Source: a virus. Taken from it: DNA of 61,782 bases. Below are positions 1 to 61,782 of this stretch, piece after piece. The stretch's first letter is position 1. Each line of letters starts with the position of its first letter. Below the pieces are notes generated by a model that ran no database searches, was not told the DNA's origin, and saw nothing but the letters and a program-made list of their open reading frames with translations. The DNA lies in the IMG/VR virus record IMGVR_UViG_3300027896_002037, positions 1-61,782 of that record, one strand, 5' to 3'. The position numbers and the translations under genes are program-made.

Positions 1-1
1 T

Positions 2-274
2 GTTACACATGTATCACCTTTTAAAGAATCTTCTGTTTATGATGGCAAACAATCTGACGATAATTGGTTACCATTCTTTACATCGAAATGTCTCGGGATA
101 TTTTTAAAAGATGTGATGAAAAAATATAAAAATAAAAAATTATTAGTTTTATGTGGTCATGCGCATGGAAATGCTGATGTACAGATTTTAAAAAATCTTA
201 GAGTTTTAACCGGAGAAGCTGAATATAGAAATCCAAGAATCTCCAAAATTCTAGATACGACCACGGGTTGGTGA
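2..274 (+). CDS. Metallophosphoesterase, C-terminal end (partial)
   Basis: An open frame enters from the left edge and stops with TGA at 272-274, just before the next gene. The 90 residues seen contain LLVLCGHAHGNAD, a hydrophobic strand followed by a GHxH motif. That is the last metal-binding block of calcineurin-type metallophosphoesterases, which cleave phosphomono- or diesters with two metal ions. The preceding segment (WLPFFTSKCLG, then FLKDVMKKYKNKKLLVL) fits the region just upstream of that block. The N-terminal metal ligands lie outside the window, so neither substrate nor length can be judged. It directly abuts the primase gene, suggesting one transcript. Confidence 0.6.
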   Translation, partial: VTHVSPFKESSVYDGKQSDDNWLPFFTSKCLGIFLKDVMKKYKNKKLLVLCGHAHGNADVQILKNLRVLTGEAEYRNPRISKILDTTTGW

Positions 275-275
275 T

Positions 276-1232
276 GTGATGGTAGGTATTTATGAAGATT
301 CATTTATAGATTTTCTAAAAGAATATCTGGGTGACATAAAAATTAATAGAAAAAATATTGTATGCAGATGCCCATACTGTGAAATGGAATCAAATAAAAA
401 ACATTTTCATTTATACATTGCATTAGAATCTCCAATATTTCATTGTTTCAAATCAGAATGCAACAAAAAGGGTAATATAGATCGATTGATCTATAAACTA
501 TCTGGAAAAAAATATGATAATTTTTTTGATAAATCTTTAAAGAAAAGTAAAGAATTACCATCACGTGAAAACAGAATCATCACCATTCCAAAACTAGAAC
601 CAGATAAATTTGAAAATAAAATTAACTATCTAAAAAAAAGATTGATGACATCAGATGATAATTGTATATATGAGATTGATGGACTTATTTTAGATATAAA
701 TAAATTTTTATCAGATAATACTATCATAGATAAAGATATTGAAAAATATAAAGATTTCCTACAAGAAAATTTTATAGGGTTCTTGACGAATAACCAATCT
801 ATTTTAGTAATGCGAAATATAGATGAACGTTCAAAATTAAGATATCATAAGATTGAAATTAAAAACATTCAAAGTACAGATTATTATCTATCATATAACG
901 ATCCTTCTAAATCTGATATTATCATTGCTGAGGGAATTTTTGATATATTAGTTGAAAAAAAAATAGATTCTATTAACAAAAAAGAAAACGCTCTATTATA
1001 TGGAGCATGCTTGTCAACAAACTATGAAACATTAATAAAAAGTCTTGCATACTATGAATCTATATTTAGACAAAATATTCATATTTTATCGGATAGAGGA
1101 ATTAGTTTAAACTATTATAAAAAAATTAAGAATACCACCAAACACATTATCAATTCGTTAACCGTATATTATAATATGGATGGAAAAGATTTTGGAGATG
1201 GTGCTAAAAATATTGAAAAATTTGTTTTGTAA
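276..1232 (+). CDS. DNA primase (zinc-binding + Toprim), DnaG/gp61-like
   Basis: Protein of about 318 aa, probably synthesising RNA primers at the phage fork. The N-terminus (residues about 25-70) has a CHC2-like zinc ribbon: CRCPYC, a spacer rich in His, then FHCFKSEC. The middle carries IIIAEGIFDI, the EGxxD motif of a Toprim domain. Later acidic pieces (HILSDRG, MDGKDFGDGAKN) fit the DxD Toprim segment that binds Mg2+. The length suits a stand-alone phage primase; no helicase domain is present. The start may be GTG 276 or the in-frame ATG 279, both one or two bases after the upstream stop. The clamp, 5' nuclease and HAD genes downstream support a replication role. Confidence 0.75.
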   Translation: MMVGIYEDSFIDFLKEYLGDIKINRKNIVCRCPYCEMESNKKHFHLYIALESPIFHCFKSECNKKGNIDRLIYKLSGKKYDNFFDKSLKKSKELPSRENRIITIPKLEPDKFENKINYLKKRLMTSDDNCIYEIDGLILDINKFLSDNTIIDKDIEKYKDFLQENFIGFLTNNQSILVMRNIDERSKLRYHKIEIKNIQSTDYYLSYNDPSKSDIIIAEGIFDILVEKKIDSINKKENALLYGACLSTNYETLIKSLAYYESIFRQNIHILSDRGISLNYYKKIKNTTKHIINSLTVYYNMDGKDFGDGAKNIEKFVL

Positions 1233-1255
1233 CATAATAGGAGTTTTAAAATCAA

Positions 1256-1651
1256 ATGTCGAAGCATGAACAGGTAAGTAGGCTAATGTCGTTATATAAT
1301 AATGTTTTGGAATCTAGTGTAACGCTTACTCATGAGATAGATAAAATAGATTACTTTGTGGCATTATTTAATGGACCAAGTGAGAATATGTTTAAAATGT
1401 TAGATTGCCATTCGATAATGTATAAGTATACGCTGAATGGTTCAGATGGAGTTATTATAATTTTTTCAATACCGACACAGAGCAATATCGAAGCAGTTTC
1501 AAGTTCATCAAGTAAAATAATGGAATTATTAAAGATCGTTGAGGATACATTTGTAATAGTTAATTATATGAAATGTGAAGATATGAAGACTGATAAATTT
1601 GTTTACTTTACGGTCTTTGTTAAGATGCAAAATAAAGTTGACTCGATTTAA
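1256..1651 (+). CDS. Hypothetical protein, 131 aa
   Basis: Not recognised. The frame starts with ATG after a TAGGAG-type site (near 1240-1245) and encodes an alpha/beta-looking protein: an N-terminal helix, a central hydrophobic strand (GVIIIFSIP), a Ser-rich turn (SSSSS) and further strands (FVIVNYMKC, FVYFTVFVK). No catalytic motif, signal peptide or membrane segment is seen. It lies between primase and clamp-like genes in the same direction, so a replication-accessory role is possible, but that rests on position only. Confidence 0.55.
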   Translation: MSKHEQVSRLMSLYNNVLESSVTLTHEIDKIDYFVALFNGPSENMFKMLDCHSIMYKYTLNGSDGVIIIFSIPTQSNIEAVSSSSSKIMELLKIVEDTFVIVNYMKCEDMKTDKFVYFTVFVKMQNKVDSI

Positions 1652-1699
1652 AAAATATGGTATCTAATAGAAAAATGGCTGAAAGGATTTGGTTCTGAA

Positions 1700-1966
1700 A
1701 TGTTATATAGACTTAGAAAAGTTGGTGGTGGTTTCATGGATGCTATGTTATATAAATCTAGAGATAGTGTTGAAAGACTATTAGAAGACACTGAAAGTCC
1801 TGAAGACTTTGAGGTAGAGGAAATTCCATATCATATTAAATCAGGTGTTTCCATAGTAAAAGCAATAAGAACATTATCAGAGAGAACATTTGAATATGAA
1901 AATGGTAGACTTCGTACCATAGACTTGGATGATATTCTTGAAGATGATGATATGAGACGTCTATGA
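1700..1966 (+). CDS. Hypothetical acidic protein, 88 aa
   Basis: Not recognised. The C-terminal part is strongly acidic (DLDDILEDDDM). The stop overlaps the ATG of the clamp-like gene in an ATGA arrangement, so the two are probably translationally coupled. ATG 1700 has an AAGGA some 12 bases upstream; ATG 1736 is a possible alternative start giving 76 aa. No motif assigns a function. Confidence 0.5.
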   Translation: MLYRLRKVGGGFMDAMLYKSRDSVERLLEDTESPEDFEVEEIPYHIKSGVSIVKAIRTLSERTFEYENGRLRTIDLDDILEDDDMRRL

Positions 1967-2742
1967 AGCGGGCGAACTCCGAGAAAAAAACTGTAACTTT
2001 AGATTTAAATAAGTATCAGTCATTTTTAAGATTAATGTCTATGTTTAAAGATATCTGTAAAGATATCGATATTCATGGTGGAGTAATTAGACAAAAAACA
2101 TCAGATGGATTTGCTCTTATAGAAATAGATCTGAGCTACTTAATTAGCGATCTATCCTTTCCATTGGTATTGATAGCAAAAAAAATAGAAGCTTTAAAAA
2201 TGTTTCAGGGACAAGATGTCACAATAGAGACAACCGACAAGATCGTAAAAATTTCAGACCGATACAGTAACTTTGAGTTTAAAAAACCATCTTCAAATTA
2301 TATAGAAAAAGCAAATAAGTTTATACCAGCAGATGAGATACAACATATTATTAATATTGCCGATGAGGACTTAATTTTAGTAACGTCAATAACAAAAACT
2401 ATATCCGATAGAATAAAAACAACCGCAAAAGTATTTGAACACAATTCAATAAATATTTTATTCTCTAATGATAGTGGTAAAATATCAATGGAGAAAGATT
2501 CTAAAGATCAACATGTCGATTTTATAAAAGATATACCGCTAGAACATAATATATCGGCTGAGAGTATTTTATCATCAACTCCGTTTATCATTGATCATGA
2601 TGGTGATATAATATTTAAAATGTATGGAGTAACCGAAAAAGCAGCATTGTCACAATTTAAGATGATAGTAGATGACATAAATATAACAATATATCACAGG
2701 TCCACTTTAAATCTAGATGTCTCATCCGAAGGAGATAATTAA
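1963..2742 (+). CDS. Probable DNA polymerase sliding clamp
   Basis: 259 aa, close to the PCNA or T4 gp45 monomer size. The pattern suggests a clamp: a first helix-strand unit, then IHGGVIRQKTSDGFALIEIDLS, which resembles the strand pair in clamps that reads out as bases exposed to DNA-dependent signals. The segment SFPLVLIAKKIEALKMF looks like the second helix, followed by a run of short beta strands (VTIETTDKIVKISD). Phage clamps are very divergent, so this rests on length, strand-helix order and position among primase, 5' nuclease and other replication genes. The start overlaps the upstream stop by 4 nt. Alternative: an unrelated beta-rich phage protein. Confidence 0.5.
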   Translation: MKRANSEKKTVTLDLNKYQSFLRLMSMFKDICKDIDIHGGVIRQKTSDGFALIEIDLSYLISDLSFPLVLIAKKIEALKMFQGQDVTIETTDKIVKISDRYSNFEFKKPSSNYIEKANKFIPADEIQHIINIADEDLILVTSITKTISDRIKTTAKVFEHNSINILFSNDSGKISMEKDSKDQHVDFIKDIPLEHNISAESILSSTPFIIDHDGDIIFKMYGVTEKAALSQFKMIVDDINITIYHRSTLNLDVSSEGDN

Positions 2743-3135
2743 ATGATCAATAACGACCGCCCAATGCAAAATCAAGGTTATCTCTCATCGACAAAAGATA
2801 ACTACCAATCAGCAACCCCAACAACCAATATAGAGAAAACCGTAAAGGTCCAGCCAAGTCTTCTTCCATGGAATGCTGTAATGGAAATCTGTAAATTAAT
2901 GACTGTGATGTGCAATTCTAATGGTGGAAAACATTCTAAAGGTCAATGGAAAGAAGTATCTATAGAATCTCATATGGACGCTGCTATAAGGCATTATGTA
3001 GAGTGGCATTCTGGTAAAACAGAAGATGAAGAGTCTGGATTAAATCCTTTAGCACACATGGCATGTAGATTACTAATGGCACTCTCAAACGAATTAGAAG
3101 AAGAGTCTAAAAATGTCTTTAGAAAATCTGACTAG
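2743..3135 (+). CDS. dATP/dGTP diphosphohydrolase-like protein (DUF5664 type)
   Basis: 130 aa. The core KHSKGQWKE, IESHMDAAIRHYVEWHSG, DEESGLNPLAHMACRLLMALSNE matches the family annotated as dATP/dGTP diphosphohydrolase N-terminal domain: a Lys/Tyr-rich entry, an RH helix, a conserved 'D-x-ESG-x-x-LAH' stretch and a closing helix. Members of this family (for example MazZ) hydrolyse dATP or dGTP to the monophosphate and are part of 2-aminoadenine genome synthesis in some phages, but others lack that context. No PurZ or DatZ is visible here. The first 40 residues are low-complexity and probably unstructured. ATG directly follows the upstream stop, with GAAGGAG ahead of it. Confidence 0.6.
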   Translation: MINNDRPMQNQGYLSSTKDNYQSATPTTNIEKTVKVQPSLLPWNAVMEICKLMTVMCNSNGGKHSKGQWKEVSIESHMDAAIRHYVEWHSGKTEDEESGLNPLAHMACRLLMALSNELEEESKNVFRKSD

Positions 3136-4243
3136 TTTTTATCCATCATATTCCTTATTAGATGAGACTGTATCCTCGGGTGGATATACTCATCTTAATC
3201 TTTTTATAGATCTTAAAAATATCTTACAATCATTATATCAAAGCGAGACTGTTAAATCCATAGTAGAATCTTCTCTACAATCTAAAAAATTTGACTCTAG
3301 TATTTTTACAAATCTTTTAAACTTTTTAATTTATAATAAAAAATATGCTTTGAAAAGAAATATAACTGTTGATTTTTTTGTATTTTTTGAAGTTGGTAGA
3401 TCCTTTTATCACGAGAAAATTTCACCATCTTATAAATATTCTAGGAAAATTGATAATCTCTATGGATTGGATAAAGAGCATAAAGACTACTATACAAAGA
3501 TATTACAAAATAACTATGATCTCATAGATAAAGTAATTAATAAAATACCGAATGCATATTCTATAAGATTAGAACATTTTGAAGCAGACTTTATCCCATA
3601 TTATTTAATACGCAATGAATATATACTAGAAAATTCTGCTAATATTATTTTTTCTAGCGATCATGATCTTCTACAATGTTTAGAATTACCCGGAAATAAC
3701 TTTGTTTTAAGAAAGACTAAAAATAATAAAAAAATAATTAGGTCTGGGAATGCAGTACGAGAACATCTTAAATGCGAGGAAACGTATCCTGATAATTATC
3801 TATCATTATGTATGTCGATAATGGGAGACGGCGGTGATGATGTAGATGGTATTGTCGGATTAGGTCCTAAACGCACTAAAGAGATAATAAATGAGATTGT
3901 TGCATGTGGTGGATCGATAGAAGAAATTCGAAAAAATACGTTGCTTGGAAATAAGTTATTCCTTACCCCAGCTACCCCATGTCAAAAAAATATACAGAAC
4001 AAAAATATGATAAAGGTAATAGATAATGAAGACATAATCTCTAGGAATTTAAAGCTTGTAGATTTTGAGGTAATCTCAAGAACAATGGATGATCCACCAT
4101 CTACAAATATCTTAGACGTTCGTAAACATATAGAAGATGTGTTTAATAATAAAGTATGTTATTCGTTTGAGGTTATGGCATCGGCATTAAGTAAAACTGG
4201 AATGGATATTCCACCAGATACTAACCTATTATTTTTACAGTAG
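3113..4243 (+). CDS. 5'-3' exonuclease / flap endonuclease (T4 RNase H-like)
   Basis: 376 aa. Family features are seen in order: an N-terminal acidic strand NLFIDLKNIL, an acidic helix in HFEADFIPYYLI, SSDHDLLQCL (metal-binding Asp region of PIN/FEN nucleases) and, near residue 240, GDGGDDVDGIVGLGPKRTKEII. The last is the helix-3-turn-helix (H3TH) DNA-binding motif with its preceding Asp cluster. Such enzymes remove RNA primers and 5' flaps at Okazaki fragments. The gene starts inside the end of the previous gene (23-nt overlap), which points to coupled translation in the replication operon. Confidence 0.8.
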   Translation: MSLENLTSFYPSYSLLDETVSSGGYTHLNLFIDLKNILQSLYQSETVKSIVESSLQSKKFDSSIFTNLLNFLIYNKKYALKRNITVDFFVFFEVGRSFYHEKISPSYKYSRKIDNLYGLDKEHKDYYTKILQNNYDLIDKVINKIPNAYSIRLEHFEADFIPYYLIRNEYILENSANIIFSSDHDLLQCLELPGNNFVLRKTKNNKKIIRSGNAVREHLKCEETYPDNYLSLCMSIMGDGGDDVDGIVGLGPKRTKEIINEIVACGGSIEEIRKNTLLGNKLFLTPATPCQKNIQNKNMIKVIDNEDIISRNLKLVDFEVISRTMDDPPSTNILDVRKHIEDVFNNKVCYSFEVMASALSKTGMDIPPDTNLLFLQ

Positions 4244-4253
4244 GAGATCTAAA

Positions 4254-4979
4254 ATGTTAAGTCAAAACACTGTTTTGAATTTTATAAAAAGTAATTTAGC
4301 ATTCCCATTCCAATTTATAGAACTCAATGACGATCAGATATTAGACTATATATCTACTAATACTGTAAGAGAATACTCACATTATTTTCCAGATGTAACC
4401 ACCGTAGGATATAATCTACTTCATCCTGCAAATAAAGTCATAAACAAAGCCAATGAATTTTATTTACAAGATGAACTTGGGATGGAAATCATAGACATCA
4501 AATCTATGGTTTTTAGAATGGCACAGCTAACGATGTTTGGACATCCACCACTAGGACCCCTATCATTAGGAGAATTGCCTCAGTGGACGCTAGCAGTTGA
4601 AACTGCCGGTTGGCTAAAAGTATACTCAAATTGGAATTATACGTATGAATTTAAACATCCCAATATTTTTAGAATATCACCAAATCCAGTAAGTGAAGAT
4701 ATCTGTGTAATCGAATATGAAAGGATGCATCATCCAAGTTTTTCAACAATTACAACAGATCTATCATTTATGTTTATGGAATTATGTTTAGCAGATATAA
4801 TGATGTTAATCGGAAGATTGCGTTCAAAATATGCTGAGGGTGGTGGTTTAGCAACACCATTCGGAAATATCCCGTTACAGGCAACTCAATTATTTGACGA
4901 GGGAAAAGAAAAAAAACGGGAACTTCTAGATAAATTTTCAACTGGATCCTTACCAAATCTAAGTTGGCATATTGGTTAA
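4254..4979 (+). CDS. Probable virion structural protein (neck/adaptor-like)
   Basis: 241 aa, start ATG after TAGGAGATCTAAA. The opening (FPFQFIELNDDQILDYI, TVREYSHYFPD), the centre (WKV-type NWNYTYEFKHPNIFRISPNP, VIEYERMHHPSFSTI) and the end (FMELCLADIMMLIGRLRSKY, then TPFGNIPLQATQLF) recall a set of conserved phage particle proteins at the head-tail neck. I cannot name the T4 counterpart with certainty. No membrane segments or enzymatic motifs. It is the only probable particle gene inside a replication cluster, so the assignment is cautious. Confidence 0.4.
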   Translation: MLSQNTVLNFIKSNLAFPFQFIELNDDQILDYISTNTVREYSHYFPDVTTVGYNLLHPANKVINKANEFYLQDELGMEIIDIKSMVFRMAQLTMFGHPPLGPLSLGELPQWTLAVETAGWLKVYSNWNYTYEFKHPNIFRISPNPVSEDICVIEYERMHHPSFSTITTDLSFMFMELCLADIMMLIGRLRSKYAEGGGLATPFGNIPLQATQLFDEGKEKKRELLDKFSTGSLPNLSWHIG

Positions 4980-5010
4980 TTTTTAAAAATTAAGATTTGG
5001 AGATTTGAAA

Positions 5011-5727
5011 TTGGAAGATATTACATATATTGGCGTCGATCTTGATGGTACATTATCATATTATGATGTTTGGCGAGGAAAGGAACATATCGGTGATCCT
5101 ATCCCACTGATGCTAAAACGTGTTAATATGTGGAGAGCAGCAGGTAAAATTGTAAAATGTTTTACTGCTAGAGCAGCCGAACCAGAAAATATACCATACG
5201 TTAGAGAATGGTTAGATAGATATGATCTCAAGGATGTAGATATTACATGTATAAAAGATCAGTATATGGTAGAATTTTGGGATGATAGAGCTATACAGGT
5301 TAAACCCAATACTGGAATTCCAGTAATAGAATGTATTGAAAAATCAGAACTTGCAGAAAATAGCGATGGAGATTATACAAAAAATATGAAATATTACATG
5401 GAATATCTAAAAGAAGAAATGTCGCCCGAAAGAGCCAGAGAATTATATAATTTGGGTCGTAAAATTGCAGCGGGTACGCACCAATCTGTAAGCAAAATAT
5501 TAACATCTCCAGAGATAATGAAGCTCAAATCTGAGATATCTGAAAAGGTATTAGCTCGTACAAGATTATTATCACAGTGGAAAGTTGCTATAGGACCTGC
5601 CAAAGAAAAATTAAAGCAAGAAATATTAAGCTTAGAAAAAACAATTTCGAGCCATGCTAAACAATTAAAAGACCATGAAAGAGAACTGCATGTTAATAAG
5701 ATAATTCAATCAAAGAGAGCGTCGTAA
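5011..5727 (+). CDS. HAD-superfamily phosphatase-like protein
   Basis: About 238 aa. The N-terminus has the HAD motif I, GVDLDGTLSYYD, with the nucleophile Asp and acid/base Asp. CFTARAAEP fits motif II (Thr/Ser), and FWDDRAIQV fits motif IV. The core HAD fold ends near residue 105; the rest is helical and charged (long KLKQEILSLEKT coiled-coil-like stretch). HAD enzymes remove phosphates; here a 3'- or 5'-nucleic acid or nucleotide substrate is possible because the next gene is a 3'-phosphoesterase. Start choice: GGAG at 4999-5002 is 8 nt from TTG 5011 but only 2 nt from TTG 5005, so 5011 is preferred. Confidence 0.7.
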   Translation: MEDITYIGVDLDGTLSYYDVWRGKEHIGDPIPLMLKRVNMWRAAGKIVKCFTARAAEPENIPYVREWLDRYDLKDVDITCIKDQYMVEFWDDRAIQVKPNTGIPVIECIEKSELAENSDGDYTKNMKYYMEYLKEEMSPERARELYNLGRKIAAGTHQSVSKILTSPEIMKLKSEISEKVLARTRLLSQWKVAIGPAKEKLKQEILSLEKTISSHAKQLKDHERELHVNKIIQSKRAS

Positions 5728-5732
5728 AAATA

Positions 5733-6527
5733 ATGAGCGACTTTATATTAGTACGACATGAAGCAACTCGAAGAGGCTTACATTGGGATTTACGTTGGAA
5801 AGAACCGACGTCTAAAAATTGGGTAAGTTTTGCATTCAAGAAATTTCCTCCGACTAAAGTTGGTGAGCGTGTCTATATAGTTAGGACAACTCAACATAGT
5901 GAGAAACAGGCTTTATTTTTAGGAAAAATTCCTGAGGGAGAATATGGAGCCGGAACTCTGACCAAAGAAGATTCTGGAACATGTGATGTTTTGAGATATA
6001 CCAATGCTCATATGATTGTTGATTTTCATGGTAAAACATTAAAAGGAAAATATCATGTTATTGCAACTGGAGTTTTTGGTGGGAAGCATGATTATACAAA
6101 AAAGACCTATGTATTTTTTAAAGCTAAAGAAGATGTCTTAGAAGCTACAAATTTTCCAAAAATGTGGAAAGAAACTATTACTAAAATGAAGAGAGCTGGA
6201 AAAGTTGGAGCTATTGCACTTACTGCAATAGTAGTAGCACCACTGGTGATAAAGATTTTAAGAACTCTAATTAGAAGTTTAAGTCTTTGTAATAGAGTCT
6301 GTGAAGTAGTTGATATAAAGTCATCGAAGTTAACAATAGAAGATCGAGCATGTATTAGAAGATGTCGGATAAGAATTATACAGAAGGGAATAGAAAATCT
6401 GAATTCATTAAAAAATAAATGTGCCGATCAAGAATGCAGAAATAGAATCGATTCTAAAATCGAAATATTAAAAAATAAGATAAATGATGAGCAAGAAGCA
6501 TTATCATATTTAGGAGTAAAAAAATAA
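5733..6527 (+). CDS. LigD-type 3'-phosphoesterase domain with membrane anchor
   Basis: 264 aa. Residues 1-145 match the DNA-end-healing phosphoesterase domain of bacterial LigD: FILVRHEATRRGLHWDLRW, with the catalytic His of the (H)DA-x-RLH-x-DLR motif, then GKIPEGEYGAGTL and KTLKGKYHVIAT. These domains trim 3'-phosphate and ribonucleotide ends before ligation. Unlike LigD, the domain stands alone. It continues into a hydrophobic segment (residues about 165-185, VGAIALTAIVVAPLVI) and a Cys-containing tail (CNRVCEVV, CIRRCRI, CADQEC) that resembles a small disulphide or zinc motif. The membrane segment is unusual for a DNA repair enzyme. Preceded by the HAD phosphatase; a separate ATP-dependent ligase is at 59287. 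Confidence 0.65.
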   Translation: MSDFILVRHEATRRGLHWDLRWKEPTSKNWVSFAFKKFPPTKVGERVYIVRTTQHSEKQALFLGKIPEGEYGAGTLTKEDSGTCDVLRYTNAHMIVDFHGKTLKGKYHVIATGVFGGKHDYTKKTYVFFKAKEDVLEATNFPKMWKETITKMKRAGKVGAIALTAIVVAPLVIKILRTLIRSLSLCNRVCEVVDIKSSKLTIEDRACIRRCRIRIIQKGIENLNSLKNKCADQECRNRIDSKIEILKNKINDEQEALSYLGVKK

Positions 6528-6580
6528 TAAAATCAATACTATATAAATAAAATTAAACCTAAGAAATCCCATCAACAAAA

Positions 6581-6618
6581 TATCCCAAAAGGTAAAAAAC
6601 TTTTTGGGATATTTTTTT
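6581..6618 (+). terminator. Intrinsic terminator before nrdD
   Basis: A perfect 10-bp stem (6581-6590 with 6602-6611) encloses an 11-nt loop and is followed by a run of T at 6612-6618. It closes the primase-to-phosphoesterase operon and lies just upstream of a promoter. Confidence 0.85.
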
Positions 6619-6633
6619 CTCTAAACTACTAGC

Positions 6634-6662
6634 TTGACTAGAAAATAAAAATAATATATAGT
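6634..6662 (+). promoter_or_regulatory. Sigma70-like promoter for nrdD
   Basis: TTGACT (6634-6639), a 17-nt spacer, then TATAGT (6657-6662). It sits between the terminator and the nrdD ribosome binding site (GGAGG at 6678-6682). The match to -35/-10 consensus with exact spacing, in the expected place, makes it a good candidate for recognition by host RNA polymerase. Confidence 0.6.
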
Positions 6663-6688
6663 TGCCATCAATATCGCGGAGGAATTCT

Positions 6689-9600
6689 ATGATTGTAAAG
6701 GTTCAAAAAAGAGATGATAGTATTGTTGATTATGATCTCGCTAAAATATCACTTGCTATTGGTAAAGCCGGAAACTCAACTAAAGAATTTGATAAAAAGA
6801 TAACAAATTCTTTGACAAGAAAAGTTGATGTTATCATCTCTCAATTAAATAAAGAGGTTATCAGCGTAGAGGATATACAAGATATTGTTGAAGCAACTCT
6901 CTTAGCGTCTAAATATAAACAAAGTGCTAAATCCTATATTTTATATCGGGACCAGCATGCTAAATTACGAGATGTAACAACAGTTGCAAATATCGATCTA
7001 ATAGATCACTATCTTGATAAAACAGATTGGCAAGTAAAAGAAAATAGTAATATGTCATATTCACTTCAGGGGTTAAATAATTATATTTCATCAGAAATTA
7101 CAAAAACATATTGGCTTAATAAAGTCTATCCAAAAAATATTAGAGACTTGCATACTAATGGAGATATACATATTCACGATCTTAATACTTTTGCAGTATA
7201 TTGTGTTGGATGGGATTTACACGATTTATTAATAAGAGGATATGGTGGAGTACCAGGAAAATTAAATAGCGCTCCCGCAAAACATCTTCGAACTGCATTG
7301 GGACAAGCTGTTAATTTCCTCTATACACTTCAAGGGGAATGCTATTCTGATGATACTGAAGTTTTGACTGATTCTGGTTGGAAATTTTTTAATGATTTAT
7401 CAGGAGATGAACAATTTATAACTCAAAATATAGAAACTAAAAATATCGAATTACAATATGCAATAAAACATTTTAAATATTTTAAGGATGGTAAATTAAT
7501 TAATTTTAAAAATAATAAATTAGATCTACTTATTACAGAAGATCATAATATGCTCATATTAGAAGAAGATCATAAATCAGAAATATGTGGTTATGATTTA
7601 AATTTTATAAAGGCAAAAGATTTTAATCCAAATACAAATTTTATACCAACTGGTCCTATGATTCCAACAGAAAAATTAGAACTATGCAAGATAGATGAAG
7701 AATCTATAACTTATGTAGATTATACTGGATATGTTTACTGTGTAGAAGTTCCAAATCATACTCTATATGTTAGAAGAAATGGAAAAGCTACTTGGTGTGG
7801 AAATTGTGCCGGTGCTCAAGCTTTCTCGAACTTTGATACACTATTAGCACCATTTATAAGATATGACGACTTAACACATGATGAGGTTAAACAGGCAATG
7901 CAGGAATTTATTTTTAACCTCAATGTACCCACAAGGACCGGATTTCAAAGTCCTTTTTCAAATATCACTATGGATCTTAAAGTTCCACCGCAATTTAAAG
8001 ATCTCCCAGTTATCATCGGAGGAGAACCTCAAAAAGAAACATATTCCGACTTTCAAGAAGAGATTGATATTTTTAATTCTGTTTTTACTGAAGTTATGAC
8101 AGAAGGCGATTCTATGGGTAGAGTATTTACTTTCCCAATTCCTACGTATAATATCACAAAAGATTTTGATTGGGATAATAAAAATTTAGATGGTTTGTGG
8201 GAAATGACTGCGAAGTATGGAATTCCATATTTCTCAAATTTCATAAATTCTGATATGAAGCCTGAAGATGCAAGGAGTATGGCAATACTTGGAAACCAAG
8301 AATTAATTTATAAAAAAGAAAATGGACATGTTTCGAGATGTCCAATTAAGAACATTGTGGCTGGCTGGATAAACAACAAAGAAAAACCAAATATTAAAAT
8401 TTTAATGAATGGCGAATTTATAGATATTATAGATATGTTCGAAGTTCCATATGAAAACTATAAATCATATGTTTCAATTGAACTAGATAATGGTTATTTA
8501 CAGAATTTTTCATATCAACATAAATGTGCTGTTGTTAGGGATGATGAGTTAGTTGAGGTTGAAAGTCAAGATATTAAAATCACAGATAAATTCCTTATTT
8601 CTAGAAAAGGGTATGAAGGTAATTCATTACTAGGTGATCATCAAAGCGGAAAGATTTTAGGATATTATCTGGGAGAGGGGTGGAAAGAAACTAACTCAGA
8701 TAGTCGTATTAGTTTTGCTATTAATATTAATCGGACTGATATTGTTGATGAAATTAATAATTTTTTTACAAAGATGGTATGTGATGTTAAAATAGTTCCA
8801 TGGGAGGATAAGCACATATACAAAGTAACAATATCTGGAAAACATGCGCTTGGATTTGTAAAAAATTTCATCCGGGGAGAAAAAGCAATTGAAAAAAGAT
8901 TAGAATCTTCCATATGGAATACATCGTTAGAATTTAGAAAAGGACTATTAGAAGGGTTGTATCAGACAGACGGTTATATACCCGGAAAGATACTTACTCA
9001 TACAACAAATAAAGAGATTATAATGGATTTAATTCATCTTGCTAATAGTGTTGGTAAGATCTTAAAATATAAAGTCAACAATAAAAATTCTAGATATTTT
9101 AAAAAGGACAAGTCAGATTTAGTATTTTTCAAAAGTTATAAATTATATTTTACAGAATATAAAGAAACTTTTGAATTAGATGGTGAAGAATACGCCATGA
9201 TACCTGTAAAATCTGTTGACGAGCATGATTCTAAGGCAAATAAAGTTTATAATTTTACAGTTAATACAGATAGACATTTATATGAACTGCCAAATGGAAT
9301 AATAACACATCAATGTTGCAGGCTTCGTTTAGACGTAAAAACTCTGGAAAAACGAGGAGGTGGACTATTTGGATCAAATCCGTTAACTGGATGTTACTCA
9401 TCAGATACAGAAGTTTTAACAGATGAGGGGTGGAAATTATTCACCGAATTAAATCATAATGAAAAAGTACTATCTCGTGATAAAGATACCGGAATAGAAT
9501 CTTGGGATAAACCAAGTGAATATTTTGAATATGATTATGTCGGTGATATGATACACTTTAATAAAAGTGATGAATTAGATTTATTAGTAACGCCTGATCA

Positions 9601-10693
9601 TAGGATGTTAATTGAAACATCATCTGGTAGCACAGTAATAAAATTTGCAAAAGATGTAGTTGAAACAGATGGAATACCCAATAAATATGAAACATTTAAA
9701 TTGAAAGAGGACGATATTCAACATGTAGACTATAACGGCAAAGTATATTGCTTAAAAGTGAAGAATGGAATTTTTTATGTTAGAAGAAATGGGAAAGCCT
9801 GTTGGTCTGGAAATTCGATCGGAGTTGTAACAATCAATCTTCCTAGATTAGGATTTTTATCAACTACGAAAGAAGAATTTACAGAGAAATTATTAGAACT
9901 GATAGATGCTGCAAGTGAGAGTTTAGAGATCAAGAGAAAGGTTTTAGAAAATTATACAGAGCAAAATCTATATCCTTACATCAAACATTATCTTGATGCA
10001 ATATATGCAAGATCTAAACAGTATTGGATTAATCATTTTTCTACAATTGGAATTGTTGGAATGAATGAAGCATGTCTAAACTTCTTAGGAGAAGATATTA
10101 CATCTGAAAATGGAATGGCATTTTCATTAGAAGTTTGTGACATTATTAGAAATAAACTAGTTGAAATCCAAGAAACGACTGGAAACAATTATAATTTTGA
10201 AGCTACGCCAGCAGAAGGAACATCATATAGATTATCACTGATGGATAAGAAACAATATCCTGATATTATATGTGCGGACGAGGAAGCTTATGCAAGCGGT
10301 GCAGAACCATTCTATACAAACTCAACCCAATTACCTGTTAATTTTACAGATGATATATTTGAAATCTTTGATCGGCAAGATGAACTTCAGCAAAAATATA
10401 CAGGTGGAACGGTTATTCATGTTTATGTTGGTGAGAAAATACACGACTATACTATCTTAAAAAATTTAGTTAAGAAATTATGTGAACAGTATCATACTCC
10501 ATATTTTACAATAACTCCAACATTCAGCATCTGTCCAACTCATGGATATATAGCTGGAGAATATGCTGCATGTCCAACATGTGAAATGCCAACGGAAATA
10601 TATTCACGGGTAACTGGGTATATTAGACCAATCAATCAATGGAATGCTGGTAAACGGTCAGAATTTGAAAAAAGAAAAACTGTAAAAATCTAA
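6689..10693 (+). CDS. nrdD: Anaerobic (class III) ribonucleoside-triphosphate reductase with three inteins
   Basis: Glycyl-radical enzyme that reduces NTPs to dNTPs without oxygen. The precursor is 1334 aa; removing three inteins (155, 344 and 141 aa) leaves 694 aa, normal for NrdD. An N-terminal ATP-cone (residues about 1-90) is followed by the catalytic barrel with VYCVGWDLHDLL, the RSM..CCRLRLD segment holding the thiyl-radical Cys, a zinc site (CPTHGY, CPTC) and the glycyl-radical loop RVTGYIRP. ATG 6689 is chosen because GGAGG lies 6 nt before it; an upstream in-frame TTG (6662) lies inside the promoter. The stop overlaps the next ATG by one base. No nrdG activase is in the window; it must be elsewhere or host-supplied. 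Confidence 0.93.
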   Translation: MIVKVQKRDDSIVDYDLAKISLAIGKAGNSTKEFDKKITNSLTRKVDVIISQLNKEVISVEDIQDIVEATLLASKYKQSAKSYILYRDQHAKLRDVTTVANIDLIDHYLDKTDWQVKENSNMSYSLQGLNNYISSEITKTYWLNKVYPKNIRDLHTNGDIHIHDLNTFAVYCVGWDLHDLLIRGYGGVPGKLNSAPAKHLRTALGQAVNFLYTLQGECYSDDTEVLTDSGWKFFNDLSGDEQFITQNIETKNIELQYAIKHFKYFKDGKLINFKNNKLDLLITEDHNMLILEEDHKSEICGYDLNFIKAKDFNPNTNFIPTGPMIPTEKLELCKIDEESITYVDYTGYVYCVEVPNHTLYVRRNGKATWCGNCAGAQAFSNFDTLLAPFIRYDDLTHDEVKQAMQEFIFNLNVPTRTGFQSPFSNITMDLKVPPQFKDLPVIIGGEPQKETYSDFQEEIDIFNSVFTEVMTEGDSMGRVFTFPIPTYNITKDFDWDNKNLDGLWEMTAKYGIPYFSNFINSDMKPEDARSMAILGNQELIYKKENGHVSRCPIKNIVAGWINNKEKPNIKILMNGEFIDIIDMFEVPYENYKSYVSIELDNGYLQNFSYQHKCAVVRDDELVEVESQDIKITDKFLISRKGYEGNSLLGDHQSGKILGYYLGEGWKETNSDSRISFAININRTDIVDEINNFFTKMVCDVKIVPWEDKHIYKVTISGKHALGFVKNFIRGEKAIEKRLESSIWNTSLEFRKGLLEGLYQTDGYIPGKILTHTTNKEIIMDLIHLANSVGKILKYKVNNKNSRYFKKDKSDLVFFKSYKLYFTEYKETFELDGEEYAMIPVKSVDEHDSKANKVYNFTVNTDRHLYELPNGIITHQCCRLRLDVKTLEKRGGGLFGSNPLTGCYSSDTEVLTDEGWKLFTELNHNEKVLSRDKDTGIESWDKPSEYFEYDYVGDMIHFNKSDELDLLVTPDHRMLIETSSGSTVIKFAKDVVETDGIPNKYETFKLKEDDIQHVDYNGKVYCLKVKNGIFYVRRNGKACWSGNSIGVVTINLPRLGFLSTTKEEFTEKLLELIDAASESLEIKRKVLENYTEQNLYPYIKHYLDAIYARSKQYWINHFSTIGIVGMNEACLNFLGEDITSENGMAFSLEVCDIIRNKLVEIQETTGNNYNFEATPAEGTSYRLSLMDKKQYPDIICADEEAYASGAEPFYTNSTQLPVNFTDDIFEIFDRQDELQQKYTGGTVIHVYVGEKIHDYTILKNLVKKLCEQYHTPYFTITPTFSICPTHGYIAGEYAACPTCEMPTEIYSRVTGYIRPINQWNAGKRSEFEKRKTVKI
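7340..7804 (+). other. Intein 1 of NrdD (mini-intein, 155 aa)
   Basis: Begins with Cys in CYSDDTEVLTDSGW (block A) after extein QGE and ends with WCGN before extein CAGAQAF. A TEDHNML segment fits block B (the TxxH region). The C-terminal block is VYCVEVPNHTLYVRRNGKATW. It has no LAGLIDADG endonuclease, so it is a mini-intein. N- and C-terminal blocks closely resemble those of intein 3. Confidence 0.88.
8282..9313 (+). other. Intein 2 of NrdD (344 aa, Ala1, LAGLIDADG endonuclease)
   Basis: Inserted between RSM and CCRLRLD. It begins with Ala (AILGNQELIYK) rather than Cys or Ser and ends with THQ, i.e. Gln rather than Asn before the +1 Cys. These are known but uncommon variants. A homing endonuclease lies in the middle with two LAGLIDADG-like helices, ILGYYLGEGW and LLEGLYQTDGYI, each ending in an acidic residue, so it may be active. 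The +1 Cys belongs to the active-site CC pair of NrdD. Confidence 0.85.
9392..9814 (+). other. Intein 3 of NrdD (mini-intein, 141 aa)
   Basis: Starts CYSSDTEVLTDEGW after extein NPLTG and ends ACWSGN before extein SIGVVTINLP. A TPDHRML segment fits block B. No endonuclease domain. It shares the block A sequence and the YVRRNGKA C-terminal block with intein 1 and looks like a duplicate of the same element in the same host protein. Confidence 0.88.
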
Positions 10694-11586
10694 TGAATAT
10701 TGAAGACTTTTGTGCGTTAAATAAATCTATAAAGTTTATAACAGATACTGATGATAAGAATATTGTTCCGGGAGGAGTTATACTTCTCCCAACAATACTC
10801 GAAGATGGAAAAGTAAACTGGAAAAAATTTGAAGAAATTATAATAGGTTCTGTTAGGTATCTAGATTCTTTTATAGATACTTATAAATTAAATCATAATA
10901 GTATTAAGTTAGGAATAAGTGGTTTAGCAGATTTATTCATGTTGTTAAATATCAGATATGGATCTATAGAATCTATATCATTAATAATTTCTATAATGAA
11001 TATCCTTGTAATGAAAGCATATGAAACATCTATAACGTTAGGAACTGAAACTATTGATTGTACAAAAAATTTAATAGATCCTAAAATTTTAAATTTTTTA
11101 CCAGTAACTGTTAAAAGTAAATATGATAAATTTGGAATCAAACATTCTAATTTAATTGGACTTGATGTTAATGATATTTCTGATACCCGATATAGTAGAG
11201 GAATTTCTCCCATAGTATATAAGGCATATAAAACTAAAGAAGATCAATATTATATACATCCAAAATTTAAAAATTTATTGATGCTTGGACAAACAAAAGA
11301 TTGGTGTGTTGATATATGGGATTTGAATATAGAGGATTATCTAAATATATATTGTATTGTAAAAAAATATTCAGATCAGCCAATGATAGATTATATACCT
11401 TTGACGAAATTAAAAAATCTTAACTTAAAATTTTATATAAAAGAACTTGGGTCAATTAAAATATTACATGACGATGAAGATATTATAAAGGTTTCGGATG
11501 GAGAGGCCTTAGAATACGTTGTGAGTAAATTGATAATAAATATTATAAAAGCAGAAGATCTTATCGATTGTAATTGCGGAGGATAA
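10693..11586 (+). CDS. C-terminal class II RNR-like protein (NrdJ fragment-like)
   Basis: 297 aa. It follows the C-terminal half of B12-dependent (class II) or class I reductase large subunits: SVRYLDSFID, then IKLGISGLADLFMLLNI, a long helical stretch with AYETS, GIKHSNLIGLD in the place of the 'HSN-x-APTG' loop, RGISPIVYKAY in place of 'SSGIEP', and YSDQPMIDYIPL in place of 'TDN-x-SKTINLP'. The N-terminal half that carries the catalytic Cys residues is absent. The phosphate-binding loop is degraded. It ends in CNCGG, recalling RNR Cys tails. It overlaps nrdD by one base. It may be a relic, a regulator, or half of a split enzyme whose other half lies elsewhere. Confidence 0.6.
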   Translation: MNIEDFCALNKSIKFITDTDDKNIVPGGVILLPTILEDGKVNWKKFEEIIIGSVRYLDSFIDTYKLNHNSIKLGISGLADLFMLLNIRYGSIESISLIISIMNILVMKAYETSITLGTETIDCTKNLIDPKILNFLPVTVKSKYDKFGIKHSNLIGLDVNDISDTRYSRGISPIVYKAYKTKEDQYYIHPKFKNLLMLGQTKDWCVDIWDLNIEDYLNIYCIVKKYSDQPMIDYIPLTKLKNLNLKFYIKELGSIKILHDDEDIIKVSDGEALEYVVSKLIINIIKAEDLIDCNCGG

Positions 11587-11648
11587 GTTATACTGGTAGA
11601 TATAGTTTTTTTATTTTCTACTCAACAAAATAAAAATGGGAGAATAGT

Positions 11649-11855
11649 ATGGCGCTGATCTTAAATGAATATGAAGCATGTCCCCATGCATATAGATGTT
11701 CACATTTTAATAATGGTTCTGTAACATGCCAAGGAGCTAATAAATATAGAAGAACTCGATTCCATTGTAGTTTTTTTAAAGATAATATTATAGACGAAAG
11801 TAAATTCAGAAATTCACATGATGAAACTGGACAGATGAAGTTGTTATTGGAGTAA
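11649..11855 (+). CDS. Small Cys-rich protein, 68 aa
   Basis: Not assigned to a known function. Four Cys and several His (CPHAYRCSH, VTCQGAN, FHCSFF) suggest a small zinc-binding or disulphide module. The start ATG follows GGGAGAATAGT. It sits between the RNR genes and a coiled-coil protein. Confidence 0.6.
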   Translation: MALILNEYEACPHAYRCSHFNNGSVTCQGANKYRRTRFHCSFFKDNIIDESKFRNSHDETGQMKLLLE

Positions 11856-11859
11856 ACAT

Positions 11860-12210
11860 ATGTTTGGAAATATTGAAGAATTAATAAACGAATATAGGGA
11901 ACAGAGATTAGCTTTAAAGAAAATGATTTCCGATTTAGAGGAACTGAAAACTCTTGTGATGAAGTTGTTTCCGGATAAGCTAGATACTAGAAATCTAAGA
12001 TTTTTAGAAGAAAAAATAAAAGCAACAACCGATTTATATAAAGCTTTATTAGATATTAGAAAAGAATTGGGTAAAAATATAAAAGATGAAATTGATATTA
12101 GAAAGGTATTAAAAGATCCCAGCGAAACTGAAGACGAATGTAATATGAAAAATATTGCAGAACTGGCGAAGAAAGTGCAGCAATTAATTAAATCAGATAC
12201 CGATAAATAA
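11860..12210 (+). CDS. Hypothetical coiled-coil protein, 116 aa
   Basis: Not recognised. Nearly all residues fit amphipathic helices with charged heptads (LINEYREQRLALKKMISDLEEL; FLEEKIKATTDLYKALLDI), so it is probably an elongated helical protein that oligomerises. No metal or nucleotide motif. It starts 4 bases after the previous stop. Confidence 0.55.
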   Translation: MFGNIEELINEYREQRLALKKMISDLEELKTLVMKLFPDKLDTRNLRFLEEKIKATTDLYKALLDIRKELGKNIKDEIDIRKVLKDPSETEDECNMKNIAELAKKVQQLIKSDTDK

Positions 12211-12223
12211 CATCAAATATAAT

Positions 12224-12263
12224 ATCCTCCATGACGGGGATTTAAACAAATGTAATGGAGGAT
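12224..12263 (+). promoter_or_regulatory. Shine-Dalgarno-sequestering hairpin ahead of NRAMP gene
   Basis: ATCCTCCAT (12224-12232) is a perfect 9-bp complement of ATGGAGGAT (12255-12263), separated by 22 nt. The right arm contains GGAGG, the ribosome binding site for the ATG at 12272. In the paired form this site would be hidden, so the element could switch translation of the transporter. It does not look like the known yybP-ykoY manganese riboswitch to my eye. Confidence 0.6.
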
Positions 12264-12271
12264 TTGGTATA

Positions 12272-13567
12272 ATGTTATCCAAAATAAAAAATTGGGCTTG
12301 GTACAAGAAATTAATATTATTTTTATCTGTAATGGGTCCTGGCATCATAGTTATGATGGCAGATAATGATGCCGGTGGAATTTCAACATATGCAGTTACC
12401 GGATCAAAATATGGATTTTCATTGTTATGGATTTTTTTATTATTATTTCCAATAGCATATTATGTTCAAGAGATGACTATTAGATTGGGAGCTGTAACTA
12501 AAAGGGGACATGCAGAAGCAATTTTTGATGCATTTGGTTCTTTTTGGGGATGGTTCTCTTTAATAGATTTAAGTATAGTTAACTGGTTGACACTGATTAC
12601 TGAATATATTGGTATGATAGCTGCTATGTCTATTTTTGGAATTCCTCCAATTATAACATACATATTTGTTACATCTGTATTATTTAGTATAGTCTGGTAT
12701 GGAAAATATTGGACTTTTGAAAAAATAACATTATTCTTTTGTGTTTTTAATTTAGTATATATCCCAGTTACCTTTTGGGCCATGGACTCCCCAACTGCTC
12801 CTGGATGGTCTGCAGTGTTCGAGGGATTTTATAACATCACTGGGTGTGGAAAGTTCACTCAAGACCTCATATTCATCATTATGGCGAATATAGGGACGAC
12901 TATCGCACCATGGATGTTATTCTTTCAGCAGAGTGCCGTAGTAGATAAAAAAATAGATATTAAAGATATACACAATGCAAAACTAGAAACTTTAATAGGA
13001 TCTTTCTTAACATGTTTTATTGCTGTATTTATTATTATAGCAACTGGAGCAGCATTTTATTTTAGAATACCACAGATCATTATACAAGATGCAAGACAGA
13101 CGGCTGATGTATTAGTAACATTGTTACCGCATCATGGAAATTTAGCTAGACACTTATTTGCAATCGGACTATTTGATGCTGGATTCTTGGGAGCAATCTG
13201 TATATCATTATCAAGTTCCTGGGCAGTTGGTGAAGTTTTTGGGTGGAGTCATTCACTTGATCATAAACTGAAAGAAGCTCCCCATTTTTACATAATATAT
13301 TTAACGATGTTATTAACCTCTGGAGCGGTTGTATTAATACCTCATGCTCCGCTTGTTATGATTACAATGTTTGTACAGGTTACAGCTGTCACCATCTTAC
13401 CACCATCTTTAGTATTCTTGATATTATTATTAAATGACAAATCATTAATGGGAACATATGTTAATACCAAAACTCAAAATGTAATTAATTGGACAATTAT
13501 TATATTCATAATCATCATGTCAAGTATAATGGGCTTACAAACACTATTCCCCGGATTTTTTAAATAG
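12272..13567 (+). CDS. NRAMP-family divalent metal transporter
   Basis: 431 aa integral membrane protein with about 11 hydrophobic segments. The first transmembrane helix carries GPGIIVMMADNDAGGISTYA, the place of the metal-binding DPGN motif of NRAMP proteins; DNDAGG is the variant seen in a bacterial subgroup of NRAMP-like carriers. NIGTTIAPWMLFFQQSAVVDK matches the conserved segment after helix 4-5 of the family. Typical cargo is Mn2+, Fe2+ or, in related groups, Mg2+; the ion here cannot be decided. Such a transporter is unusual in a phage. GGAGG lies 10 nt before ATG inside a hairpin (12224-12263). Confidence 0.8.
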   Translation: MLSKIKNWAWYKKLILFLSVMGPGIIVMMADNDAGGISTYAVTGSKYGFSLLWIFLLLFPIAYYVQEMTIRLGAVTKRGHAEAIFDAFGSFWGWFSLIDLSIVNWLTLITEYIGMIAAMSIFGIPPIITYIFVTSVLFSIVWYGKYWTFEKITLFFCVFNLVYIPVTFWAMDSPTAPGWSAVFEGFYNITGCGKFTQDLIFIIMANIGTTIAPWMLFFQQSAVVDKKIDIKDIHNAKLETLIGSFLTCFIAVFIIIATGAAFYFRIPQIIIQDARQTADVLVTLLPHHGNLARHLFAIGLFDAGFLGAICISLSSSWAVGEVFGWSHSLDHKLKEAPHFYIIYLTMLLTSGAVVLIPHAPLVMITMFVQVTAVTILPPSLVFLILLLNDKSLMGTYVNTKTQNVINWTIIIFIIIMSSIMGLQTLFPGFFK

Positions 13568-13578
13568 GAAGACAAATC

Positions 13579-13689
13579 ATGGCTAGAATAAAATTAAGTC
13601 TTACGCTTAGAATAATATTATTACTTTTAAGAATTTATTTAATATCAATGGTGGGATTGATTCTATACAAATTTTGTATTGGACTTTGA
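13579..13689 (+). CDS. Small single-pass membrane protein, 36 aa
   Basis: ATG 13579 follows AGGAAG with a usable spacing, and the frame ends with TGA at 13687-13689. The product is a basic N-terminus (MARIKLSLTLR) and one hydrophobic helix (IILLLLRIYLISMVGLILY). It directly follows the metal transporter and may assist it. It is short enough to be a chance frame. Confidence 0.4.
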   Translation: MARIKLSLTLRIILLLLRIYLISMVGLILYKFCIGL

Positions 13690-13745
13690 ACTTGCATCAT
13701 CGATAAAAATGTGCTAATAAGAAAATAAAAATTAGGAGATTTTAG

Positions 13746-15047
13746 ATGTTAGATGATATAGAATTAGAAGGCGAAGATTTAAACGCTGAAGATTCATCTT
13801 TTAAAGTTGATGATTCTGAAGTACACGATGCTATAAAAAATTTAGAAATTTCTATTACAGAAGAAGATAAGATTAAATATGCTCCAAAAAAGAAAGGACC
13901 AAAAGCAAAGAGGGCAATCCCATCAGAAAAAGAATTAGCGTCGATGTCAGATGATGAAGTATTAGAATCTGCTGAAACCTCACCAGAAGATCAGATTAAA
14001 CGTTTATATTCAGAATTTAATTCTTTTCTAGTAGATAAAACTTCAATTAAAGAAGATACTGGAATTAAGGTAACAATACCAACATCCATTGATATATTAG
14101 ATGCTGTATTGGGTGGGGGTTTTGCTATCGGAACATTGGCACAGATTGTCGGTCAATCCGGCGGCGGTAAATCAATGTTAGCAATGCAATTCCTAGGATC
14201 TGCACAGAGACATTTTAACGGCGATATCATAATAGGATGTTTAGATTCAGAAGAATCGATTACAACTATAAGATTGAGTAATCTTGGAGTAAAGTACCCC
14301 AAAATTAGACCATACAATGACATGACAGTAGAGAAGGTCTTTAAGTATGTTGAAGGACTTTGTTTATACAAAGAAATGAAAAATATGGTTAATAAACCAT
14401 CAGTAATACTTTGGGATTCGGTCGCAAACACCCAGACTATGAAAGAACGAGAAGTTGATGATCCAAATGCATTAATAGGTTATCGTGGTAGATTACTATC
14501 ACTATTAATTCCAAAGTATGTATCTAAAATTTCTCATTATAATATATCATTGATTTGTATAAATCAGCTACGTGATGCGGTACAAATTGGGCCGATGACT
14601 CATGCCAGAGATCTTAATTTTATGCAAAATGGAAAAAACATTCCAGGTGGAAATGCTCTTAGATTTAATTCATTTCATCTTTTGAATATGAAGGTTGATG
14701 GTGGAGCAACAAATAAACTTCCTGAAAAACTTGGGATTGATGGAATTGTTGTCGAGGTAAAAGCTGTTAAAAATAAATTATTTTCTCCCAATATTCCAGT
14801 AACATTAGTAGGAAGTTTTGTTACCGGATTCAGCAATTTCTGGACAAGCTATTCATTCTTAGTAGATAACGGTTATATTAACCCCGGTGCATGGAATACT
14901 TTTGCAGGATTTCCAGATGTTAAATGGCGAACTAAAGAATCTGAAAAACAGTATAAAGAAGATCCTAGGTTTAAAGAAGTATTTGATAATACTGTTAAAA
15001 GTGCAATACAGAAAGAAATTATAGAACCAAATAGCGTTGAAGATTAG
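13746..15047 (+). CDS. uvsX: UvsX/RecA-like recombinase
   Basis: 433 aa. Residues 1-100 are acidic and low complexity, followed by a RecA fold. Walker A is GQSGGGKS (136-143), with the usual lead GGGFAIGTLAQIVG. SVILWDSVAN fits Walker B, and NISLICINQLRDAV the segment bearing the conserved Gln that senses nucleotide, followed by NIPGGNALRFNSFHLLNM, typical of the UvsX/RecA L2 region. The enzyme pairs homologous DNA for recombination-dependent replication; an SF2 UvsW-like helicase and SbcCD are also present in the window. GGAG precedes ATG (TTAGGAGATTTTAG). Confidence 0.85.
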   Translation: MLDDIELEGEDLNAEDSSFKVDDSEVHDAIKNLEISITEEDKIKYAPKKKGPKAKRAIPSEKELASMSDDEVLESAETSPEDQIKRLYSEFNSFLVDKTSIKEDTGIKVTIPTSIDILDAVLGGGFAIGTLAQIVGQSGGGKSMLAMQFLGSAQRHFNGDIIIGCLDSEESITTIRLSNLGVKYPKIRPYNDMTVEKVFKYVEGLCLYKEMKNMVNKPSVILWDSVANTQTMKEREVDDPNALIGYRGRLLSLLIPKYVSKISHYNISLICINQLRDAVQIGPMTHARDLNFMQNGKNIPGGNALRFNSFHLLNMKVDGGATNKLPEKLGIDGIVVEVKAVKNKLFSPNIPVTLVGSFVTGFSNFWTSYSFLVDNGYINPGAWNTFAGFPDVKWRTKESEKQYKEDPRFKEVFDNTVKSAIQKEIIEPNSVED

Positions 15048-15088
15048 AACAAAATTAAAATATATCACTATTTTGGAGATCGACTGTA

Positions 15089-15358
15089 ATGGTAATGGGA
15101 ATATCTGAATTTATGAAATCTTTTGTGGAAGATATCGTCTCCAACTTAGTCGATTTAAAAAATGAAGTATTGATTATAACGTCGATTACGACTAAATTAG
15201 TTCTTATACAAATAAAAACTGATAAGCGTGATATCGGTAAAATAATTGGTAAAAGTGGTAGAACAATAAATGCTATAAAGATTATATGTTTGGCTGCTAA
15301 AAATACAAAATTTCCAGAAGATCCAAAAGGTGTCTCTGTAGAGGTTCTTGAGGATTAA
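15089..15358 (+). CDS. KH-domain RNA-binding protein (KhpA-like)
   Basis: 89 aa. Residues about 40-85 form one KH domain: strands TKLVLIQIK, then DIGKIIGKSGRTINAIKIIC with the GxxG loop (GKSG, residues 54-57), and a final strand GVSVEVLED. The size and layout match bacterial KhpA (YlqC), a small RNA-binding protein that works with KhpB. A phage copy might bind viral or host RNA. ATG 15089 or ATG 15095 could start it. Located between the recombinase gene and a gene of unknown role. Confidence 0.75.
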   Translation: MVMGISEFMKSFVEDIVSNLVDLKNEVLIITSITTKLVLIQIKTDKRDIGKIIGKSGRTINAIKIICLAAKNTKFPEDPKGVSVEVLED

Positions 15359-15408
15359 GATGGATCGAAAAAATATTTTATTAGATTAAAAAATGGAGAT
15401 TAAAAGTT

Positions 15409-15960
15409 ATGAATACTCAGTCTAAAGTTAGAGTTTTAGAAAATTATCATGCATTAGATCTAGCTATTTTTGGAAAGGGTTATGAAACAGTTAATGTATG
15501 TTGCCCAATTCTAAAAGAAGAATATGTGCGTGCTAAAGGCGCTCTTATTTCTTGTACAATTGATCTATATAAGCATGTTGAATTAACGCCAACAGCAGTA
15601 TCAGAAGCCATAACATCTGCTGGTATTCAGAGTAATGCACGAACAATTGCTAAAGCTGCTCGCCAAAATTCTAAGAATCGAATTCTATCAGAAACAACAA
15701 AGAAAGAAATTCGTACTGCAATACAAGAATCTTTTACAAATTCAAAAACTAAGAAACGTTCAGACATTAAAAATATCATCGAATCAGAAATTAAGAAAAT
15801 TGGATTTTCTAAGGTTATTGATGAAATTTTAATTAGAACTATTTTAGCTGAAGCTAACACAGATTCTTTAAAAAATAAAAAGGGCGTTCTTATTGTAAAG
15901 GCATATAAAGCTTTACGTGAAAATTTTATAAAAAGTGCAATGACTATGTTGGAGTCGTAA
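15409..15960 (+). CDS. Hypothetical protein, 183 aa
   Basis: Not recognised. N-terminal beta segment followed by a long Lys/Glu-rich helical C-terminus (RTIAKAARQN, KKEIRTAIQES, SEIKKIGFSKVIDEI). No motif for catalysis or membrane. It starts after AATGGAGATTAAAAGTT and its stop is directly followed by the TTG start of the nuclease gene, so the two are likely co-translated. Confidence 0.55.
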   Translation: MNTQSKVRVLENYHALDLAIFGKGYETVNVCCPILKEEYVRAKGALISCTIDLYKHVELTPTAVSEAITSAGIQSNARTIAKAARQNSKNRILSETTKKEIRTAIQESFTNSKTKKRSDIKNIIESEIKKIGFSKVIDEILIRTILAEANTDSLKNKKGVLIVKAYKALRENFIKSAMTMLES

Positions 15961-16905
15961 TTGCCCGATACTGATTTTACTGAACTTTTAGACTATCTCG
16001 TTAAGACAAAAGATCTTATTGAAAATAAGACAACCCCTGAAAAATTGGGGTTGTCTGAAGTCAATTCATTACAAACAGAGTCGCCGTCCAATACGACTTC
16101 GGATTATAATAAAGATATTTTTATAGAACCAAAATCTTTAATCTCGTCGTCTGTTGGGTTTGATAATATAAAATTTAAAAAATTAATTCGTAACAATCAA
16201 ATACAAAAATTTAAAGATAGACAGGAATATGAAAAACCATATACATCTGTTACTGAATTATTAAATTGTGTTAGATATAATTATTATTATAGAGTCAAAA
16301 GTAATATTAATTATGATAACTATTTTAAATTTGTATATTTAGATTTTTATGCTCTGCTTGGAATTGAGATTCATGAATTAGTCCAGAATATTTATAATTT
16401 TGGAGAAATAAAAAAATCATTATATAGTAAAGTTTATGATGTTAAGGGAGAAGTTGACGCAATTAATTCTCCATTTTTATATGAATTTAAAACAGTTGAT
16501 GAAAAAGCTTTATTCCGGTTGGATTATCGAAATAAAGATTATATGCAGGGAAATATATATGCTCATATATTAAATTCTGAATATGGATATTCATTGGATA
16601 CAATTACTCTCGTATATTTTTTTAGAGATAATCTAAAAAGAGATCCATATGCAATAGACTTAAAATATAATCCTGATTTGGCAATTCCGTTTTTAAAACG
16701 TTCTCATATATTATTGGAACATTTAAATAATAAAAAGTTTCCTGATAAGATAGGATCAAGTGAAGAAATTTGCAGATATTGTGTATATAAAGAAATCTGT
16801 AAACTAGATACTGAAAAAAAAGATAATTTAAAACTAGAAGAATTGGTTTCTGAAAAGGAAACTAAAAATAAAACATTAAAAACAAATACGTCTTTCAAAA
16901 TATAG
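15961..16905 (+). CDS. PD-(D/E)XK nuclease (Cas4/RecB-like)
   Basis: 314 aa. The central motifs are GIEIHELVQNIY (His in the first helix), VKGEVDAINSPFLYEFKTVDE (the D...ExK core: Asp in GEVDAI and E-x-K in YEFKT) and DYMQGNIYAHIL (Q-x-x-Y helix). At the C-terminus CRYCVYKEIC supplies three Cys close together, as in Cas4-like and AddB-like nucleases with an iron-sulphur cluster; a fourth Cys earlier (LLNCVRYNYYY) may complete it. Probable role is DNA end processing in recombination or packaging. Start is TTG 15961 with GGAG at 15950-15953. The N-terminal 80 residues are low-complexity. Confidence 0.75.
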   Translation: MPDTDFTELLDYLVKTKDLIENKTTPEKLGLSEVNSLQTESPSNTTSDYNKDIFIEPKSLISSSVGFDNIKFKKLIRNNQIQKFKDRQEYEKPYTSVTELLNCVRYNYYYRVKSNINYDNYFKFVYLDFYALLGIEIHELVQNIYNFGEIKKSLYSKVYDVKGEVDAINSPFLYEFKTVDEKALFRLDYRNKDYMQGNIYAHILNSEYGYSLDTITLVYFFRDNLKRDPYAIDLKYNPDLAIPFLKRSHILLEHLNNKKFPDKIGSSEEICRYCVYKEICKLDTEKKDNLKLEELVSEKETKNKTLKTNTSFKI

Positions 16906-16921
16906 GCAATGGAGAATAAAC

Positions 16922-18085
16922 ATGATAGTTATCTTCCCACTACTAATGGATAATACAATTTCATCAAATATAATTCCTGGAATTTGTGCAACACTAGAGA
17001 GATTTCTTATAGTATATAAATCTGATGAGATAATGAAAATTGGGGGATTGTCACCAGTTGCAACGGCGGCAGGAGTCGCACGTGGAACAGCAGAGATACT
17101 GGTCACAGCATCAATGGCAGCGCTTGGCCAAATCATTGTTAAAAAGTATCTTCCAAAAACATTTGGAGAAAATAAAGAAACATTACCACATCAAGATTTA
17201 TTTATTTCCAATATGTTAGTAGAGATACAAGAGGATAAGAAAAATTTTGTAAACACATATAATATATTAGAAGATTTCTATGATATGTATCCAGAAACTT
17301 CTAAAACAAAACCAACTCCTGAAAAGGAAAAAACTGCTATGAAGAGCGACATATCATTCTCAGATGTGTTGAAAACTAAAACAAATTTGGAAGTTAAAAC
17401 TGGAAAATTAGATTTAAATACAACATTATCATTAGAGCCCACATATATAACGATCTCTGGAAAATGGGGAACTGAAGTGATAGGTGTAAAAGTAATCCCG
17501 GTTCCAGTCGACCCCAAACCGTTTGTTAAACAGTTAATGATCGATCGTTCTGGAGATCACACTGAAACATTTTTAGGACCAATACAAAGAAAAATGACTA
17601 GAATTTTTCGTGGATTTATGGGAAGATTCAAATCAAATAAAAATTTAAAAGCAGATCCTTTTGAAGATATAATATATGCAACATCTAAGTATGGAAGTAA
17701 CGTTTTCTGTCTATTAAATTTGGCATCCCTATCTTCAGATAAGATGTTAAAAGATATGGACAGTATGGATAATATTTTTAAAATGGGATGGAATTCTGTA
17801 ATTGTAGCAGATGATATTAGTAAACGTGCATATTTTTGTATGAAAGAATTCGGTGGAATATGCTCATCTATTAATTATTCATATATGATGACATCGTTAA
17901 ATGATAAGTTTGAGAAAAGTTTTGAAAAATTAGAAGATCTAAAAAAGAGTTCCAGCATTTATTTTAGAGCTAATTCAAAACGACCATCTCAGATATTAGG
18001 CGAATCAGTTGTCAAATCATATTTGGATAAATTTAAAAATATTGGAATCCCATGTTTAACTGGCGAATGTGACGACGAGGACTAA
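16922..18085 (+). CDS. Hypothetical protein, 387 aa (probable virion gene)
   Basis: Not recognised. Begins with hydrophobic SNIIPGICATLERFLIVY and an Ala-rich stretch (AAGVARGTAEILVTASMAAL), then a Pro/Lys/Thr-rich linker (about residues 120-145) and a beta/alpha domain (ITISGKWGTEVIGVKVIPV, PFVKQLMIDR). It opens a run of six genes that ends with the gp5-like spike, so a baseplate or tail role is likely. Preceded by GGAG at about 16911. Confidence 0.5.
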   Translation: MIVIFPLLMDNTISSNIIPGICATLERFLIVYKSDEIMKIGGLSPVATAAGVARGTAEILVTASMAALGQIIVKKYLPKTFGENKETLPHQDLFISNMLVEIQEDKKNFVNTYNILEDFYDMYPETSKTKPTPEKEKTAMKSDISFSDVLKTKTNLEVKTGKLDLNTTLSLEPTYITISGKWGTEVIGVKVIPVPVDPKPFVKQLMIDRSGDHTETFLGPIQRKMTRIFRGFMGRFKSNKNLKADPFEDIIYATSKYGSNVFCLLNLASLSSDKMLKDMDSMDNIFKMGWNSVIVADDISKRAYFCMKEFGGICSSINYSYMMTSLNDKFEKSFEKLEDLKKSSSIYFRANSKRPSQILGESVVKSYLDKFKNIGIPCLTGECDDED

Positions 18086-18089
18086 TTTG

Positions 18090-18731
18090 ATGGAAGCGTT
18101 AGAATTAAATCTTGAAGATCCTATAATTGGGGATGAGAATAATCATGAATTAAAAGCTTCGAATGGTTTTAATTTAACCTACAGGATTAGCTCTTTTGAA
18201 AATGATGCAGAATTTAAAAAATTTATTAAAAGTACAGAGTTAATAATTAGAAGGAGTTTGGAGTATAAAACTTGGCATAATTATCTGACAGATGTTCTAA
18301 ATGAAACGAATTGTATTATAACAATGGAACACAGTGAATGTTGTTCTATTCAGATACACCACCATATACCAAGTCTTTATATGTTAACGGATGCAGTTGT
18401 TAATAAAAAGTTACACGATAATGCAGTATTTTCATCATTTGATATAGCATCTGAAGTTATGGAATTTCATTTTTCAAATTATGTAGGATATGTACCGTTA
18501 GCAACTACGATACATGAAAAGTTCACAAATGGATTTTTCAAAATCCCAATTGAATTGGTAAAAGGAAATTATCAATATTTTCTAAACAATTACCTTCAAT
18601 ATTTAGATGATGAAGACCAACAAGTTATATTACAGAGGTTATCTATAAAATTAGAAGATGTTAAACATGCATGGACGAGTGGAAATTATCCAGCATTTTC
18701 TCCCACACAGGATGAAGATAGCGAATTTTAA
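18090..18731 (+). CDS. Hypothetical protein with His cluster, 213 aa
   Basis: Not firmly recognised. The line CIITMEHSECCSIQIHHHIPSLY and later FHFSNYVGYVPLATTIHEKFTNG have the spacing of a His/Cys metal site and recall HNH-like folds, but the residues do not give a confident HNH assignment. GAGG at 18077-18080 favours ATG 18090 (9 nt) or TTG 18087 over the GTG 18069 that lies inside the upstream gene. Located among probable baseplate genes. Confidence 0.5.
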   Translation: MEALELNLEDPIIGDENNHELKASNGFNLTYRISSFENDAEFKKFIKSTELIIRRSLEYKTWHNYLTDVLNETNCIITMEHSECCSIQIHHHIPSLYMLTDAVVNKKLHDNAVFSSFDIASEVMEFHFSNYVGYVPLATTIHEKFTNGFFKIPIELVKGNYQYFLNNYLQYLDDEDQQVILQRLSIKLEDVKHAWTSGNYPAFSPTQDEDSEF

Positions 18732-18754
18732 AAAAATAAAGGTAATTTAAAAAT

Positions 18755-19147
18755 ATGATAACTATAGATCAAGATGCAAAAATTGGAAGTAGACAGCCAT
18801 ATGAAATAGATAATATGGGAGAACGGTATAGAACATCTACAGGAATATATACCTTTTCGTCTCCATCCTTAGAAGTATTGGATAACCATTTATTTTATCT
18901 ATTAAAAAATTCTAAAGTTAATAAGTTCGATCAGAAGTATTTATACAATCCTTCATATTTATCATATGATGAATATGGAACAACTAATTTGGAATATGTT
19001 TTAATGTATATAAATGGTGTTTATTTACCAGAAGAATTTGATTTATCAGATGTTATTATTCCAACAATGGACGCAATTGTATATATTTGTAGAGATAAGT
19101 ATTCAGTCGAAAAAGCCCCATCATCATTTGAAATGATAAATTGGTAG
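18755..19147 (+). CDS. Baseplate wedge gp53-like protein (tentative)
   Basis: 130 aa. The middle line DEYGTTNLEYVLMYINGVYLPEEFDLSDVIIPTMDAIVYI has the layout of small baseplate wedge proteins (T4 gp53-like): 'YG-x-TNLxxVLxxxN-x-x-xPxE' followed by a short strand and a Pro. It sits two genes upstream of the central spike. No other motif. Alternative: another tail-associated small protein. Confidence 0.4.
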   Translation: MITIDQDAKIGSRQPYEIDNMGERYRTSTGIYTFSSPSLEVLDNHLFYLLKNSKVNKFDQKYLYNPSYLSYDEYGTTNLEYVLMYINGVYLPEEFDLSDVIIPTMDAIVYICRDKYSVEKAPSSFEMINW

Positions 19148-19154
19148 GAGAATC

Positions 19155-20048
19155 ATGGCGATTAATATTAAACGCGAATTCGAATTGTTACGAGGAACTG
19201 ATAATCTATTAGAATTAGATGCCAAAGGTATAAAGAAAGTATCTATAGAAAACGGTCAAAAATTACTATCAAATGTTATTGAAATGACCGAAACACACAT
19301 TGAACATTTTGGAAAAAAAAGAATATCAAAACAGATAAAACATATTAATGAAGTAGCTATCGTAAATATAGACACCTATCCATTATACGTATCATATAAT
19401 ATCCCCACAGATCAAATCATTTTAAATCTTTCTCCATTCAACGTAACAACAATTACCGCAATAAGACCAGATCCAAGAAATATATATGCAGCATTAATGT
19501 ATGGAACGTGTTTTAGAGATATAGTAAAATCTAAAGGTAAACATATTAAAGATAGATATGCTGCAGTATTTGCAAGTTATTTTACAAGTATGATGATTCA
19601 AATGTTTGGTAGAGAGTATGGATTATTGGCGAAATATTCACGCCAAATACCAATGTTAAAATATATCATATCATGTTATGTTTTAGTTTCATTTTTTAAT
19701 ACTCCAAATGATAAGGCATATATGGCCGCACGAGCAATATCTGGTTATGCGGATGAAGATTTAGAAAAGAATATTGCATCATTTGATCTTAATAATATAG
19801 GAGCAATGATCGATGCCCTCTCTAAATTGGGGGTACTACCCGGAATAAATAAACCATTATTTATGGGAAAACTTTTAAAATATGTTGGAGTTCAATTTAT
19901 ACCCGCATTAGAAGATGCCGCTAGAATGATTTCCTTATCAACTGCATCAATAATAAAAGGTAGTAATATTATTCCAACGTTTATAAGAAGATATAATGAA
20001 GATGAATTTTCAAATATTTTAGAATTGGGAAAGGCGGGAATGTCGTGA
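19155..20048 (+). CDS. Hypothetical protein, 297 aa (tail/baseplate context)
   Basis: Not recognised. Predominantly helical C-terminal half (YMAARAISGYADEDLEKNI; LLKYVGVQFIPALEDAARMI) with a beta-rich N-terminal half. No signal peptide or enzymatic motif. The stop overlaps the spike gene start (GTGA), so it is made with the spike. GGAG precedes the ATG by 4 bases. Confidence 0.5.
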   Translation: MAINIKREFELLRGTDNLLELDAKGIKKVSIENGQKLLSNVIEMTETHIEHFGKKRISKQIKHINEVAIVNIDTYPLYVSYNIPTDQIILNLSPFNVTTITAIRPDPRNIYAALMYGTCFRDIVKSKGKHIKDRYAAVFASYFTSMMIQMFGREYGLLAKYSRQIPMLKYIISCYVLVSFFNTPNDKAYMAARAISGYADEDLEKNIASFDLNNIGAMIDALSKLGVLPGINKPLFMGKLLKYVGVQFIPALEDAARMISLSTASIIKGSNIIPTFIRRYNEDEFSNILELGKAGMS

Positions 20049-21019
20049 GTGAAAGTAAAGATCTAAGTAATTTAACTGGAATCTATAGGGCAAAAGTTAC
20101 CGATAATGAGGATCCACTGAGGGCAGCTCGGGTAAAAGTTTGGATACCTGATATTATGCCAAAGATAGATGATTCACAGGGAATTTGGGCAATGCCTGCT
20201 AATAATGCAATAGGCGGACGAAATCTTGATGGTGGATCCAATGCATCATTTGGGGGTCAGTGTTTGATTCCACCCAGAGGTACATATTGTTTTGTTTTTT
20301 TTGAATGTGGGAATCCAAGTAGGCCGTATTATTTTGGAGCATTAGACCTGTCCGGATCTCAGAGTGCTCTACCCGAATGTAGAGTTGGAAAAAGTCCATC
20401 AGATAAATGGGTTTTACTAAAGTCTCCCGATGGAAGATGTATAACAATATCAGACGATCCATCGGATTGTAGAGTTGAGATTACAGGAAAGAAAAGAAAC
20501 ATTAACGATCCGCCAAATGGCGATACAGAATCTGTATATGAGATCGATACAAATCAGACAACGATATTACTTGATGAAAGAACTGGAAAAGAAAAATTAC
20601 TAATACGATCATACAAAGGAGATTTTATAAATTTTGATATTGAAACCCAACGATTGGAGATACGAGTCAGGAATAAAATAGATTTGGTGTGTGTAGGAGA
20701 GTTTAATTTATTCTCAAGTAGTGATATGAATATAACTTCTCAGGGGGTATTGACGTTAAGTGCAGTCAATGGAATTGTAATACAATCCGGACTGACAGTG
20801 AACGTTCAGGCAGCAGCTGATGTTAATGTGCAATCATGGGGATTGGCAAAAATTCAAGGAATGGTGAGTACGAGTATTCAGTCGGCTGGATCAGTTAATA
20901 TAGACGCTCCAATTTTGAGTGAATTAAATGGTACATCAATACCACCAATACCACCATTTATGCCAATTATGCCAGTACTTCCATCTGGAAAACGCGATCC
21001 TATCATAGGAGATATTTAA
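20045..21019 (+). CDS. Central spike / gp5-like baseplate hub protein
   Basis: 324 aa. Residues 1-100 form the N-terminal OB-fold of phage spike proteins: LTGIYRAKVTDNEDPLRAARVKVWIPDIMP, then PPRGTYCFVFFECGNPSRPYYFGAL. The C-terminal 110 residues are short alternating repeats (SSDMNITSQGVLTLSAVNG; VNVQAAADVNVQSWGLAKI) that suit a triple-stranded beta-helix needle. The end is Pro-rich (PPIPPFMPIMPVLP). No lysozyme domain is inserted as in T4 gp5. It would pierce the outer surface during injection. GTG start at 20045 overlaps the upstream stop by 4 nt. Confidence 0.75.
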   Translation: MSESKDLSNLTGIYRAKVTDNEDPLRAARVKVWIPDIMPKIDDSQGIWAMPANNAIGGRNLDGGSNASFGGQCLIPPRGTYCFVFFECGNPSRPYYFGALDLSGSQSALPECRVGKSPSDKWVLLKSPDGRCITISDDPSDCRVEITGKKRNINDPPNGDTESVYEIDTNQTTILLDERTGKEKLLIRSYKGDFINFDIETQRLEIRVRNKIDLVCVGEFNLFSSSDMNITSQGVLTLSAVNGIVIQSGLTVNVQAAADVNVQSWGLAKIQGMVSTSIQSAGSVNIDAPILSELNGTSIPPIPPFMPIMPVLPSGKRDPIIGDI

Positions 21020-21020
21020 A

Positions 21021-21782
21021 ATGTCAGAATTATCAATTATGAAAAAAGGACTATGTTCATCTTTGCAAGTAACTGCTGATATATTGTTAACTATAGCCGA
21101 GGGAGTTGCGCAAGTGATTCTCAAAGAAATAAACCTTATAATAGATTTTTTAAAGATATTACATTTTTCTCCAGCACCATTTATATACGAACAGATAGCT
21201 AAATTAACAAAGGGATATAACCAATTTTGTCCAAATCTATCTGGAGCAGATGATCTTATAAATATGATCAATCAGTGTAATTTTTACAATAATACAGTTT
21301 TTGGATCTCCGACAGCAGCACTTAACGCCGCCAAAGCCGCTTTAATGGGTAATGCAATGTCGGTTATTAGTAACATAGTATCACATTTACCAGAATTTAC
21401 TGCAGCTCAAATGTTTGAAACATTATTAGAACAATTATCAACAAAGTTTATGTTTGATAAACAGATCGATAAAATTAAAAAAATCCTTGGATGTATACAA
21501 GCAATATGTGGCGTCGATATAGAATCATATCTACGTAGATTGAATGGTCTGTTAACTATGTTGTATATGGGATCGAGTGGAGAATTGGATTGGAGAAAAT
21601 TTTTAGAAGCTGGTGGAATTAAGGATATAAATAAGCAACGACTAATGGATGATTGTAGAGCCGCTATTAAAGATGCCAATACTGCATTCGATAAAAGTTT
21701 ACTCGATATTGCTGATGTATTAGATAAAACTAAGTGGTTTGATCCATTTGATCCATGGCCAGATTTTGCAGTACCTGGCTAA
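21021..21782 (+). CDS. Hypothetical protein, 253 aa (tail context)
   Basis: Not recognised. Helical, Ala-rich middle (GSPTAALNAAKAALMGNAMSVISNI) and several hydrophobic helices (LLTIAEGVAQVILKEINLIIDFL). A closing Trp/Pro motif FDPFDPWPDFAVPG. It follows the spike by one base and is probably a virion component; the hydrophobic helices are amphipathic rather than clear membrane spans. Confidence 0.5.
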   Translation: MSELSIMKKGLCSSLQVTADILLTIAEGVAQVILKEINLIIDFLKILHFSPAPFIYEQIAKLTKGYNQFCPNLSGADDLINMINQCNFYNNTVFGSPTAALNAAKAALMGNAMSVISNIVSHLPEFTAAQMFETLLEQLSTKFMFDKQIDKIKKILGCIQAICGVDIESYLRRLNGLLTMLYMGSSGELDWRKFLEAGGIKDINKQRLMDDCRAAIKDANTAFDKSLLDIADVLDKTKWFDPFDPWPDFAVPG

Positions 21783-21790
21783 AATAATAT

Positions 21791-21819
21791 TTGACAAAGT
21801 ATATTTTTTAGTGTAAAGA
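21791..21819 (+). promoter_or_regulatory. Possible promoter before 479-aa gene and RNAP set 1
   Basis: TTGACA at 21791-21796 is a full -35 consensus, followed after 17 nt by TAAAGA (21814-21819), a poor -10. It lies in a 76-bp gap between the tail cluster and the next gene. Confidence 0.3.
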
Positions 21820-21858
21820 AAGAATAGATAATTGTGAACACGTGAAAAGGAGAATTCT

Positions 21859-23298
21859 GTGATTAAATTTTTACAGGCAGAAAAGGGTAAAAATCGAGAT
21901 GTTTATAGGGATGATAAATTTTTAATTCATTTAAAAATGGAATCCAATACAATATCTAATAAATTCGATATCATTGCAAATTATATAGGAGAAATATCAA
22001 ACTTTTCTCCAGATTTTGATGAGTGGTTTGAATCATTTTTATGTGAATACATCTTCGCAGAACAGGCTCGATATTTAGTTCTTGAAAAACATATTAATAC
22101 CATTAAAAAATATTCAGATGATTATATCACTTCTAAAAATATAGATTTTTCAAAATTTTCTGATATTACAAAAACGAAAAAAAATAGTATCTTCTTTCAA
22201 GGTTATGAGATTGAAAACATCATCAGATCATCTTGCTATTTAAAATTATATGCTGTTATTTCAAATAGTGATAATTTACGATTAGATTATAGACTTCATA
22301 AAAAAGCATATAATGAATTTTTGAAAGATATCGGTGAAGAACTGATTGCAAAAATATATATGATTGTTCAGACAAAAACGTTTAAGTATAATCAAACTGA
22401 TAGATATATGTGGGAGCATATTAAAGTTCTTAAGTGTAAGTCTATAGATACTCATGCCATAGAGATTTTTAATACGATAATGAATAACATTATCGTTCTG
22501 TGTTCAATTGATATGAATCCTATAATATACTTTACAACTATTGTTGATGAGTCTATAAAATGGACATTAAAGACAGCATATGAAGCTAAGATAATATATG
22601 ATGATAGTATATCAACAGAAGATATACATGGTCCCGGGTCTGATAATTTAAAGACGTATGCATATAATGATACATTGGGGCGGTTAAAAGCTATAGCGTA
22701 TAAACAAATATATGAAACTGTAGAAAAAACATCACTCTCCCTAAATCCTGAAAAATCAGATCACTTATTTACAATCATACACCAAAGGATTAAAAATGCG
22801 TCATATATATCACCATTTTGTGATTTTTTAGTATACCCAATTATCTCAAAAATAACTCAAATACCATATGATAATTTTAGAGCTTTAACCCCAGAGCATG
22901 CAATCGTACTTTCAGTATACCTTCAAAATTTAATTAGAAAAGTTTTTGAACATGAATATAAGATATTATTTAAAATGTTGAGTTATTATCCAACATCACA
23001 ACCATCTTTACAAACAACGTATAAGTTAAAAAATATGTCATTGTTTATAACATTGGCAAATTCTGTTGACGATTTCTTTGGATTTAAATCAAAAGTTTTA
23101 TTAGCTAATATGATAGGAACTTTTGTTGGAAAAGTTGCTCGTGTAAATTTTGTAGATGTCTTTACAGGAGAAGAATTAAACGGAATTCCTGTCTCCAAAT
23201 TAGAGACTGAAATGATACAGTTTTATGTTTTATTATTTTCTAATAAATTAGATGATTATATAAGTAAGATACGAGAAGAAATGCTCAGAGATTTTTAA
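21859..23298 (+). CDS. Hypothetical protein, 479 aa, upstream of RNAP set 1
   Basis: Not recognised. GTG start after AAAAGGAGAATTCT. Mostly helical with many Tyr, Lys and Ile; no enzymatic motif seen. Its size and place two genes ahead of a split phage RNA polymerase recall the extra promoter-specificity subunit (about 460-520 aa) of phiKZ and AR9 non-virion polymerases. That comparison is by size and position only; I do not see sequence identity. Confidence 0.5.
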   Translation: MIKFLQAEKGKNRDVYRDDKFLIHLKMESNTISNKFDIIANYIGEISNFSPDFDEWFESFLCEYIFAEQARYLVLEKHINTIKKYSDDYITSKNIDFSKFSDITKTKKNSIFFQGYEIENIIRSSCYLKLYAVISNSDNLRLDYRLHKKAYNEFLKDIGEELIAKIYMIVQTKTFKYNQTDRYMWEHIKVLKCKSIDTHAIEIFNTIMNNIIVLCSIDMNPIIYFTTIVDESIKWTLKTAYEAKIIYDDSISTEDIHGPGSDNLKTYAYNDTLGRLKAIAYKQIYETVEKTSLSLNPEKSDHLFTIIHQRIKNASYISPFCDFLVYPIISKITQIPYDNFRALTPEHAIVLSVYLQNLIRKVFEHEYKILFKMLSYYPTSQPSLQTTYKLKNMSLFITLANSVDDFFGFKSKVLLANMIGTFVGKVARVNFVDVFTGEELNGIPVSKLETEMIQFYVLLFSNKLDDYISKIREEMLRDF

Positions 23299-23349
23299 TG
23301 TTTGAGGTGCGTGCCAACAAAATATAAAATTAACATGAGGTTTTTTATT

Positions 23350-23724
23350 ATGAAAAAAGATCAAATTAAAACTATCACTCTTGAAAGTAATAAGATAAAG
23401 ACTATTTTAAAACGGGTTAAAAAGATTACAGAATCCATAGAAGGTGGAGTGGATGAAAGATTAAAATGGTTGACAGACAGAGATTTTAGAAAAAAGACAT
23501 TTGAGGAAAAACCAGAATGTTATATGGTGATAAGAACTACATATGGTAACGACCTCCCATTGGTTCCTATTTGCAACAGAATGGCGTTAGATGATCCTAA
23601 GGTAATCTTGGGCGCATTAGTAGTAGCCAAATCGTTCTTAGGGGATGCTAGGGTAGAACAGGACCATCTTAACTTTATAATCGATGATCTTGCAAAATTA
23701 GTTGGACGAAAACTTGATAGATAA
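23350..23724 (+). CDS. Hypothetical protein, 124 aa
   Basis: Not recognised. ATG 23350 is chosen because GAGG at 23337-23340 lies 9 nt before it; upstream in-frame starts at 23302 and 23335 lack a site. Basic N-terminus, then an alpha/beta core (YMVIRTTYGNDLPLVPICN, PKVILGALVVAKSFL). Adjacent to RNAP beta'. Confidence 0.5.
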   Translation: MKKDQIKTITLESNKIKTILKRVKKITESIEGGVDERLKWLTDRDFRKKTFEEKPECYMVIRTTYGNDLPLVPICNRMALDDPKVILGALVVAKSFLGDARVEQDHLNFIIDDLAKLVGRKLDR

Positions 23725-23763
23725 AGTAGACGTTGCAGTAAAAATACTCCTGGAGAATATTTA

Positions 23764-26700
23764 ATGTTATTAAAATTTCTAGATGTAGAACATTTCGTTG
23801 TGACCAATGCATTAGTTCCGGTTACATCAACGGACATCTACACAAAGGATGGTAACTTTGATGAAAATGGACTATTCTCAGACGTGATCTTTGGAAAAGA
23901 TTCTGACGTTAGAAAAAAGTCGTTTTCATATATTAATTTAAATTGTGAAATTGTTCATCCAACCGCATTAGATATTATAAATCGATTAGATAGGAAATTA
24001 ATAGATTTTATATTTACATACGGAACATATCTTCTAGATGATGAAGGAAGTTTATACGAAGATCCAAATGGATTATCCGGAGTTGAGAATTTTAAAAAGA
24101 TCTTTCAAAAAATTAAATTTAGAGGAGGAAGCTCCGAAAGAGAATCCTTCATTAAATTAATACAAGAATCTTATAATTCTGGAGTATTATTTATTAGGAA
24201 GATACTAGTAATACCACCCGAATTTAGACCAGTTTTTAAAGATCCTGCAACGGGAGAAGAAATACGAGATGCACTTAATGATTTTTATATTAAAATATTA
24301 AGACACTCAAATACAATGAGATCTGCATCGGGCGGCGGAATATTTTATGATATACTAAATGCTAATATGCAGAAAAGTGTTAATGATTTTGATGATTATA
24401 TCAAAGCAAAACTCGGTCATAAACACGGACTGATCCGTGAGCAAATACTTGGTAAGCGTGTTGATTTTTCAGCAAGAACCGTAATAGTGAACGGACCAAC
24501 TTTAAAACCACACGAGGCTGGTATTCCAATTGGACGAGCAGTCTCAATATTCGAGCCTTTTATATTAAACGTAATACTTAAGAAAAAAGCGAATGTTGAT
24601 AATGATCTACTAATTCAGAAAATTAAAGAATTTGTTCATCAAGAATTTTCAATAGATGCTGTAAAAAAATTATTACTTTCTATAAAAAATAATGATACTG
24701 TTCCAAGCGATCTTTTTGAAATGATGTTTATAGTTGTATCAAAAGCTATGGAAGGAAGATTGGTTCTATTAAAACGAGATCCCGCACTAAGACCAGAATC
24801 GGTAAGGGCATTCGTTCCAATATTAACAAGAAATGATGTTATATCAATTAGTAATCTTATAACTTCTGGATTTAATGCTGATTTTGATGGGGACATGATG
24901 GCTGTTATACATCCGCTATCAAATGAAGCACAAGAAGATGCTAAAAAAATGATACGTGTACAATCCGCTGATAATATGTCAGCTATGACGATTAAATTAG
25001 CTAAAGATACGGCAATTGGGATATATATCCTTACAAAGGATTATCCTATAAACAAAAAGCCAATTCAAATTACCGAGGAGCTATTAGAGAAATCTACCGA
25101 TCCAACTACTCCAGTTATATATAAAACTAAAGTTACAACTATGGGCCGAGCAATTTTTAATTCCTGCTTACCAGAGGGATTTAGATTTATAGAAACACCA
25201 ATCAAAAGTTCAGATATGGATAAGTTACTAGATGAAATCTATCGTAAGTATGCAGCTAAAGCTGTGTCTAATGCAGCATATAAGTTAATGTTATATGCCT
25301 ATAAATTTGTAACTATTGCATCTCCATCACTGACTATAGATAATTTTATAATGCCAGATTCAATAATAAAAGAAAAAGAAAAATTAGAATTAAGTCAATC
25401 TGTAGATGAAAATATAAAATTATTAGATAAATTGCAGAAAATGATGGAAGCACATTTCTCAGGAACACCGCTACACGACCTTATAGAATCTGGTGCGTCT
25501 AAGGGTTGGGGACAGCCATTTCAGATCTTTGTATCAAAGGGATTTGTTACAGACGTTAAAGGAAATTTATTACCACCGATTAAGGGATCATATGCTGAGG
25601 GGCTGAGTGCAGAAGAACACTTTAATGCTTCATATGGATCTAGAAAAGGAATTGTAGATAGAGTTATCAGTACATCAGATACGGGATATACATCTCGCCA
25701 ATTAGTATATCTTTTAAATGGTGTAGAATTAGATCCACATAATGAGGATTGTAAGACTAAAAGAACTCTTCCTGTTAGATTAAACAAAACTATTATCGGG
25801 AGATTAGAGGGAAGATATATTGTTGATAAGGGAACCTCAAAAGAATTTATAAAATCCAATTATAAAGAAGGTGATGTTATTAATTTAAGAAGTCCGATAT
25901 ACTGTACAGCTAAAAATAATAAAATTTGTTTAACATGTTATGGTAAAAAAGTTGCCGCCAGAGTTAAAACTCCATATATAGGAGTTTTAGCAGCTCAATT
26001 GATTGGTGAAGAGGGTACTCAGGCGACAATGAGGAACTTCCATTGTTTTCAAGGACTTACGTTAATCGTTACGGATAAATATGGGATAATATCTTTTAAA
26101 GATCTTTGGGATAGAACTGAGACAAGCATTAGTGAATTGGATGGATGTGAAGAAAAACTAATCGATTCATGTTCTGTGTTAGATAAAGATGGATGGACAA
26201 AAATCTTAAATATAAAAAGACATATAAAAAATCCAAACTCTAAAATAATGTTTATGAGAATTCGTGGTGGACAATTTTTAATATGTCAGGATAATCATCC
26301 ACACATGCTTTCTAATTTAAACGATTCAGATCAACATTTTAAAGAAACTATTTTAACAGAAAATAGTAATTATGAAAATTATAAAGCAGTTACAGATAAT
26401 CAGATCGCAAAATATTTTGGTAAAACTGACGATGAATTAATGGAAACAATATGTGAAATTTTAAATTCTGAAAGATTAGAAATAACTAGAAACATCGTTT
26501 CATTTAACTCAGATTCTTTAGAAAACATACAGAAATTAATGATATTATTATGTTACTTTAACATATCGGTTGGAGTTCGTCCAATAATGGAAAATTATAA
26601 AAATAAGCAATTATTCAATTTATCTTTTGCTCCAACATTAAGTCAGAAGTCTTATTTTAACACATGCAATAAGATGAAATCATTTCGATATTTACCAGAT

Positions 26701-26907
26701 CAATTTATTAATAGACATACAGATGTTATATCTGTATATAAGGAACTTCCATTTTATAACGAAGATTTTTTATATGACATATGTACAGAGTCATCAACGC
26801 TTATTGCAAATGGCATGTGGGAACATAATTCTGGAGGAGCTGTTAAGTTAGAAAATAAAGATATTCTTAAAGATTTAGTTGAGAATGGCAAAGGATTGGA
26901 GAAATAA
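23764..26907 (+). CDS. Phage RNA polymerase beta' N-terminal part (set 1), intein-containing
   Basis: 1047 aa precursor; 785 aa after removal of a 262-aa intein (residues 761-1022). The catalytic loop NADFDGD, with three Asp for Mg2+, is at residues 371-377 (FNADFDGDMM). Conserved neighbours include LGKRVDFSARTVIV and HEAGIPIGRA. Near the end, GEEGTQATMRNFH is the first half of the trigger loop (bacterial GEPGTQLTMRTFH). The zinc ribbon found at the beta' N-terminus of bacteria and of set 2 is missing. The chain stops 25 residues after the spliced trigger-loop His, and the next gene supplies the C-terminal part. Set 1 follows the tail genes, so it may be the virion polymerase. Confidence 0.9.
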   Translation: MLLKFLDVEHFVVTNALVPVTSTDIYTKDGNFDENGLFSDVIFGKDSDVRKKSFSYINLNCEIVHPTALDIINRLDRKLIDFIFTYGTYLLDDEGSLYEDPNGLSGVENFKKIFQKIKFRGGSSERESFIKLIQESYNSGVLFIRKILVIPPEFRPVFKDPATGEEIRDALNDFYIKILRHSNTMRSASGGGIFYDILNANMQKSVNDFDDYIKAKLGHKHGLIREQILGKRVDFSARTVIVNGPTLKPHEAGIPIGRAVSIFEPFILNVILKKKANVDNDLLIQKIKEFVHQEFSIDAVKKLLLSIKNNDTVPSDLFEMMFIVVSKAMEGRLVLLKRDPALRPESVRAFVPILTRNDVISISNLITSGFNADFDGDMMAVIHPLSNEAQEDAKKMIRVQSADNMSAMTIKLAKDTAIGIYILTKDYPINKKPIQITEELLEKSTDPTTPVIYKTKVTTMGRAIFNSCLPEGFRFIETPIKSSDMDKLLDEIYRKYAAKAVSNAAYKLMLYAYKFVTIASPSLTIDNFIMPDSIIKEKEKLELSQSVDENIKLLDKLQKMMEAHFSGTPLHDLIESGASKGWGQPFQIFVSKGFVTDVKGNLLPPIKGSYAEGLSAEEHFNASYGSRKGIVDRVISTSDTGYTSRQLVYLLNGVELDPHNEDCKTKRTLPVRLNKTIIGRLEGRYIVDKGTSKEFIKSNYKEGDVINLRSPIYCTAKNNKICLTCYGKKVAARVKTPYIGVLAAQLIGEEGTQATMRNFHCFQGLTLIVTDKYGIISFKDLWDRTETSISELDGCEEKLIDSCSVLDKDGWTKILNIKRHIKNPNSKIMFMRIRGGQFLICQDNHPHMLSNLNDSDQHFKETILTENSNYENYKAVTDNQIAKYFGKTDDELMETICEILNSERLEITRNIVSFNSDSLENIQKLMILLCYFNISVGVRPIMENYKNKQLFNLSFAPTLSQKSYFNTCNKMKSFRYLPDQFINRHTDVISVYKELPFYNEDFLYDICTESSTLIANGMWEHNSGGAVKLENKDILKDLVENGKGLEK
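26044..26829 (+). other. Intein in RNAP beta' trigger loop (262 aa)
   Basis: Begins with Cys (CFQGLTLIVTDKYGI) directly after extein MRNFH and ends GMWEHN before extein SGGAVKLE. DNHPHML is the block-B-like segment. A middle region (SDSLENIQKLMILLCYFNIS) looks like a decayed LAGLIDADG endonuclease. The last extein residue before the intein is the His equivalent to the catalytic trigger-loop His of bacterial beta', so polymerase cannot work until splicing. Confidence 0.85.
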
Positions 26908-26912
26908 TTCCA

Positions 26913-27599
26913 ATGATAAAATTATCAGATTATTTTAAACAGGAGAATCAAAAATTATATGCTAAAGAATCGTGTAGTATTTCTCTATCTAAAGATCAGT
27001 ATGACTTGGATGATAATTACACTATATATGAAAACGAGAAAATTCTGGCCGTTAAAGGCCTAGTCTCAGTTTGTAGAATATTAGAAGAAGACATAACGTT
27101 TGATCTTATTTTAGATTATTCTATCAACTTAAATATAGTAGTAGAATTAGAAGATCTAAAAAATGAAATTGTATTGCACTATAATAAGAATGATCTAATT
27201 TTTACAGTTCCTGTCGAACATCATGATGTTAGAAGTAAAGTTCTATACATTAGAAGATTATTGGGTGGCAATGAAATTTTTAAAGATTCTACTCACTTAG
27301 TTATGAAATTAGCAAATATGTATTCAAAGTTTGATCTTATACATTTGGAAGTATTAATCTCGCAATCACTTAGAGATAAAGATCGTCCAATTTTACCCGC
27401 ACGGGTTGGGAAAGATCCAGACCATCCTAAAATGGCTAATATTAAAAAAGATATTTTTTATAGTGGTTTTATCCAAGGTCTTGCATTTGAAAACATCAAT
27501 GAAGCCATTAGAACAGGATTAAGTGCCGAATATAATCTTGAACCAACTATTTTAGAAAAAGTATTTTTGGGCGAAATTGTTAAACCGCCCGAAAAATAA
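26913..27599 (+). CDS. Phage RNA polymerase beta' C-terminal part (set 1)
   Basis: 228 aa. The C-terminal half fits the beta' jaw/C-terminal clamp region: FDLIHLEVLISQSL (bacterial 'HLEVIVRQM'), PILPARVGKDPDHPKMANIKK and SGFIQGLAFENINEAIRTG, with a closing ILEKVFLGEI. It starts 5 nt after the stop of the N-terminal part. The break therefore falls within the trigger loop, at the place where some bacterial beta' subunits carry large insertions. The N-terminal 100 residues would complete the loop and the following helix. The two parts must assemble in trans. Confidence 0.85.
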   Translation: MIKLSDYFKQENQKLYAKESCSISLSKDQYDLDDNYTIYENEKILAVKGLVSVCRILEEDITFDLILDYSINLNIVVELEDLKNEIVLHYNKNDLIFTVPVEHHDVRSKVLYIRRLLGGNEIFKDSTHLVMKLANMYSKFDLIHLEVLISQSLRDKDRPILPARVGKDPDHPKMANIKKDIFYSGFIQGLAFENINEAIRTGLSAEYNLEPTILEKVFLGEIVKPPEK

Positions 27600-27619
27600 T
27601 TTAACGAGGAAATATTATA

Positions 27620-30600
27620 ATGGTCCGAATCGATCAATTAAAATTATATAATCAAACAACTGATGGTGTTAGATATATTAGGCATGGGGATGAAAAATAT
27701 CTGATTGCTTTTTTATCTGAAAATTCGACTCTTTTGAACAGTTATTCTAAACTTAATATAAAAATAACCGATGTCAAATATGTCTCAGTGCCGTATACAA
27801 AAATGCCAAGAACCATATTAACATCACAGTTAAAATCGAAATATAAAACTTTAGGATTAAACTCATTACAGTCTAATATACGATTAACATCAGCTCAAAA
27901 TTTATTATATGATCCATCGGAATATATTATAGAACTTGATAAAAAATATAAACCACATCATTATAGAATGTTTGCCGGAACTCAGATTAGAAATGTTTTA
28001 AATACGGGATTCTATCTTTATAAAGAATATAAAAAAGTATTGTTATATTCTATCGATTTGACCAAACCTATACAATCTAACTTTACATCAAGAAAGATTT
28101 TTCCAATTTTACAAGATTTAAAATCTGGTGAATTTGAATATGATTATTTTTTATTTAATGTTATATCAGAGCATGGAAGCAGATATCGTTTATTGGTAAA
28201 AGATAGAGATTTTAAATTTAATCTTGTATGGACATATGTGAAGAGCATAGCCGTCAAACCATCTGTACAAAAAGAATTGGATAGTTCCGATAAATATAAA
28301 ACAGGTGGTGCTATTTTACCATCAGCAGATTTTGTAGAAGATATTCCGGATGATGAACGAGTCAATAACGCAGTTTCAAAACTAGCACCACATATCGATC
28401 CAATAGTAAAGAAAGATAATGTGACAAAAGTTAAAAATTTCGTATCAGATTTTTTAAAGAAAAATCCTCAAATTGTTGATAAAATTGAAACAACTGATGA
28501 TGTAAGCTCTACAGATGCTCAAAAAATTGCGATAGGTTCGATATTGGATAAGACCATTAATAATTCTCAGAAGGCCATGAAACTCATTAGAAATATAGAA
28601 CCTTCTAAGACACAAAAGATTTTATCTAAAGTAGACGCTACATTTACAGATAAATTTATAGAAAAAACAAAAGTTGCATCCACATCTGATAATCAAATTG
28701 TCCAACTTGCAAATGTATCAAAATTAAATGATCATAAAAATCCAATACATCTTTTTGAAAAGAGATCAATTGACTTTAAAACTAACCTTCAAAAAGATAT
28801 AGAATCTGTTTTTAAAGTATTAGAAAATAGAGATATTCCTCTATATACCGAATCTGTAATTTTAACAGATTCTCCATCTAAACCTGGAGAAATTAACAAA
28901 TCTGAAATAACGTTGGCAACTATAACAATTGTAGATATGTTTAAAAATAAGCATATAATACGATTGGAAATACCGAAGATAAATACCGATACTGGAGTAT
29001 TTACAGTTAATGGTAAATCAAAATGTTTAATCAATCAAATGGTCCAGTGTCCAATTTCATTTCCGAGTCCGGGAGATTCTAAATTTGAAAGTGCATATTC
29101 TACTTTTCACATAGAAAGTAAGCATATTAAGAAATATTCTTATTTAAGATCCTACATAGGATCTTTTAAAAATCTACCATTATTAGTTGTAATATCCTTC
29201 ATGTTTGGTTTTGAAAACAGCATGAAATCATATGGAATAGATTATGAGATATCCGATAAAGCTCCCAATAAAATAGATAGTAATGTAGTGAAGATTAATG
29301 ATACTACATTTGTATACTTTAAAAATGTAAACACTGATTTGAAAGCTCAATTATGTAATTCTTTTAATGAAGCAACTCCTTCTCGATATAATATTGATAA
29401 ACCATTATTAAGTAGAGAATATTTTGAAGAATTACTGCAGGCGATAACGGGAACAATCTCAGCATCGTATCATATTAATCGTATTTTCGATAATATCTTA
29501 GACCCAGCCTCTACTCAAGTTCTTATGATACAAGGATTACCACATGATTTAGATTTAATTATAAAATATATGTCTGAAAAAGTAGTGTCTGGATTCTCAC
29601 AAGATAAAAATGATCTTAGCAATCAGCGAATAAGAGGATCCGAAATAATAGCCCATTTAATTGTAAAATCTGTATCTCAGGCATATACCATATATAGAAA
29701 CCAGGTGTTATCTGGAAATAAAAATGCTATATTTGAAATACGAGAAAAAGATATACGGTCTGCATTTTTAACAAGTGATATCGTGTCTAATATGGAATAC
29801 GCCAATCCGGTTGAGGAAATGGCAGTAATGTTGAGAGTGTCTCCTATTGGTAGTGGAATAGGTGGCTTAAAAAATAAGGCGGCAATTTCCTCCGAATATA
29901 GAAATGTACACCAATCATATTTTGGAAATATAGATCCTCTTGATACTCCGGAAGGTGGACAGATTGGAGTTGTTCAACAATTAACTTTAGACGCTGAAAT
30001 TTCATCTACACGCGGCATATTTAATATAAAAGAAGTAGATCCGACTCATGGATCGGGAATTTTATCAACTTCATCGGCATTAATTCCATTTACTAGTTCT
30101 AATGACGGTAATAGAATTATGTTCGCATGTAGCCAGCAAAAACAAATGTTACCTTTAAAAAATCCAGAACCACCCGCAATTATGACCGGATACGAATCTA
30201 TATTAACAAATATACTAACTCCTAACTTTGTAAAAAAGTCTCCAGTAGATGGTATTATAACAGATGTAACGAAAGATAAGATTTCTATAGCTTCTAAAGA
30301 TGGAAAATCATATAGCATAGATCTTTCACCAATACATTTAAGTTCTGGTTCTGGTAGAGATACCTTAAGCATTTTTATTCCTAAAGTTTTAACACATCAA
30401 AAAGTTAGAGAGAAAGAAATTGTCGCAGAAAGCAGTTCAATCAAAGATGGTACTATTTCATTGGGTAGAAATCTCTTAGTTGCATACATGCCATATAAGG
30501 GATATAGCTTTGATGATGGTATTATTATAAATGAGAATTTAGTAAAAAATGAACAGCTAGTCTCTCTTCATGCCATAGTTGAAGAAATCTTAATATCGGA

Positions 30601-31810
30601 AAAAGATAGAATTTTATATATAGTAGAACCCGGAACAAAAACTGAAAAGGGTGATATTTTACTTAGAAAAACTATTGGTGAAATAGAGGAATTATTGGGA
30701 TTTGAGGAAGATGAAACCTCGGTTATGAACGGGCAGGATTTGATAAAGAAGAGCCCTGGAGGAGTTGTCGTCGACATAGAATTATATTCAAATATAGATA
30801 TTTCAAAGAATCCTAAATTAAAAGAGTTTGGTGATAAAACACGAGAACGACACGGGACTGCTCCAAAAGAAAAATTTTCTGTTGGTGGTAAACTCATAAA
30901 AGGAATTCTTATAAAGTTTAAAATCCAGCAGGAACTTTCTATCGATCTTGGGGATAAAATGACAGGTAGATACGGTAATAAAGGAGTTGTGTGCTATATC
31001 GAAGAGAACTCTAAAATGCCACTCTGTCCATGGGGAGATCATGTCGATATAATATTAAACCCATTGGGTGTAATATCAAGAATGAATGTTGGACAGATTT
31101 ATGAAACATATTGTGGCCTTATATCTAAAAGTCTTGCTGGAATGATGGCACATAATACAAAAGAAAGATTTATTCATGCTTTAAAATATGTTTTACCGTT
31201 ATTAGATGGTACACAAAATAAAGAATATAGTACAAATGTGATCGAGGGTCTTGTAGCAACAACTGATAAACAATATCTTAAAATAATGGAAAAAATAAAA
31301 AATGATAGATTTTTTCCAATCATAGTACCGCCTTTTAAATCTCCAACAGTTCAATCTATTAAGAAAGCATTGGATATTTTGGGATTAAAGAGTGGATATA
31401 ATTTATATCTTCCAGAATTTGATGTTAAGACAACCAATGCAGTTCCTGTTGGATATCTATATATGTCTAAACTGGAGCATATTGCCAGATTAAAATCACA
31501 CAGCAGATCTACAGGACCCGTCACAAGTAAAACAGGTCAACCTACGGCAGGTAAGCGACGAGAGGGTGGACAGAGAATGGGAGAATTGGATTCATACTCC
31601 ATATTGTCATATAATGTACCACATTTAGCGTCTGAAATATTCAGTTCAATGTCAGATGATATTAAATCTAAAAATGAAATGATATCTGAAATTGTACAGA
31701 CTGGAGAAACTACATTTAGATATCCTCAAGTCACTCCAGCAAAAGATTTATTATCAAGTTATTTCTTAGCTATGATGTTGGACCAAAGAGAGATGGGTGA
31801 GCTGTTATGA
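27620..31810 (+). CDS. Phage RNA polymerase beta subunit (set 1), unsplit
   Basis: 1396 aa, longer than E. coli beta (1342). Seen landmarks: NIDPLDTPEGGQIGVVQQL (bacterial 'CPIETPEGPNIGLI'), MPYKGYSFDDGIIINE, LGDKMTGRYGNKGVV (bacterial 'GDKMAGRHGNKGV'), NPLGVISRMNVGQIYE, and GGQRMGELDSY at the end. A roughly 400-residue N-terminal and linker region (about 220-330) is Lys/Asp-rich and not conserved. In phiKZ-type phages beta is usually split; here it is whole. Stop overlaps the next ATG (TTATGA). Joined with the split beta' it forms one complete catalytic core. Confidence 0.92.
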   Translation: MVRIDQLKLYNQTTDGVRYIRHGDEKYLIAFLSENSTLLNSYSKLNIKITDVKYVSVPYTKMPRTILTSQLKSKYKTLGLNSLQSNIRLTSAQNLLYDPSEYIIELDKKYKPHHYRMFAGTQIRNVLNTGFYLYKEYKKVLLYSIDLTKPIQSNFTSRKIFPILQDLKSGEFEYDYFLFNVISEHGSRYRLLVKDRDFKFNLVWTYVKSIAVKPSVQKELDSSDKYKTGGAILPSADFVEDIPDDERVNNAVSKLAPHIDPIVKKDNVTKVKNFVSDFLKKNPQIVDKIETTDDVSSTDAQKIAIGSILDKTINNSQKAMKLIRNIEPSKTQKILSKVDATFTDKFIEKTKVASTSDNQIVQLANVSKLNDHKNPIHLFEKRSIDFKTNLQKDIESVFKVLENRDIPLYTESVILTDSPSKPGEINKSEITLATITIVDMFKNKHIIRLEIPKINTDTGVFTVNGKSKCLINQMVQCPISFPSPGDSKFESAYSTFHIESKHIKKYSYLRSYIGSFKNLPLLVVISFMFGFENSMKSYGIDYEISDKAPNKIDSNVVKINDTTFVYFKNVNTDLKAQLCNSFNEATPSRYNIDKPLLSREYFEELLQAITGTISASYHINRIFDNILDPASTQVLMIQGLPHDLDLIIKYMSEKVVSGFSQDKNDLSNQRIRGSEIIAHLIVKSVSQAYTIYRNQVLSGNKNAIFEIREKDIRSAFLTSDIVSNMEYANPVEEMAVMLRVSPIGSGIGGLKNKAAISSEYRNVHQSYFGNIDPLDTPEGGQIGVVQQLTLDAEISSTRGIFNIKEVDPTHGSGILSTSSALIPFTSSNDGNRIMFACSQQKQMLPLKNPEPPAIMTGYESILTNILTPNFVKKSPVDGIITDVTKDKISIASKDGKSYSIDLSPIHLSSGSGRDTLSIFIPKVLTHQKVREKEIVAESSSIKDGTISLGRNLLVAYMPYKGYSFDDGIIINENLVKNEQLVSLHAIVEEILISEKDRILYIVEPGTKTEKGDILLRKTIGEIEELLGFEEDETSVMNGQDLIKKSPGGVVVDIELYSNIDISKNPKLKEFGDKTRERHGTAPKEKFSVGGKLIKGILIKFKIQQELSIDLGDKMTGRYGNKGVVCYIEENSKMPLCPWGDHVDIILNPLGVISRMNVGQIYETYCGLISKSLAGMMAHNTKERFIHALKYVLPLLDGTQNKEYSTNVIEGLVATTDKQYLKIMEKIKNDRFFPIIVPPFKSPTVQSIKKALDILGLKSGYNLYLPEFDVKTTNAVPVGYLYMSKLEHIARLKSHSRSTGPVTSKTGQPTAGKRREGGQRMGELDSYSILSYNVPHLASEIFSSMSDDIKSKNEMISEIVQTGETTFRYPQVTPAKDLLSSYFLAMMLDQREMGELL

Positions 31811-32403
31811 GCATTAAAGACGAGGTATATACACGAGCATTAACATCATCTTTATTTCCACTTCCCGAATATGATCCTGATGAAGATACTGAAAATCAAG
31901 AAATAGATCCGGAATTAGAAGCTGATATGTTTGATATTATTAATAATATAGGAACACCTGAATTTAAAAATCTATATCTTATAACGAGTTATTCTTTTAA
32001 GAATATGGATTTGGATACACAGATTAGGTTTTGTTTCGATATTATGGATAAAATTTCTGAAGTATATGGATTTATATCACCAACTACCTTATATTATAAT
32101 AGTATGAATGATATTAAAAATGTATATGAATTTTTAGAATTTTTAGAATTTAAAAATTCTCTATTCCTGCAGATAATCTTAACAGGGCTTGTATCTGACA
32201 TGCGAAGATTAGATATTGATAAATTTTTAGAGGAAAATTGGGATAGGTTAATAAATAGAATAAATAATGTAACAAAGCAGATTACAAATCCTATAATTAA
32301 TTCGTTTTTATTAATTAATACAAAAGATAATTTAATGCAATTTTTAACTAGACTTATTAAAAGAAATATGTTAGATGTAACTTTAGAATTTTTTAAATTA
32401 TAA
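31807..32403 (+). CDS. Hypothetical protein, 198 aa, next to RNAP beta
   Basis: Not recognised. ATG overlaps the stop of beta by 4 nt. The N-terminus is very acidic (PDEDTENQEIDPELEAD), the rest helical with many hydrophobics (FLEFLEFKNSLFLQIILTGL). Tight coupling with beta suggests a polymerase-associated protein, but no motif shows it. Confidence 0.55.
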   Translation: MSIKDEVYTRALTSSLFPLPEYDPDEDTENQEIDPELEADMFDIINNIGTPEFKNLYLITSYSFKNMDLDTQIRFCFDIMDKISEVYGFISPTTLYYNSMNDIKNVYEFLEFLEFKNSLFLQIILTGLVSDMRRLDIDKFLEENWDRLINRINNVTKQITNPIINSFLLINTKDNLMQFLTRLIKRNMLDVTLEFFKL

Positions 32404-32422
32404 AAAGTAGGAGAATAAATTA

Positions 32423-32680
32423 ATGGCTGATGTAGTTGTAAAGAAGAATGGTATGGAGTTTATTAGAGTACCCCGTGAGATGGTATTGGATATTTCCCAT
32501 ACTGCAGATGGGATAGTGATAACGTTTAAGGATGGTTTTTTGATGAGATATAGCGATGTATATATGCCATCACATACAAAGGAAATGATCAGAACATCGT
32601 TAAATATTGCAAATGCTACTTTGGAGATTGATGTTGCAAATTATAATAAACCAGTAACATTAAATATGATAACCGCATAA
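32423..32680 (+). CDS. Hypothetical protein, 85 aa
   Basis: Not recognised. AGGAG at about 32408 precedes ATG. A small beta-rich protein (VVVKKNGMEFIRVP, DGIVITFKDGFLMRY). No motif. Followed by a 77-bp gap with a candidate promoter. Confidence 0.5.
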   Translation: MADVVVKKNGMEFIRVPREMVLDISHTADGIVITFKDGFLMRYSDVYMPSHTKEMIRTSLNIANATLEIDVANYNKPVTLNMITA

Positions 32681-32711
32681 CATTAAAAATATGTAAGTCT
32701 ATATATATTAA

Positions 32712-32740
32712 TTTATAGAAATGAAGAAACATGTTATAAA
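32712..32740 (+). promoter_or_regulatory. Possible sigma70-like promoter for SSB gene
   Basis: TTTATA (32712-32717), 17-nt spacer, TATAAA (32735-32740), directly upstream of AGGAGG and the SSB ATG. The -35 matches only four of six positions and the area is AT-rich, so it is weak evidence. Confidence 0.35.
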
Positions 32741-32757
32741 AAATAATAGGAGGATTT

Positions 32758-33699
32758 ATGGATTATCGGGATTATAAGGACTTGGAGGAAACCTCAGTAG
32801 AGGTTTACGAAACAGTTGCGCCAGAGAATGAATTTTTTCACTCTATTTATATAGGTGGTAATGACAGAACTAATCATAAAAATATTGTAGAGCGTTCTGG
32901 ATATTTTCATATACGTGGAGTAGATTACAATCTGGATGAAGTCTATATGGTTGTCATCCACACCAAAACCGTGTTAGCAAAAATGAAAACAGTTGACATG
33001 AAGCAGAAGGTTGCTTGTTTTTGTTATCAGAATCAGACTCCATGGGTTGGAATCAGTGGTCAGGCATGTCCGAGAACGTCTCCAGAAAGAAGAAAAGTAG
33101 AATTTTGTAGCACTTGTAGAAGTCAGTATATTTTAGCAGGAATTTTGACGGATAAAAATGGTCGTCCGACCAAAGACGAAAATGACAAATCTATATTCGC
33201 ATTTCTACGTGCAAATGGAATTAAATTTTCAGCAGCATTTGAATATATTAAAGAATTGAGTCAGTTGGAGTTGACTCCAATCTGTCAGCCCGTAACAGAA
33301 GAATCTAAAAGGTTTGAAAAGTCCAACGTCAACATTAGACGATTTGTAACAAAAATTACAAAAGGCACTTCTCAAACCGCATATGGCGTAAAGTCCATAT
33401 TTAAATTGGCATATGGTAATCAGTTACCAGATGCACAGGTTCCAAATATTATGAAAATCGCTCAAAATACTCTAGAAAAATTTCATGAAAAATTTGACTG
33501 GAGTCGTACTTTGGGAAAAAAGAGTGATGTCGTAAACGTATCTGGATACGGCGAAGAATCTACACCTAAGAATGAACCTGCTAAGTTCGACGACTATGCG
33601 GCTACACCAGCCACTCCGCCGAAACCCGCCGAATCAGCTCCTGTTAATTCAAACGACGTAAGTTTCGAAGATGTAAGTTTTGATGATGTTCCATTTTAA
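32758..33699 (+). CDS. Single-stranded DNA-binding protein (gp32-like)
   Basis: 313 aa. A basic, aromatic core with Cys in two places (CFCYQNQTPW; CPRTSPERRKVEFCSTCRSQ) may bind zinc as in T4 gp32. The C-terminus is Pro/Ala-rich and then acidic, finishing VSFEDVSFDDVPF, the pattern of phage and bacterial SSB tails that recruit partner proteins (D-D-x-P-F end). It is preceded by AGGAGG and followed by a strong terminator, so it is probably a highly expressed single-gene unit. Codon use is richer in G+C than in most neighbours, also suiting high expression. The OB fold itself is inferred. Confidence 0.65.
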   Translation: MDYRDYKDLEETSVEVYETVAPENEFFHSIYIGGNDRTNHKNIVERSGYFHIRGVDYNLDEVYMVVIHTKTVLAKMKTVDMKQKVACFCYQNQTPWVGISGQACPRTSPERRKVEFCSTCRSQYILAGILTDKNGRPTKDENDKSIFAFLRANGIKFSAAFEYIKELSQLELTPICQPVTEESKRFEKSNVNIRRFVTKITKGTSQTAYGVKSIFKLAYGNQLPDAQVPNIMKIAQNTLEKFHEKFDWSRTLGKKSDVVNVSGYGEESTPKNEPAKFDDYAATPATPPKPAESAPVNSNDVSFEDVSFDDVPF

Positions 33700-33732
33700 T
33701 ACCATAATATAGGTATTCTTTATTTTAAATAC

Positions 33733-33762
33733 GGAGAGATGTTTACATCTCTCCTTTCTTTC
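33733..33762 (+). terminator. Intrinsic terminator after SSB
   Basis: GGAGAGATG (33733-33741) pairs perfectly with CATCTCTCC (33746-33754) around a TTTA loop, then TTTCTTTC. Confidence 0.9.
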
Positions 33763-33887
33763 GTATAACCCTAAATATTTATTAAATCTAGTATTCCCTC
33801 AGCTATCTCATTAATTTAAAACAATTGTTATATTAATTAGTTTATCTGCTTCAAAATATCAAAACCTAAAAAATTTAAGGAGAACTG

Positions 33888-35138
33888 ATGAGTTCACAAA
33901 CATCGCACCGGGAAAGACTTGACATTTATGAATTAACGATTCAAGAAATAAAAGCACTTATTAAAACAAATATTAAAAATACTATAGCCTGTTGGGAATC
34001 TGGTAAAAAGATTGATAAGCAGACTTTTCATATTATTGGAGATGCTGGTGTTGGTAAGACATCATCCGCTTATCAGTTAGCAGAAGAATTAACTCAAGAA
34101 ACGGGAAAATCTTTTTCTATTATTAAGATTCAATCTCCAGTTTTATCAAGAGATGATCTTTTATGCCCATTCCCAGAAATAAAGAAAGAAAAATTTAAAA
34201 TGTTACTGTCAGATTTTATACCGACAGATCCGGATATATATGGATTGTTCGTAATCGATGAAATGTCTCGAGGAGATCATAATTTGCAACAGTTAATGTG
34301 GCAGATTATGAACGAGCAGATGATTCATACGTATGCCTTTCCAAAGGGATGGTTTGTATTATGTATGGATAATCCTGATGATGAAGGATATAGCATGAAT
34401 TACATTGAAGATGTAGCCGGTCTACGAAGGTCCTGTCATCTATATTGCGGAGTATCTGTACGAGCATTTATTGAATATGCCAGACAGATGTCATTCCATC
34501 AACTAATCATCGATTTCATAGAAGCCAATCCTGATAAATTATATGATCATGAAGCCAAAAAGCTCGGTAGAGTTTTCGCCAATCCTGCATCTTGGGAGAA
34601 AGTTAGTAATATATTATGTGGATATGATACAATAGGTAAGGATGGTATATCCTCAAATATGAATAACATAGAGGTTGTTACTGGCGGATTACTAAATGCG
34701 TCTATGGCAAGATATTTTATGGATTTTGTAACAGATAATACAAAATCTATAAATCCAGAAGATATCTTCTATAAATATGACACGATTCGCCCAAAGATTG
34801 TCGAGATGTCCAAAAATACAAATAATCCCAGATTAGCTGATACCACATCGGCATTGACTGATTGGATTTTCCAAAAGAGAATTCCGATCGAAGAAATAAC
34901 GGATGAAAATGTAGAAAATATTATAAATTTCTTAACTGATATACCACTCGATGTTACGTCTATGTTTTTCGCAGCAGAACATGAAAAATATAACGTTAAT
35001 CAGGAAGGTTTCTTTTATCTAATTGATTTTAATCATAAATTGCAAGACTCTCCGAGATATTGCGAAGAAATTGAGAAACCACAGGAAGAAATTACAAGAG
35101 AAGCACTCAAAAGAAAACACGAGCTTGTAACTAGTTAA
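33888..35138 (+). CDS. MoxR/CobS-like AAA+ ATPase
   Basis: 416 aa. Walker A GDAGVGKT (residues 51-58) and Walker B FVIDE (121-125), followed by MSRGDHNLQQLMWQIMNEQ and CMDNPDDEG (sensor region), belong to the MoxR/CobS AAA+ group. A substrate-loop segment VAGLRRSCHLYCGVS follows. The C-terminal half is helical. Such ATPases work with a VWA protein; the gene pair here (next large gene is a VWA protein) resembles the CobS/CobT-like pairs of T4-like cyanophages. Start ATG follows AAGGAGAACTG. Confidence 0.75.
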   Translation: MSSQTSHRERLDIYELTIQEIKALIKTNIKNTIACWESGKKIDKQTFHIIGDAGVGKTSSAYQLAEELTQETGKSFSIIKIQSPVLSRDDLLCPFPEIKKEKFKMLLSDFIPTDPDIYGLFVIDEMSRGDHNLQQLMWQIMNEQMIHTYAFPKGWFVLCMDNPDDEGYSMNYIEDVAGLRRSCHLYCGVSVRAFIEYARQMSFHQLIIDFIEANPDKLYDHEAKKLGRVFANPASWEKVSNILCGYDTIGKDGISSNMNNIEVVTGGLLNASMARYFMDFVTDNTKSINPEDIFYKYDTIRPKIVEMSKNTNNPRLADTTSALTDWIFQKRIPIEEITDENVENIINFLTDIPLDVTSMFFAAEHEKYNVNQEGFFYLIDFNHKLQDSPRYCEEIEKPQEEITREALKRKHELVTS

Positions 35139-35390
35139 TATCTTATTAAAATTTTATATTAAGGCAATATCTAATACATCATTCAAGTATTAGATATTAT
35201 TAAATTTAGTATTTTAATAGACCGTCAGACGGATAGTGTCAGAAAATGTGTTTCCGATTGCATACTTTTGAGATGCATGACGATTCACATCTGGCATTAT
35301 CCATAGACGACAGCGCGAGACGTCAATGTCTCATATATGGGAGGTCGGCAATTTTCTCTAAGACATTAGTTTGGAGATTTGCGCTAAAAT
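35139..35390 (+). other. 252-bp gene-free stretch with hairpins
   Basis: A perfect 12-bp inverted repeat (35166-35177 / 35187-35198, 9-nt loop) opens it, possibly a terminator though without a good T run. The following 180 bp are visibly richer in G+C than the surroundings and contain several short inverted repeats, for example GAGAC/GTCTC near 35318-35335. A 44-codon frame from ATG 35273 lacks a ribosome binding site. It may be a structured leader or small RNA for the VWA gene. Confidence 0.4.
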
Positions 35391-36734
35391 ATGATAGTAA
35401 CAGCTGAAGAAAAATTATCTAGAGCGATAGCTGGTATGGTAAATGTAGATTCATTTTGGGGTTATTTATTCAGTCACGTACAACGAACCTGTGCTCCGGA
35501 GAGTTTTAAATATGCTATGGGTATAGGACCAACAAGTCGGGGTACATTAGAATTGATATATAATAAAGATATGATATTACAGACAGACAGTAATACTATC
35601 GAGCTAATCCTTGAACATGAAGGTTGGCATATATTAAATAAGCATATCTTGAGGCGTGCGAAGATATTGGATGAATTCGGCTTGTCTTTAAATGATATGA
35701 ATGAGCAGACAGATGATAAGGATAAAGTTTTAAAAATTGCTAATAAAAAGTTATTTATCAAATTTTTATGCGATATCCATAATCAGGCAGCTGACATGTC
35801 TGTTAATTACCTTATTCACGCACCAGATTCTCTCAACATTAAAACTGAAAATTCCGACATATATACCCTAGTTCATGCTCGCAATCAAGATCCTCCATTG
35901 GAAGATGGCAAAACGACAGAATATTATTTTATCGAGTTGTATAAAAAATATAAAGATAAGTCTGAATCTGTTGGAATTGGATCATTGTTAGATGATCATG
36001 ATGGATGGGATACGGGCGATCTTAGTGAGGATAATTCTTTAATAAATTCCAAAATAGACTCCTATATAAAAAAATTAGTGTATAATTCGTATAAACATAC
36101 ACGAGATCGGGGAAATTTACCTGGAAAATTAAAAGAATTAATTGATGGTATATTATCTCCACCGAAAATTCCATATTATCAAATGATAAAGAGATTAATA
36201 CGTGCCTCACGGATTGCTAAAATAAAAAGAGCACCTACTAAATTTAATAAAAAACGTTCATATGCATTTTATATGCATAAAAATGGAAAGATGGATTTTT
36301 TACCATACCCCGGAACAAAAAGGGATGAAACGTTTAAATTAGTTATCGGTATAGATACATCTGGATCCATGTCCACAGAGGCATGTATGGAAGGATTATC
36401 TGCTTGTAAAAGTATTATAGAAAACGATCCAAATTGTTATACAAACGTACTACAGTGTGACACCGAAGTAGTAGATGAATATACAATTAAAAAGCTCTCT
36501 GACATAAAATTTGAACTTAAAGGTCGGGGTGGCACCAGGTTAGCTCCAATGTTAAAACGAGCACAAGAATTAGATTGTGATGTTGCATTGATTTTTACTG
36601 ATGCTGAATGTGAAGATTTTACAAAAATTCCAAGATCCGAAATGCCTAAAAAAGTTGTTTGGGTAATTCCACACGATGCAAATGATTCTACTATTGCGGG
36701 TACGGGATTTATTATACGAGTTGATATGCAGTAA
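35391..36734 (+). CDS. VWA-domain protein with metallopeptidase-like N-terminus (CobT-like partner)
   Basis: 447 aa. Residues 76-80 are HEGWH (in LEHEGWHILNKH), a HExxH-type zinc motif as in the DUF2201-like putative metallopeptidase domain. The C-terminal third is a VWA domain: VIGIDTSGSMS has the MIDAS D322-x-S324-x-S326, then GRGGTRLAPML (MIDAS Thr) and ALIFTDAECED (MIDAS Asp). The middle is a basic linker. Together with the upstream MoxR ATPase it forms a chelatase- or chaperone-like machine whose substrate is unknown. Start ATG 35391 has GGAG 14 nt upstream, which is long, so translation may be weak or controlled. Confidence 0.75.
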   Translation: MIVTAEEKLSRAIAGMVNVDSFWGYLFSHVQRTCAPESFKYAMGIGPTSRGTLELIYNKDMILQTDSNTIELILEHEGWHILNKHILRRAKILDEFGLSLNDMNEQTDDKDKVLKIANKKLFIKFLCDIHNQAADMSVNYLIHAPDSLNIKTENSDIYTLVHARNQDPPLEDGKTTEYYFIELYKKYKDKSESVGIGSLLDDHDGWDTGDLSEDNSLINSKIDSYIKKLVYNSYKHTRDRGNLPGKLKELIDGILSPPKIPYYQMIKRLIRASRIAKIKRAPTKFNKKRSYAFYMHKNGKMDFLPYPGTKRDETFKLVIGIDTSGSMSTEACMEGLSACKSIIENDPNCYTNVLQCDTEVVDEYTIKKLSDIKFELKGRGGTRLAPMLKRAQELDCDVALIFTDAECEDFTKIPRSEMPKKVVWVIPHDANDSTIAGTGFIIRVDMQ

Positions 36735-36745
36735 TATGTACTGTT

Positions 36746-36779
36746 GGGAGGGGCTATTCTGAAAAGGGTAGTCCCTCTC
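36746..36779 (+). terminator. Hairpin after VWA gene
   Basis: GGGAGGGGCTA (36746-36756) pairs with TAGTCCCTCTC (36769-36779), 11 bp with two G-U pairs, loop of 12. It is followed by only a short ATTT, so termination may be partial. The next gene starts 24 bp later. Confidence 0.5.
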
Positions 36780-36802
36780 ATTTAAAAAACTGGAGGTTTT
36801 AA

Positions 36803-37228
36803 TTGAAACGAAAATATTATTACGATAGAGATAAGATATGTTTAATTGTTGACACATCAAATGACAATTCAAAGATAGCAATTGAATGTGGTCTTAAAAA
36901 AATAGAAAAACTAATTAAGTCATGTAACAGTAAAAAGATGGTAGTTATCGATACAATATCGAAAAAAGAATATAAAATTAAAAATTTAGATGAAATAACA
37001 TATCCAACTTTTGACGGGACGGGGGATATAGTATCTGCATTGAAAAGATCATTAGAGTTGGAATCGGATCTCACATTCGTATTTACCAATTGTAAAAAAC
37101 TTGATGTAGAAAAGAAAGATGTTCCAAGATGCATTTTATGGGTTCTTCCCGATGAAACAATTTCTATTGATAATTTTAGTAATATAGGATACATAGTCAA
37201 AGAAATTGGTGAGAATACTTTAGATTAG
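36803..37228 (+). CDS. Degenerate VWA-like protein, 141 aa
   Basis: TTG start with TGGAGG 6 nt upstream. The whole protein aligns with the VWA domain of the preceding gene: ICLIVDTSNDNSK against LVIGIDTSGSMS, FDGTGDIVSALKRSLELESDLTFVFTN against GRGGTRLAPMLKRAQELDCDVALIFTD, and DVPRCILWVLPDET against EMPKKVVWVIPHDA. The MIDAS serines and last Asp are changed (DTSNDNS; FTNCKK), so metal binding is probably lost. It looks like a duplicated and decayed VWA module retained as a free protein, perhaps a regulator of the AAA+/VWA pair. Confidence 0.65.
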   Translation: MKRKYYYDRDKICLIVDTSNDNSKIAIECGLKKIEKLIKSCNSKKMVVIDTISKKEYKIKNLDEITYPTFDGTGDIVSALKRSLELESDLTFVFTNCKKLDVEKKDVPRCILWVLPDETISIDNFSNIGYIVKEIGENTLD

Positions 37229-37239
37229 TGGGTGCGACA

Positions 37240-37770
37240 ATGAATAGATTAGATTGGGATCAGTATTGGATGGGAATAGCAAAATTAACTGCTTCTAGAT
37301 CGACATGTTTATCACGGTCTGTCGGTGCAATTTTAGTTAAAAATAATCAATTATTATCGACTGGTTATAATGGTGCATTGCCAGGACAATCACATTGTAC
37401 AGAGAGTCAAGATGGATGTCATCGCAGATCTATGAATGTATCTGACAACTCCAAATATGATGTGTGTAGATCTTCACATGCCGAAGCCAATGCTATAGCA
37501 TTGGCAGCGAAAATTGGAATTCCCATAGACAATTCAACATTATATTGTACATTATCACCATGTTTTACATGTTCTAAATTATTAATAATGTGTGGTATTA
37601 AAAGAGTTGTTGTTGAATTAATATACACATCTTTAAATAAAGAACGTGACGAAATGTGGTTGCGTTTTTTAAAAGAAAATGATATAGACTTTAAACGTTT
37701 AAAACTGGAAGGGATGAAAGATAATTTACTAGATATCTTTCAGGATGAAACATCCAAAAGAAAAATTTAA
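37240..37770 (+). CDS. dCMP deaminase
   Basis: 176 aa from ATG 37240 (GTG 37228 overlaps the previous stop and is less likely). The zinc-dependent cytidine deaminase motifs are SSHAEANAI (HAE: His ligand and catalytic Glu) and LSPCFTCSKLL (PCxxC). Upstream VGAILVKNNQLLSTGYNGALPG is the conserved first strand pair of dCMP deaminases. An extra Cys/His cluster (HCTESQDGCHRRS, CRSSH) is typical of T4-like enzymes with a second zinc. Converts dCMP to dUMP for thymidylate synthesis and balances dNTPs with the reductase at 6689. Confidence 0.9.
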   Translation: MNRLDWDQYWMGIAKLTASRSTCLSRSVGAILVKNNQLLSTGYNGALPGQSHCTESQDGCHRRSMNVSDNSKYDVCRSSHAEANAIALAAKIGIPIDNSTLYCTLSPCFTCSKLLIMCGIKRVVVELIYTSLNKERDEMWLRFLKENDIDFKRLKLEGMKDNLLDIFQDETSKRKI

Positions 37771-37781
37771 AGGAGTATAAG

Positions 37782-37961
37782 ATGCAAATATCTGAAATAA
37801 TTGAAAAATTACAAGAAATTCAGGATATGTGTGGTGAGGATATAGAGGCTTTAATCGAAGTATGTGATGAGCATACAGGAGAATATTCTATTATTCCTAT
37901 CGGCGAAGTCTCTTGTAGTGATAGAGATGGATATGGACTATCTGTTTTATTTTTAATATAA
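37782..37961 (+). CDS. Small conserved phage-type protein, 59 aa
   Basis: ATG 37782 with AGGAG 6 nt upstream; stop TAA 37959-37961. Product begins MQISEIIEKLQEIQDMCGEDIEAL and then has a beta-rich half (YSIIPIGEVSCSDRDGYG). It resembles the many short phage proteins with an N-terminal helix 'LQEIQ-x-x-xGD' and an Asp-rich end whose role is unknown. Confidence 0.6.
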   Translation: MQISEIIEKLQEIQDMCGEDIEALIEVCDEHTGEYSIIPIGEVSCSDRDGYGLSVLFLI

Positions 37962-37973
37962 TGTGGGGGTTCT

Positions 37974-39770
37974 ATGGGAAAAAGTAAATCATCTAATGAT
38001 TATACCGCAGATAAAATTAAAGTTTTAAGTGAAATTGCTCATATTAGAGCTAATCCCGGAATGTATATTGGGGAAATCTCAACCCCAACACATTTATTAA
38101 AGGAACTATTGGATAATGCATTTGATGAATGTATGAATGGTTTTGCTGAAAATGTATACGTTAGTATAGATACTAAAACGGGAACGTGCATAGTTAGAGA
38201 CGATGGACGAGGAATACCGTATGAACAGGATATTCCAATCACGATATCAACAAAATTATTCTCAGGTGCTAAATTTAAAGGAAGTAAAGAAGCATATAAT
38301 ATTGTTTCTGGAAAAAATGGAGTGGGACTTGTTGCAGTAAATGCACTTTCAAAAGAATTTAAAATAGAAATTTTTAGGGATAAGCATGCTACTTTTATTT
38401 TTAAAGATTGTCAGTGTGTGGATAAACAAATAACTAAATATAAGAATATTGAGAAAAAATATTCTACAGAGGTTTCGTTTACTCCAGATATGCAATTTTT
38501 TGCTGCAAGTTCACCAGACATTCCAAAAATAATAAAAAGGTTGTATATTGCTTCTATAGAACTTCCGAGGGTATCTATAATATTAGAGATAGATCAAAAT
38601 GTTCAGAATATATCAACTACAAAAGAAGATTTTTTTAAGCGAGAACTATTAGAGGAAGAGAACAGGGACTCTGTTAAAATTTTTAAATTTTTAGCAGAAG
38701 ACGGTTATGAGAAGTTTGAAGTTATGTTTGCATATGAAGTTAATAGTGCTATAATGCCCAGAATACACACTGTAGTAAATATGTTGCCTTTAGATGGAGG
38801 CGGCACTCAGGTTACTACTACCGTTAATATTCTAAAGGATTATTTCATGGGAAAAGCAAAGAAATTAAACTTCAAAATAATACCCAATGATATAACCGTA
38901 GGTTTGAGAGTACACATCTCAATGAATTTGGTTAACCCGGAATTGGCAGGTCAGACTAAAGAAAAGTTTATCAGTAAAATAAGTGAATATGCTAATTTAA
39001 CTAGAAAACTTGAAAAATATATTGAAAATTATTTTGATAGAAATACAGAAGATTTGAATGCATTAATGACCATGTTTGCTGATTATAGGAATCGACAAGA
39101 GTCTAAGAATCATAAATCTGTAAACGGATCAAAAAGAGTTTCTACTAAATTAACAAAATTACGAGAGTGTGCAGAACCCGGTGGAGAATTATTTATCGTT
39201 GAGGGTGACTCTGCATCTGGATCTATTATACATGCAAGGGATGCTCGAAAACATGCCATATTGCCACTGCGAGGTAAAATTCCAAATGTTGTAAATAAGA
39301 AAGATATTCTTAATAATACAGAAATTGGAGAACTTATACATGCATTGGGCACTGGCGTAGGAGCAAATTTTGATATAGAGAAATTAAAATATGATAAAAT
39401 TATTATCGCAGCGGATAATGATTATGATGGACTTCATATAGCATCATTGATTGTTATGTTGATGGCTATTTTATTTCCCGAAATTGTTAAAAATGGTAAA
39501 TTATATATCGCAAGTGCGCCACTATATGCCATTAGAGATAATAAAAAATTTAGACCAGTGTGGACAGAAAAAGAATTAGAAGATGCCAGAAAAAAGAATT
39601 TAAAAATACAATATTTTAAAGGTCTTGGTGAAATGAATCCAGATCAAATAAAAATTTCTCTACTGGATGAAAATCAAAGAAGATTGATAAAAGTAGAATA
39701 TTCTACGCAATTAGATAAGTTAACAGAATTATTTAATTCATCGGAATGTAAAAGGAAGTTAATTGCGTGA
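37974..39770 (+). CDS. Type II DNA topoisomerase ATPase/Toprim subunit (GyrB/ParE, T4 gp39-like)
   Basis: 598 aa. Bergerat ATP-binding motifs: LLKELLDNAFDE (Asn/Asp box), VRDDGRGIPYE (G1), SGKNGVGLVAVNALS (G3). The central transducer is QTKEKFISKI. Toprim motifs follow: ELFIVEGDSASGS (catalytic Glu) and AADNDYDGLHI (DxD). This subunit hydrolyses ATP to drive strand passage and helps religate DNA. It is one polypeptide, unlike T4 gp39 and gp60. The breakage subunit follows at 40011. No gyrase-specific wrapping domain is seen, so it is T4-like rather than gyrase-like. Confidence 0.92.
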   Translation: MGKSKSSNDYTADKIKVLSEIAHIRANPGMYIGEISTPTHLLKELLDNAFDECMNGFAENVYVSIDTKTGTCIVRDDGRGIPYEQDIPITISTKLFSGAKFKGSKEAYNIVSGKNGVGLVAVNALSKEFKIEIFRDKHATFIFKDCQCVDKQITKYKNIEKKYSTEVSFTPDMQFFAASSPDIPKIIKRLYIASIELPRVSIILEIDQNVQNISTTKEDFFKRELLEEENRDSVKIFKFLAEDGYEKFEVMFAYEVNSAIMPRIHTVVNMLPLDGGGTQVTTTVNILKDYFMGKAKKLNFKIIPNDITVGLRVHISMNLVNPELAGQTKEKFISKISEYANLTRKLEKYIENYFDRNTEDLNALMTMFADYRNRQESKNHKSVNGSKRVSTKLTKLRECAEPGGELFIVEGDSASGSIIHARDARKHAILPLRGKIPNVVNKKDILNNTEIGELIHALGTGVGANFDIEKLKYDKIIIAADNDYDGLHIASLIVMLMAILFPEIVKNGKLYIASAPLYAIRDNKKFRPVWTEKELEDARKKNLKIQYFKGLGEMNPDQIKISLLDENQRRLIKVEYSTQLDKLTELFNSSECKRKLIA

Positions 39771-40018
39771 TGACAGAAATTTATAACCCTATAAAAACAG
39801 ATTATATCAAAATAGAAGATAAGTGGTATCTAAAAATTAATCACGCCACTAACAAAGATTCAAAGTTTGAATTTATTGATCAAACAAATCGTTTGATAGA
39901 TCCGAAAGATACTATTGTAAAAGATGACCATTTTTTATTTCAGTTTGATCAGAATGAGATTAGGGTGGTGTTATTCGCAGATACAATAATCATTAAAAAA
40001 GAAGGTTGTCATGGATAA
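39770..40018 (+). CDS. Hypothetical protein, 82 aa, between topoisomerase genes
   Basis: Not recognised. ATG 39770 shares its A with the TGA stop of the large topoisomerase subunit (GTG 39767 is an alternative). Beta-rich: YIKIEDKWYLKINHATN, HFLFQFDQNEIRVVLFADTIIIKK. It overlaps the next gene by 8 nt, so it is made with both subunits and may be a small accessory protein. Confidence 0.55.
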   Translation: MTEIYNPIKTDYIKIEDKWYLKINHATNKDSKFEFIDQTNRLIDPKDTIVKDDHFLFQFDQNEIRVVLFADTIIIKKEGCHG

Positions 40019-41309
40019 GCATATACCGCAATTTTATCGAGATTATGGCAGATATATTAATCGTTCAAGAGCATTCCCATCCGAATTGGATGGTTTAAAG
40101 GTTGTAGAACGAAGAGTTTTATTATCTGCATATGAAACATGCAAAGATTCATTCGCTAAAAGTTCTAAATTAGTAGGGTATGTTATAGGAGAATATCATC
40201 CCCATGGTGATTCTGCAGCATATGGAACAGTAGTTCAATTAGTACATCAGAATTTTTTGGACAAACAAGGAAACTTTGGATCGAATATCGGGATAGAGCC
40301 TTGTGAAGCATCTGCTCATAGATATACCGAAGTAAAATTAAATGCCAATATTAAAAAAATCGCATTTAATTTAATAGAGTATGTTCATCGAGAAGATTCT
40401 GAATTAGAGGCAGAACCCCCATTCTTACCCACGATGTATCCATTTTGTATTATGGGAACAGAATATACTGTCGGGATAGGATTTGGTTATAAAACGGTTA
40501 TACCGTGTTATGCTCAAGAAGATCTTAAGAAGAGATTACTATATCTTATTGGAAAAACTAAAAAATCGCCAATTATTAGACCAATAAGTAATTGTGATAT
40601 CATCTCTAAAGATAAAGTTCTAATGGAATTATTAACTGTCGGTAAATGTGCTGTCGAATTTAAAGGCCAATACGTTATCGATAGAGAACATCACAAAGTA
40701 TCCATTAAAAGTCTTCCGCCGGGAAAAAGTTTTGATAAACTTTTCTCAAAATTAAAAACTGAGTTTGACTCTGGTGAAATTGGATATGCAGATTTATCTG
40801 AGAAAAATGAAACGAATGTTGTTATTGAGGTTACTCGCCAACGAAATAAGGATGAGATATTTAATAAATTTTTAGAAAAATTAGATCCTCTTCTAATTGG
40901 GCAGGTTTCTTTTGAGATCATCGTAGTTGGAAAAGATGGAAAAGTTAGAAATATATCCGTAGACGAACTATTACTAACTGTTTTTAATAATTTTAAAAAT
41001 GTTACTAGAGATTCTATACATATAGAGATTCAAAAATTAAATCTTAAGCTAGAAGATTATATATTATTAAATAAAATTAAACCCCATCTGATAGAATTAT
41101 TAAAAATTGTAAATGATTTCGATCATATTTGTAAAATCATTTCCGACAATATAAAAGAAGATGTGAAAAAGATCTCAGACATTATGATAAAATATAATAT
41201 TAAAAAATTGGTAACATCGACATTTGATGTAAGTGAACTTCAGACTGAAAAAACTAGATTGGAAAATCTTTTAATTGACTTGGATAATTATGTAATATTG
41301 CAGTACTAA
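40011..41309 (+). CDS. Type II DNA topoisomerase breakage subunit (GyrA/ParC, T4 gp52-like)
   Basis: 432 aa, similar to T4 gp52. The winged-helix segment is SRAFPSELDGLKVVERRVLLSAYE, followed by YHPHGDSAAYGTVVQLVHQ and the active-site Tyr 105 in SAHRYTEVKL (bacterial 'AAxRYTE'). The tower and coiled-coil C-gate (KLNLKLEDYILLNKI; EKTRLENLLIDL) fills the C-terminal third. It lacks the beta-pinwheel C-terminal domain of GyrA, as expected for T4-type enzymes. Works with the subunit at 37974 to relax DNA during replication. Confidence 0.92.
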   Translation: MDKHIPQFYRDYGRYINRSRAFPSELDGLKVVERRVLLSAYETCKDSFAKSSKLVGYVIGEYHPHGDSAAYGTVVQLVHQNFLDKQGNFGSNIGIEPCEASAHRYTEVKLNANIKKIAFNLIEYVHREDSELEAEPPFLPTMYPFCIMGTEYTVGIGFGYKTVIPCYAQEDLKKRLLYLIGKTKKSPIIRPISNCDIISKDKVLMELLTVGKCAVEFKGQYVIDREHHKVSIKSLPPGKSFDKLFSKLKTEFDSGEIGYADLSEKNETNVVIEVTRQRNKDEIFNKFLEKLDPLLIGQVSFEIIVVGKDGKVRNISVDELLLTVFNNFKNVTRDSIHIEIQKLNLKLEDYILLNKIKPHLIELLKIVNDFDHICKIISDNIKEDVKKISDIMIKYNIKKLVTSTFDVSELQTEKTRLENLLIDLDNYVILQY

Positions 41310-41332
41310 TATGTTGTAAATATGAGGTATTT

Positions 41333-41935
41333 GTGGAATATTGCTCTGATATTGGAATGTATGTAATAAATAGAGGGACGTCCAGTTGTAAATGGCGGAC
41401 GACATTTTGTTCTAAAAATTGTTATAATAATAAGTTGTATAAAGTATTTGGTCATGGAATGATTCCAAAGGATATACAAAATGATAAAGAATGGGAAGCT
41501 TTAAATGGAGAAACTTTAAAAATATTCTTGCAAAATAAAAAATATAATGTTAGGATACGATTATGTTCAAGGGGGGAGCCATTTTCGACTCAAGAAGATA
41601 TCGATAAAATTTATGATATGTTAATAAAGAATCCGAAAACTTTATGTTGGATACCAACTCGGGCATGGAGGGGTCCCCTAAGGAAAAATGTTAAAGACCT
41701 GAGCGTGATTGAGAATGCAAGAATATGTGCCAGTATCGATTGTTCTAATACTCAACAAGAAATAGATGAATTGATAGAAGAGGGATGGTCTACAATGTTC
41801 TTTGGAGATGATACTGCTATAAATAATAGATTTTTATGTCCAAAAACTTGGAATAAACAAAAGAAGGAATGTTACACGTGTCAAAATGGTTGTTTTTCTA
41901 GACAGCGAGTAGATATTCATTTGAAAAAACATTAG
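41333..41935 (+). CDS. Cys-rich Gp88-like protein (tentative)
   Basis: 200 aa. Five Cys pairs or clusters stand out: SSCKWRTTFCSKNCYNN at the start, ARICASIDCS in the middle, and CPKTW with KECYTCQNGCFS at the end. The layout, with RIRLCSRGEPFS and WIPTRAWRGPL in the middle, resembles the phage/plasmid 'gene product 88' family, of unknown role, whose core looks like a shortened radical-SAM-type barrel. An iron-sulphur or zinc site is likely. GTG 41333 is chosen, with GAGG 5 nt upstream. Confidence 0.45.
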   Translation: MEYCSDIGMYVINRGTSSCKWRTTFCSKNCYNNKLYKVFGHGMIPKDIQNDKEWEALNGETLKIFLQNKKYNVRIRLCSRGEPFSTQEDIDKIYDMLIKNPKTLCWIPTRAWRGPLRKNVKDLSVIENARICASIDCSNTQQEIDELIEEGWSTMFFGDDTAINNRFLCPKTWNKQKKECYTCQNGCFSRQRVDIHLKKH

Positions 41936-41946
41936 GAGAGTAAATT

Positions 41947-42387
41947 GTGCAAATCATAATAGATGGAAGTGTAGTGGCAAGTATATCAATTATCGAACTT
42001 GCTCGCGGAATTGTTTTTTGTGATGTAGAAGACTGTGTTTGTCTTACTGATCTATTAGATGATAAGAAATTCTTTAAAGCTATAAAGAAATTTTTAAAAC
42101 CTTTTGGAATAAACCTTTTAGAAGGATATGCTTTCCGTACGGATGATGATGAAATTGGTTTTGTTGCCAAAGAAAAGAATCTGTACATATTGTTAGATCT
42201 TACGCTTGAGGAAGATGAGGTTGTTTGCATCGCTCAGGGATCTGAAATTTTTAGTGAGTGTGGTGAAAAGTCAATCTTAGAGAAAGATCGATGGGTTAGA
42301 TTAAAGACCATATCGTCCGACCTTAGGAGAATTTACTGGCGGGGCCATCGAACAACATATTCAACTAATTTAGAAAACGTAACATAA
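41947..42387 (+). CDS. Hypothetical protein, 146 aa
   Basis: Not recognised. GTG start after AGGAGAGTAAATT. Alpha/beta, with a strand-rich N-terminus (MQIIIDGSVVASISIIELARG) and several Cys in pairs (CDVEDCVC). No established motif. Lies between a Cys-rich protein and the helicase. Confidence 0.5.
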   Translation: MQIIIDGSVVASISIIELARGIVFCDVEDCVCLTDLLDDKKFFKAIKKFLKPFGINLLEGYAFRTDDDEIGFVAKEKNLYILLDLTLEEDEVVCIAQGSEIFSECGEKSILEKDRWVRLKTISSDLRRIYWRGHRTTYSTNLENVT

Positions 42388-42407
42388 TATTTGGGGGGTG
42401 AGATTTC

Positions 42408-43805
42408 ATGTTAACATTTATAAGAACATCTGGAATATTGATTCCACGAGAATATGAGAATGAGCAGTTTTATAAAAACATAAAATCTCACCTAACCCGC
42501 ACAGTTAGAGACTTTACAGGTTTAAATCTTACGACACTAATATTCTACACCGAAGGTCCAAAGTATTTAAAGATACCAAGATTTTTTCCCATATATAATT
42601 ATCTCGAATGTATTATTCAGGATCAAATAATTGATGGTGCTGATATCAAAATTGAACATAATATATCCGTACGAGATGACGTACAAAAAAATGCTATAGA
42701 TTTTCTATTAACACATGATAGTGGCATCATACAAGCTGAACCGGGATCTGGGAAAACTGTTATGGCAATCTACATGATTGCAACTAGAAAGAAGAAGACT
42801 ATAATATTAATGCATCGATCTACATTAATAGAACAGTGGAAAGAAAGAATCCTACAATATACAAATTTAACAGAGGATGATATCGGAATATTATCATCAA
42901 AATCATTAGAAAATGATTTAAAAAAGTCGATCATTTTAGCAACAGATCAAATGATAACACATATGCTGGCTAATGATAGGCAGCGACTTCTTTCGGAATT
43001 AAATAATGCATCAATAGGAATTTTTATTGGAGATGAGGTTCATACCTCAGTCGGAGGTCCAACATTTGCACAATGTTCATTGAACATATCGAGTAAATAT
43101 GTCTATGGTCTGAGTGCAACTCCAAAGAGATCGGATGGGCAAACTGATATATTATATCATCATTTAGGGGGAGTGTTTATCCCCGGTGGCAAAGCATCAA
43201 CAATGGATGCCCGTGTTACAATTTTAGGATTTTCATACGGAATTATGAATTCAAAATCTAGAAAATATGTTATGTGGAATGGAGATTTAAATCGCGCCAG
43301 ATATTTAAATTTAACTATAAAATCTCTACCTTTAGAAAAAGTTAGTAAGGGATTATTATTAAAATTTTCTAAAGAGGGACGAAATATATTATATGTTGGT
43401 GAACGAATAAAATTATTGGAAAATATGTATGATTGGATGCCAGTTGAGGATAAATCAAAATTTATAAGAAGTGCATCAAATGCTGAGTTGAATTCTAAAG
43501 CAGTTTTTGCAACTATGTCTAAGATACGAGATGGGGCCGATGCTAATCATTTAGATTGTCTGATAATAACTTCTCCGTGTTCGAATATAGAGCAATTGAG
43601 CGGTAGAATATTGCGAATCAGACCTGATAAAAATCAACCAATCATTATAGATATGGTAGATATAGATGAAGGACGAATATCAAAGACTGTATGGAACCGA
43701 ATTAAATATTATACAAAACGAAAATGGGAAACTCAATATATATTACTTAATGAACAAGGAAACTATGAAGTTGTTTCTGCTGAAACATTCAAGGAAAGGA
43801 TTTGA
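42408..43805 (+). CDS. SF2 DNA helicase (UvsW-like)
   Basis: 465 aa. Helicase motifs in order: Q-like VRDDVQKNAIDFLL, motif I QAEPGSGKTV (Walker A, residues about 110-118), Ia IILMHRSTLIEQWKERI, Ib ILATDQM, II FIGDEVHTS (DEVH), III GLSATPKRSDG, then a second RecA-like domain with a final arginine-rich motif SGRILRIRPDKNQP. The order and DEVH box fit T4 UvsW, which unwinds and remodels recombination intermediates. The N-terminal 85 residues match the UvsW DNA-binding appendage in size. The stop is 1 nt before the SbcD gene. Confidence 0.85.
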   Translation: MLTFIRTSGILIPREYENEQFYKNIKSHLTRTVRDFTGLNLTTLIFYTEGPKYLKIPRFFPIYNYLECIIQDQIIDGADIKIEHNISVRDDVQKNAIDFLLTHDSGIIQAEPGSGKTVMAIYMIATRKKKTIILMHRSTLIEQWKERILQYTNLTEDDIGILSSKSLENDLKKSIILATDQMITHMLANDRQRLLSELNNASIGIFIGDEVHTSVGGPTFAQCSLNISSKYVYGLSATPKRSDGQTDILYHHLGGVFIPGGKASTMDARVTILGFSYGIMNSKSRKYVMWNGDLNRARYLNLTIKSLPLEKVSKGLLLKFSKEGRNILYVGERIKLLENMYDWMPVEDKSKFIRSASNAELNSKAVFATMSKIRDGADANHLDCLIITSPCSNIEQLSGRILRIRPDKNQPIIIDMVDIDEGRISKTVWNRIKYYTKRKWETQYILLNEQGNYEVVSAETFKERI

Positions 43806-43806
43806 T

Positions 43807-44805
43807 ATGAGATCGATAATCGTAGCAGATTTGCATTTATCCGGATATTCTAATGAAACTCTTATAGACGGTATCCCAGAAAAATTATATTATATTATGA
43901 AAACTTTATACAATATAACGAAGTATGCAACTGAACAAAAGATTTCAAACATTATAATTGCTGGAGATCTTATGCATACTAAAGCAATTATTCATTCAAT
44001 TGCACAGTCCAATTTATTAGACTGGATTAGAACAAATAAAGATATTAAATTCCAAATTATAGATGGAAACCACGATTGTTCATCTAAATCTGGCAATGGA
44101 GTATCTGCGCTAAAGTGTTTGGATCACGAACCAAATGTTGACGTGTTTCATGAAACAATTGCAGCGGAAAAGTTTTATTTTGTTCCGTGGCATCCAGATC
44201 ATATGGTTAATGACATCAGGAAGGGTCCTAAAAATAAGATATTGATTGGACATCTTGGAGTATCTGAAGGAAAATTAAATAGCGGAATATCCATAGTATC
44301 AGACATAAGTTTACGAGACTTTTCTCACTATCCTATTTGTTTTTTAGGTCATTATCATAAACCGCAAGAATTGAAGAATGTAGTTTATGTTGGTAGTCCG
44401 GCTATTTTAGATTTTGGTGAGAAAGATGATATTAAAAGATTTATAGTATTTGATGATGAGACATCCGAATGGACAAGTGTTCCATCTGTCGGGTATAAAA
44501 AATATATCGATTATATTGTTGATGAGAATACAAATATAAAAGAATTATTAGAAATGGCCAATAAAGAAAAAGAAAATGGTAATGATGTTAGAATATTAAA
44601 AACTGCGAATGTTGACTTAAAACAACTTGAAAAGAATAATTTTAAAATTATAGATAGACAAGAAGTTGAATATAAACCGCGTGGTATAAACTCATCTATG
44701 CCTTTAAAAGATAAAATGATAAAGTATCTTGAGATAAAGGATATACCAAAAGATCTCATCGAGAGATACATAGAAGTTGGTATTGAAATTTCGAATATGG
44801 AGTAG
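43807..44805 (+). CDS. SbcD/Mre11-like nuclease (T4 gp47-like)
   Basis: 332 aa from ATG 43807, the first ATG after the helicase stop; a longer frame begins inside the helicase gene but codes for its C-terminus. Metal-binding motifs: VADLHLSG (D-x-H), IAGDLMHTK (GD-x-x-H), IDGNHDCSS (GNHD), GHLGVSEG and FLGHYHKPQ (GHxH). This is the standard order for the Mre11/SbcD phosphoesterase family. With the SbcC protein it processes DNA ends and is required for phage recombination-dependent replication. Confidence 0.9.
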   Translation: MRSIIVADLHLSGYSNETLIDGIPEKLYYIMKTLYNITKYATEQKISNIIIAGDLMHTKAIIHSIAQSNLLDWIRTNKDIKFQIIDGNHDCSSKSGNGVSALKCLDHEPNVDVFHETIAAEKFYFVPWHPDHMVNDIRKGPKNKILIGHLGVSEGKLNSGISIVSDISLRDFSHYPICFLGHYHKPQELKNVVYVGSPAILDFGEKDDIKRFIVFDDETSEWTSVPSVGYKKYIDYIVDENTNIKELLEMANKEKENGNDVRILKTANVDLKQLEKNNFKIIDRQEVEYKPRGINSSMPLKDKMIKYLEIKDIPKDLIERYIEVGIEISNME

Positions 44806-44808
44806 GAT

Positions 44809-46983
44809 ATGCGATCTATAGAATTCATCAAAGTTGTTTTTAATAATTATACCTGCTACACAGAAGAGATGGTATACGAATTTCATAATTCGAAAATACA
44901 ACTGTTAATAGGTGCAAATGGAACCGGAAAAACAAATCTTTTCAATAGTATTCCAGTTTGTTTATACGGAATGACAGCAGATGGAAGAAAAGGAGAAGAT
45001 CTTGTTAATAATAAAGTAAAGAAAAATTGTTATATTTTTCTAGACTTTAAAATCGATAATGATCTGTATGTAATAAAACGTTATATCAAACATTCAAAAG
45101 AAGGATCGACCGTTTTATTATATAAGAATGATGTATTAATAAATAAGGGTCATAAAGAAGTTCTTCCTGTTATAGAATCTATTTTTATGCCAATGAGATT
45201 ATTTATTAATCTCTTATACCTAACTCAAAAAGGTGAAATGTTTATAACATTAGAAGATTCTAAGAAAAAAGAAATTTTTGAAAAGATGTTGGATCTTGTA
45301 ATATATCAGACATATATAGAAAAAGCTGATAAAAAAATAAAAGACGTGATCGAAGAACTATCTAATATCAGATCTAAAATAGACATTTGTGGCGAAATGA
45401 TCACAACGTTTGATAATCAACTATCAGAATTAGAAAATAATGCCATTAAATTTGAAAATGAAAAAGCAACAAACCTAGTAAAATTAACGACTCAAGTAAA
45501 TTCTTTAGAATTTGAAAAAATTCAAATGGCTAAAAAACTATCAAACGAGGATAAAACATCTGAGTTAATGCAATTAATATCAGATATATCATCTTCGAAA
45601 AATAAGATCAATTCAATCCTAACGAAAAAACAATCTGATCGAAAGGATATGGAGTCGAAGAAAGAAACAAAATTGCTGGAATTTAAAAATCGAGTTAGTG
45701 ATGAAAAAAGTAAAATAAAATTATCGACGTCAAAGAAACGACAAGATTTAGATAATGAGTGGAATGATAAAATAAACATTCTAAAAAATAAACTCGATTC
45801 ACTTAACATCAATATTAAGAACCAAAAGGTTCATAAAGGATTATTATCTGATAAGTTAAAAAAGATAAAAGATGAAATAGATAAGCGAGAACGAGAATTA
45901 CAAATGGAAATACCCGTTTGTGTTGAATGTGGACACGAATTGGGAGAAAATAAAAATAAAATTTTAAACATTGTGAATGAGTTTAAAAAAGAGTTTTCAA
46001 CCAATGAGGAAGAAATTTTAGATACAGAATTTGGTATAACTAACATGTCAAAAGAATTTGGTGTGTTAAATAATGAACTATCACCATTACAGCTAAAATA
46101 TTCTGAAGAAAAGAATACGATAGATGTTGAAGAAAATAGTTCTATAAATGAACTCATGGTTAGATATAATACTGGAATTAGACAATTAGACGAGCTGTTA
46201 AAAAAGAAATTGTCAGAGGTAGATGCTCAATTTGATATAGAATTAAATACAACAAAACAGGAACTTGAGGATCTAGAAACAACCAAATTTAATATAGATT
46301 CAGAAATATCGAATAAAAGAGATATAGAATCCAAGATTAATAATATTAATCAATTAATAGCGGGTGTTAAAGCTGAGTTAAAATTAAGAGGAACTGCTTT
46401 ATTTGATGATAGAATGAAAAATACTATTATTGCAGAAAAAGATAAAAATGAAAACGAAGTACATGTATTAAACGATTTATTAAATGAAAAAGAATCGAAG
46501 CTATCAATTTATGAATTTTGGAAAACTGGATTTTCTATGAGAGGAATCCCATCTATCTTAATTGAGGAATCAGTTCCGTTCATCAATGAACGGTTAAATT
46601 TTTATTTGGAGAAAATAGGTGGAAGATTCAAAGTTTCCTTTGATGTATTAAGTGAAACCAAAACTGGCGGCATTAGAGATAAAATATCAATTTCTATTTT
46701 TGATACCGTTACTCATGGCGATTCGCATAAACAATTATCTGGTGGACAAGCCAGGTTGATAGATATTATTATAATTTTAACTCTACGAGATCTCATGCAA
46801 CAATATTGCGGATTCTCTATTAATATTGTTTTATTTGATGAGATTTTCGATGGTCTTGATGATGAAAATATTGCAGTAGTTGCAAATTTATTACGATTAT
46901 TAATAGAAGATCAATCATATAATATTATTTCACATCGTCATATTGATCAGATAGAGTATGATGAGATATACAAAACTTCGTAA
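44809..46983 (+). CDS. SbcC/Rad50-like ATPase (T4 gp46-like)
   Basis: 724 aa. Walker A GANGTGKT (residues 35-42), a long coiled coil (about 180-580, rich in K, E, S) broken by a zinc hook PVCVECGHELG (CxxC), then the signature LSGGQARLIDIIIIL and Walker B IVLFDEIFDGLD. A final His loop IISHRH. The layout equals Rad50/SbcC. Three nt separate it from the partner nuclease gene, so the two are made together. Confidence 0.92.
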   Translation: MRSIEFIKVVFNNYTCYTEEMVYEFHNSKIQLLIGANGTGKTNLFNSIPVCLYGMTADGRKGEDLVNNKVKKNCYIFLDFKIDNDLYVIKRYIKHSKEGSTVLLYKNDVLINKGHKEVLPVIESIFMPMRLFINLLYLTQKGEMFITLEDSKKKEIFEKMLDLVIYQTYIEKADKKIKDVIEELSNIRSKIDICGEMITTFDNQLSELENNAIKFENEKATNLVKLTTQVNSLEFEKIQMAKKLSNEDKTSELMQLISDISSSKNKINSILTKKQSDRKDMESKKETKLLEFKNRVSDEKSKIKLSTSKKRQDLDNEWNDKINILKNKLDSLNINIKNQKVHKGLLSDKLKKIKDEIDKRERELQMEIPVCVECGHELGENKNKILNIVNEFKKEFSTNEEEILDTEFGITNMSKEFGVLNNELSPLQLKYSEEKNTIDVEENSSINELMVRYNTGIRQLDELLKKKLSEVDAQFDIELNTTKQELEDLETTKFNIDSEISNKRDIESKINNINQLIAGVKAELKLRGTALFDDRMKNTIIAEKDKNENEVHVLNDLLNEKESKLSIYEFWKTGFSMRGIPSILIEESVPFINERLNFYLEKIGGRFKVSFDVLSETKTGGIRDKISISIFDTVTHGDSHKQLSGGQARLIDIIIILTLRDLMQQYCGFSINIVLFDEIFDGLDDENIAVVANLLRLLIEDQSYNIISHRHIDQIEYDEIYKTS

Positions 46984-47005
46984 TTAAGTTAAAAAAGGAG
47001 CGCCT

Positions 47006-47236
47006 ATGAATATCGTAGATACTATGGATGATAGATATTTTGCAGGATTAAAATCTATTATTGGAATAGAAGATAATGAAATAAGTTATATCAAGAAAAA
47101 TAAAAATTCTCAGAAGATTAAATATTTTTTAATTGCATTGGAACAATCATTTTTGTACAATAATACTTTTGGATATGCTCATCTTAAAATAGAATTAAAT
47201 AAATTACGCAACTTAATGAAAGTAAAGGAGAATTAA
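47006..47236 (+). CDS. Hypothetical protein, 76 aa
   Basis: Not recognised. ATG after AAAAAGGAGCGCCT. Mostly helical and Asn/Lys-rich; a Tyr/Phe-rich C-terminus (FLIALEQSFLYNNTFGYAHL). Followed after 1 nt by another small gene. Confidence 0.45.
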   Translation: MNIVDTMDDRYFAGLKSIIGIEDNEISYIKKNKNSQKIKYFLIALEQSFLYNNTFGYAHLKIELNKLRNLMKVKEN

Positions 47237-47237
47237 A

Positions 47238-47549
47238 ATGTACGAGGTTAAAGTATTTGTAGTATCTGGTTTTGAAAAAATTGTGGCGAAACTGAAAAGT
47301 GATAATGGTAATGTAATTGAAGTTGAAGATCCTTTTATATTAAAAGAAATGATGACCCAACAGGGGCCTCAGGCGATTATTCTGCCATTCCAATATGCTA
47401 AACGGAACCAAACTCTTAAATTAGTAAAGACTTCATTAATTTTTGAACCGTTTGATCCGGAAGAAAATCTTTATGCAGCATATATCGAAAACGTGTCTGG
47501 ATTAGACCTCTCATCCGTGAAAGGCAATCAGTCTAAGCTTATTATTTAA
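47238..47549 (+). CDS. Small beta-barrel, LSm-like protein (tentative)
   Basis: 103 aa. Strand pattern VVSGFEKIVAKLKSDNGNVIEVEDPFILKEMM, then GPQAIILPFQYAKRNQTLKL, resembles small phage LSm/SH3-like barrels seen beside gp46/gp47 genes in T4-like phages. No enzyme motif. Followed by a strong terminator, closing the recombination operon. Confidence 0.4.
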   Translation: MYEVKVFVVSGFEKIVAKLKSDNGNVIEVEDPFILKEMMTQQGPQAIILPFQYAKRNQTLKLVKTSLIFEPFDPEENLYAAYIENVSGLDLSSVKGNQSKLII

Positions 47550-47557
47550 TTTTATAT

Positions 47558-47586
47558 AATCCCCGTCCTTAGAGACGGGGATTTTC
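47558..47586 (+). terminator. Intrinsic terminator closing the recombination operon
   Basis: AATCCCCGTC (47558-47567) pairs perfectly with GACGGGGATT (47574-47583) around a CTTAGA loop; a short TTTTC follows. Confidence 0.85.
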
Positions 47587-47644
47587 TAATGAACTGTTAA
47601 AATTGACAGTTTTTCACCACAACCTCAAAACTAAAGGATTGATC

Positions 47645-49963
47645 ATGTCAAATAAAATCGAAGAAGGAATTTTTATAAATAATTCTTATATTTATCCAAT
47701 AGCAATTCATACTAATGATAATGTTCTTGAACGAGTTGCTTTGGGCGAACCATATATTGATTCCGACATTAGATTAAGCAACGCGTTAAGTAATAATATA
47801 ATCTTACCCCCCAATTGCAGGATAGTGAGCACACGCGATAATGGTGGATATACATTTCTTTTAGAATTGCCACCGGCGATTAGAACTATCGGAATATCAG
47901 AGAGTTTGCTATCTAGCGAATACAATACATTCATTACAGAGTTTGGCGGAACATATGAAGAAATAGAAAAAATTATGGCAACTAAGTGCCTAAGCCAGAC
48001 TGAAAATGTATATTATAAGATTAGATTACAATTTCCCTGGACGATTTTCATAATTACTGTAGACCGGGGAATAGACCGGGGAGTAGACCGAGGAGTAGAC
48101 CCGGGGAACGATATCTATGAGATAAACTCTATGAAAGTATATTTTTCAAAAATTTCCATATCAACCCCAGAAGATAAAATTTTTATTCCACCATTAACAA
48201 ATATAAATTCAGATGGACGACTATGTATACCTCGCACACACGCATCATCGAGTATATGCGATTTAGTTTCTGACCAAGTAGATTTGTTTTGGGGTTCAAT
48301 ATTTAATAGAGACCTCAGTGGACACAAACTAGCATATCCAAGAACTAGTAATCTCTATAATCTTTTAAAATGGTCATTGGAATCGTTAAAAGATCCATTA
48401 TTTATCTTTAAAGAACAATTTTGCAGAGAAACATCTTTGGTAGAATCTGGGGTATTCGATGGACGCCGCCAAGACCTACCGAGTACTCTATATGCAAGGA
48501 TTGCTCATCATAGATCTAATAAGTATATATCTTCTATAACTACAGATGATGGAAAAACATATTATAGAGGAGATATCATCACTTTAAATGATAAATATTA
48601 TCGTATAGCTTATTTCCTAGGTGATGGCCGTGTAGAATTACAAGAAGAAACTGATAAAAGTGTGCGTATAGAAGAAAATATTAAAATTATTCATCAAGAA
48701 TATATAACAAAAAATGAGATAGTTAAAATTGAAGATCCTATAGAAATAGATGGAAAAGTACTAAAAACATCTCAGTTAATCAAGATTAACTTAAATGGTA
48801 ACTGCGCATTGTATATAATAGAAGATATATTTTTTGATAACCGAATCGGTTTATATAAATTTAAAGTAAGTGGTCTCTCTAAGTGGATTGTTCTATCAGA
48901 GTATATATTAAAAAATACAGTCATAATTAATAAGATCGATGTTGGAGACACTATTGCTGTAAAATCTAGAATAGACCGGGGTATAATGCATATCCTAATT
49001 GGAAAAGTTACAGAAACAGACCGGCTTAGAGTAACATTATGTGGAACAGAGACTTTCCATATTGATGATACTCGGATCGAGTCCATAGACAAATATGATG
49101 ATATTGAATCTTTAGAATTAGAATCTTCTATTGAGGAAATAACTCCCTTTAAATGGCTAGATACTGTATATTTTCCGAACGGATTGGCATTGAGATATAT
49201 CATATCTAATGATATATTATGTGATATATCAGATCTACGATATAAAAAATCCACAGATAAGATTAATATACCTTCACCATTTGCATATAAAGATTTAGAA
49301 ACTAATAAGATAATTACGTATTCAATAGGATCATTTGTTGTTTTTCCAGAGATAAATAGGAAGCAGTTCTCAGCTGGTGAAATAATAGGGTTTGAGCATG
49401 GTTCATCAAATAGTACAATATTACTAAAAACTGTTGATGGTGACATACACCGAATCAAATTTGCATATAGACTAGGTGATAACTCTTTAAAACTAAATCT
49501 TGGAATAGCTAATTCTATGACCTCTTTTAAAATAGATTTTAATAATACCTTATCTATTGGAGATAAAATTCGTCCGAAAATAGCGAATATTCCACATATG
49601 AAAAAATCGGAAGTTCTGGAAATTCGAGCAATGGTTCACACTAAAAATTGTCCAATGGAAGTATATTTATCAAATGGTAGATGTGTAGAGTTAGCAGATC
49701 TTTTAAAATATTTTGAGATATATTCAAAAGATGATGCTAAATTCAATTTAAAGAAAAATCAATTAAAGTTTAAAGAACATCCGGTCATACCGGGCGATAT
49801 TGCTATATTTGATAATAATTTGTGTCATTCCATAATAACAAAGGTATACCCAAAAAGGTATGCATTGGAAAATTCAGATATTAGGTATAATTATAATATA
49901 ATGGTAAAACCGGTTCCAACAAAGATACTCGATATTTCAGTTGAAGCGGTTAATCCTAATTAG
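47645..49963 (+). CDS. Large E2-like protein of the ubiquitin-like cassette, 772 aa
   Basis: ATG 47645 follows AAGGA with usable spacing; the longer in-frame frame upstream has no site. Residues about 100-230 look like a ubiquitin-conjugating (E2) fold: YYKIRLQFPWTIFIITV as the central sheet, then IFIPPLTNINSDGRLCIPRTH, in which GxLC with a preceding Pro-rich turn mirrors the 'HPN-x-x-x-G-x-VC' line around the E2 catalytic Cys; here Cys 194. Helix VDLFWGSIFN follows. The rest holds about five SH3-like barrels that each start with GD-(I/T/K)I or similar (GDIITLNDKYYRIAYFLGDG; GDTIAVKSRI; GDKIRPKIAN; GDIAIFDNN), likely for substrate or target binding. A 12-bp tandem repeat (48059-48106) falls in the E2 part. 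Downstream JAMM, E1 and Ub-like genes support the reading. The E2 call is from motif and context, not a search. Confidence 0.5.
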   Translation: MSNKIEEGIFINNSYIYPIAIHTNDNVLERVALGEPYIDSDIRLSNALSNNIILPPNCRIVSTRDNGGYTFLLELPPAIRTIGISESLLSSEYNTFITEFGGTYEEIEKIMATKCLSQTENVYYKIRLQFPWTIFIITVDRGIDRGVDRGVDPGNDIYEINSMKVYFSKISISTPEDKIFIPPLTNINSDGRLCIPRTHASSSICDLVSDQVDLFWGSIFNRDLSGHKLAYPRTSNLYNLLKWSLESLKDPLFIFKEQFCRETSLVESGVFDGRRQDLPSTLYARIAHHRSNKYISSITTDDGKTYYRGDIITLNDKYYRIAYFLGDGRVELQEETDKSVRIEENIKIIHQEYITKNEIVKIEDPIEIDGKVLKTSQLIKINLNGNCALYIIEDIFFDNRIGLYKFKVSGLSKWIVLSEYILKNTVIINKIDVGDTIAVKSRIDRGIMHILIGKVTETDRLRVTLCGTETFHIDDTRIESIDKYDDIESLELESSIEEITPFKWLDTVYFPNGLALRYIISNDILCDISDLRYKKSTDKINIPSPFAYKDLETNKIITYSIGSFVVFPEINRKQFSAGEIIGFEHGSSNSTILLKTVDGDIHRIKFAYRLGDNSLKLNLGIANSMTSFKIDFNNTLSIGDKIRPKIANIPHMKKSEVLEIRAMVHTKNCPMEVYLSNGRCVELADLLKYFEIYSKDDAKFNLKKNQLKFKEHPVIPGDIAIFDNNLCHSIITKVYPKRYALENSDIRYNYNIMVKPVPTKILDISVEAVNPN
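48059..48106 (+). repeat. 12-bp tandem repeat (4 units)
   Basis: Four copies of a (G/A)TAGACCGGGGA-like unit code for VDRG, IDRG, VDRG and VDPG. It is G+C-rich against an AT-rich gene and could vary in copy number in frame. Confidence 0.9.
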
Positions 49964-49982
49964 ATTGTTCTATACCCTTTAG

Positions 49983-50026
49983 GTCAAGGGATGTCACATA
50001 ATAATTCAATGATGGCATCCCTTGAC
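49983..50026 (+). terminator. Long hairpin between E2-like and JAMM genes
   Basis: A 14-bp stem (49983-49996 / 50013-50026, one G-U pair) with a 16-nt loop. There is only CAAAATTTC after it, so it may be a partial terminator or an RNA-processing hairpin that sets the ratio of E2-like protein to the three smaller ones. Confidence 0.6.
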
Positions 50027-50052
50027 AAAATTTCTTGAAAAAGGAGCATTTA

Positions 50053-50973
50053 ATGTTTAAAATTGTCATAAACGATGGAAATACGACACTTCCGATAGAT
50101 AATATTTATTATCTTATTGGAAAAGATGGAATTTATATCCATAAAAAATCAGATATATTTGAGGCATGTGTAAAGGTTAAACATATTTCATTTTTAGAAC
50201 CAGTTAAATCATATGCTAAGTTAAATATTCCAAAGATACCTGAACCTTTAACAAAGCAAATGTATAGTTTCTTTTCAGAGGTATATGCTAGATTTCAATC
50301 TGAAGCGGCTATCATGATATTTTATAATAATACCACTAAAGAACATTCTTTAAAAGTTCCACAACAGGTTATATCATCAGCACACCTCGAATGTTCATAT
50401 AATATAAGCGTGCCAGGATTTCTATCAATAGGAACATGTCATAGTCATGCTGGATTTGGTGCGTTTCACTCCCCAACAGATATTAAAGATGAGAATGATT
50501 TTGACGGTTTGCATATGACATTTGGAAATTTAGATCAAGAAAATATCTCAATATCTATGGAGGTTGTCTCCAATGGATCTAGATTTAAATGTTTACCAGA
50601 AGATTATCTAGATGGTATACAGAAAATTGGTAACCTTTATAAAATCGAACTATCTGAATTTCCCGAAGAGTGGATGGCATGTGTTGAGAAGAAAGTTCAT
50701 GTGGTGCCAGATAAGTTTGATTATTTAAAAGATTTTGCGTTTGGAGATTATTTCTATCCGACGCTTCCAAAGAAATTACCAAAGTTAACGGGATCCAATA
50801 ATATTCATTGTAATAACTGCCAATTCAATAGGGTCATTGAATGTCACAAAGATGATATTGACAATGCTTCGAGAATTCAGGAATTGGATTATTATGACGA
50901 CATGGAAGCTATAATTAAAGCACATCAATATTATGATATATTGAAAGAAGACGAAGATGAGATATTGTATTAA
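50053..50973 (+). CDS. JAMM/MPN metallopeptidase of the ubiquitin-like cassette
   Basis: 306 aa from ATG 50053, with AAGGAG 6 nt upstream; a TTG further up lies before this site. The motif CHSHAGFGAFHSPTDIKDE is a perfect H-x-H-x7-S-x2-D JAMM signature (H130, H132, S140, D143), with a likely partner Glu in FQSEAAIMI. JAMM proteins cleave after the last Gly of a ubiquitin-like tail, either to mature it or to remove it from targets. The C-terminus carries a Cys pair and Cys-x7-Cys (HCNNCQ, VIECH) that may hold zinc. Overlaps the E1 gene by 17 nt; the Ub-like gene is two genes down. Confidence 0.8.
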   Translation: MFKIVINDGNTTLPIDNIYYLIGKDGIYIHKKSDIFEACVKVKHISFLEPVKSYAKLNIPKIPEPLTKQMYSFFSEVYARFQSEAAIMIFYNNTTKEHSLKVPQQVISSAHLECSYNISVPGFLSIGTCHSHAGFGAFHSPTDIKDENDFDGLHMTFGNLDQENISISMEVVSNGSRFKCLPEDYLDGIQKIGNLYKIELSEFPEEWMACVEKKVHVVPDKFDYLKDFAFGDYFYPTLPKKLPKLTGSNNIHCNNCQFNRVIECHKDDIDNASRIQELDYYDDMEAIIKAHQYYDILKEDEDEILY

Positions 50974-51640
50974 GATCATTGGTTTGGGCGGCATAGGTAG
51001 TTCGCTGTCAAATATTTTAAGTAGATTTGTTAATTATGATATAGAAAATGAATATATTTTCCATCTTATAGATGGTAAGGAACTTCAACCCAGAAAATTA
51101 GAACGTCAAGAATTTGAAATGGAATCTGGTAATAAGGCCGAACTTAAAAAAATGGAATTGGAGAGAAAATTTCCAAATATCCAATATGTAGAATGCCCAT
51201 TCTATTTAAATGATAGAAATGTTCATAATATTATAGAGGAAGGAGATATAATATTTCTATGCGTCGATAATCATAAATCAAGAAATTTAGCAAGTCGTTT
51301 TGTAGATACATTGGATAATAGTGTTCTTATATCGGCTGGTAATGATCTGACAGATGGTAATGCACAATTATATATTCGACAAGATGGAATTAAAATAACT
51401 CCATCTTTAACCGATTATCATCCAGAAATATCAAATTTTACAGATAAATTACCAGAAGAATTATCATGTGAAGAATTAGCATTTTCTTCTCCACAGATTT
51501 ACTTAGCTAATCTGCAGGCTGCTGTATTGATGTCTGAGATTTTTAGGATTTATAAGTTAAATAAAGAAGTTATTTCTGAATGTTATTTTGATATTGATAC
51601 AATTAATGTGAGATCAGTTACACGAAAACCAAAAAAATAA
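50957..51640 (+). CDS. ThiF/E1-like activating enzyme of the ubiquitin-like cassette
   Basis: 227 aa. Rossmann GxGGxG (residues 9-14, GLGGIGSS) binds ATP, with conserved HLIDGKELQPRKLERQEF (Asp at the strand end, then an Arg/Asn-like pair), and DIIFLCVDNHKSR, the CVDN line found in minimal E1s. Cys171 in LSCEELAFSSPQ, followed by an ANLQAA helix, is at the position of the catalytic Cys of PRTRC-type E1s. The enzyme would adenylate the C-terminal Gly of the Ub-like protein and carry it as a thioester. Much shorter than eukaryotic E1. Coupled to the JAMM gene by overlap. Confidence 0.75.
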   Translation: MRYCIKIIGLGGIGSSLSNILSRFVNYDIENEYIFHLIDGKELQPRKLERQEFEMESGNKAELKKMELERKFPNIQYVECPFYLNDRNVHNIIEEGDIIFLCVDNHKSRNLASRFVDTLDNSVLISAGNDLTDGNAQLYIRQDGIKITPSLTDYHPEISNFTDKLPEELSCEELAFSSPQIYLANLQAAVLMSEIFRIYKLNKEVISECYFDIDTINVRSVTRKPKK

Positions 51641-51653
51641 AGGAGAATATTTT

Positions 51654-52253
51654 ATGAAGAATTTTTATTTAAGTGAGTTGGAAGAAATGGACACAATTGA
51701 GCTTAAGGATATCATTGATCAGTTAACTGATTTTCCCAATCATCCTTCCTACGAGGACGATGCCACAGATGACCAGTTAATTCGTCTTGTAATGTACCTT
51801 CAGACGGCCATTGCAAATGGCGAAGATGTTAAGGTCATCGATGATGATGACGATGATGAGTATGATGATGATTGTGATGATGATAACGATGATGACGATT
51901 ATGATGATGATGATGATGACGAGTGCGATTGTGATGGTTGTAATGGTTGTAATACTGAAGAATCTACTACTGGTGGAATCTCATCTGCAGTAGTCACAGT
52001 TGCTACCGCTATTAATACCGAAACCGAAGAAGCCGACATTACAGTCTATGTGCAGTGTGGTGCTAATTCTGGAAACTACGCTCTGGTTGGAAAGTCCATT
52101 AAGAATGCAATGGTATTTATCGGTGAAGTTATGAATATTGGAGAACTTCGCTACCCCATGGTTAATGGTGTAGAGGTAAGTCAGGATTATATTCTTAAGA
52201 ATGGTGATAGTCTTGAATTTATTAAAATGGCTGGTGAAAAAGGACTGGCCTAA
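51654..52253 (+). CDS. Ubiquitin-like beta-grasp protein with Asp-rich arm, 199 aa
   Basis: Residues about 110-199 fit a beta-grasp: strand DITVYVQCG, helix SIKNAMVFIGEVMNI, strands RYPMVNGVEVSQDYIL and the line NGDSLEFIKMAGEKGLA. The 'vNG...L-x-GD-x-LEF-x-x-AGxKG' ending is the one used by small prokaryotic Ub-like proteins, with two extra residues (LA) after the last Gly (G197), so the JAMM peptidase would have to expose the Gly. Before it, residues 63-94 are almost entirely Asp (Glu, Tyr, Cys between), followed by CDCDGCNGCN, a possible metal cluster. The N-terminal 50 residues are a separate helical piece. AAAGGAG precedes ATG. Strong terminator downstream. Confidence 0.65.
   Translation: MKNFYLSELEEMDTIELKDIIDQLTDFPNHPSYEDDATDDQLIRLVMYLQTAIANGEDVKVIDDDDDDEYDDDCDDDNDDDDYDDDDDDECDCDGCNGCNTEESTTGGISSAVVTVATAINTETEEADITVYVQCGANSGNYALVGKSIKNAMVFIGEVMNIGELRYPMVNGVEVSQDYILKNGDSLEFIKMAGEKGLA
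51840..51935 (+). repeat. GAT/GAC trinucleotide repeat (poly-Asp)
   Basis: A run of GAT and GAC triplets with few interruptions codes for an acidic arm of about 30 residues. Prone to in-frame length change. Confidence 0.9.
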
Positions 52254-52284
52254 TTTAAAATAACCGTTAGCTTAGATTGATTGA

Positions 52285-52316
52285 AGAAATGGGGTTAATT
52301 CCCCATTTCTTTTTTT
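52285..52316 (+). terminator. Intrinsic terminator closing the Ub-like cassette
   Basis: AGAAATGGGG (52285-52294) pairs perfectly with CCCCATTTCT (52301-52310) around a TTAATT loop, then six T. Confidence 0.92.
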
Positions 52317-52334
52317 GTCTAATCGATATTTGTC

Positions 52335-52363
52335 TTGATTTTAGATTAACTATATGATATAAG
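52335..52363 (+). promoter_or_regulatory. Sigma70-like promoter before 52406 gene
   Basis: TTGATT (52335-52340), 17-nt spacer, TATAAG (52358-52363), between the terminator and the next ribosome binding site. Confidence 0.5.
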
Positions 52364-52405
52364 AATTTAAAATATAATATAAGAATTTTGAAGGAGAATA
52401 TAAAT

Positions 52406-52675
52406 ATGCATCATATGATTGATAAAGCTACCGATATTTTAAAAAAATATAAGGAAAATGATCTGGTAGTAGTAACTTTTATAAAAAAAGATGGAACTCG
52501 CAGAGTTATGAAATCAACTTTAAAAATGAATTTAATACCCAATGATAAAAAACCAAAACAATTAGATCTTACTAAAATTCTTACTAAGATTAAACAGGGA
52601 ATTCTAAGTGTTTTTGATGTTGATGTGATGGAATGGCGATCTATTCCAATGGATAGAATAGAAAAGATAGAATAG
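52406..52675 (+). CDS. Small SH3-like beta-barrel phage protein, 89 aa
   Basis: ATG 52406 follows AAGGAGAATATAAAT; an upstream TTG (52388) lies before the site. Pattern VVVTFIKKDGTRRVMKSTLKM, then LSVFDVDVMEWRSIPMDRIEKIE, matches a common small phage protein annotated as an SH3-type beta-barrel (strand 'FxKxDGxxR', then 'VxDxxxxxWRS'). Role unknown. Confidence 0.55.
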   Translation: MHHMIDKATDILKKYKENDLVVVTFIKKDGTRRVMKSTLKMNLIPNDKKPKQLDLTKILTKIKQGILSVFDVDVMEWRSIPMDRIEKIE

Positions 52676-52678
52676 GTC

Positions 52679-52707
52679 TTGACAGATCAAGATATGCATG
52701 CTATAAA
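52679..52707 (+). promoter_or_regulatory. Sigma70-like promoter for RNAP set 2
   Basis: TTGACA (52679-52684, perfect -35), 17-nt spacer, TATAAA (52702-52707). It is the best consensus promoter in the window and drives the small gene at 52730 and, reading on, RNAP set 2. Confidence 0.7.
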
Positions 52708-52729
52708 AATATAAAAAGTGAGGGTAAGA

Positions 52730-52978
52730 ATGTCAGAAGATATTGATGCGACAATATGCGAAAAATCAAAAGAATTAACTGAACTTATTATAAGTTCTGT
52801 CATAGAACAAACAAAATTACAAAAAGAAGATTTCATCGAAATTTTTAAAGGTGTTGAGGTTTTAGTAGATCAGAAAATTTTAGAATCTATGCAGAAACTT
52901 GAAAAAATAATAGATGAAAAAATATCAGATTCATTTGCTAAATTGGCCGAAACAATTTCTGTTCTGCTGGTTAAATAA
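52730..52978 (+). CDS. Hypothetical coiled-coil protein, 82 aa
   Basis: Not recognised. ATG 52730 preceded by GAGGGTAAGA; a GTG 12 bases upstream is inside that site. All-helical with heptads (VEVLVDQKILESMQKLEKIIDEKISDSFAKL). First gene after a strong promoter and directly before RNAP beta'. Confidence 0.5.
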   Translation: MSEDIDATICEKSKELTELIISSVIEQTKLQKEDFIEIFKGVEVLVDQKILESMQKLEKIIDEKISDSFAKLAETISVLLVK

Positions 52979-53005
52979 AAATATTTTTATAAGGAGTTGT
53001 GCTAA

Positions 53006-55729
53006 ATGCCAAAATTAGCAGATATTAATAAATTTTGCGAAGATTTGCCAGAGATCAAGACTTCACATACTATAAGTAGAAAAAAATTCCATCCACATGG
53101 ATTGTTTTCTGAACAGATTTTTGGTCCAGTAAAAAGTTTTACTTGTAAATGTAAGATAACTAATAGAAGTGGGAAGCGATGCCCAACATGTGGAATTGAA
53201 TATGTGTCATCCAAAGAACGGCGAAGAAGATTTGCTAAGATAATTTTGCCAGTTCCTGTCATAAATCCACTTTTTTATGATTTATTACATGAAAAATTTA
53301 CATCTGAATTTATTAAAAAATTAGATTTTTTCATGAAGGAAAAATACGCCTGTTTATATGTTCCATATTCCTCGAATGAAGACGTATTCATTACTGAGAA
53401 GAATGAAGATGAAAAATATCCATCTGATAGATTCAGAAGGTATACCCGACATGAGGCTATAAAAGAATTTGTTAAATGGGGAGCTGCGACACTTAATGAT
53501 GCGTACGGGAAATACATATTAGCAAATATTGATAAATTAATTTTGACAGAGATTCCGGTTATTCCACCAGATCTTAGACCGGCAATGCCAGCATCTGCCC
53601 ACAGTGATAGAGTAAAGGGTGATATCATTAATGATAATTATTCGAATATCTTAACTAAAAAAGAAGCAATGGAAAAGACAACATTGGAGATACTCCGAAA
53701 TAATGACTTATATTTTACATATTCTCGGCTTATCCAAAATGAAGTTAATATAATATATAAATATATTACGTCTAAGATGTCAAAAAAAGAAGGATTGATT
53801 AGGGGAAATATTCTTGGAAAACGTATGGACTTTTCGGGGCGTGCAGTTATTGTTCCAGACCCCACTTTAAGTATAGATCAATGCTATCTGCCATACTATA
53901 TGCTTTTAGAGTTATTTAAAATCCAAATTGCACATCAATTAATAGAAGCTGGAAAATTTAAGATTTTTAATAATGCTCTAGATTATATTTCAGAGTGTAT
54001 AGAATTAAACGACTATGCGTTATATGATATAGTAGAAAAAGTAACTAAAAATGAGGTGTGCTTACTCAATAGACAACCATCTCTTCACAGACTTGGATTA
54101 TTAGGGTTTGAGATTAAAGTGTGTAAAGGATTTACTATTGGAATCTATCCACTGATATGCGCCGGATATAATGCGGATTTTGATGGAGATCAGATGGCAG
54201 TATATCTTCCTATCTCAGAAGAAGCCAAGCAAGAAGTTCGTGAAAAGTTTTTTGCATCTAAAAATTTATATAGTCCTACAAATGCATCCTTAACGACAAT
54301 ACCATCTCAGGATATTGTTCTTGGTATATATTTATTAACTAATAATATGATTCCGGAATTAGCGGAAAATGTTGAATGTAAGGGGCATATGATAAGCGGT
54401 GGTAGAGCTATTTTTAACAATATATTGCCGAAAGATTTTGGAATAGTAGATGACGTAATCCGAAAAAAATTGCTCTATTCTATATTAGCAGAAGTTGCAC
54501 AGAAATACGATTCACATGTTGTAACAGAAATATTGGATAATATTAAAAATGTTGGATTTTATTATGCAACATATTTTGGAGTAACTCTATCATTGGATAA
54601 TTTTAAAATAGAGGGAATAGACAAATTTACCTCAGATATATATGATATGGAAACATCAAAAGAACAGTTATCTGCAATTACCAGTAAAGAGACTGAAGCT
54701 TATTTAAAAAATCACTTTAAATATTCATATCTGATAGATTCTGGTGCACGCGGAACATGGGATCAGGCCAGACAAATTGTAATGACTCGTGGATATATTT
54801 CTAACTTCAATGGACAAATTCAGGAAACTCCTATTAAGAGCAGTCTCGTAACTGGACTTTCACCCGAAGAGTTCTTTACATCAACATATGGATCTCGCAA
54901 AGGCCTATTAGATACCGCAATTAACACGGGAGTCTCTGGTTATTTATTCAGAAAATTAATTTTTGCAGCATGTAATATGGAAAAAAGTTTAGACTTAGAT
55001 GATTGCGGAACAACAGAATATTTAGACATCAAAATAGATACTGAAAAAATTGCAAAAATGTTAGAATATAGATGGTATCTTGATGAAGTTGATAATATCG
55101 AAAAAATGGTAACATCTGAAAATTATAAGAATTTGATTGGAAAGACTCTTAAATTTAGAAGTCCTGTCTACTGCAAATCAGATCAAATTTGTCATAAATG
55201 CTACGGCGGTTTATATAAACTGTTACATAGTAGATATATCGGAATCATTGCAGCACAGGGAATTGGAGAAATTGGTACGCAGTTAGTATTAAGATCATTC
55301 CATACATCAGGTGTGGCATCGACAAAGATAGAAACAATTGATTTAATGAAACAGGAAGATATCGTTGGTGATCTTACCACCGTAAATAAATTACTACATG
55401 GAAAAAGTAAGGATCTAGAAGGAGTAGCTCCATCGGAATTAGCACGACAATTATTTAAGATATATAACCAAACCAGTGAGATACACCACGTACACATGGA
55501 AGTTATTGTAGCACAAAAGATGTGGGCTGGAAGATATAAGTGGAGATTGCATCCTAAGCGGGATAATATTCCATACACATGGCATAGTATTCAGACAATA
55601 CCATCAATGGAAGGGTGGTTATTAGGATTTGGTTTTGGAAATCCTAAAAAGAATCTTTTATTGGGAATGTTGACAAAAAGTATGTATTCTGGTATATTGG
55701 ATAAAATTTTATTGGGCAAAAAACTTTAA
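53006..55729 (+). CDS. Phage RNA polymerase beta' subunit (set 2), unsplit
   Basis: 907 aa. N-terminal line HTISRKKFHPHGLFSEQIFGPVKSF and zinc ribbon CKCKITNRSGKRCPTCG match bacterial beta'. Catalytic NADFDGD is at residues 389-395 (YNADFDGDQM), with LGKRMDFSGRAVIV and LLNRQPSLHRLG before it, and the trigger-loop start GEIGTQLVLRSFHTSGVAS without an intein. It is in one piece but short: much of the bacterial C-terminus beyond the trigger loop is reduced. Set 2 keeps the zinc ribbon that set 1 lost. It may be the non-virion polymerase because a host-type promoter lies ahead, but that is inference. Confidence 0.92.
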   Translation: MPKLADINKFCEDLPEIKTSHTISRKKFHPHGLFSEQIFGPVKSFTCKCKITNRSGKRCPTCGIEYVSSKERRRRFAKIILPVPVINPLFYDLLHEKFTSEFIKKLDFFMKEKYACLYVPYSSNEDVFITEKNEDEKYPSDRFRRYTRHEAIKEFVKWGAATLNDAYGKYILANIDKLILTEIPVIPPDLRPAMPASAHSDRVKGDIINDNYSNILTKKEAMEKTTLEILRNNDLYFTYSRLIQNEVNIIYKYITSKMSKKEGLIRGNILGKRMDFSGRAVIVPDPTLSIDQCYLPYYMLLELFKIQIAHQLIEAGKFKIFNNALDYISECIELNDYALYDIVEKVTKNEVCLLNRQPSLHRLGLLGFEIKVCKGFTIGIYPLICAGYNADFDGDQMAVYLPISEEAKQEVREKFFASKNLYSPTNASLTTIPSQDIVLGIYLLTNNMIPELAENVECKGHMISGGRAIFNNILPKDFGIVDDVIRKKLLYSILAEVAQKYDSHVVTEILDNIKNVGFYYATYFGVTLSLDNFKIEGIDKFTSDIYDMETSKEQLSAITSKETEAYLKNHFKYSYLIDSGARGTWDQARQIVMTRGYISNFNGQIQETPIKSSLVTGLSPEEFFTSTYGSRKGLLDTAINTGVSGYLFRKLIFAACNMEKSLDLDDCGTTEYLDIKIDTEKIAKMLEYRWYLDEVDNIEKMVTSENYKNLIGKTLKFRSPVYCKSDQICHKCYGGLYKLLHSRYIGIIAAQGIGEIGTQLVLRSFHTSGVASTKIETIDLMKQEDIVGDLTTVNKLLHGKSKDLEGVAPSELARQLFKIYNQTSEIHHVHMEVIVAQKMWAGRYKWRLHPKRDNIPYTWHSIQTIPSMEGWLLGFGFGNPKKNLLLGMLTKSMYSGILDKILLGKKL

Positions 55730-55745
55730 TACTTAGGAGTGTGCA

Positions 55746-58700
55746 GTGAAGAATATCATAAATCCAAATTTTAAAATGAAAGATGGTCATAATCTTTTTA
55801 AAATTAGGGAAGAGGATTATAATAATATTATTCCAAATGTAAGAATGATTTTAGAACCAGTTTTAAAAGAAGGATTTCAGATATTAGAACTTGGTCTAAA
55901 AGATTCTTATGCTAGTGAGGTTGATAGAAATCTATATCAATTACTTGTAATAACCCTTCAAAAAGGTGAACATGTTGTTGATCTAACTTTAAAGATTCCA
56001 AAGATTGTCGATGGAAATTTTGTTATTATTGGCGGAAAGAGAAAGATTCCGCTTTTTCAATTATTTGATCTACCATTTGTAACAACCTCAGATGGTACAT
56101 TAAAAATAAGAACTAATATAGCTACATTTAATATATCAAGAACAAAGAATTCTCCATATGTAGTTATGAAAGTTCTCGGTTCAGATATACCATTATCATT
56201 ATTAATCTTATCTAGATATATAGATGTCAATGTTATAATTGATTTTTTCGATCTAAATAATATTGAGTTTCCACTTGATGATGAAGATTTTGATTATAGT
56301 ACTCTAACTCTATATGATGCCCTCAGATATGATCTTAAGAATTATATCGAGGATTACGGTGGAAAGAGTAAAGAATTTTATGCCAATATGATAAATGGAT
56401 TCTATACAAAATCCGCATATGCAAAGGGAGAGAATATTCTCTATGCACTGGATATTGTAACAAAGGTTGATCCGATTTCTGCTAGATTTTTTAAAAGCGA
56501 TCATATTATAGATGAAGCTGTTAATTTTATATATAGAGTTTCGTCCGGAGAATTTATAGATGATACCAATCTATTAAATAAGCGTATGCGCTGTATGGAA
56601 TATATGGTCCTGAAGATAATATCAAAAGCTGCATTCGATTTGTGCATGCTAAGTAAGGGATCGAGTATAAAATTAAAAATAAATAGTAAGCAGATTATAT
56701 CAGAGGTCAGTGTATCTGATGTTGTACAATTCGATTCGTCAATCAATCCAATTGAAAACTTAACATCAATTTTACGATGTACTTATCTTGGAAAAAGCAC
56801 TGGTGGGTTCGATAGATCCAGTATTCCAACTCGACTGCGTGATATTAATCCATCTATGTTTGGTAGAATTTGTCCCGTAGAAACTCCAGATAGGGAAAAT
56901 TGTGGAGTAGTACAATCTTTAATACCAAATGTTAACTTCGATCAAAATTATAAGTTTACCGAAGAAATTTGTGCCAAGCAACCAGTATCATTAGCGGTAT
57001 CGATGGTTCCTTTTTTAGAGAAAGACGATCAAACCCGACTACAAATGGCATCCTCACAAATGAGGCAGGCGATAAATTTAAAGAAGATTGAACAACCATT
57101 AATTCAAAGTGGTTCAGAAGGATTATATTCAGACTATACATATTTTATTAAGAAAGCTAAGAAAAATGGAGAAGTTGTATACGCAGATAATGACCTTTTG
57201 ATGATATCATATGATGATCATACATACGATATTTTTGATATTGGAATTAGAAATACATATACTGAAAATATCGATATACCCAAAGTATATGTATCGGTTG
57301 GAGATAAGGTAAAGGCTGGAGATATCCTATCAGAAAGCAACTATTCAGATGGTGGTAAAATTCAAATAGGTAGAAATCTTTTAACTGTTATAATGCCATA
57401 CTATGGATATAACTATGAGGATTCTATAGTTATCTCGGATAAATTAGTAAATGAAGATATTTTAACGTCTATGCATCATGTTAATTTGGGATTTATTCTA
57501 TCGCCCGATAAAGTACTATTGAGCTTAGATAATGATAGATATAGACCTTTACCAAATCCACAAACATATTGTAATGATAAAGATTCTCCTTTTCAAACAC
57601 CACGAAAAATTGAATTGATCAAGCATGGGGAACCATATGCCATTATAAAAGAATTACAAGATGATCCCCTTATGTTTACCAATAATTTCGGTGAGTCGAT
57701 AAAACTCTTGGCAAAAAAAGATATCATGATAACCTCAGTAGAATTATATCCGAATACATATAATCACTCAGTGCCGGAATTCAAAGATTGGGTTGAGAAG
57801 AAATTTCAAACTCAGTTAGATCATCAAAATAAGATTCATGAAATTATTAAACAGTATGTACCAAAAGAAGGAATTCAACGATATATTAAAGATAGGAGTT
57901 TGGATAGGTTTTCATTAGCTGGAAAATTTAAAATAAAAGATGATCCTATAAAAGGTATGTACATCTCAATTAAGGGTGTATATTCTAGAAAAATTGATCA
58001 GGGTGATAAAATTGGAAACAGGCATGGAAATAAAGGAGTTATTTGTAAAATCGTTCCTCATGATAAAATGCCACAACTTCCAGATGGAAGACATGCAGAA
58101 ATAATCATTAATCCATTAGGAATAATTTCAAGAATGAACATTGGGCAGACCTTTGAATTACATTTGGCAATGTCCTTAAATGATTTGAAAAACAATTTAT
58201 TTAAAATGTTAGACAAACGAAGCTCACAGAAAGATATGAAAAAATATATACTTGATTATATAAAAATTTTAGACAATACAAATGAGCGATGGTATACAGA
58301 ACAAGTTGAAGAAATGTTTACGGGTTATAGTACCCATATAGATAATGAATTCATTAGTAAACTTTATCTATTGGCACCACCATTTGAATCATCGTCATAT
58401 GAACAATTACAGTTAGCTTGTCAGTATACAAATACTGCACTGGAATATAAGATATATGATCCTAGTATAGAGAAATATATTATTAATCCCGAAGGGGTTG
58501 GATTTATGTATTTCTTTAGAATGATACATATAGCAGAAGAAAAGATTTCTGCTAGAGGTATCGGATCATATTCTAAAAAAACACTTCAACCACCGGGGGG
58601 CCGTAGAAACCACGGCGGTCAACGATGTGGAGAAATGGAAACTTTTTGCTTTGCAGCACATGATGGTATTGAAAATTTAACAGAAATTTTAACTACGAAA

Positions 58701-58844
58701 TCAGACTGCATGGGAAAGAAAAATAAATATCTAAAAGAGGCACTTGCTTCAGAATATTTAAAAGAAGTCTCTGAAGACGATATGATACCAGAAAGTGTTA
58801 AGCTGATGGAGGCATATCTAAAAACTGTTGGTATAGATTTATAA
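55746..58844 (+). CDS. Phage RNA polymerase beta subunit (set 2), unsplit
   Basis: 1032 aa, shorter than set 1 beta (1396). Landmarks: RDINPSMFGRICPVETPDRENCGVVQSL, MPYYGYNYEDSIVISD, DQGDKIGNRHGNKGVI, NPLGIISRMNIGQTFE, and GGQRCGEMETFCF near the C-terminus, all standard for beta. GTG start at 55746. It follows beta' by 16 nt. The two sets share little obvious sequence outside the motifs, so they are old paralogues rather than a recent duplication. Confidence 0.92.
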   Translation: MKNIINPNFKMKDGHNLFKIREEDYNNIIPNVRMILEPVLKEGFQILELGLKDSYASEVDRNLYQLLVITLQKGEHVVDLTLKIPKIVDGNFVIIGGKRKIPLFQLFDLPFVTTSDGTLKIRTNIATFNISRTKNSPYVVMKVLGSDIPLSLLILSRYIDVNVIIDFFDLNNIEFPLDDEDFDYSTLTLYDALRYDLKNYIEDYGGKSKEFYANMINGFYTKSAYAKGENILYALDIVTKVDPISARFFKSDHIIDEAVNFIYRVSSGEFIDDTNLLNKRMRCMEYMVLKIISKAAFDLCMLSKGSSIKLKINSKQIISEVSVSDVVQFDSSINPIENLTSILRCTYLGKSTGGFDRSSIPTRLRDINPSMFGRICPVETPDRENCGVVQSLIPNVNFDQNYKFTEEICAKQPVSLAVSMVPFLEKDDQTRLQMASSQMRQAINLKKIEQPLIQSGSEGLYSDYTYFIKKAKKNGEVVYADNDLLMISYDDHTYDIFDIGIRNTYTENIDIPKVYVSVGDKVKAGDILSESNYSDGGKIQIGRNLLTVIMPYYGYNYEDSIVISDKLVNEDILTSMHHVNLGFILSPDKVLLSLDNDRYRPLPNPQTYCNDKDSPFQTPRKIELIKHGEPYAIIKELQDDPLMFTNNFGESIKLLAKKDIMITSVELYPNTYNHSVPEFKDWVEKKFQTQLDHQNKIHEIIKQYVPKEGIQRYIKDRSLDRFSLAGKFKIKDDPIKGMYISIKGVYSRKIDQGDKIGNRHGNKGVICKIVPHDKMPQLPDGRHAEIIINPLGIISRMNIGQTFELHLAMSLNDLKNNLFKMLDKRSSQKDMKKYILDYIKILDNTNERWYTEQVEEMFTGYSTHIDNEFISKLYLLAPPFESSSYEQLQLACQYTNTALEYKIYDPSIEKYIINPEGVGFMYFFRMIHIAEEKISARGIGSYSKKTLQPPGGRRNHGGQRCGEMETFCFAAHDGIENLTEILTTKSDCMGKKNKYLKEALASEYLKEVSEDDMIPESVKLMEAYLKTVGIDL

Positions 58845-58866
58845 AACTCTATATATATTAATATTA

Positions 58867-58930
58867 AATAGGTAAGAGATAGTCGTGTGCATGCCCCGCC
58901 AAGACTAACTCTTACCTATTTTATTTTTTA
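58867..58930 (+). terminator. Strong intrinsic terminator after RNAP set 2
   Basis: AATAGGTAAGAG (58867-58878) pairs with CTCTTACCTATT (58909-58920), and after one A-A mismatch TAGTC pairs with GACTA, a 17-bp interrupted stem. A TTTATTTTTT tract follows. Confidence 0.92.
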
Positions 58931-58957
58931 AACTTTAAACAAAGGAGGTATGTAATC

Positions 58958-59275
58958 GTGATAGTTTTGATGGTCATATTTTATATCTTATTTTTCTCAT
59001 TAGGAATATATACATCAAAAACGTATATACTTTGTCCAGGTATTAATAAATTTCTATTTATGAATTTTTATATTATTATATGTAATATTATATGGTTATA
59101 TATGCTATCAAAATATAAAGAATTATATATGATTGGGTCTGTATGTAATCTTTTATGTTTATTATCCGTAATTTTTATTGGGATTTTTGTGTTTAATGAA
59201 AAAGTTACATACTGTCAATCGATAGGCATAATTCTTGGAATATTGGCTATTTTATTGATAAGTATGGGAAAGTAG
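58958..59275 (+). CDS. Small four-helix membrane protein (DMT/SMR-like)
   Basis: 105 aa. Four hydrophobic segments (LMVIFYILFFSLGIYTS; FYIIICNIIWLYML; IGSVCNLLCLLSVIFIGIFVF; SIGIILGILAILLISMGK). The size, helix number and the closing line FNEKVTYCQSIGIILGILAILLIS resemble the SMR/EamA drug-metabolite family (the 'E' after the third helix and a Gly-rich last helix). The conserved Glu of EmrE in helix 1 is not seen. GTG start with a strong AAAGGAGG 9 nt upstream. Confidence 0.5.
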   Translation: MIVLMVIFYILFFSLGIYTSKTYILCPGINKFLFMNFYIIICNIIWLYMLSKYKELYMIGSVCNLLCLLSVIFIGIFVFNEKVTYCQSIGIILGILAILLISMGK

Positions 59276-59286
59276 GAGAAATTTTA

Positions 59287-60576
59287 ATGAATAATGTATT
59301 AGAACGAGTTTCAAATTTTATAGCAGATGCAAATGTTACAAATTCAACAACAGATAAAATTGCAGTTATTAGAAAGTATGATGATCTTAAACTATTATTC
59401 AAATATACTTATGATACATTAATGTTTACGTATGGTGTTACATCTGATAATATTAAAAAACAAAAACATCTTGGGGTATTAGACATTAAAGATTTAGATT
59501 TGTTTGATGTATTAAATGATCTTCATAATAGAAGATATACTGGGCATAATGCTCTCAAATTAGTTAATACTCTCATAGGCGAAAATACTGAATATGAAGA
59601 TATTATATATAATATCATAGATAGAAATTTAAAGAGTAGAACAGATAGTAAATTAATAAATAAAGTTTTTCCGGGATTAATATCAGAATTTTCTGTTGCT
59701 CTGGCTGATAAATATGAAGAATCTAGAAATATCAATTTTACAACAACTCCATATTTTGCCAGTCGGAAATGTGATGGAGTAAGATGTATTACAATTTTTG
59801 ATTCTCTGGGAGATATAAGATTTTATTCCAGAGAGGGAAAAGAATTTTTGACATTGGATATCCTAAAAAAAGATCTTGTAAAATTAGGATTTATCTCAAT
59901 AATTTTAGATGGAGAGATATGCATTGTGAACAACAATGGTGATGAGAACTTTCAAGATATTATGAAAGAGATCAGAAAGAAAAATCATACGATAGAAAAT
60001 CCAAGATATATGATATTTGATATGATAGATTATGATGGATTTTATAATAAACGCTCAGATAGGAAATTATCCGATGTATTTAGACTATTAAAAGTTATAG
60101 AAACTAAGTGTTCAAATGTTAAAGCATTGGATCAGATTTATGTCAATGATCATAAAATTTTAGAACAGTTAATATCACATGCTGATAGATTAGGATGGGA
60201 GGGGCTTATTATACGACGCGCCGATTCTGATTATGAAGGAAAGCGCACTAAAAATATGCTCAAGATAAAAAATTTTAAGGATCAAGAATATATTGTAAAA
60301 ACTATAATCAATGGACCGATGAGACATATTGTTGCAGGTAAGGAAATTACTACAGAGATGTTAAGTTCTGTTGAGATTGAGCATAAAGGATATACCGTTA
60401 ATGTTGGTAGTGGATTCACGATAGATGAACGGTTGTTCTTCAAAGAGAATCCTGAACAATTAATTGGTAAGACAATCACTGTAAAATATTTTGAAGAAAC
60501 AACTGATTGTAATGGTAAATTGTCTCTTAGGTTTCCAACCATTAAGGCTATACATGGCAATAGGCGTGAACTGTAA
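59287..60576 (+). CDS. ATP-dependent DNA ligase
   Basis: 429 aa. Nucleotidyltransferase motif I: SRKCDGVRC with the adenylated Lys at 161. Then motif III FYSREGKEF, IV ILDGEICIV, IIIa YMIFDMIDYDGF, and V WEGLIIRRADSDYEGKR...MLKIKNF. The OB-fold follows. It has 150 residues of helical N-terminus in front of the catalytic domain, as in T4-like ligases. It would seal nicks during replication and act with the 3'-phosphoesterase at 5733. GGAG precedes the ATG. Confidence 0.92.
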   Translation: MNNVLERVSNFIADANVTNSTTDKIAVIRKYDDLKLLFKYTYDTLMFTYGVTSDNIKKQKHLGVLDIKDLDLFDVLNDLHNRRYTGHNALKLVNTLIGENTEYEDIIYNIIDRNLKSRTDSKLINKVFPGLISEFSVALADKYEESRNINFTTTPYFASRKCDGVRCITIFDSLGDIRFYSREGKEFLTLDILKKDLVKLGFISIILDGEICIVNNNGDENFQDIMKEIRKKNHTIENPRYMIFDMIDYDGFYNKRSDRKLSDVFRLLKVIETKCSNVKALDQIYVNDHKILEQLISHADRLGWEGLIIRRADSDYEGKRTKNMLKIKNFKDQEYIVKTIINGPMRHIVAGKEITTEMLSSVEIEHKGYTVNVGSGFTIDERLFFKENPEQLIGKTITVKYFEETTDCNGKLSLRFPTIKAIHGNRREL

Positions 60577-60630
60577 GTAATCTTCTAGGCATTTAACTAA
60601 AGAATATCATGTAACATTGAGAGGAACGAT

Positions 60631-61394
<764 letters not shown>

Positions 61395-61411
61395 GGTTAA
61401 TACCTATTATT

Positions 61412-61782
61412 TCAACTGCTTGGTAGGGCTGTAGTCTCTAGCAGCCCATTAGTCGAGGTTATACCTCTGTCTCTAATGTTTCTAGCAGCGTTTAAATCGG
61501 CATGAAGTCGTAAGCCACAATTCTTGCATACAAACCTGTTCTGTGTCGGACGTGCGGTATCCAATGAACCGCATTTAGAACACATTTTTGATGTGTAAGC
61601 CGGATTGATGAATTTAACTTCTATGTTTCGATCTAAACATTTATAAACAAGTTGATTGGCAACCATACTATAAGGCATCGAATTTACAATGTAATTGAAA
61701 AGCTTGCCTTTAGGTTTGTCTCCCTTTTTACGACAAGAATTGCGAAGGTTTTTCAGATCTTCGAGAACAAGGCACGAAGTGC
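61412..61782 (-). CDS. tnpB: TnpB RNA-guided nuclease, C-terminal part (partial)
   Basis: Read on the - strand, the frame is open from the window edge to TGA at 61412-61414; the ATG at 61678 is internal and not the true start. Residues seen begin VLEDLKNLRNSC, with the RuvC Glu (in LED), then FINPAYTSKMCSKCG and FVCKNCGLRLHADLNAARNI: the four-Cys zinc ribbon and the last RuvC Asp (HADLNAA). This is the standard C-terminus of TnpB of IS200/IS605 elements, ancestor of Cas12, guided by an RNA from the element's 3' end. The C-tail continues TNGLLETTALPSS. The N-terminal two thirds are outside the window. Confidence 0.85.
   Translation of the reverse strand, partial: TSCLVLEDLKNLRNSCRKKGDKPKGKLFNYIVNSMPYSMVANQLVYKCLDRNIEVKFINPAYTSKMCSKCGSLDTARPTQNRFVCKNCGLRLHADLNAARNIRDRGITSTNGLLETTALPSS

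Follow-up and report, generated by a model that had tools for sequence, protein, structure and literature searches.

Complete pathways comprising an E1, an E2, a ubiquitin-like modifier (Ubl) and a deconjugase occur in eukaryotes, in some archaea, on bacterial plasmids and in bacterial defence systems. The set nearest to the locus described here is PRTRC (ParB-related, ThiF-related cassette), which is found on plasmids and was classed as operon type 6d by Iyer et al. 2006 (PMC1779556); in the literature searched we found no PRTRC-type protein that had been tested biochemically. Bil (BilABCD), Bub and CBASS Cap2/Cap3 share activities with the phage cassette (Ubl or target, E1, E2, JAMM) but are bacterial and serve in defence or candidate defence. 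A phage-borne Ub-like domain and JAB are also present in the Lambda/T1 tail-assembly proteins TAPI and TAPK, although no E1 or E2 is described there and the genes belong to the tail cluster rather than to an RNA polymerase (RNAP) neighbourhood.

The window (the whole 61,782-nt stretch of viral DNA analysed, not the cassette alone) carries at 47645-52253 four genes on the same strand, in the order E2-like protein, JAMM peptidase, E1-like enzyme and beta-grasp modifier. An earlier note, made from the sequence alone, had proposed exactly this four-gene cassette and likened it to PRTRC. The cassette held (ORFs, motifs, profiles and synteny), as did the E1/E2/JAMM/Ub-like reading and the PRTRC likeness (profiles, conservation and synteny); direct reading confirmed the claimed Cys194 line, JAMM motif, E1 GxGGxG with Cys171, and modifier tail AGEKG-LA. 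The JAMM and E1 genes overlap by 17 nt. Two flanking terminators had also been claimed. Downstream, a scan called a terminator-like stem-loop (52283..52312, + strand; 12-pair stem, T-run). The upstream one (47561..47587, +) was read directly as CCCCGTC-CTTAGA-GACGGGG followed by ATTTTCT; its GC-rich 7-bp stem (47561-47580) is visible by eye, but the consensus terminator scan did not call it.

The first gene (47645..49963, +) opens with ATG, although an alternative in-frame TTG start at 47603 is possible, and encodes a 772-aa protein. Its E2 domain (Prok-E2_D/PRTRC_B-like, approximately aa 30-262; 47732..48430, +) was placed by family profiles, hhalign and an AF2 model with pLDDT mostly 75–95 over aa 51-260 (dips at ~111-120 and 141-150). 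The putative active site reads ..NINSDGRLC(194).., with Asn186 eight residues before the catalytic Cys194; each of the two is conserved in 52 of 53 aligned clade sequences. Prok-E2_D matches the window protein across Cys194 at E=0.0012 (19.1 bits, under the Pfam cut-off of 25) and 27 of 50 family members at E<=0.01 (best 1.2e-6). Human UBE2D2 (N77, C85) has the same N-x7-C spacing, and hhalign superposes the two active sites, though the match is weak (E=0.0017). This spacing is not kept everywhere: of 44 E2-like proteins from outside the RNAP clade, just 11 have the strict P..N-x7-C pattern, and 25 have it when looser spacing is allowed. The usual HPN histidine is absent. By our reading, the strand and helix order of the AF2 model is compatible with a UBC fold, but Foldseek with the full model, against the PDB and also a viral library, was dominated by C-terminal barrels and did not show that fold; a PDB profile search with the family gave no match. 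The E2 identity rests on distant Prok-E2_D/PRTRC_B profile matches around Cys194, and we regard it as likely rather than established. The barrels themselves, tandem and SH3/Tudor-like (approximately aa 297-720; 48533..49804, +), had been claimed as a fusion to the E2-like part. This is supported by AF2 at moderate confidence and by Foldseek, whose best PDB matches are the tandem Tudor domains of SETDB1, 53BP1 and UHRF1 (E ~0.006-0.05, probability up to 0.96).

The second and third genes are more readily assigned to families. The 306-aa JAMM/JAB metallopeptidase (PRTRC_A-like; 50053..50973, +) carries HSHAGFGAFHSPTD at 130-143 (His130, His132, Ser140, Asp143) together with Glu84, and these catalytic residues are conserved in all 57 aligned clade sequences. 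It matches Prok-JAB (E=0.0015, under the Pfam cut-off) and PRTRC_A (TIGR03735; E=1.5e-7, under the equivalog cut-off), while a PDB profile search with the family yielded only weak Rpn11-type matches. The 227-aa E1-like adenylating enzyme of the ThiF family (50957..51640, +) has the glycine motif GLGGIG and exceeds the Pfam cut-off for ThiF (E=3e-10). It also matches MoeB, with which its residues were aligned, and, below cut-off, PRTRC_ThiF (TIGR03736; E=7e-4). D39, R50, Q51, D104 and C171 are each invariant in the clade alignment (56/56). A second E1-like gene, frequent in the clade, is absent from the window.

The last gene (51654..52253, +) encodes the 199-aa modifier, in which K196 and G197 are conserved in 58 of 58 clade sequences. 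Its C-terminal domain (51987..52250, +) is predicted by AF2 and Foldseek to be a beta-grasp, which upholds the fold claimed for it. Profile support is thin for the window protein (ThiS, E=0.043) and modest for the family, of whose 56 members 17 match TGS and 9 match ThiS. The claimed poly-Asp arm is present in the window (51834..51929, +; low pLDDT) but was not seen in aligned relatives' modifiers, whose N-terminal arm is instead a Rho_N/SAP-like domain: Rho_N matches 39 of 56 of them, and Rho chains are among the PDB profile search matches. The window's N-terminal helical region (51654..51818, +; AF2 helices at 6-11, 14-24 and 39-54) appears, from AF2 and profiles, to be a degenerate counterpart, with the conserved G33/K36/K39 replaced by Y/D/D. 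Modifier precursors in the clade mostly stop at KG itself (34) or have Cys behind it (16); the short extension, where there is one, varies.

When the four families were aligned one-to-one with PRTRC B, A, ThiF and C by hhalign, E-values were 1e-5, 2.7e-18 (185 columns), 2.8e-24 (249 columns) and 0.0075, and all 16 off-diagonal pairs gave >=0.069. The modifier pairing has a probability of only 2%, and the TIGR03738 profile did not match the modifier, though its controls gave no match either. What the sequences show directly is the shared KG ending: in 7 of 9 PRTRC_C proteins examined, KG is terminal or followed only by a tail, as in phage modifiers. Both sets combine an E2_D-type E2, a JAB with an N-terminal domain (as in PRTRC_A), a ThiF-type E1 and, on the weaker evidence just given for that pairing, a small beta-grasp protein with a conserved C-terminal Gly; the cassette is most likely a variant of the PRTRC-type set, known but functionally uncharacterised. 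The two differ in that the phage order is E2-JAB-E1-Ubl with the modifier last, the setting is a phage rather than a plasmid, and Asn221 of the phage E2 stands, by our sequence reading, where PRTRC_B has a downstream His. PRTRC ParB and PRTRC_E (TIGR03734, TIGR03741) had no match in the window and only weak, sub-cut-off matches in six other phage records. New relative to PRTRC are the core position in large phages, the fusion of the modifier to a Rho_N/SAP-like domain (the plasmid modifier is short only), the fusion of the E2 to SH3/Tudor-like barrels, head-to-tail poly-modifier genes and the frequent second E1-like gene. The CEHH motif carried by BilB (PMC11354881) is not conserved after Cys194 in the phage E2-like proteins.

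Relatives were gathered with the neighbouring RNAP beta' gene as bait. Among the 62 related RNAP-encoding phage contigs that extend far enough upstream of beta', 54 have the complete set immediately upstream of it, with the gene order unchanged; related phages thus keep the four together, and not JAMM and ThiF only, an outcome that would have counted against the original claim. Order and strand are identical in all 56 related loci with all four genes, which are near-contiguous (median gaps -8, -7.5 and 24.5 nt), and the proteins are only ~16-52% identical to those of the window, yet their catalytic residues are near-invariant. This arrangement and conservation are far beyond chance. More broadly, 24 of 47 MAG loci have the full set, as does each of 10 further phage loci, on contigs of up to 459 kb. 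Two cultured relatives, Bacillus phage vB_BauM_KLEB27-3 and Vibrio phage D69, have JAMM and E1 genes. In eight relatives whose contigs extend >=7 kb upstream of beta', the closest (L002) among them, the cassette is missing from that position. It is therefore not indispensable to every member, and a presence/absence site lies between the window and L002. Searches with window proteins for close relatives (E2 and JAMM in phage records; E1 and JAMM in IMG/VR) found nothing. An E1 match in Acinetobacter 'phage' MD-2021a was discarded as an ordinary MoeB among bacterial genes (fabG, acsA, kdpA), and Bacillus phage AR9, a structural match without a JAMM or E1 match, was not taken as a cassette.

While the genes, motifs, conservation, synteny and family relationships are directly shown, conjugation and every catalytic step are inferred from family knowledge. 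On that basis we consider it likely (probability about 0.72) that the four genes form the phage's own working Ub-like conjugation and deconjugation pathway. JAMM would trim the precursor behind Gly197 (removing Leu-Ala in the window), E1 would adenylate Gly197 and hold the modifier as a thioester on Cys171, and the modifier would pass to Cys194 of E2 and from there to a target amine, the C-terminal barrels perhaps steering; JAMM may also take the modifier off again. The Rho_N/SAP-like domain of most relatives' modifiers is of a nucleic-acid-binding type, so tagged proteins may be drawn to nucleic acid. Target and benefit are possibilities only: tagging of host or virion proteins, as the earlier note suggested, is still speculation, and the position adjoining the phage RNAP genes makes transcription or DNA-processing complexes the likeliest target class, again speculatively. 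A bolder version is doubtful, namely that a huge-phage clade runs a SUMO-like pathway in which a nucleic-acid-binding Rho_N/SAP-Ubl tag is placed on its own transcription or DNA-processing proteins, with E2 recognising nucleoprotein through its Tudor/SH3-like barrels and JAMM maturing poly-modifiers.

Other readings of the same genes rank lower. The modifier could be a sulfur carrier, a ThiS/MoaD-like beta-grasp thiocarboxylate for cofactor, amino-acid or tRNA modification with the E2-like protein a mere scaffold. Bacterial ThiF/MoeB proteins mostly serve sulfur transfer, and E1 and modifier do match ThiF/MoeB and ThiS/TGS profiles. However, the near-invariant E2-like Cys lies inside the Prok-E2_D-matching domain, the genes adjoining the cassette include no recognised sulfurtransferase or cofactor gene, the tail is KG and not GG, and poly-modifier fusions exist; we consider this very unlikely. 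Equally remote is a non-protein acceptor, whether a nucleotide, a nucleic acid or, by analogy with ATG8, a lipid: the nucleic-acid-binding type of the modifier domain, the barrel-rich E2 and its missing HPN histidine would fit, but there is no positive evidence and plasmid relatives have the short modifier only.

The same chemistry might instead act against competitors or defences, marking superinfecting virions or host defence proteins much as bacterial Bil tags phage. Patchy loss, the presence/absence site between the window and L002, the occurrence of related cassettes in further phages as well as on plasmids, and the use of similar enzymes against phage by Bil and CBASS (literature) speak for this. 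Against it, most clade members retain the cassette at a single site next to the RNAP genes, which is more core-like, and PADLOC E1-E2 models match only distantly (2.6e-6 for the cassette E1), which leaves the idea improbable and below the main reading. It is similarly improbable that the window copy is a decaying, inactive remnant. It sits on a long branch and deviates at near-invariant positions (R168S and G196P in E2; D41K, N47K and P161F in E1; the Rho_N-like residues of the modifier), and these changes, with the lack of a second E1-like gene, mean that it could be weakened. Nevertheless all four frames are open and E84/H130/H132/S140/D143, R50/D104/C171, N186/C194 and KG are intact.

If the pathway reading is true, bacterial viruses tag proteins reversibly to serve their own biology, through a pathway conserved in a large, little-known phage clade. 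The unexplained PRTRC family also gains another setting, independent of the first, in which additional domains give clues to targets, and a practical way of testing it opens up. The diGly-like remnant on targets that the earlier note proposed to look for is not to be expected: as the tail is K-G, trypsin would leave a single Gly. That remnant (+57.0215 Da) has the same mass as iodoacetamide alkylation, so conjugates could escape notice, and diGly proteomics would miss them. Finally, modifier genes are joined head-to-tail via ..GRKG in two phages, L208 (three copies) and L192 (two copies), which implies that the products, like polyubiquitin, need a peptidase to process them. These resemble eukaryotic polyubiquitin genes in having copies joined at the C-terminal Gly, but the junction is KG and cutting is presumed to be by JAMM rather than by a cysteine peptidase.

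The four cassette genes (47645-52253), read as ORFs, all lie on one strand, and we consider it likely (probability roughly 0.72) that they form a pathway acting on a ubiquitin-like modifier, which would be trimmed, then activated, transferred to a target and removable again; these catalytic steps are inferred. The first gene (47645-49963) encodes a 772-aa E2-like protein, in which a Prok-E2_D match below the cut-off (E=0.0012) spans the Cys194 stretch; the second (50053-50973) a 306-aa protein with a complete JAMM motif and a PRTRC_A match (1.5e-7); the third (50957-51640) a 227-aa E1 of the ThiF/E1 family (E=3e-10); and the fourth (51654-52253) the 199-aa modifier, ending AGEKG-LA. Of the terminators claimed for either side in the earlier note, the downstream stem-loop (52283-52312) was detected by a terminator scan, and the upstream one (47561-47580), evident in the sequence, was missed by it. 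The record, a linear virus entry in IMG/VR (61,782 bases), also carries genes for a UvsX-like recombinase, DNA topoisomerase II subunits, an SbcC/SbcD-like nuclease, DNA ligase and ribonucleotide reductase. RNA polymerase genes are present in two sets, both multisubunit and lying separately (23764-26907 and 53006-58844) within this one phage fragment.

Residues expected of such a pathway are conserved when counted on deduplicated relatives: N186 and C194 of the E2 in 52/53, E84, H130, H132, S140 and D143 of the JAMM protein in 57/57, GxGGxG, D39, R50, Q51, D104 and C171 of the E1 in 56/56, and K196 and G197 of the modifier in 58/58. Aligned to MoeB, the E1 profile places R50-Q51 on MoeB's RQ pair; the JAMM profile aligns HSH..S..D with Rpn11, with a weak E-value. 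The Asn-to-Cys distance of the E2 equals that of UBE2D2, and hhalign superposes the two active sites, weakly. The long C-terminal part of the E2 is predicted to form tandem SH3/Tudor-like barrels. The window's E2 domain contains an inserted short repeat, DRGIDRGVDRGVDPG (48062-48106, aa about 140-154), which is absent from the aligned relatives that were examined. One contig (L027:878-5679) has two E2-like genes in tandem, and three others (L203, L206, L211) have two or three near a single cassette.

Plasmid PRTRC regions were retrieved and compared with the phage families by hhalign, which paired E2 with PRTRC_B (1e-5), JAMM with PRTRC_A (2.7e-18), E1 with PRTRC_ThiF (2.8e-24) and the modifier with PRTRC_C (0.0075); the best off-diagonal pair gave 0.069. 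Of nine PRTRC_C proteins read, seven terminate in KG, with or without a further tail, as the phage modifier does. The PRTRC set is the operon that Iyer et al. 2006 (PMC1779556) list as type 6d, predicted there to be Ub-like, for which no experimentally assigned function was found in the open-access literature searched. Since neither PRTRC ParB nor PRTRC_E had a match in the window, we call it PRTRC-like: the likeness proposed earlier is supported for E2, JAMM and E1 and rests on weaker evidence for the modifier, and strict membership is not supported. Unlike PRTRC, the phage clade has an E2 with predicted barrels and a nucleic-acid-binding-type domain on the modifier.

Direct searches found no close relatives of the window's cassette proteins; RNAP beta' as query gave 80 related contigs. 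Upstream of beta', 62 of these extend for 7 kb or more; all four genes are present in 54 of the 62 and none in the other eight, with no intermediates. Gene order and strand are identical in all 56 complete loci, the genes being nearly contiguous; the four-gene order claimed earlier held. Of 10 records checked for a terminase, eight gave matches, six of them above the family cut-off, as expected of tailed phages. A wider E1-family search found more cassettes in MAG contigs, whose origin (phage, plasmid or chromosome) is unresolved, and in other phage contigs, reaching 459 kb, that lack the RNAP neighbours; all four genes are held by 10/10 of these other phage loci and 24/47 MAG loci. Adjoining JAMM and E1 genes also occur in the cultured Bacillus phage vB_BauM_KLEB27-3 (which has an E2-like gene too), Vibrio phage D69 and a 266-kb Sporosarcina plasmid (L214, L215, L216); no modifier was detected in these three.

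The modifier's C-terminal domain is predicted to be a beta-grasp (AF2 and Foldseek). TGS domains, di-ubiquitin, MoaD, SAMP2 and SUMO are among its best Foldseek matches, every one of them at E >0.1, a weak score that probably reflects disorder over much of the chain; TGS matched 17 and ThiS nine of 56 members. A Rho_N domain lies at the N-terminus in 39/56 relatives, and Rho chains appear in the PDB profile search; the window's counterpart is degenerate and leads into a poly-Asp arm. The chain stops directly at KG in 34 of 58 modifiers; a Cys follows in 16 and between 1 and 67 residues in the others (LA in the window), one tail being unresolved by the pattern. The 67-residue extension (L033:7143-7772) resembles, by eye, a homing-endonuclease-associated repeat. 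Two contigs encode modifiers head to tail with GRKG junctions, three units in L208:4927-5559 and two in L192:8707-9666, and therefore require a processing peptidase; the product of the cassette's JAMM gene is the candidate, cleavage being inferred. As the modifier ends KG, trypsin would, on general chemical grounds, leave one Gly on a target lysine, a remnant equal in mass to iodoacetamide alkylation.

The only clues to a target, which has not been identified, are the Rho_N-like domain, the barrels and the RNAP neighbourhood; by inference they point to nucleoprotein complexes. Targeted searches of open-access literature found no description of such a phage cassette and no paper in which PRTRC, ubiquitin-like and phage come together; a jumbo-phage overview and a huge-phage survey do not mention one. 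Subscription papers and preprints were outside the scope, and prior description is not excluded.

In many relatives the modifier and RNAP beta' genes are separated by one for a second ThiF-family, E1-like protein of ~290 aa (for example L022:8332-9192, L009:8277-9152 and L030:8355-9215), with ThiF matched in 25/26. Its C-terminus, ..PETGAA, is conserved, the final residue nearly invariant, and conservation suggests that this end might itself be functional. The window has no such gene; one contig (L010) has it without the cassette.

The window pairs with contig L002 in the RNAP beta' tree (support 0.995), and both share the order helicase, SbcD, SbcC, 103-aa gene, WYL_2 gene, beta', beta. Between the 103-aa gene (47238-47549) and WYL_2 (52388-52675) the window has the cassette, and the same gap in L002 (L002:8769-9481) only a short ORF; this gap is a natural presence/absence site. 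The cassette tree places the window beside L008, another related contig, at a support of just 0.59, and WYL_2 lies 5' of E2 in most relatives and 3' of the modifier in the window. Together these observations suggest either loss in L002 or a separate gain in the window, both possible. The window's copy is altered at near-invariant positions (E2 R168S and G196P; E1 D41K, N47K and P161F) and retains all direct catalytic residues.
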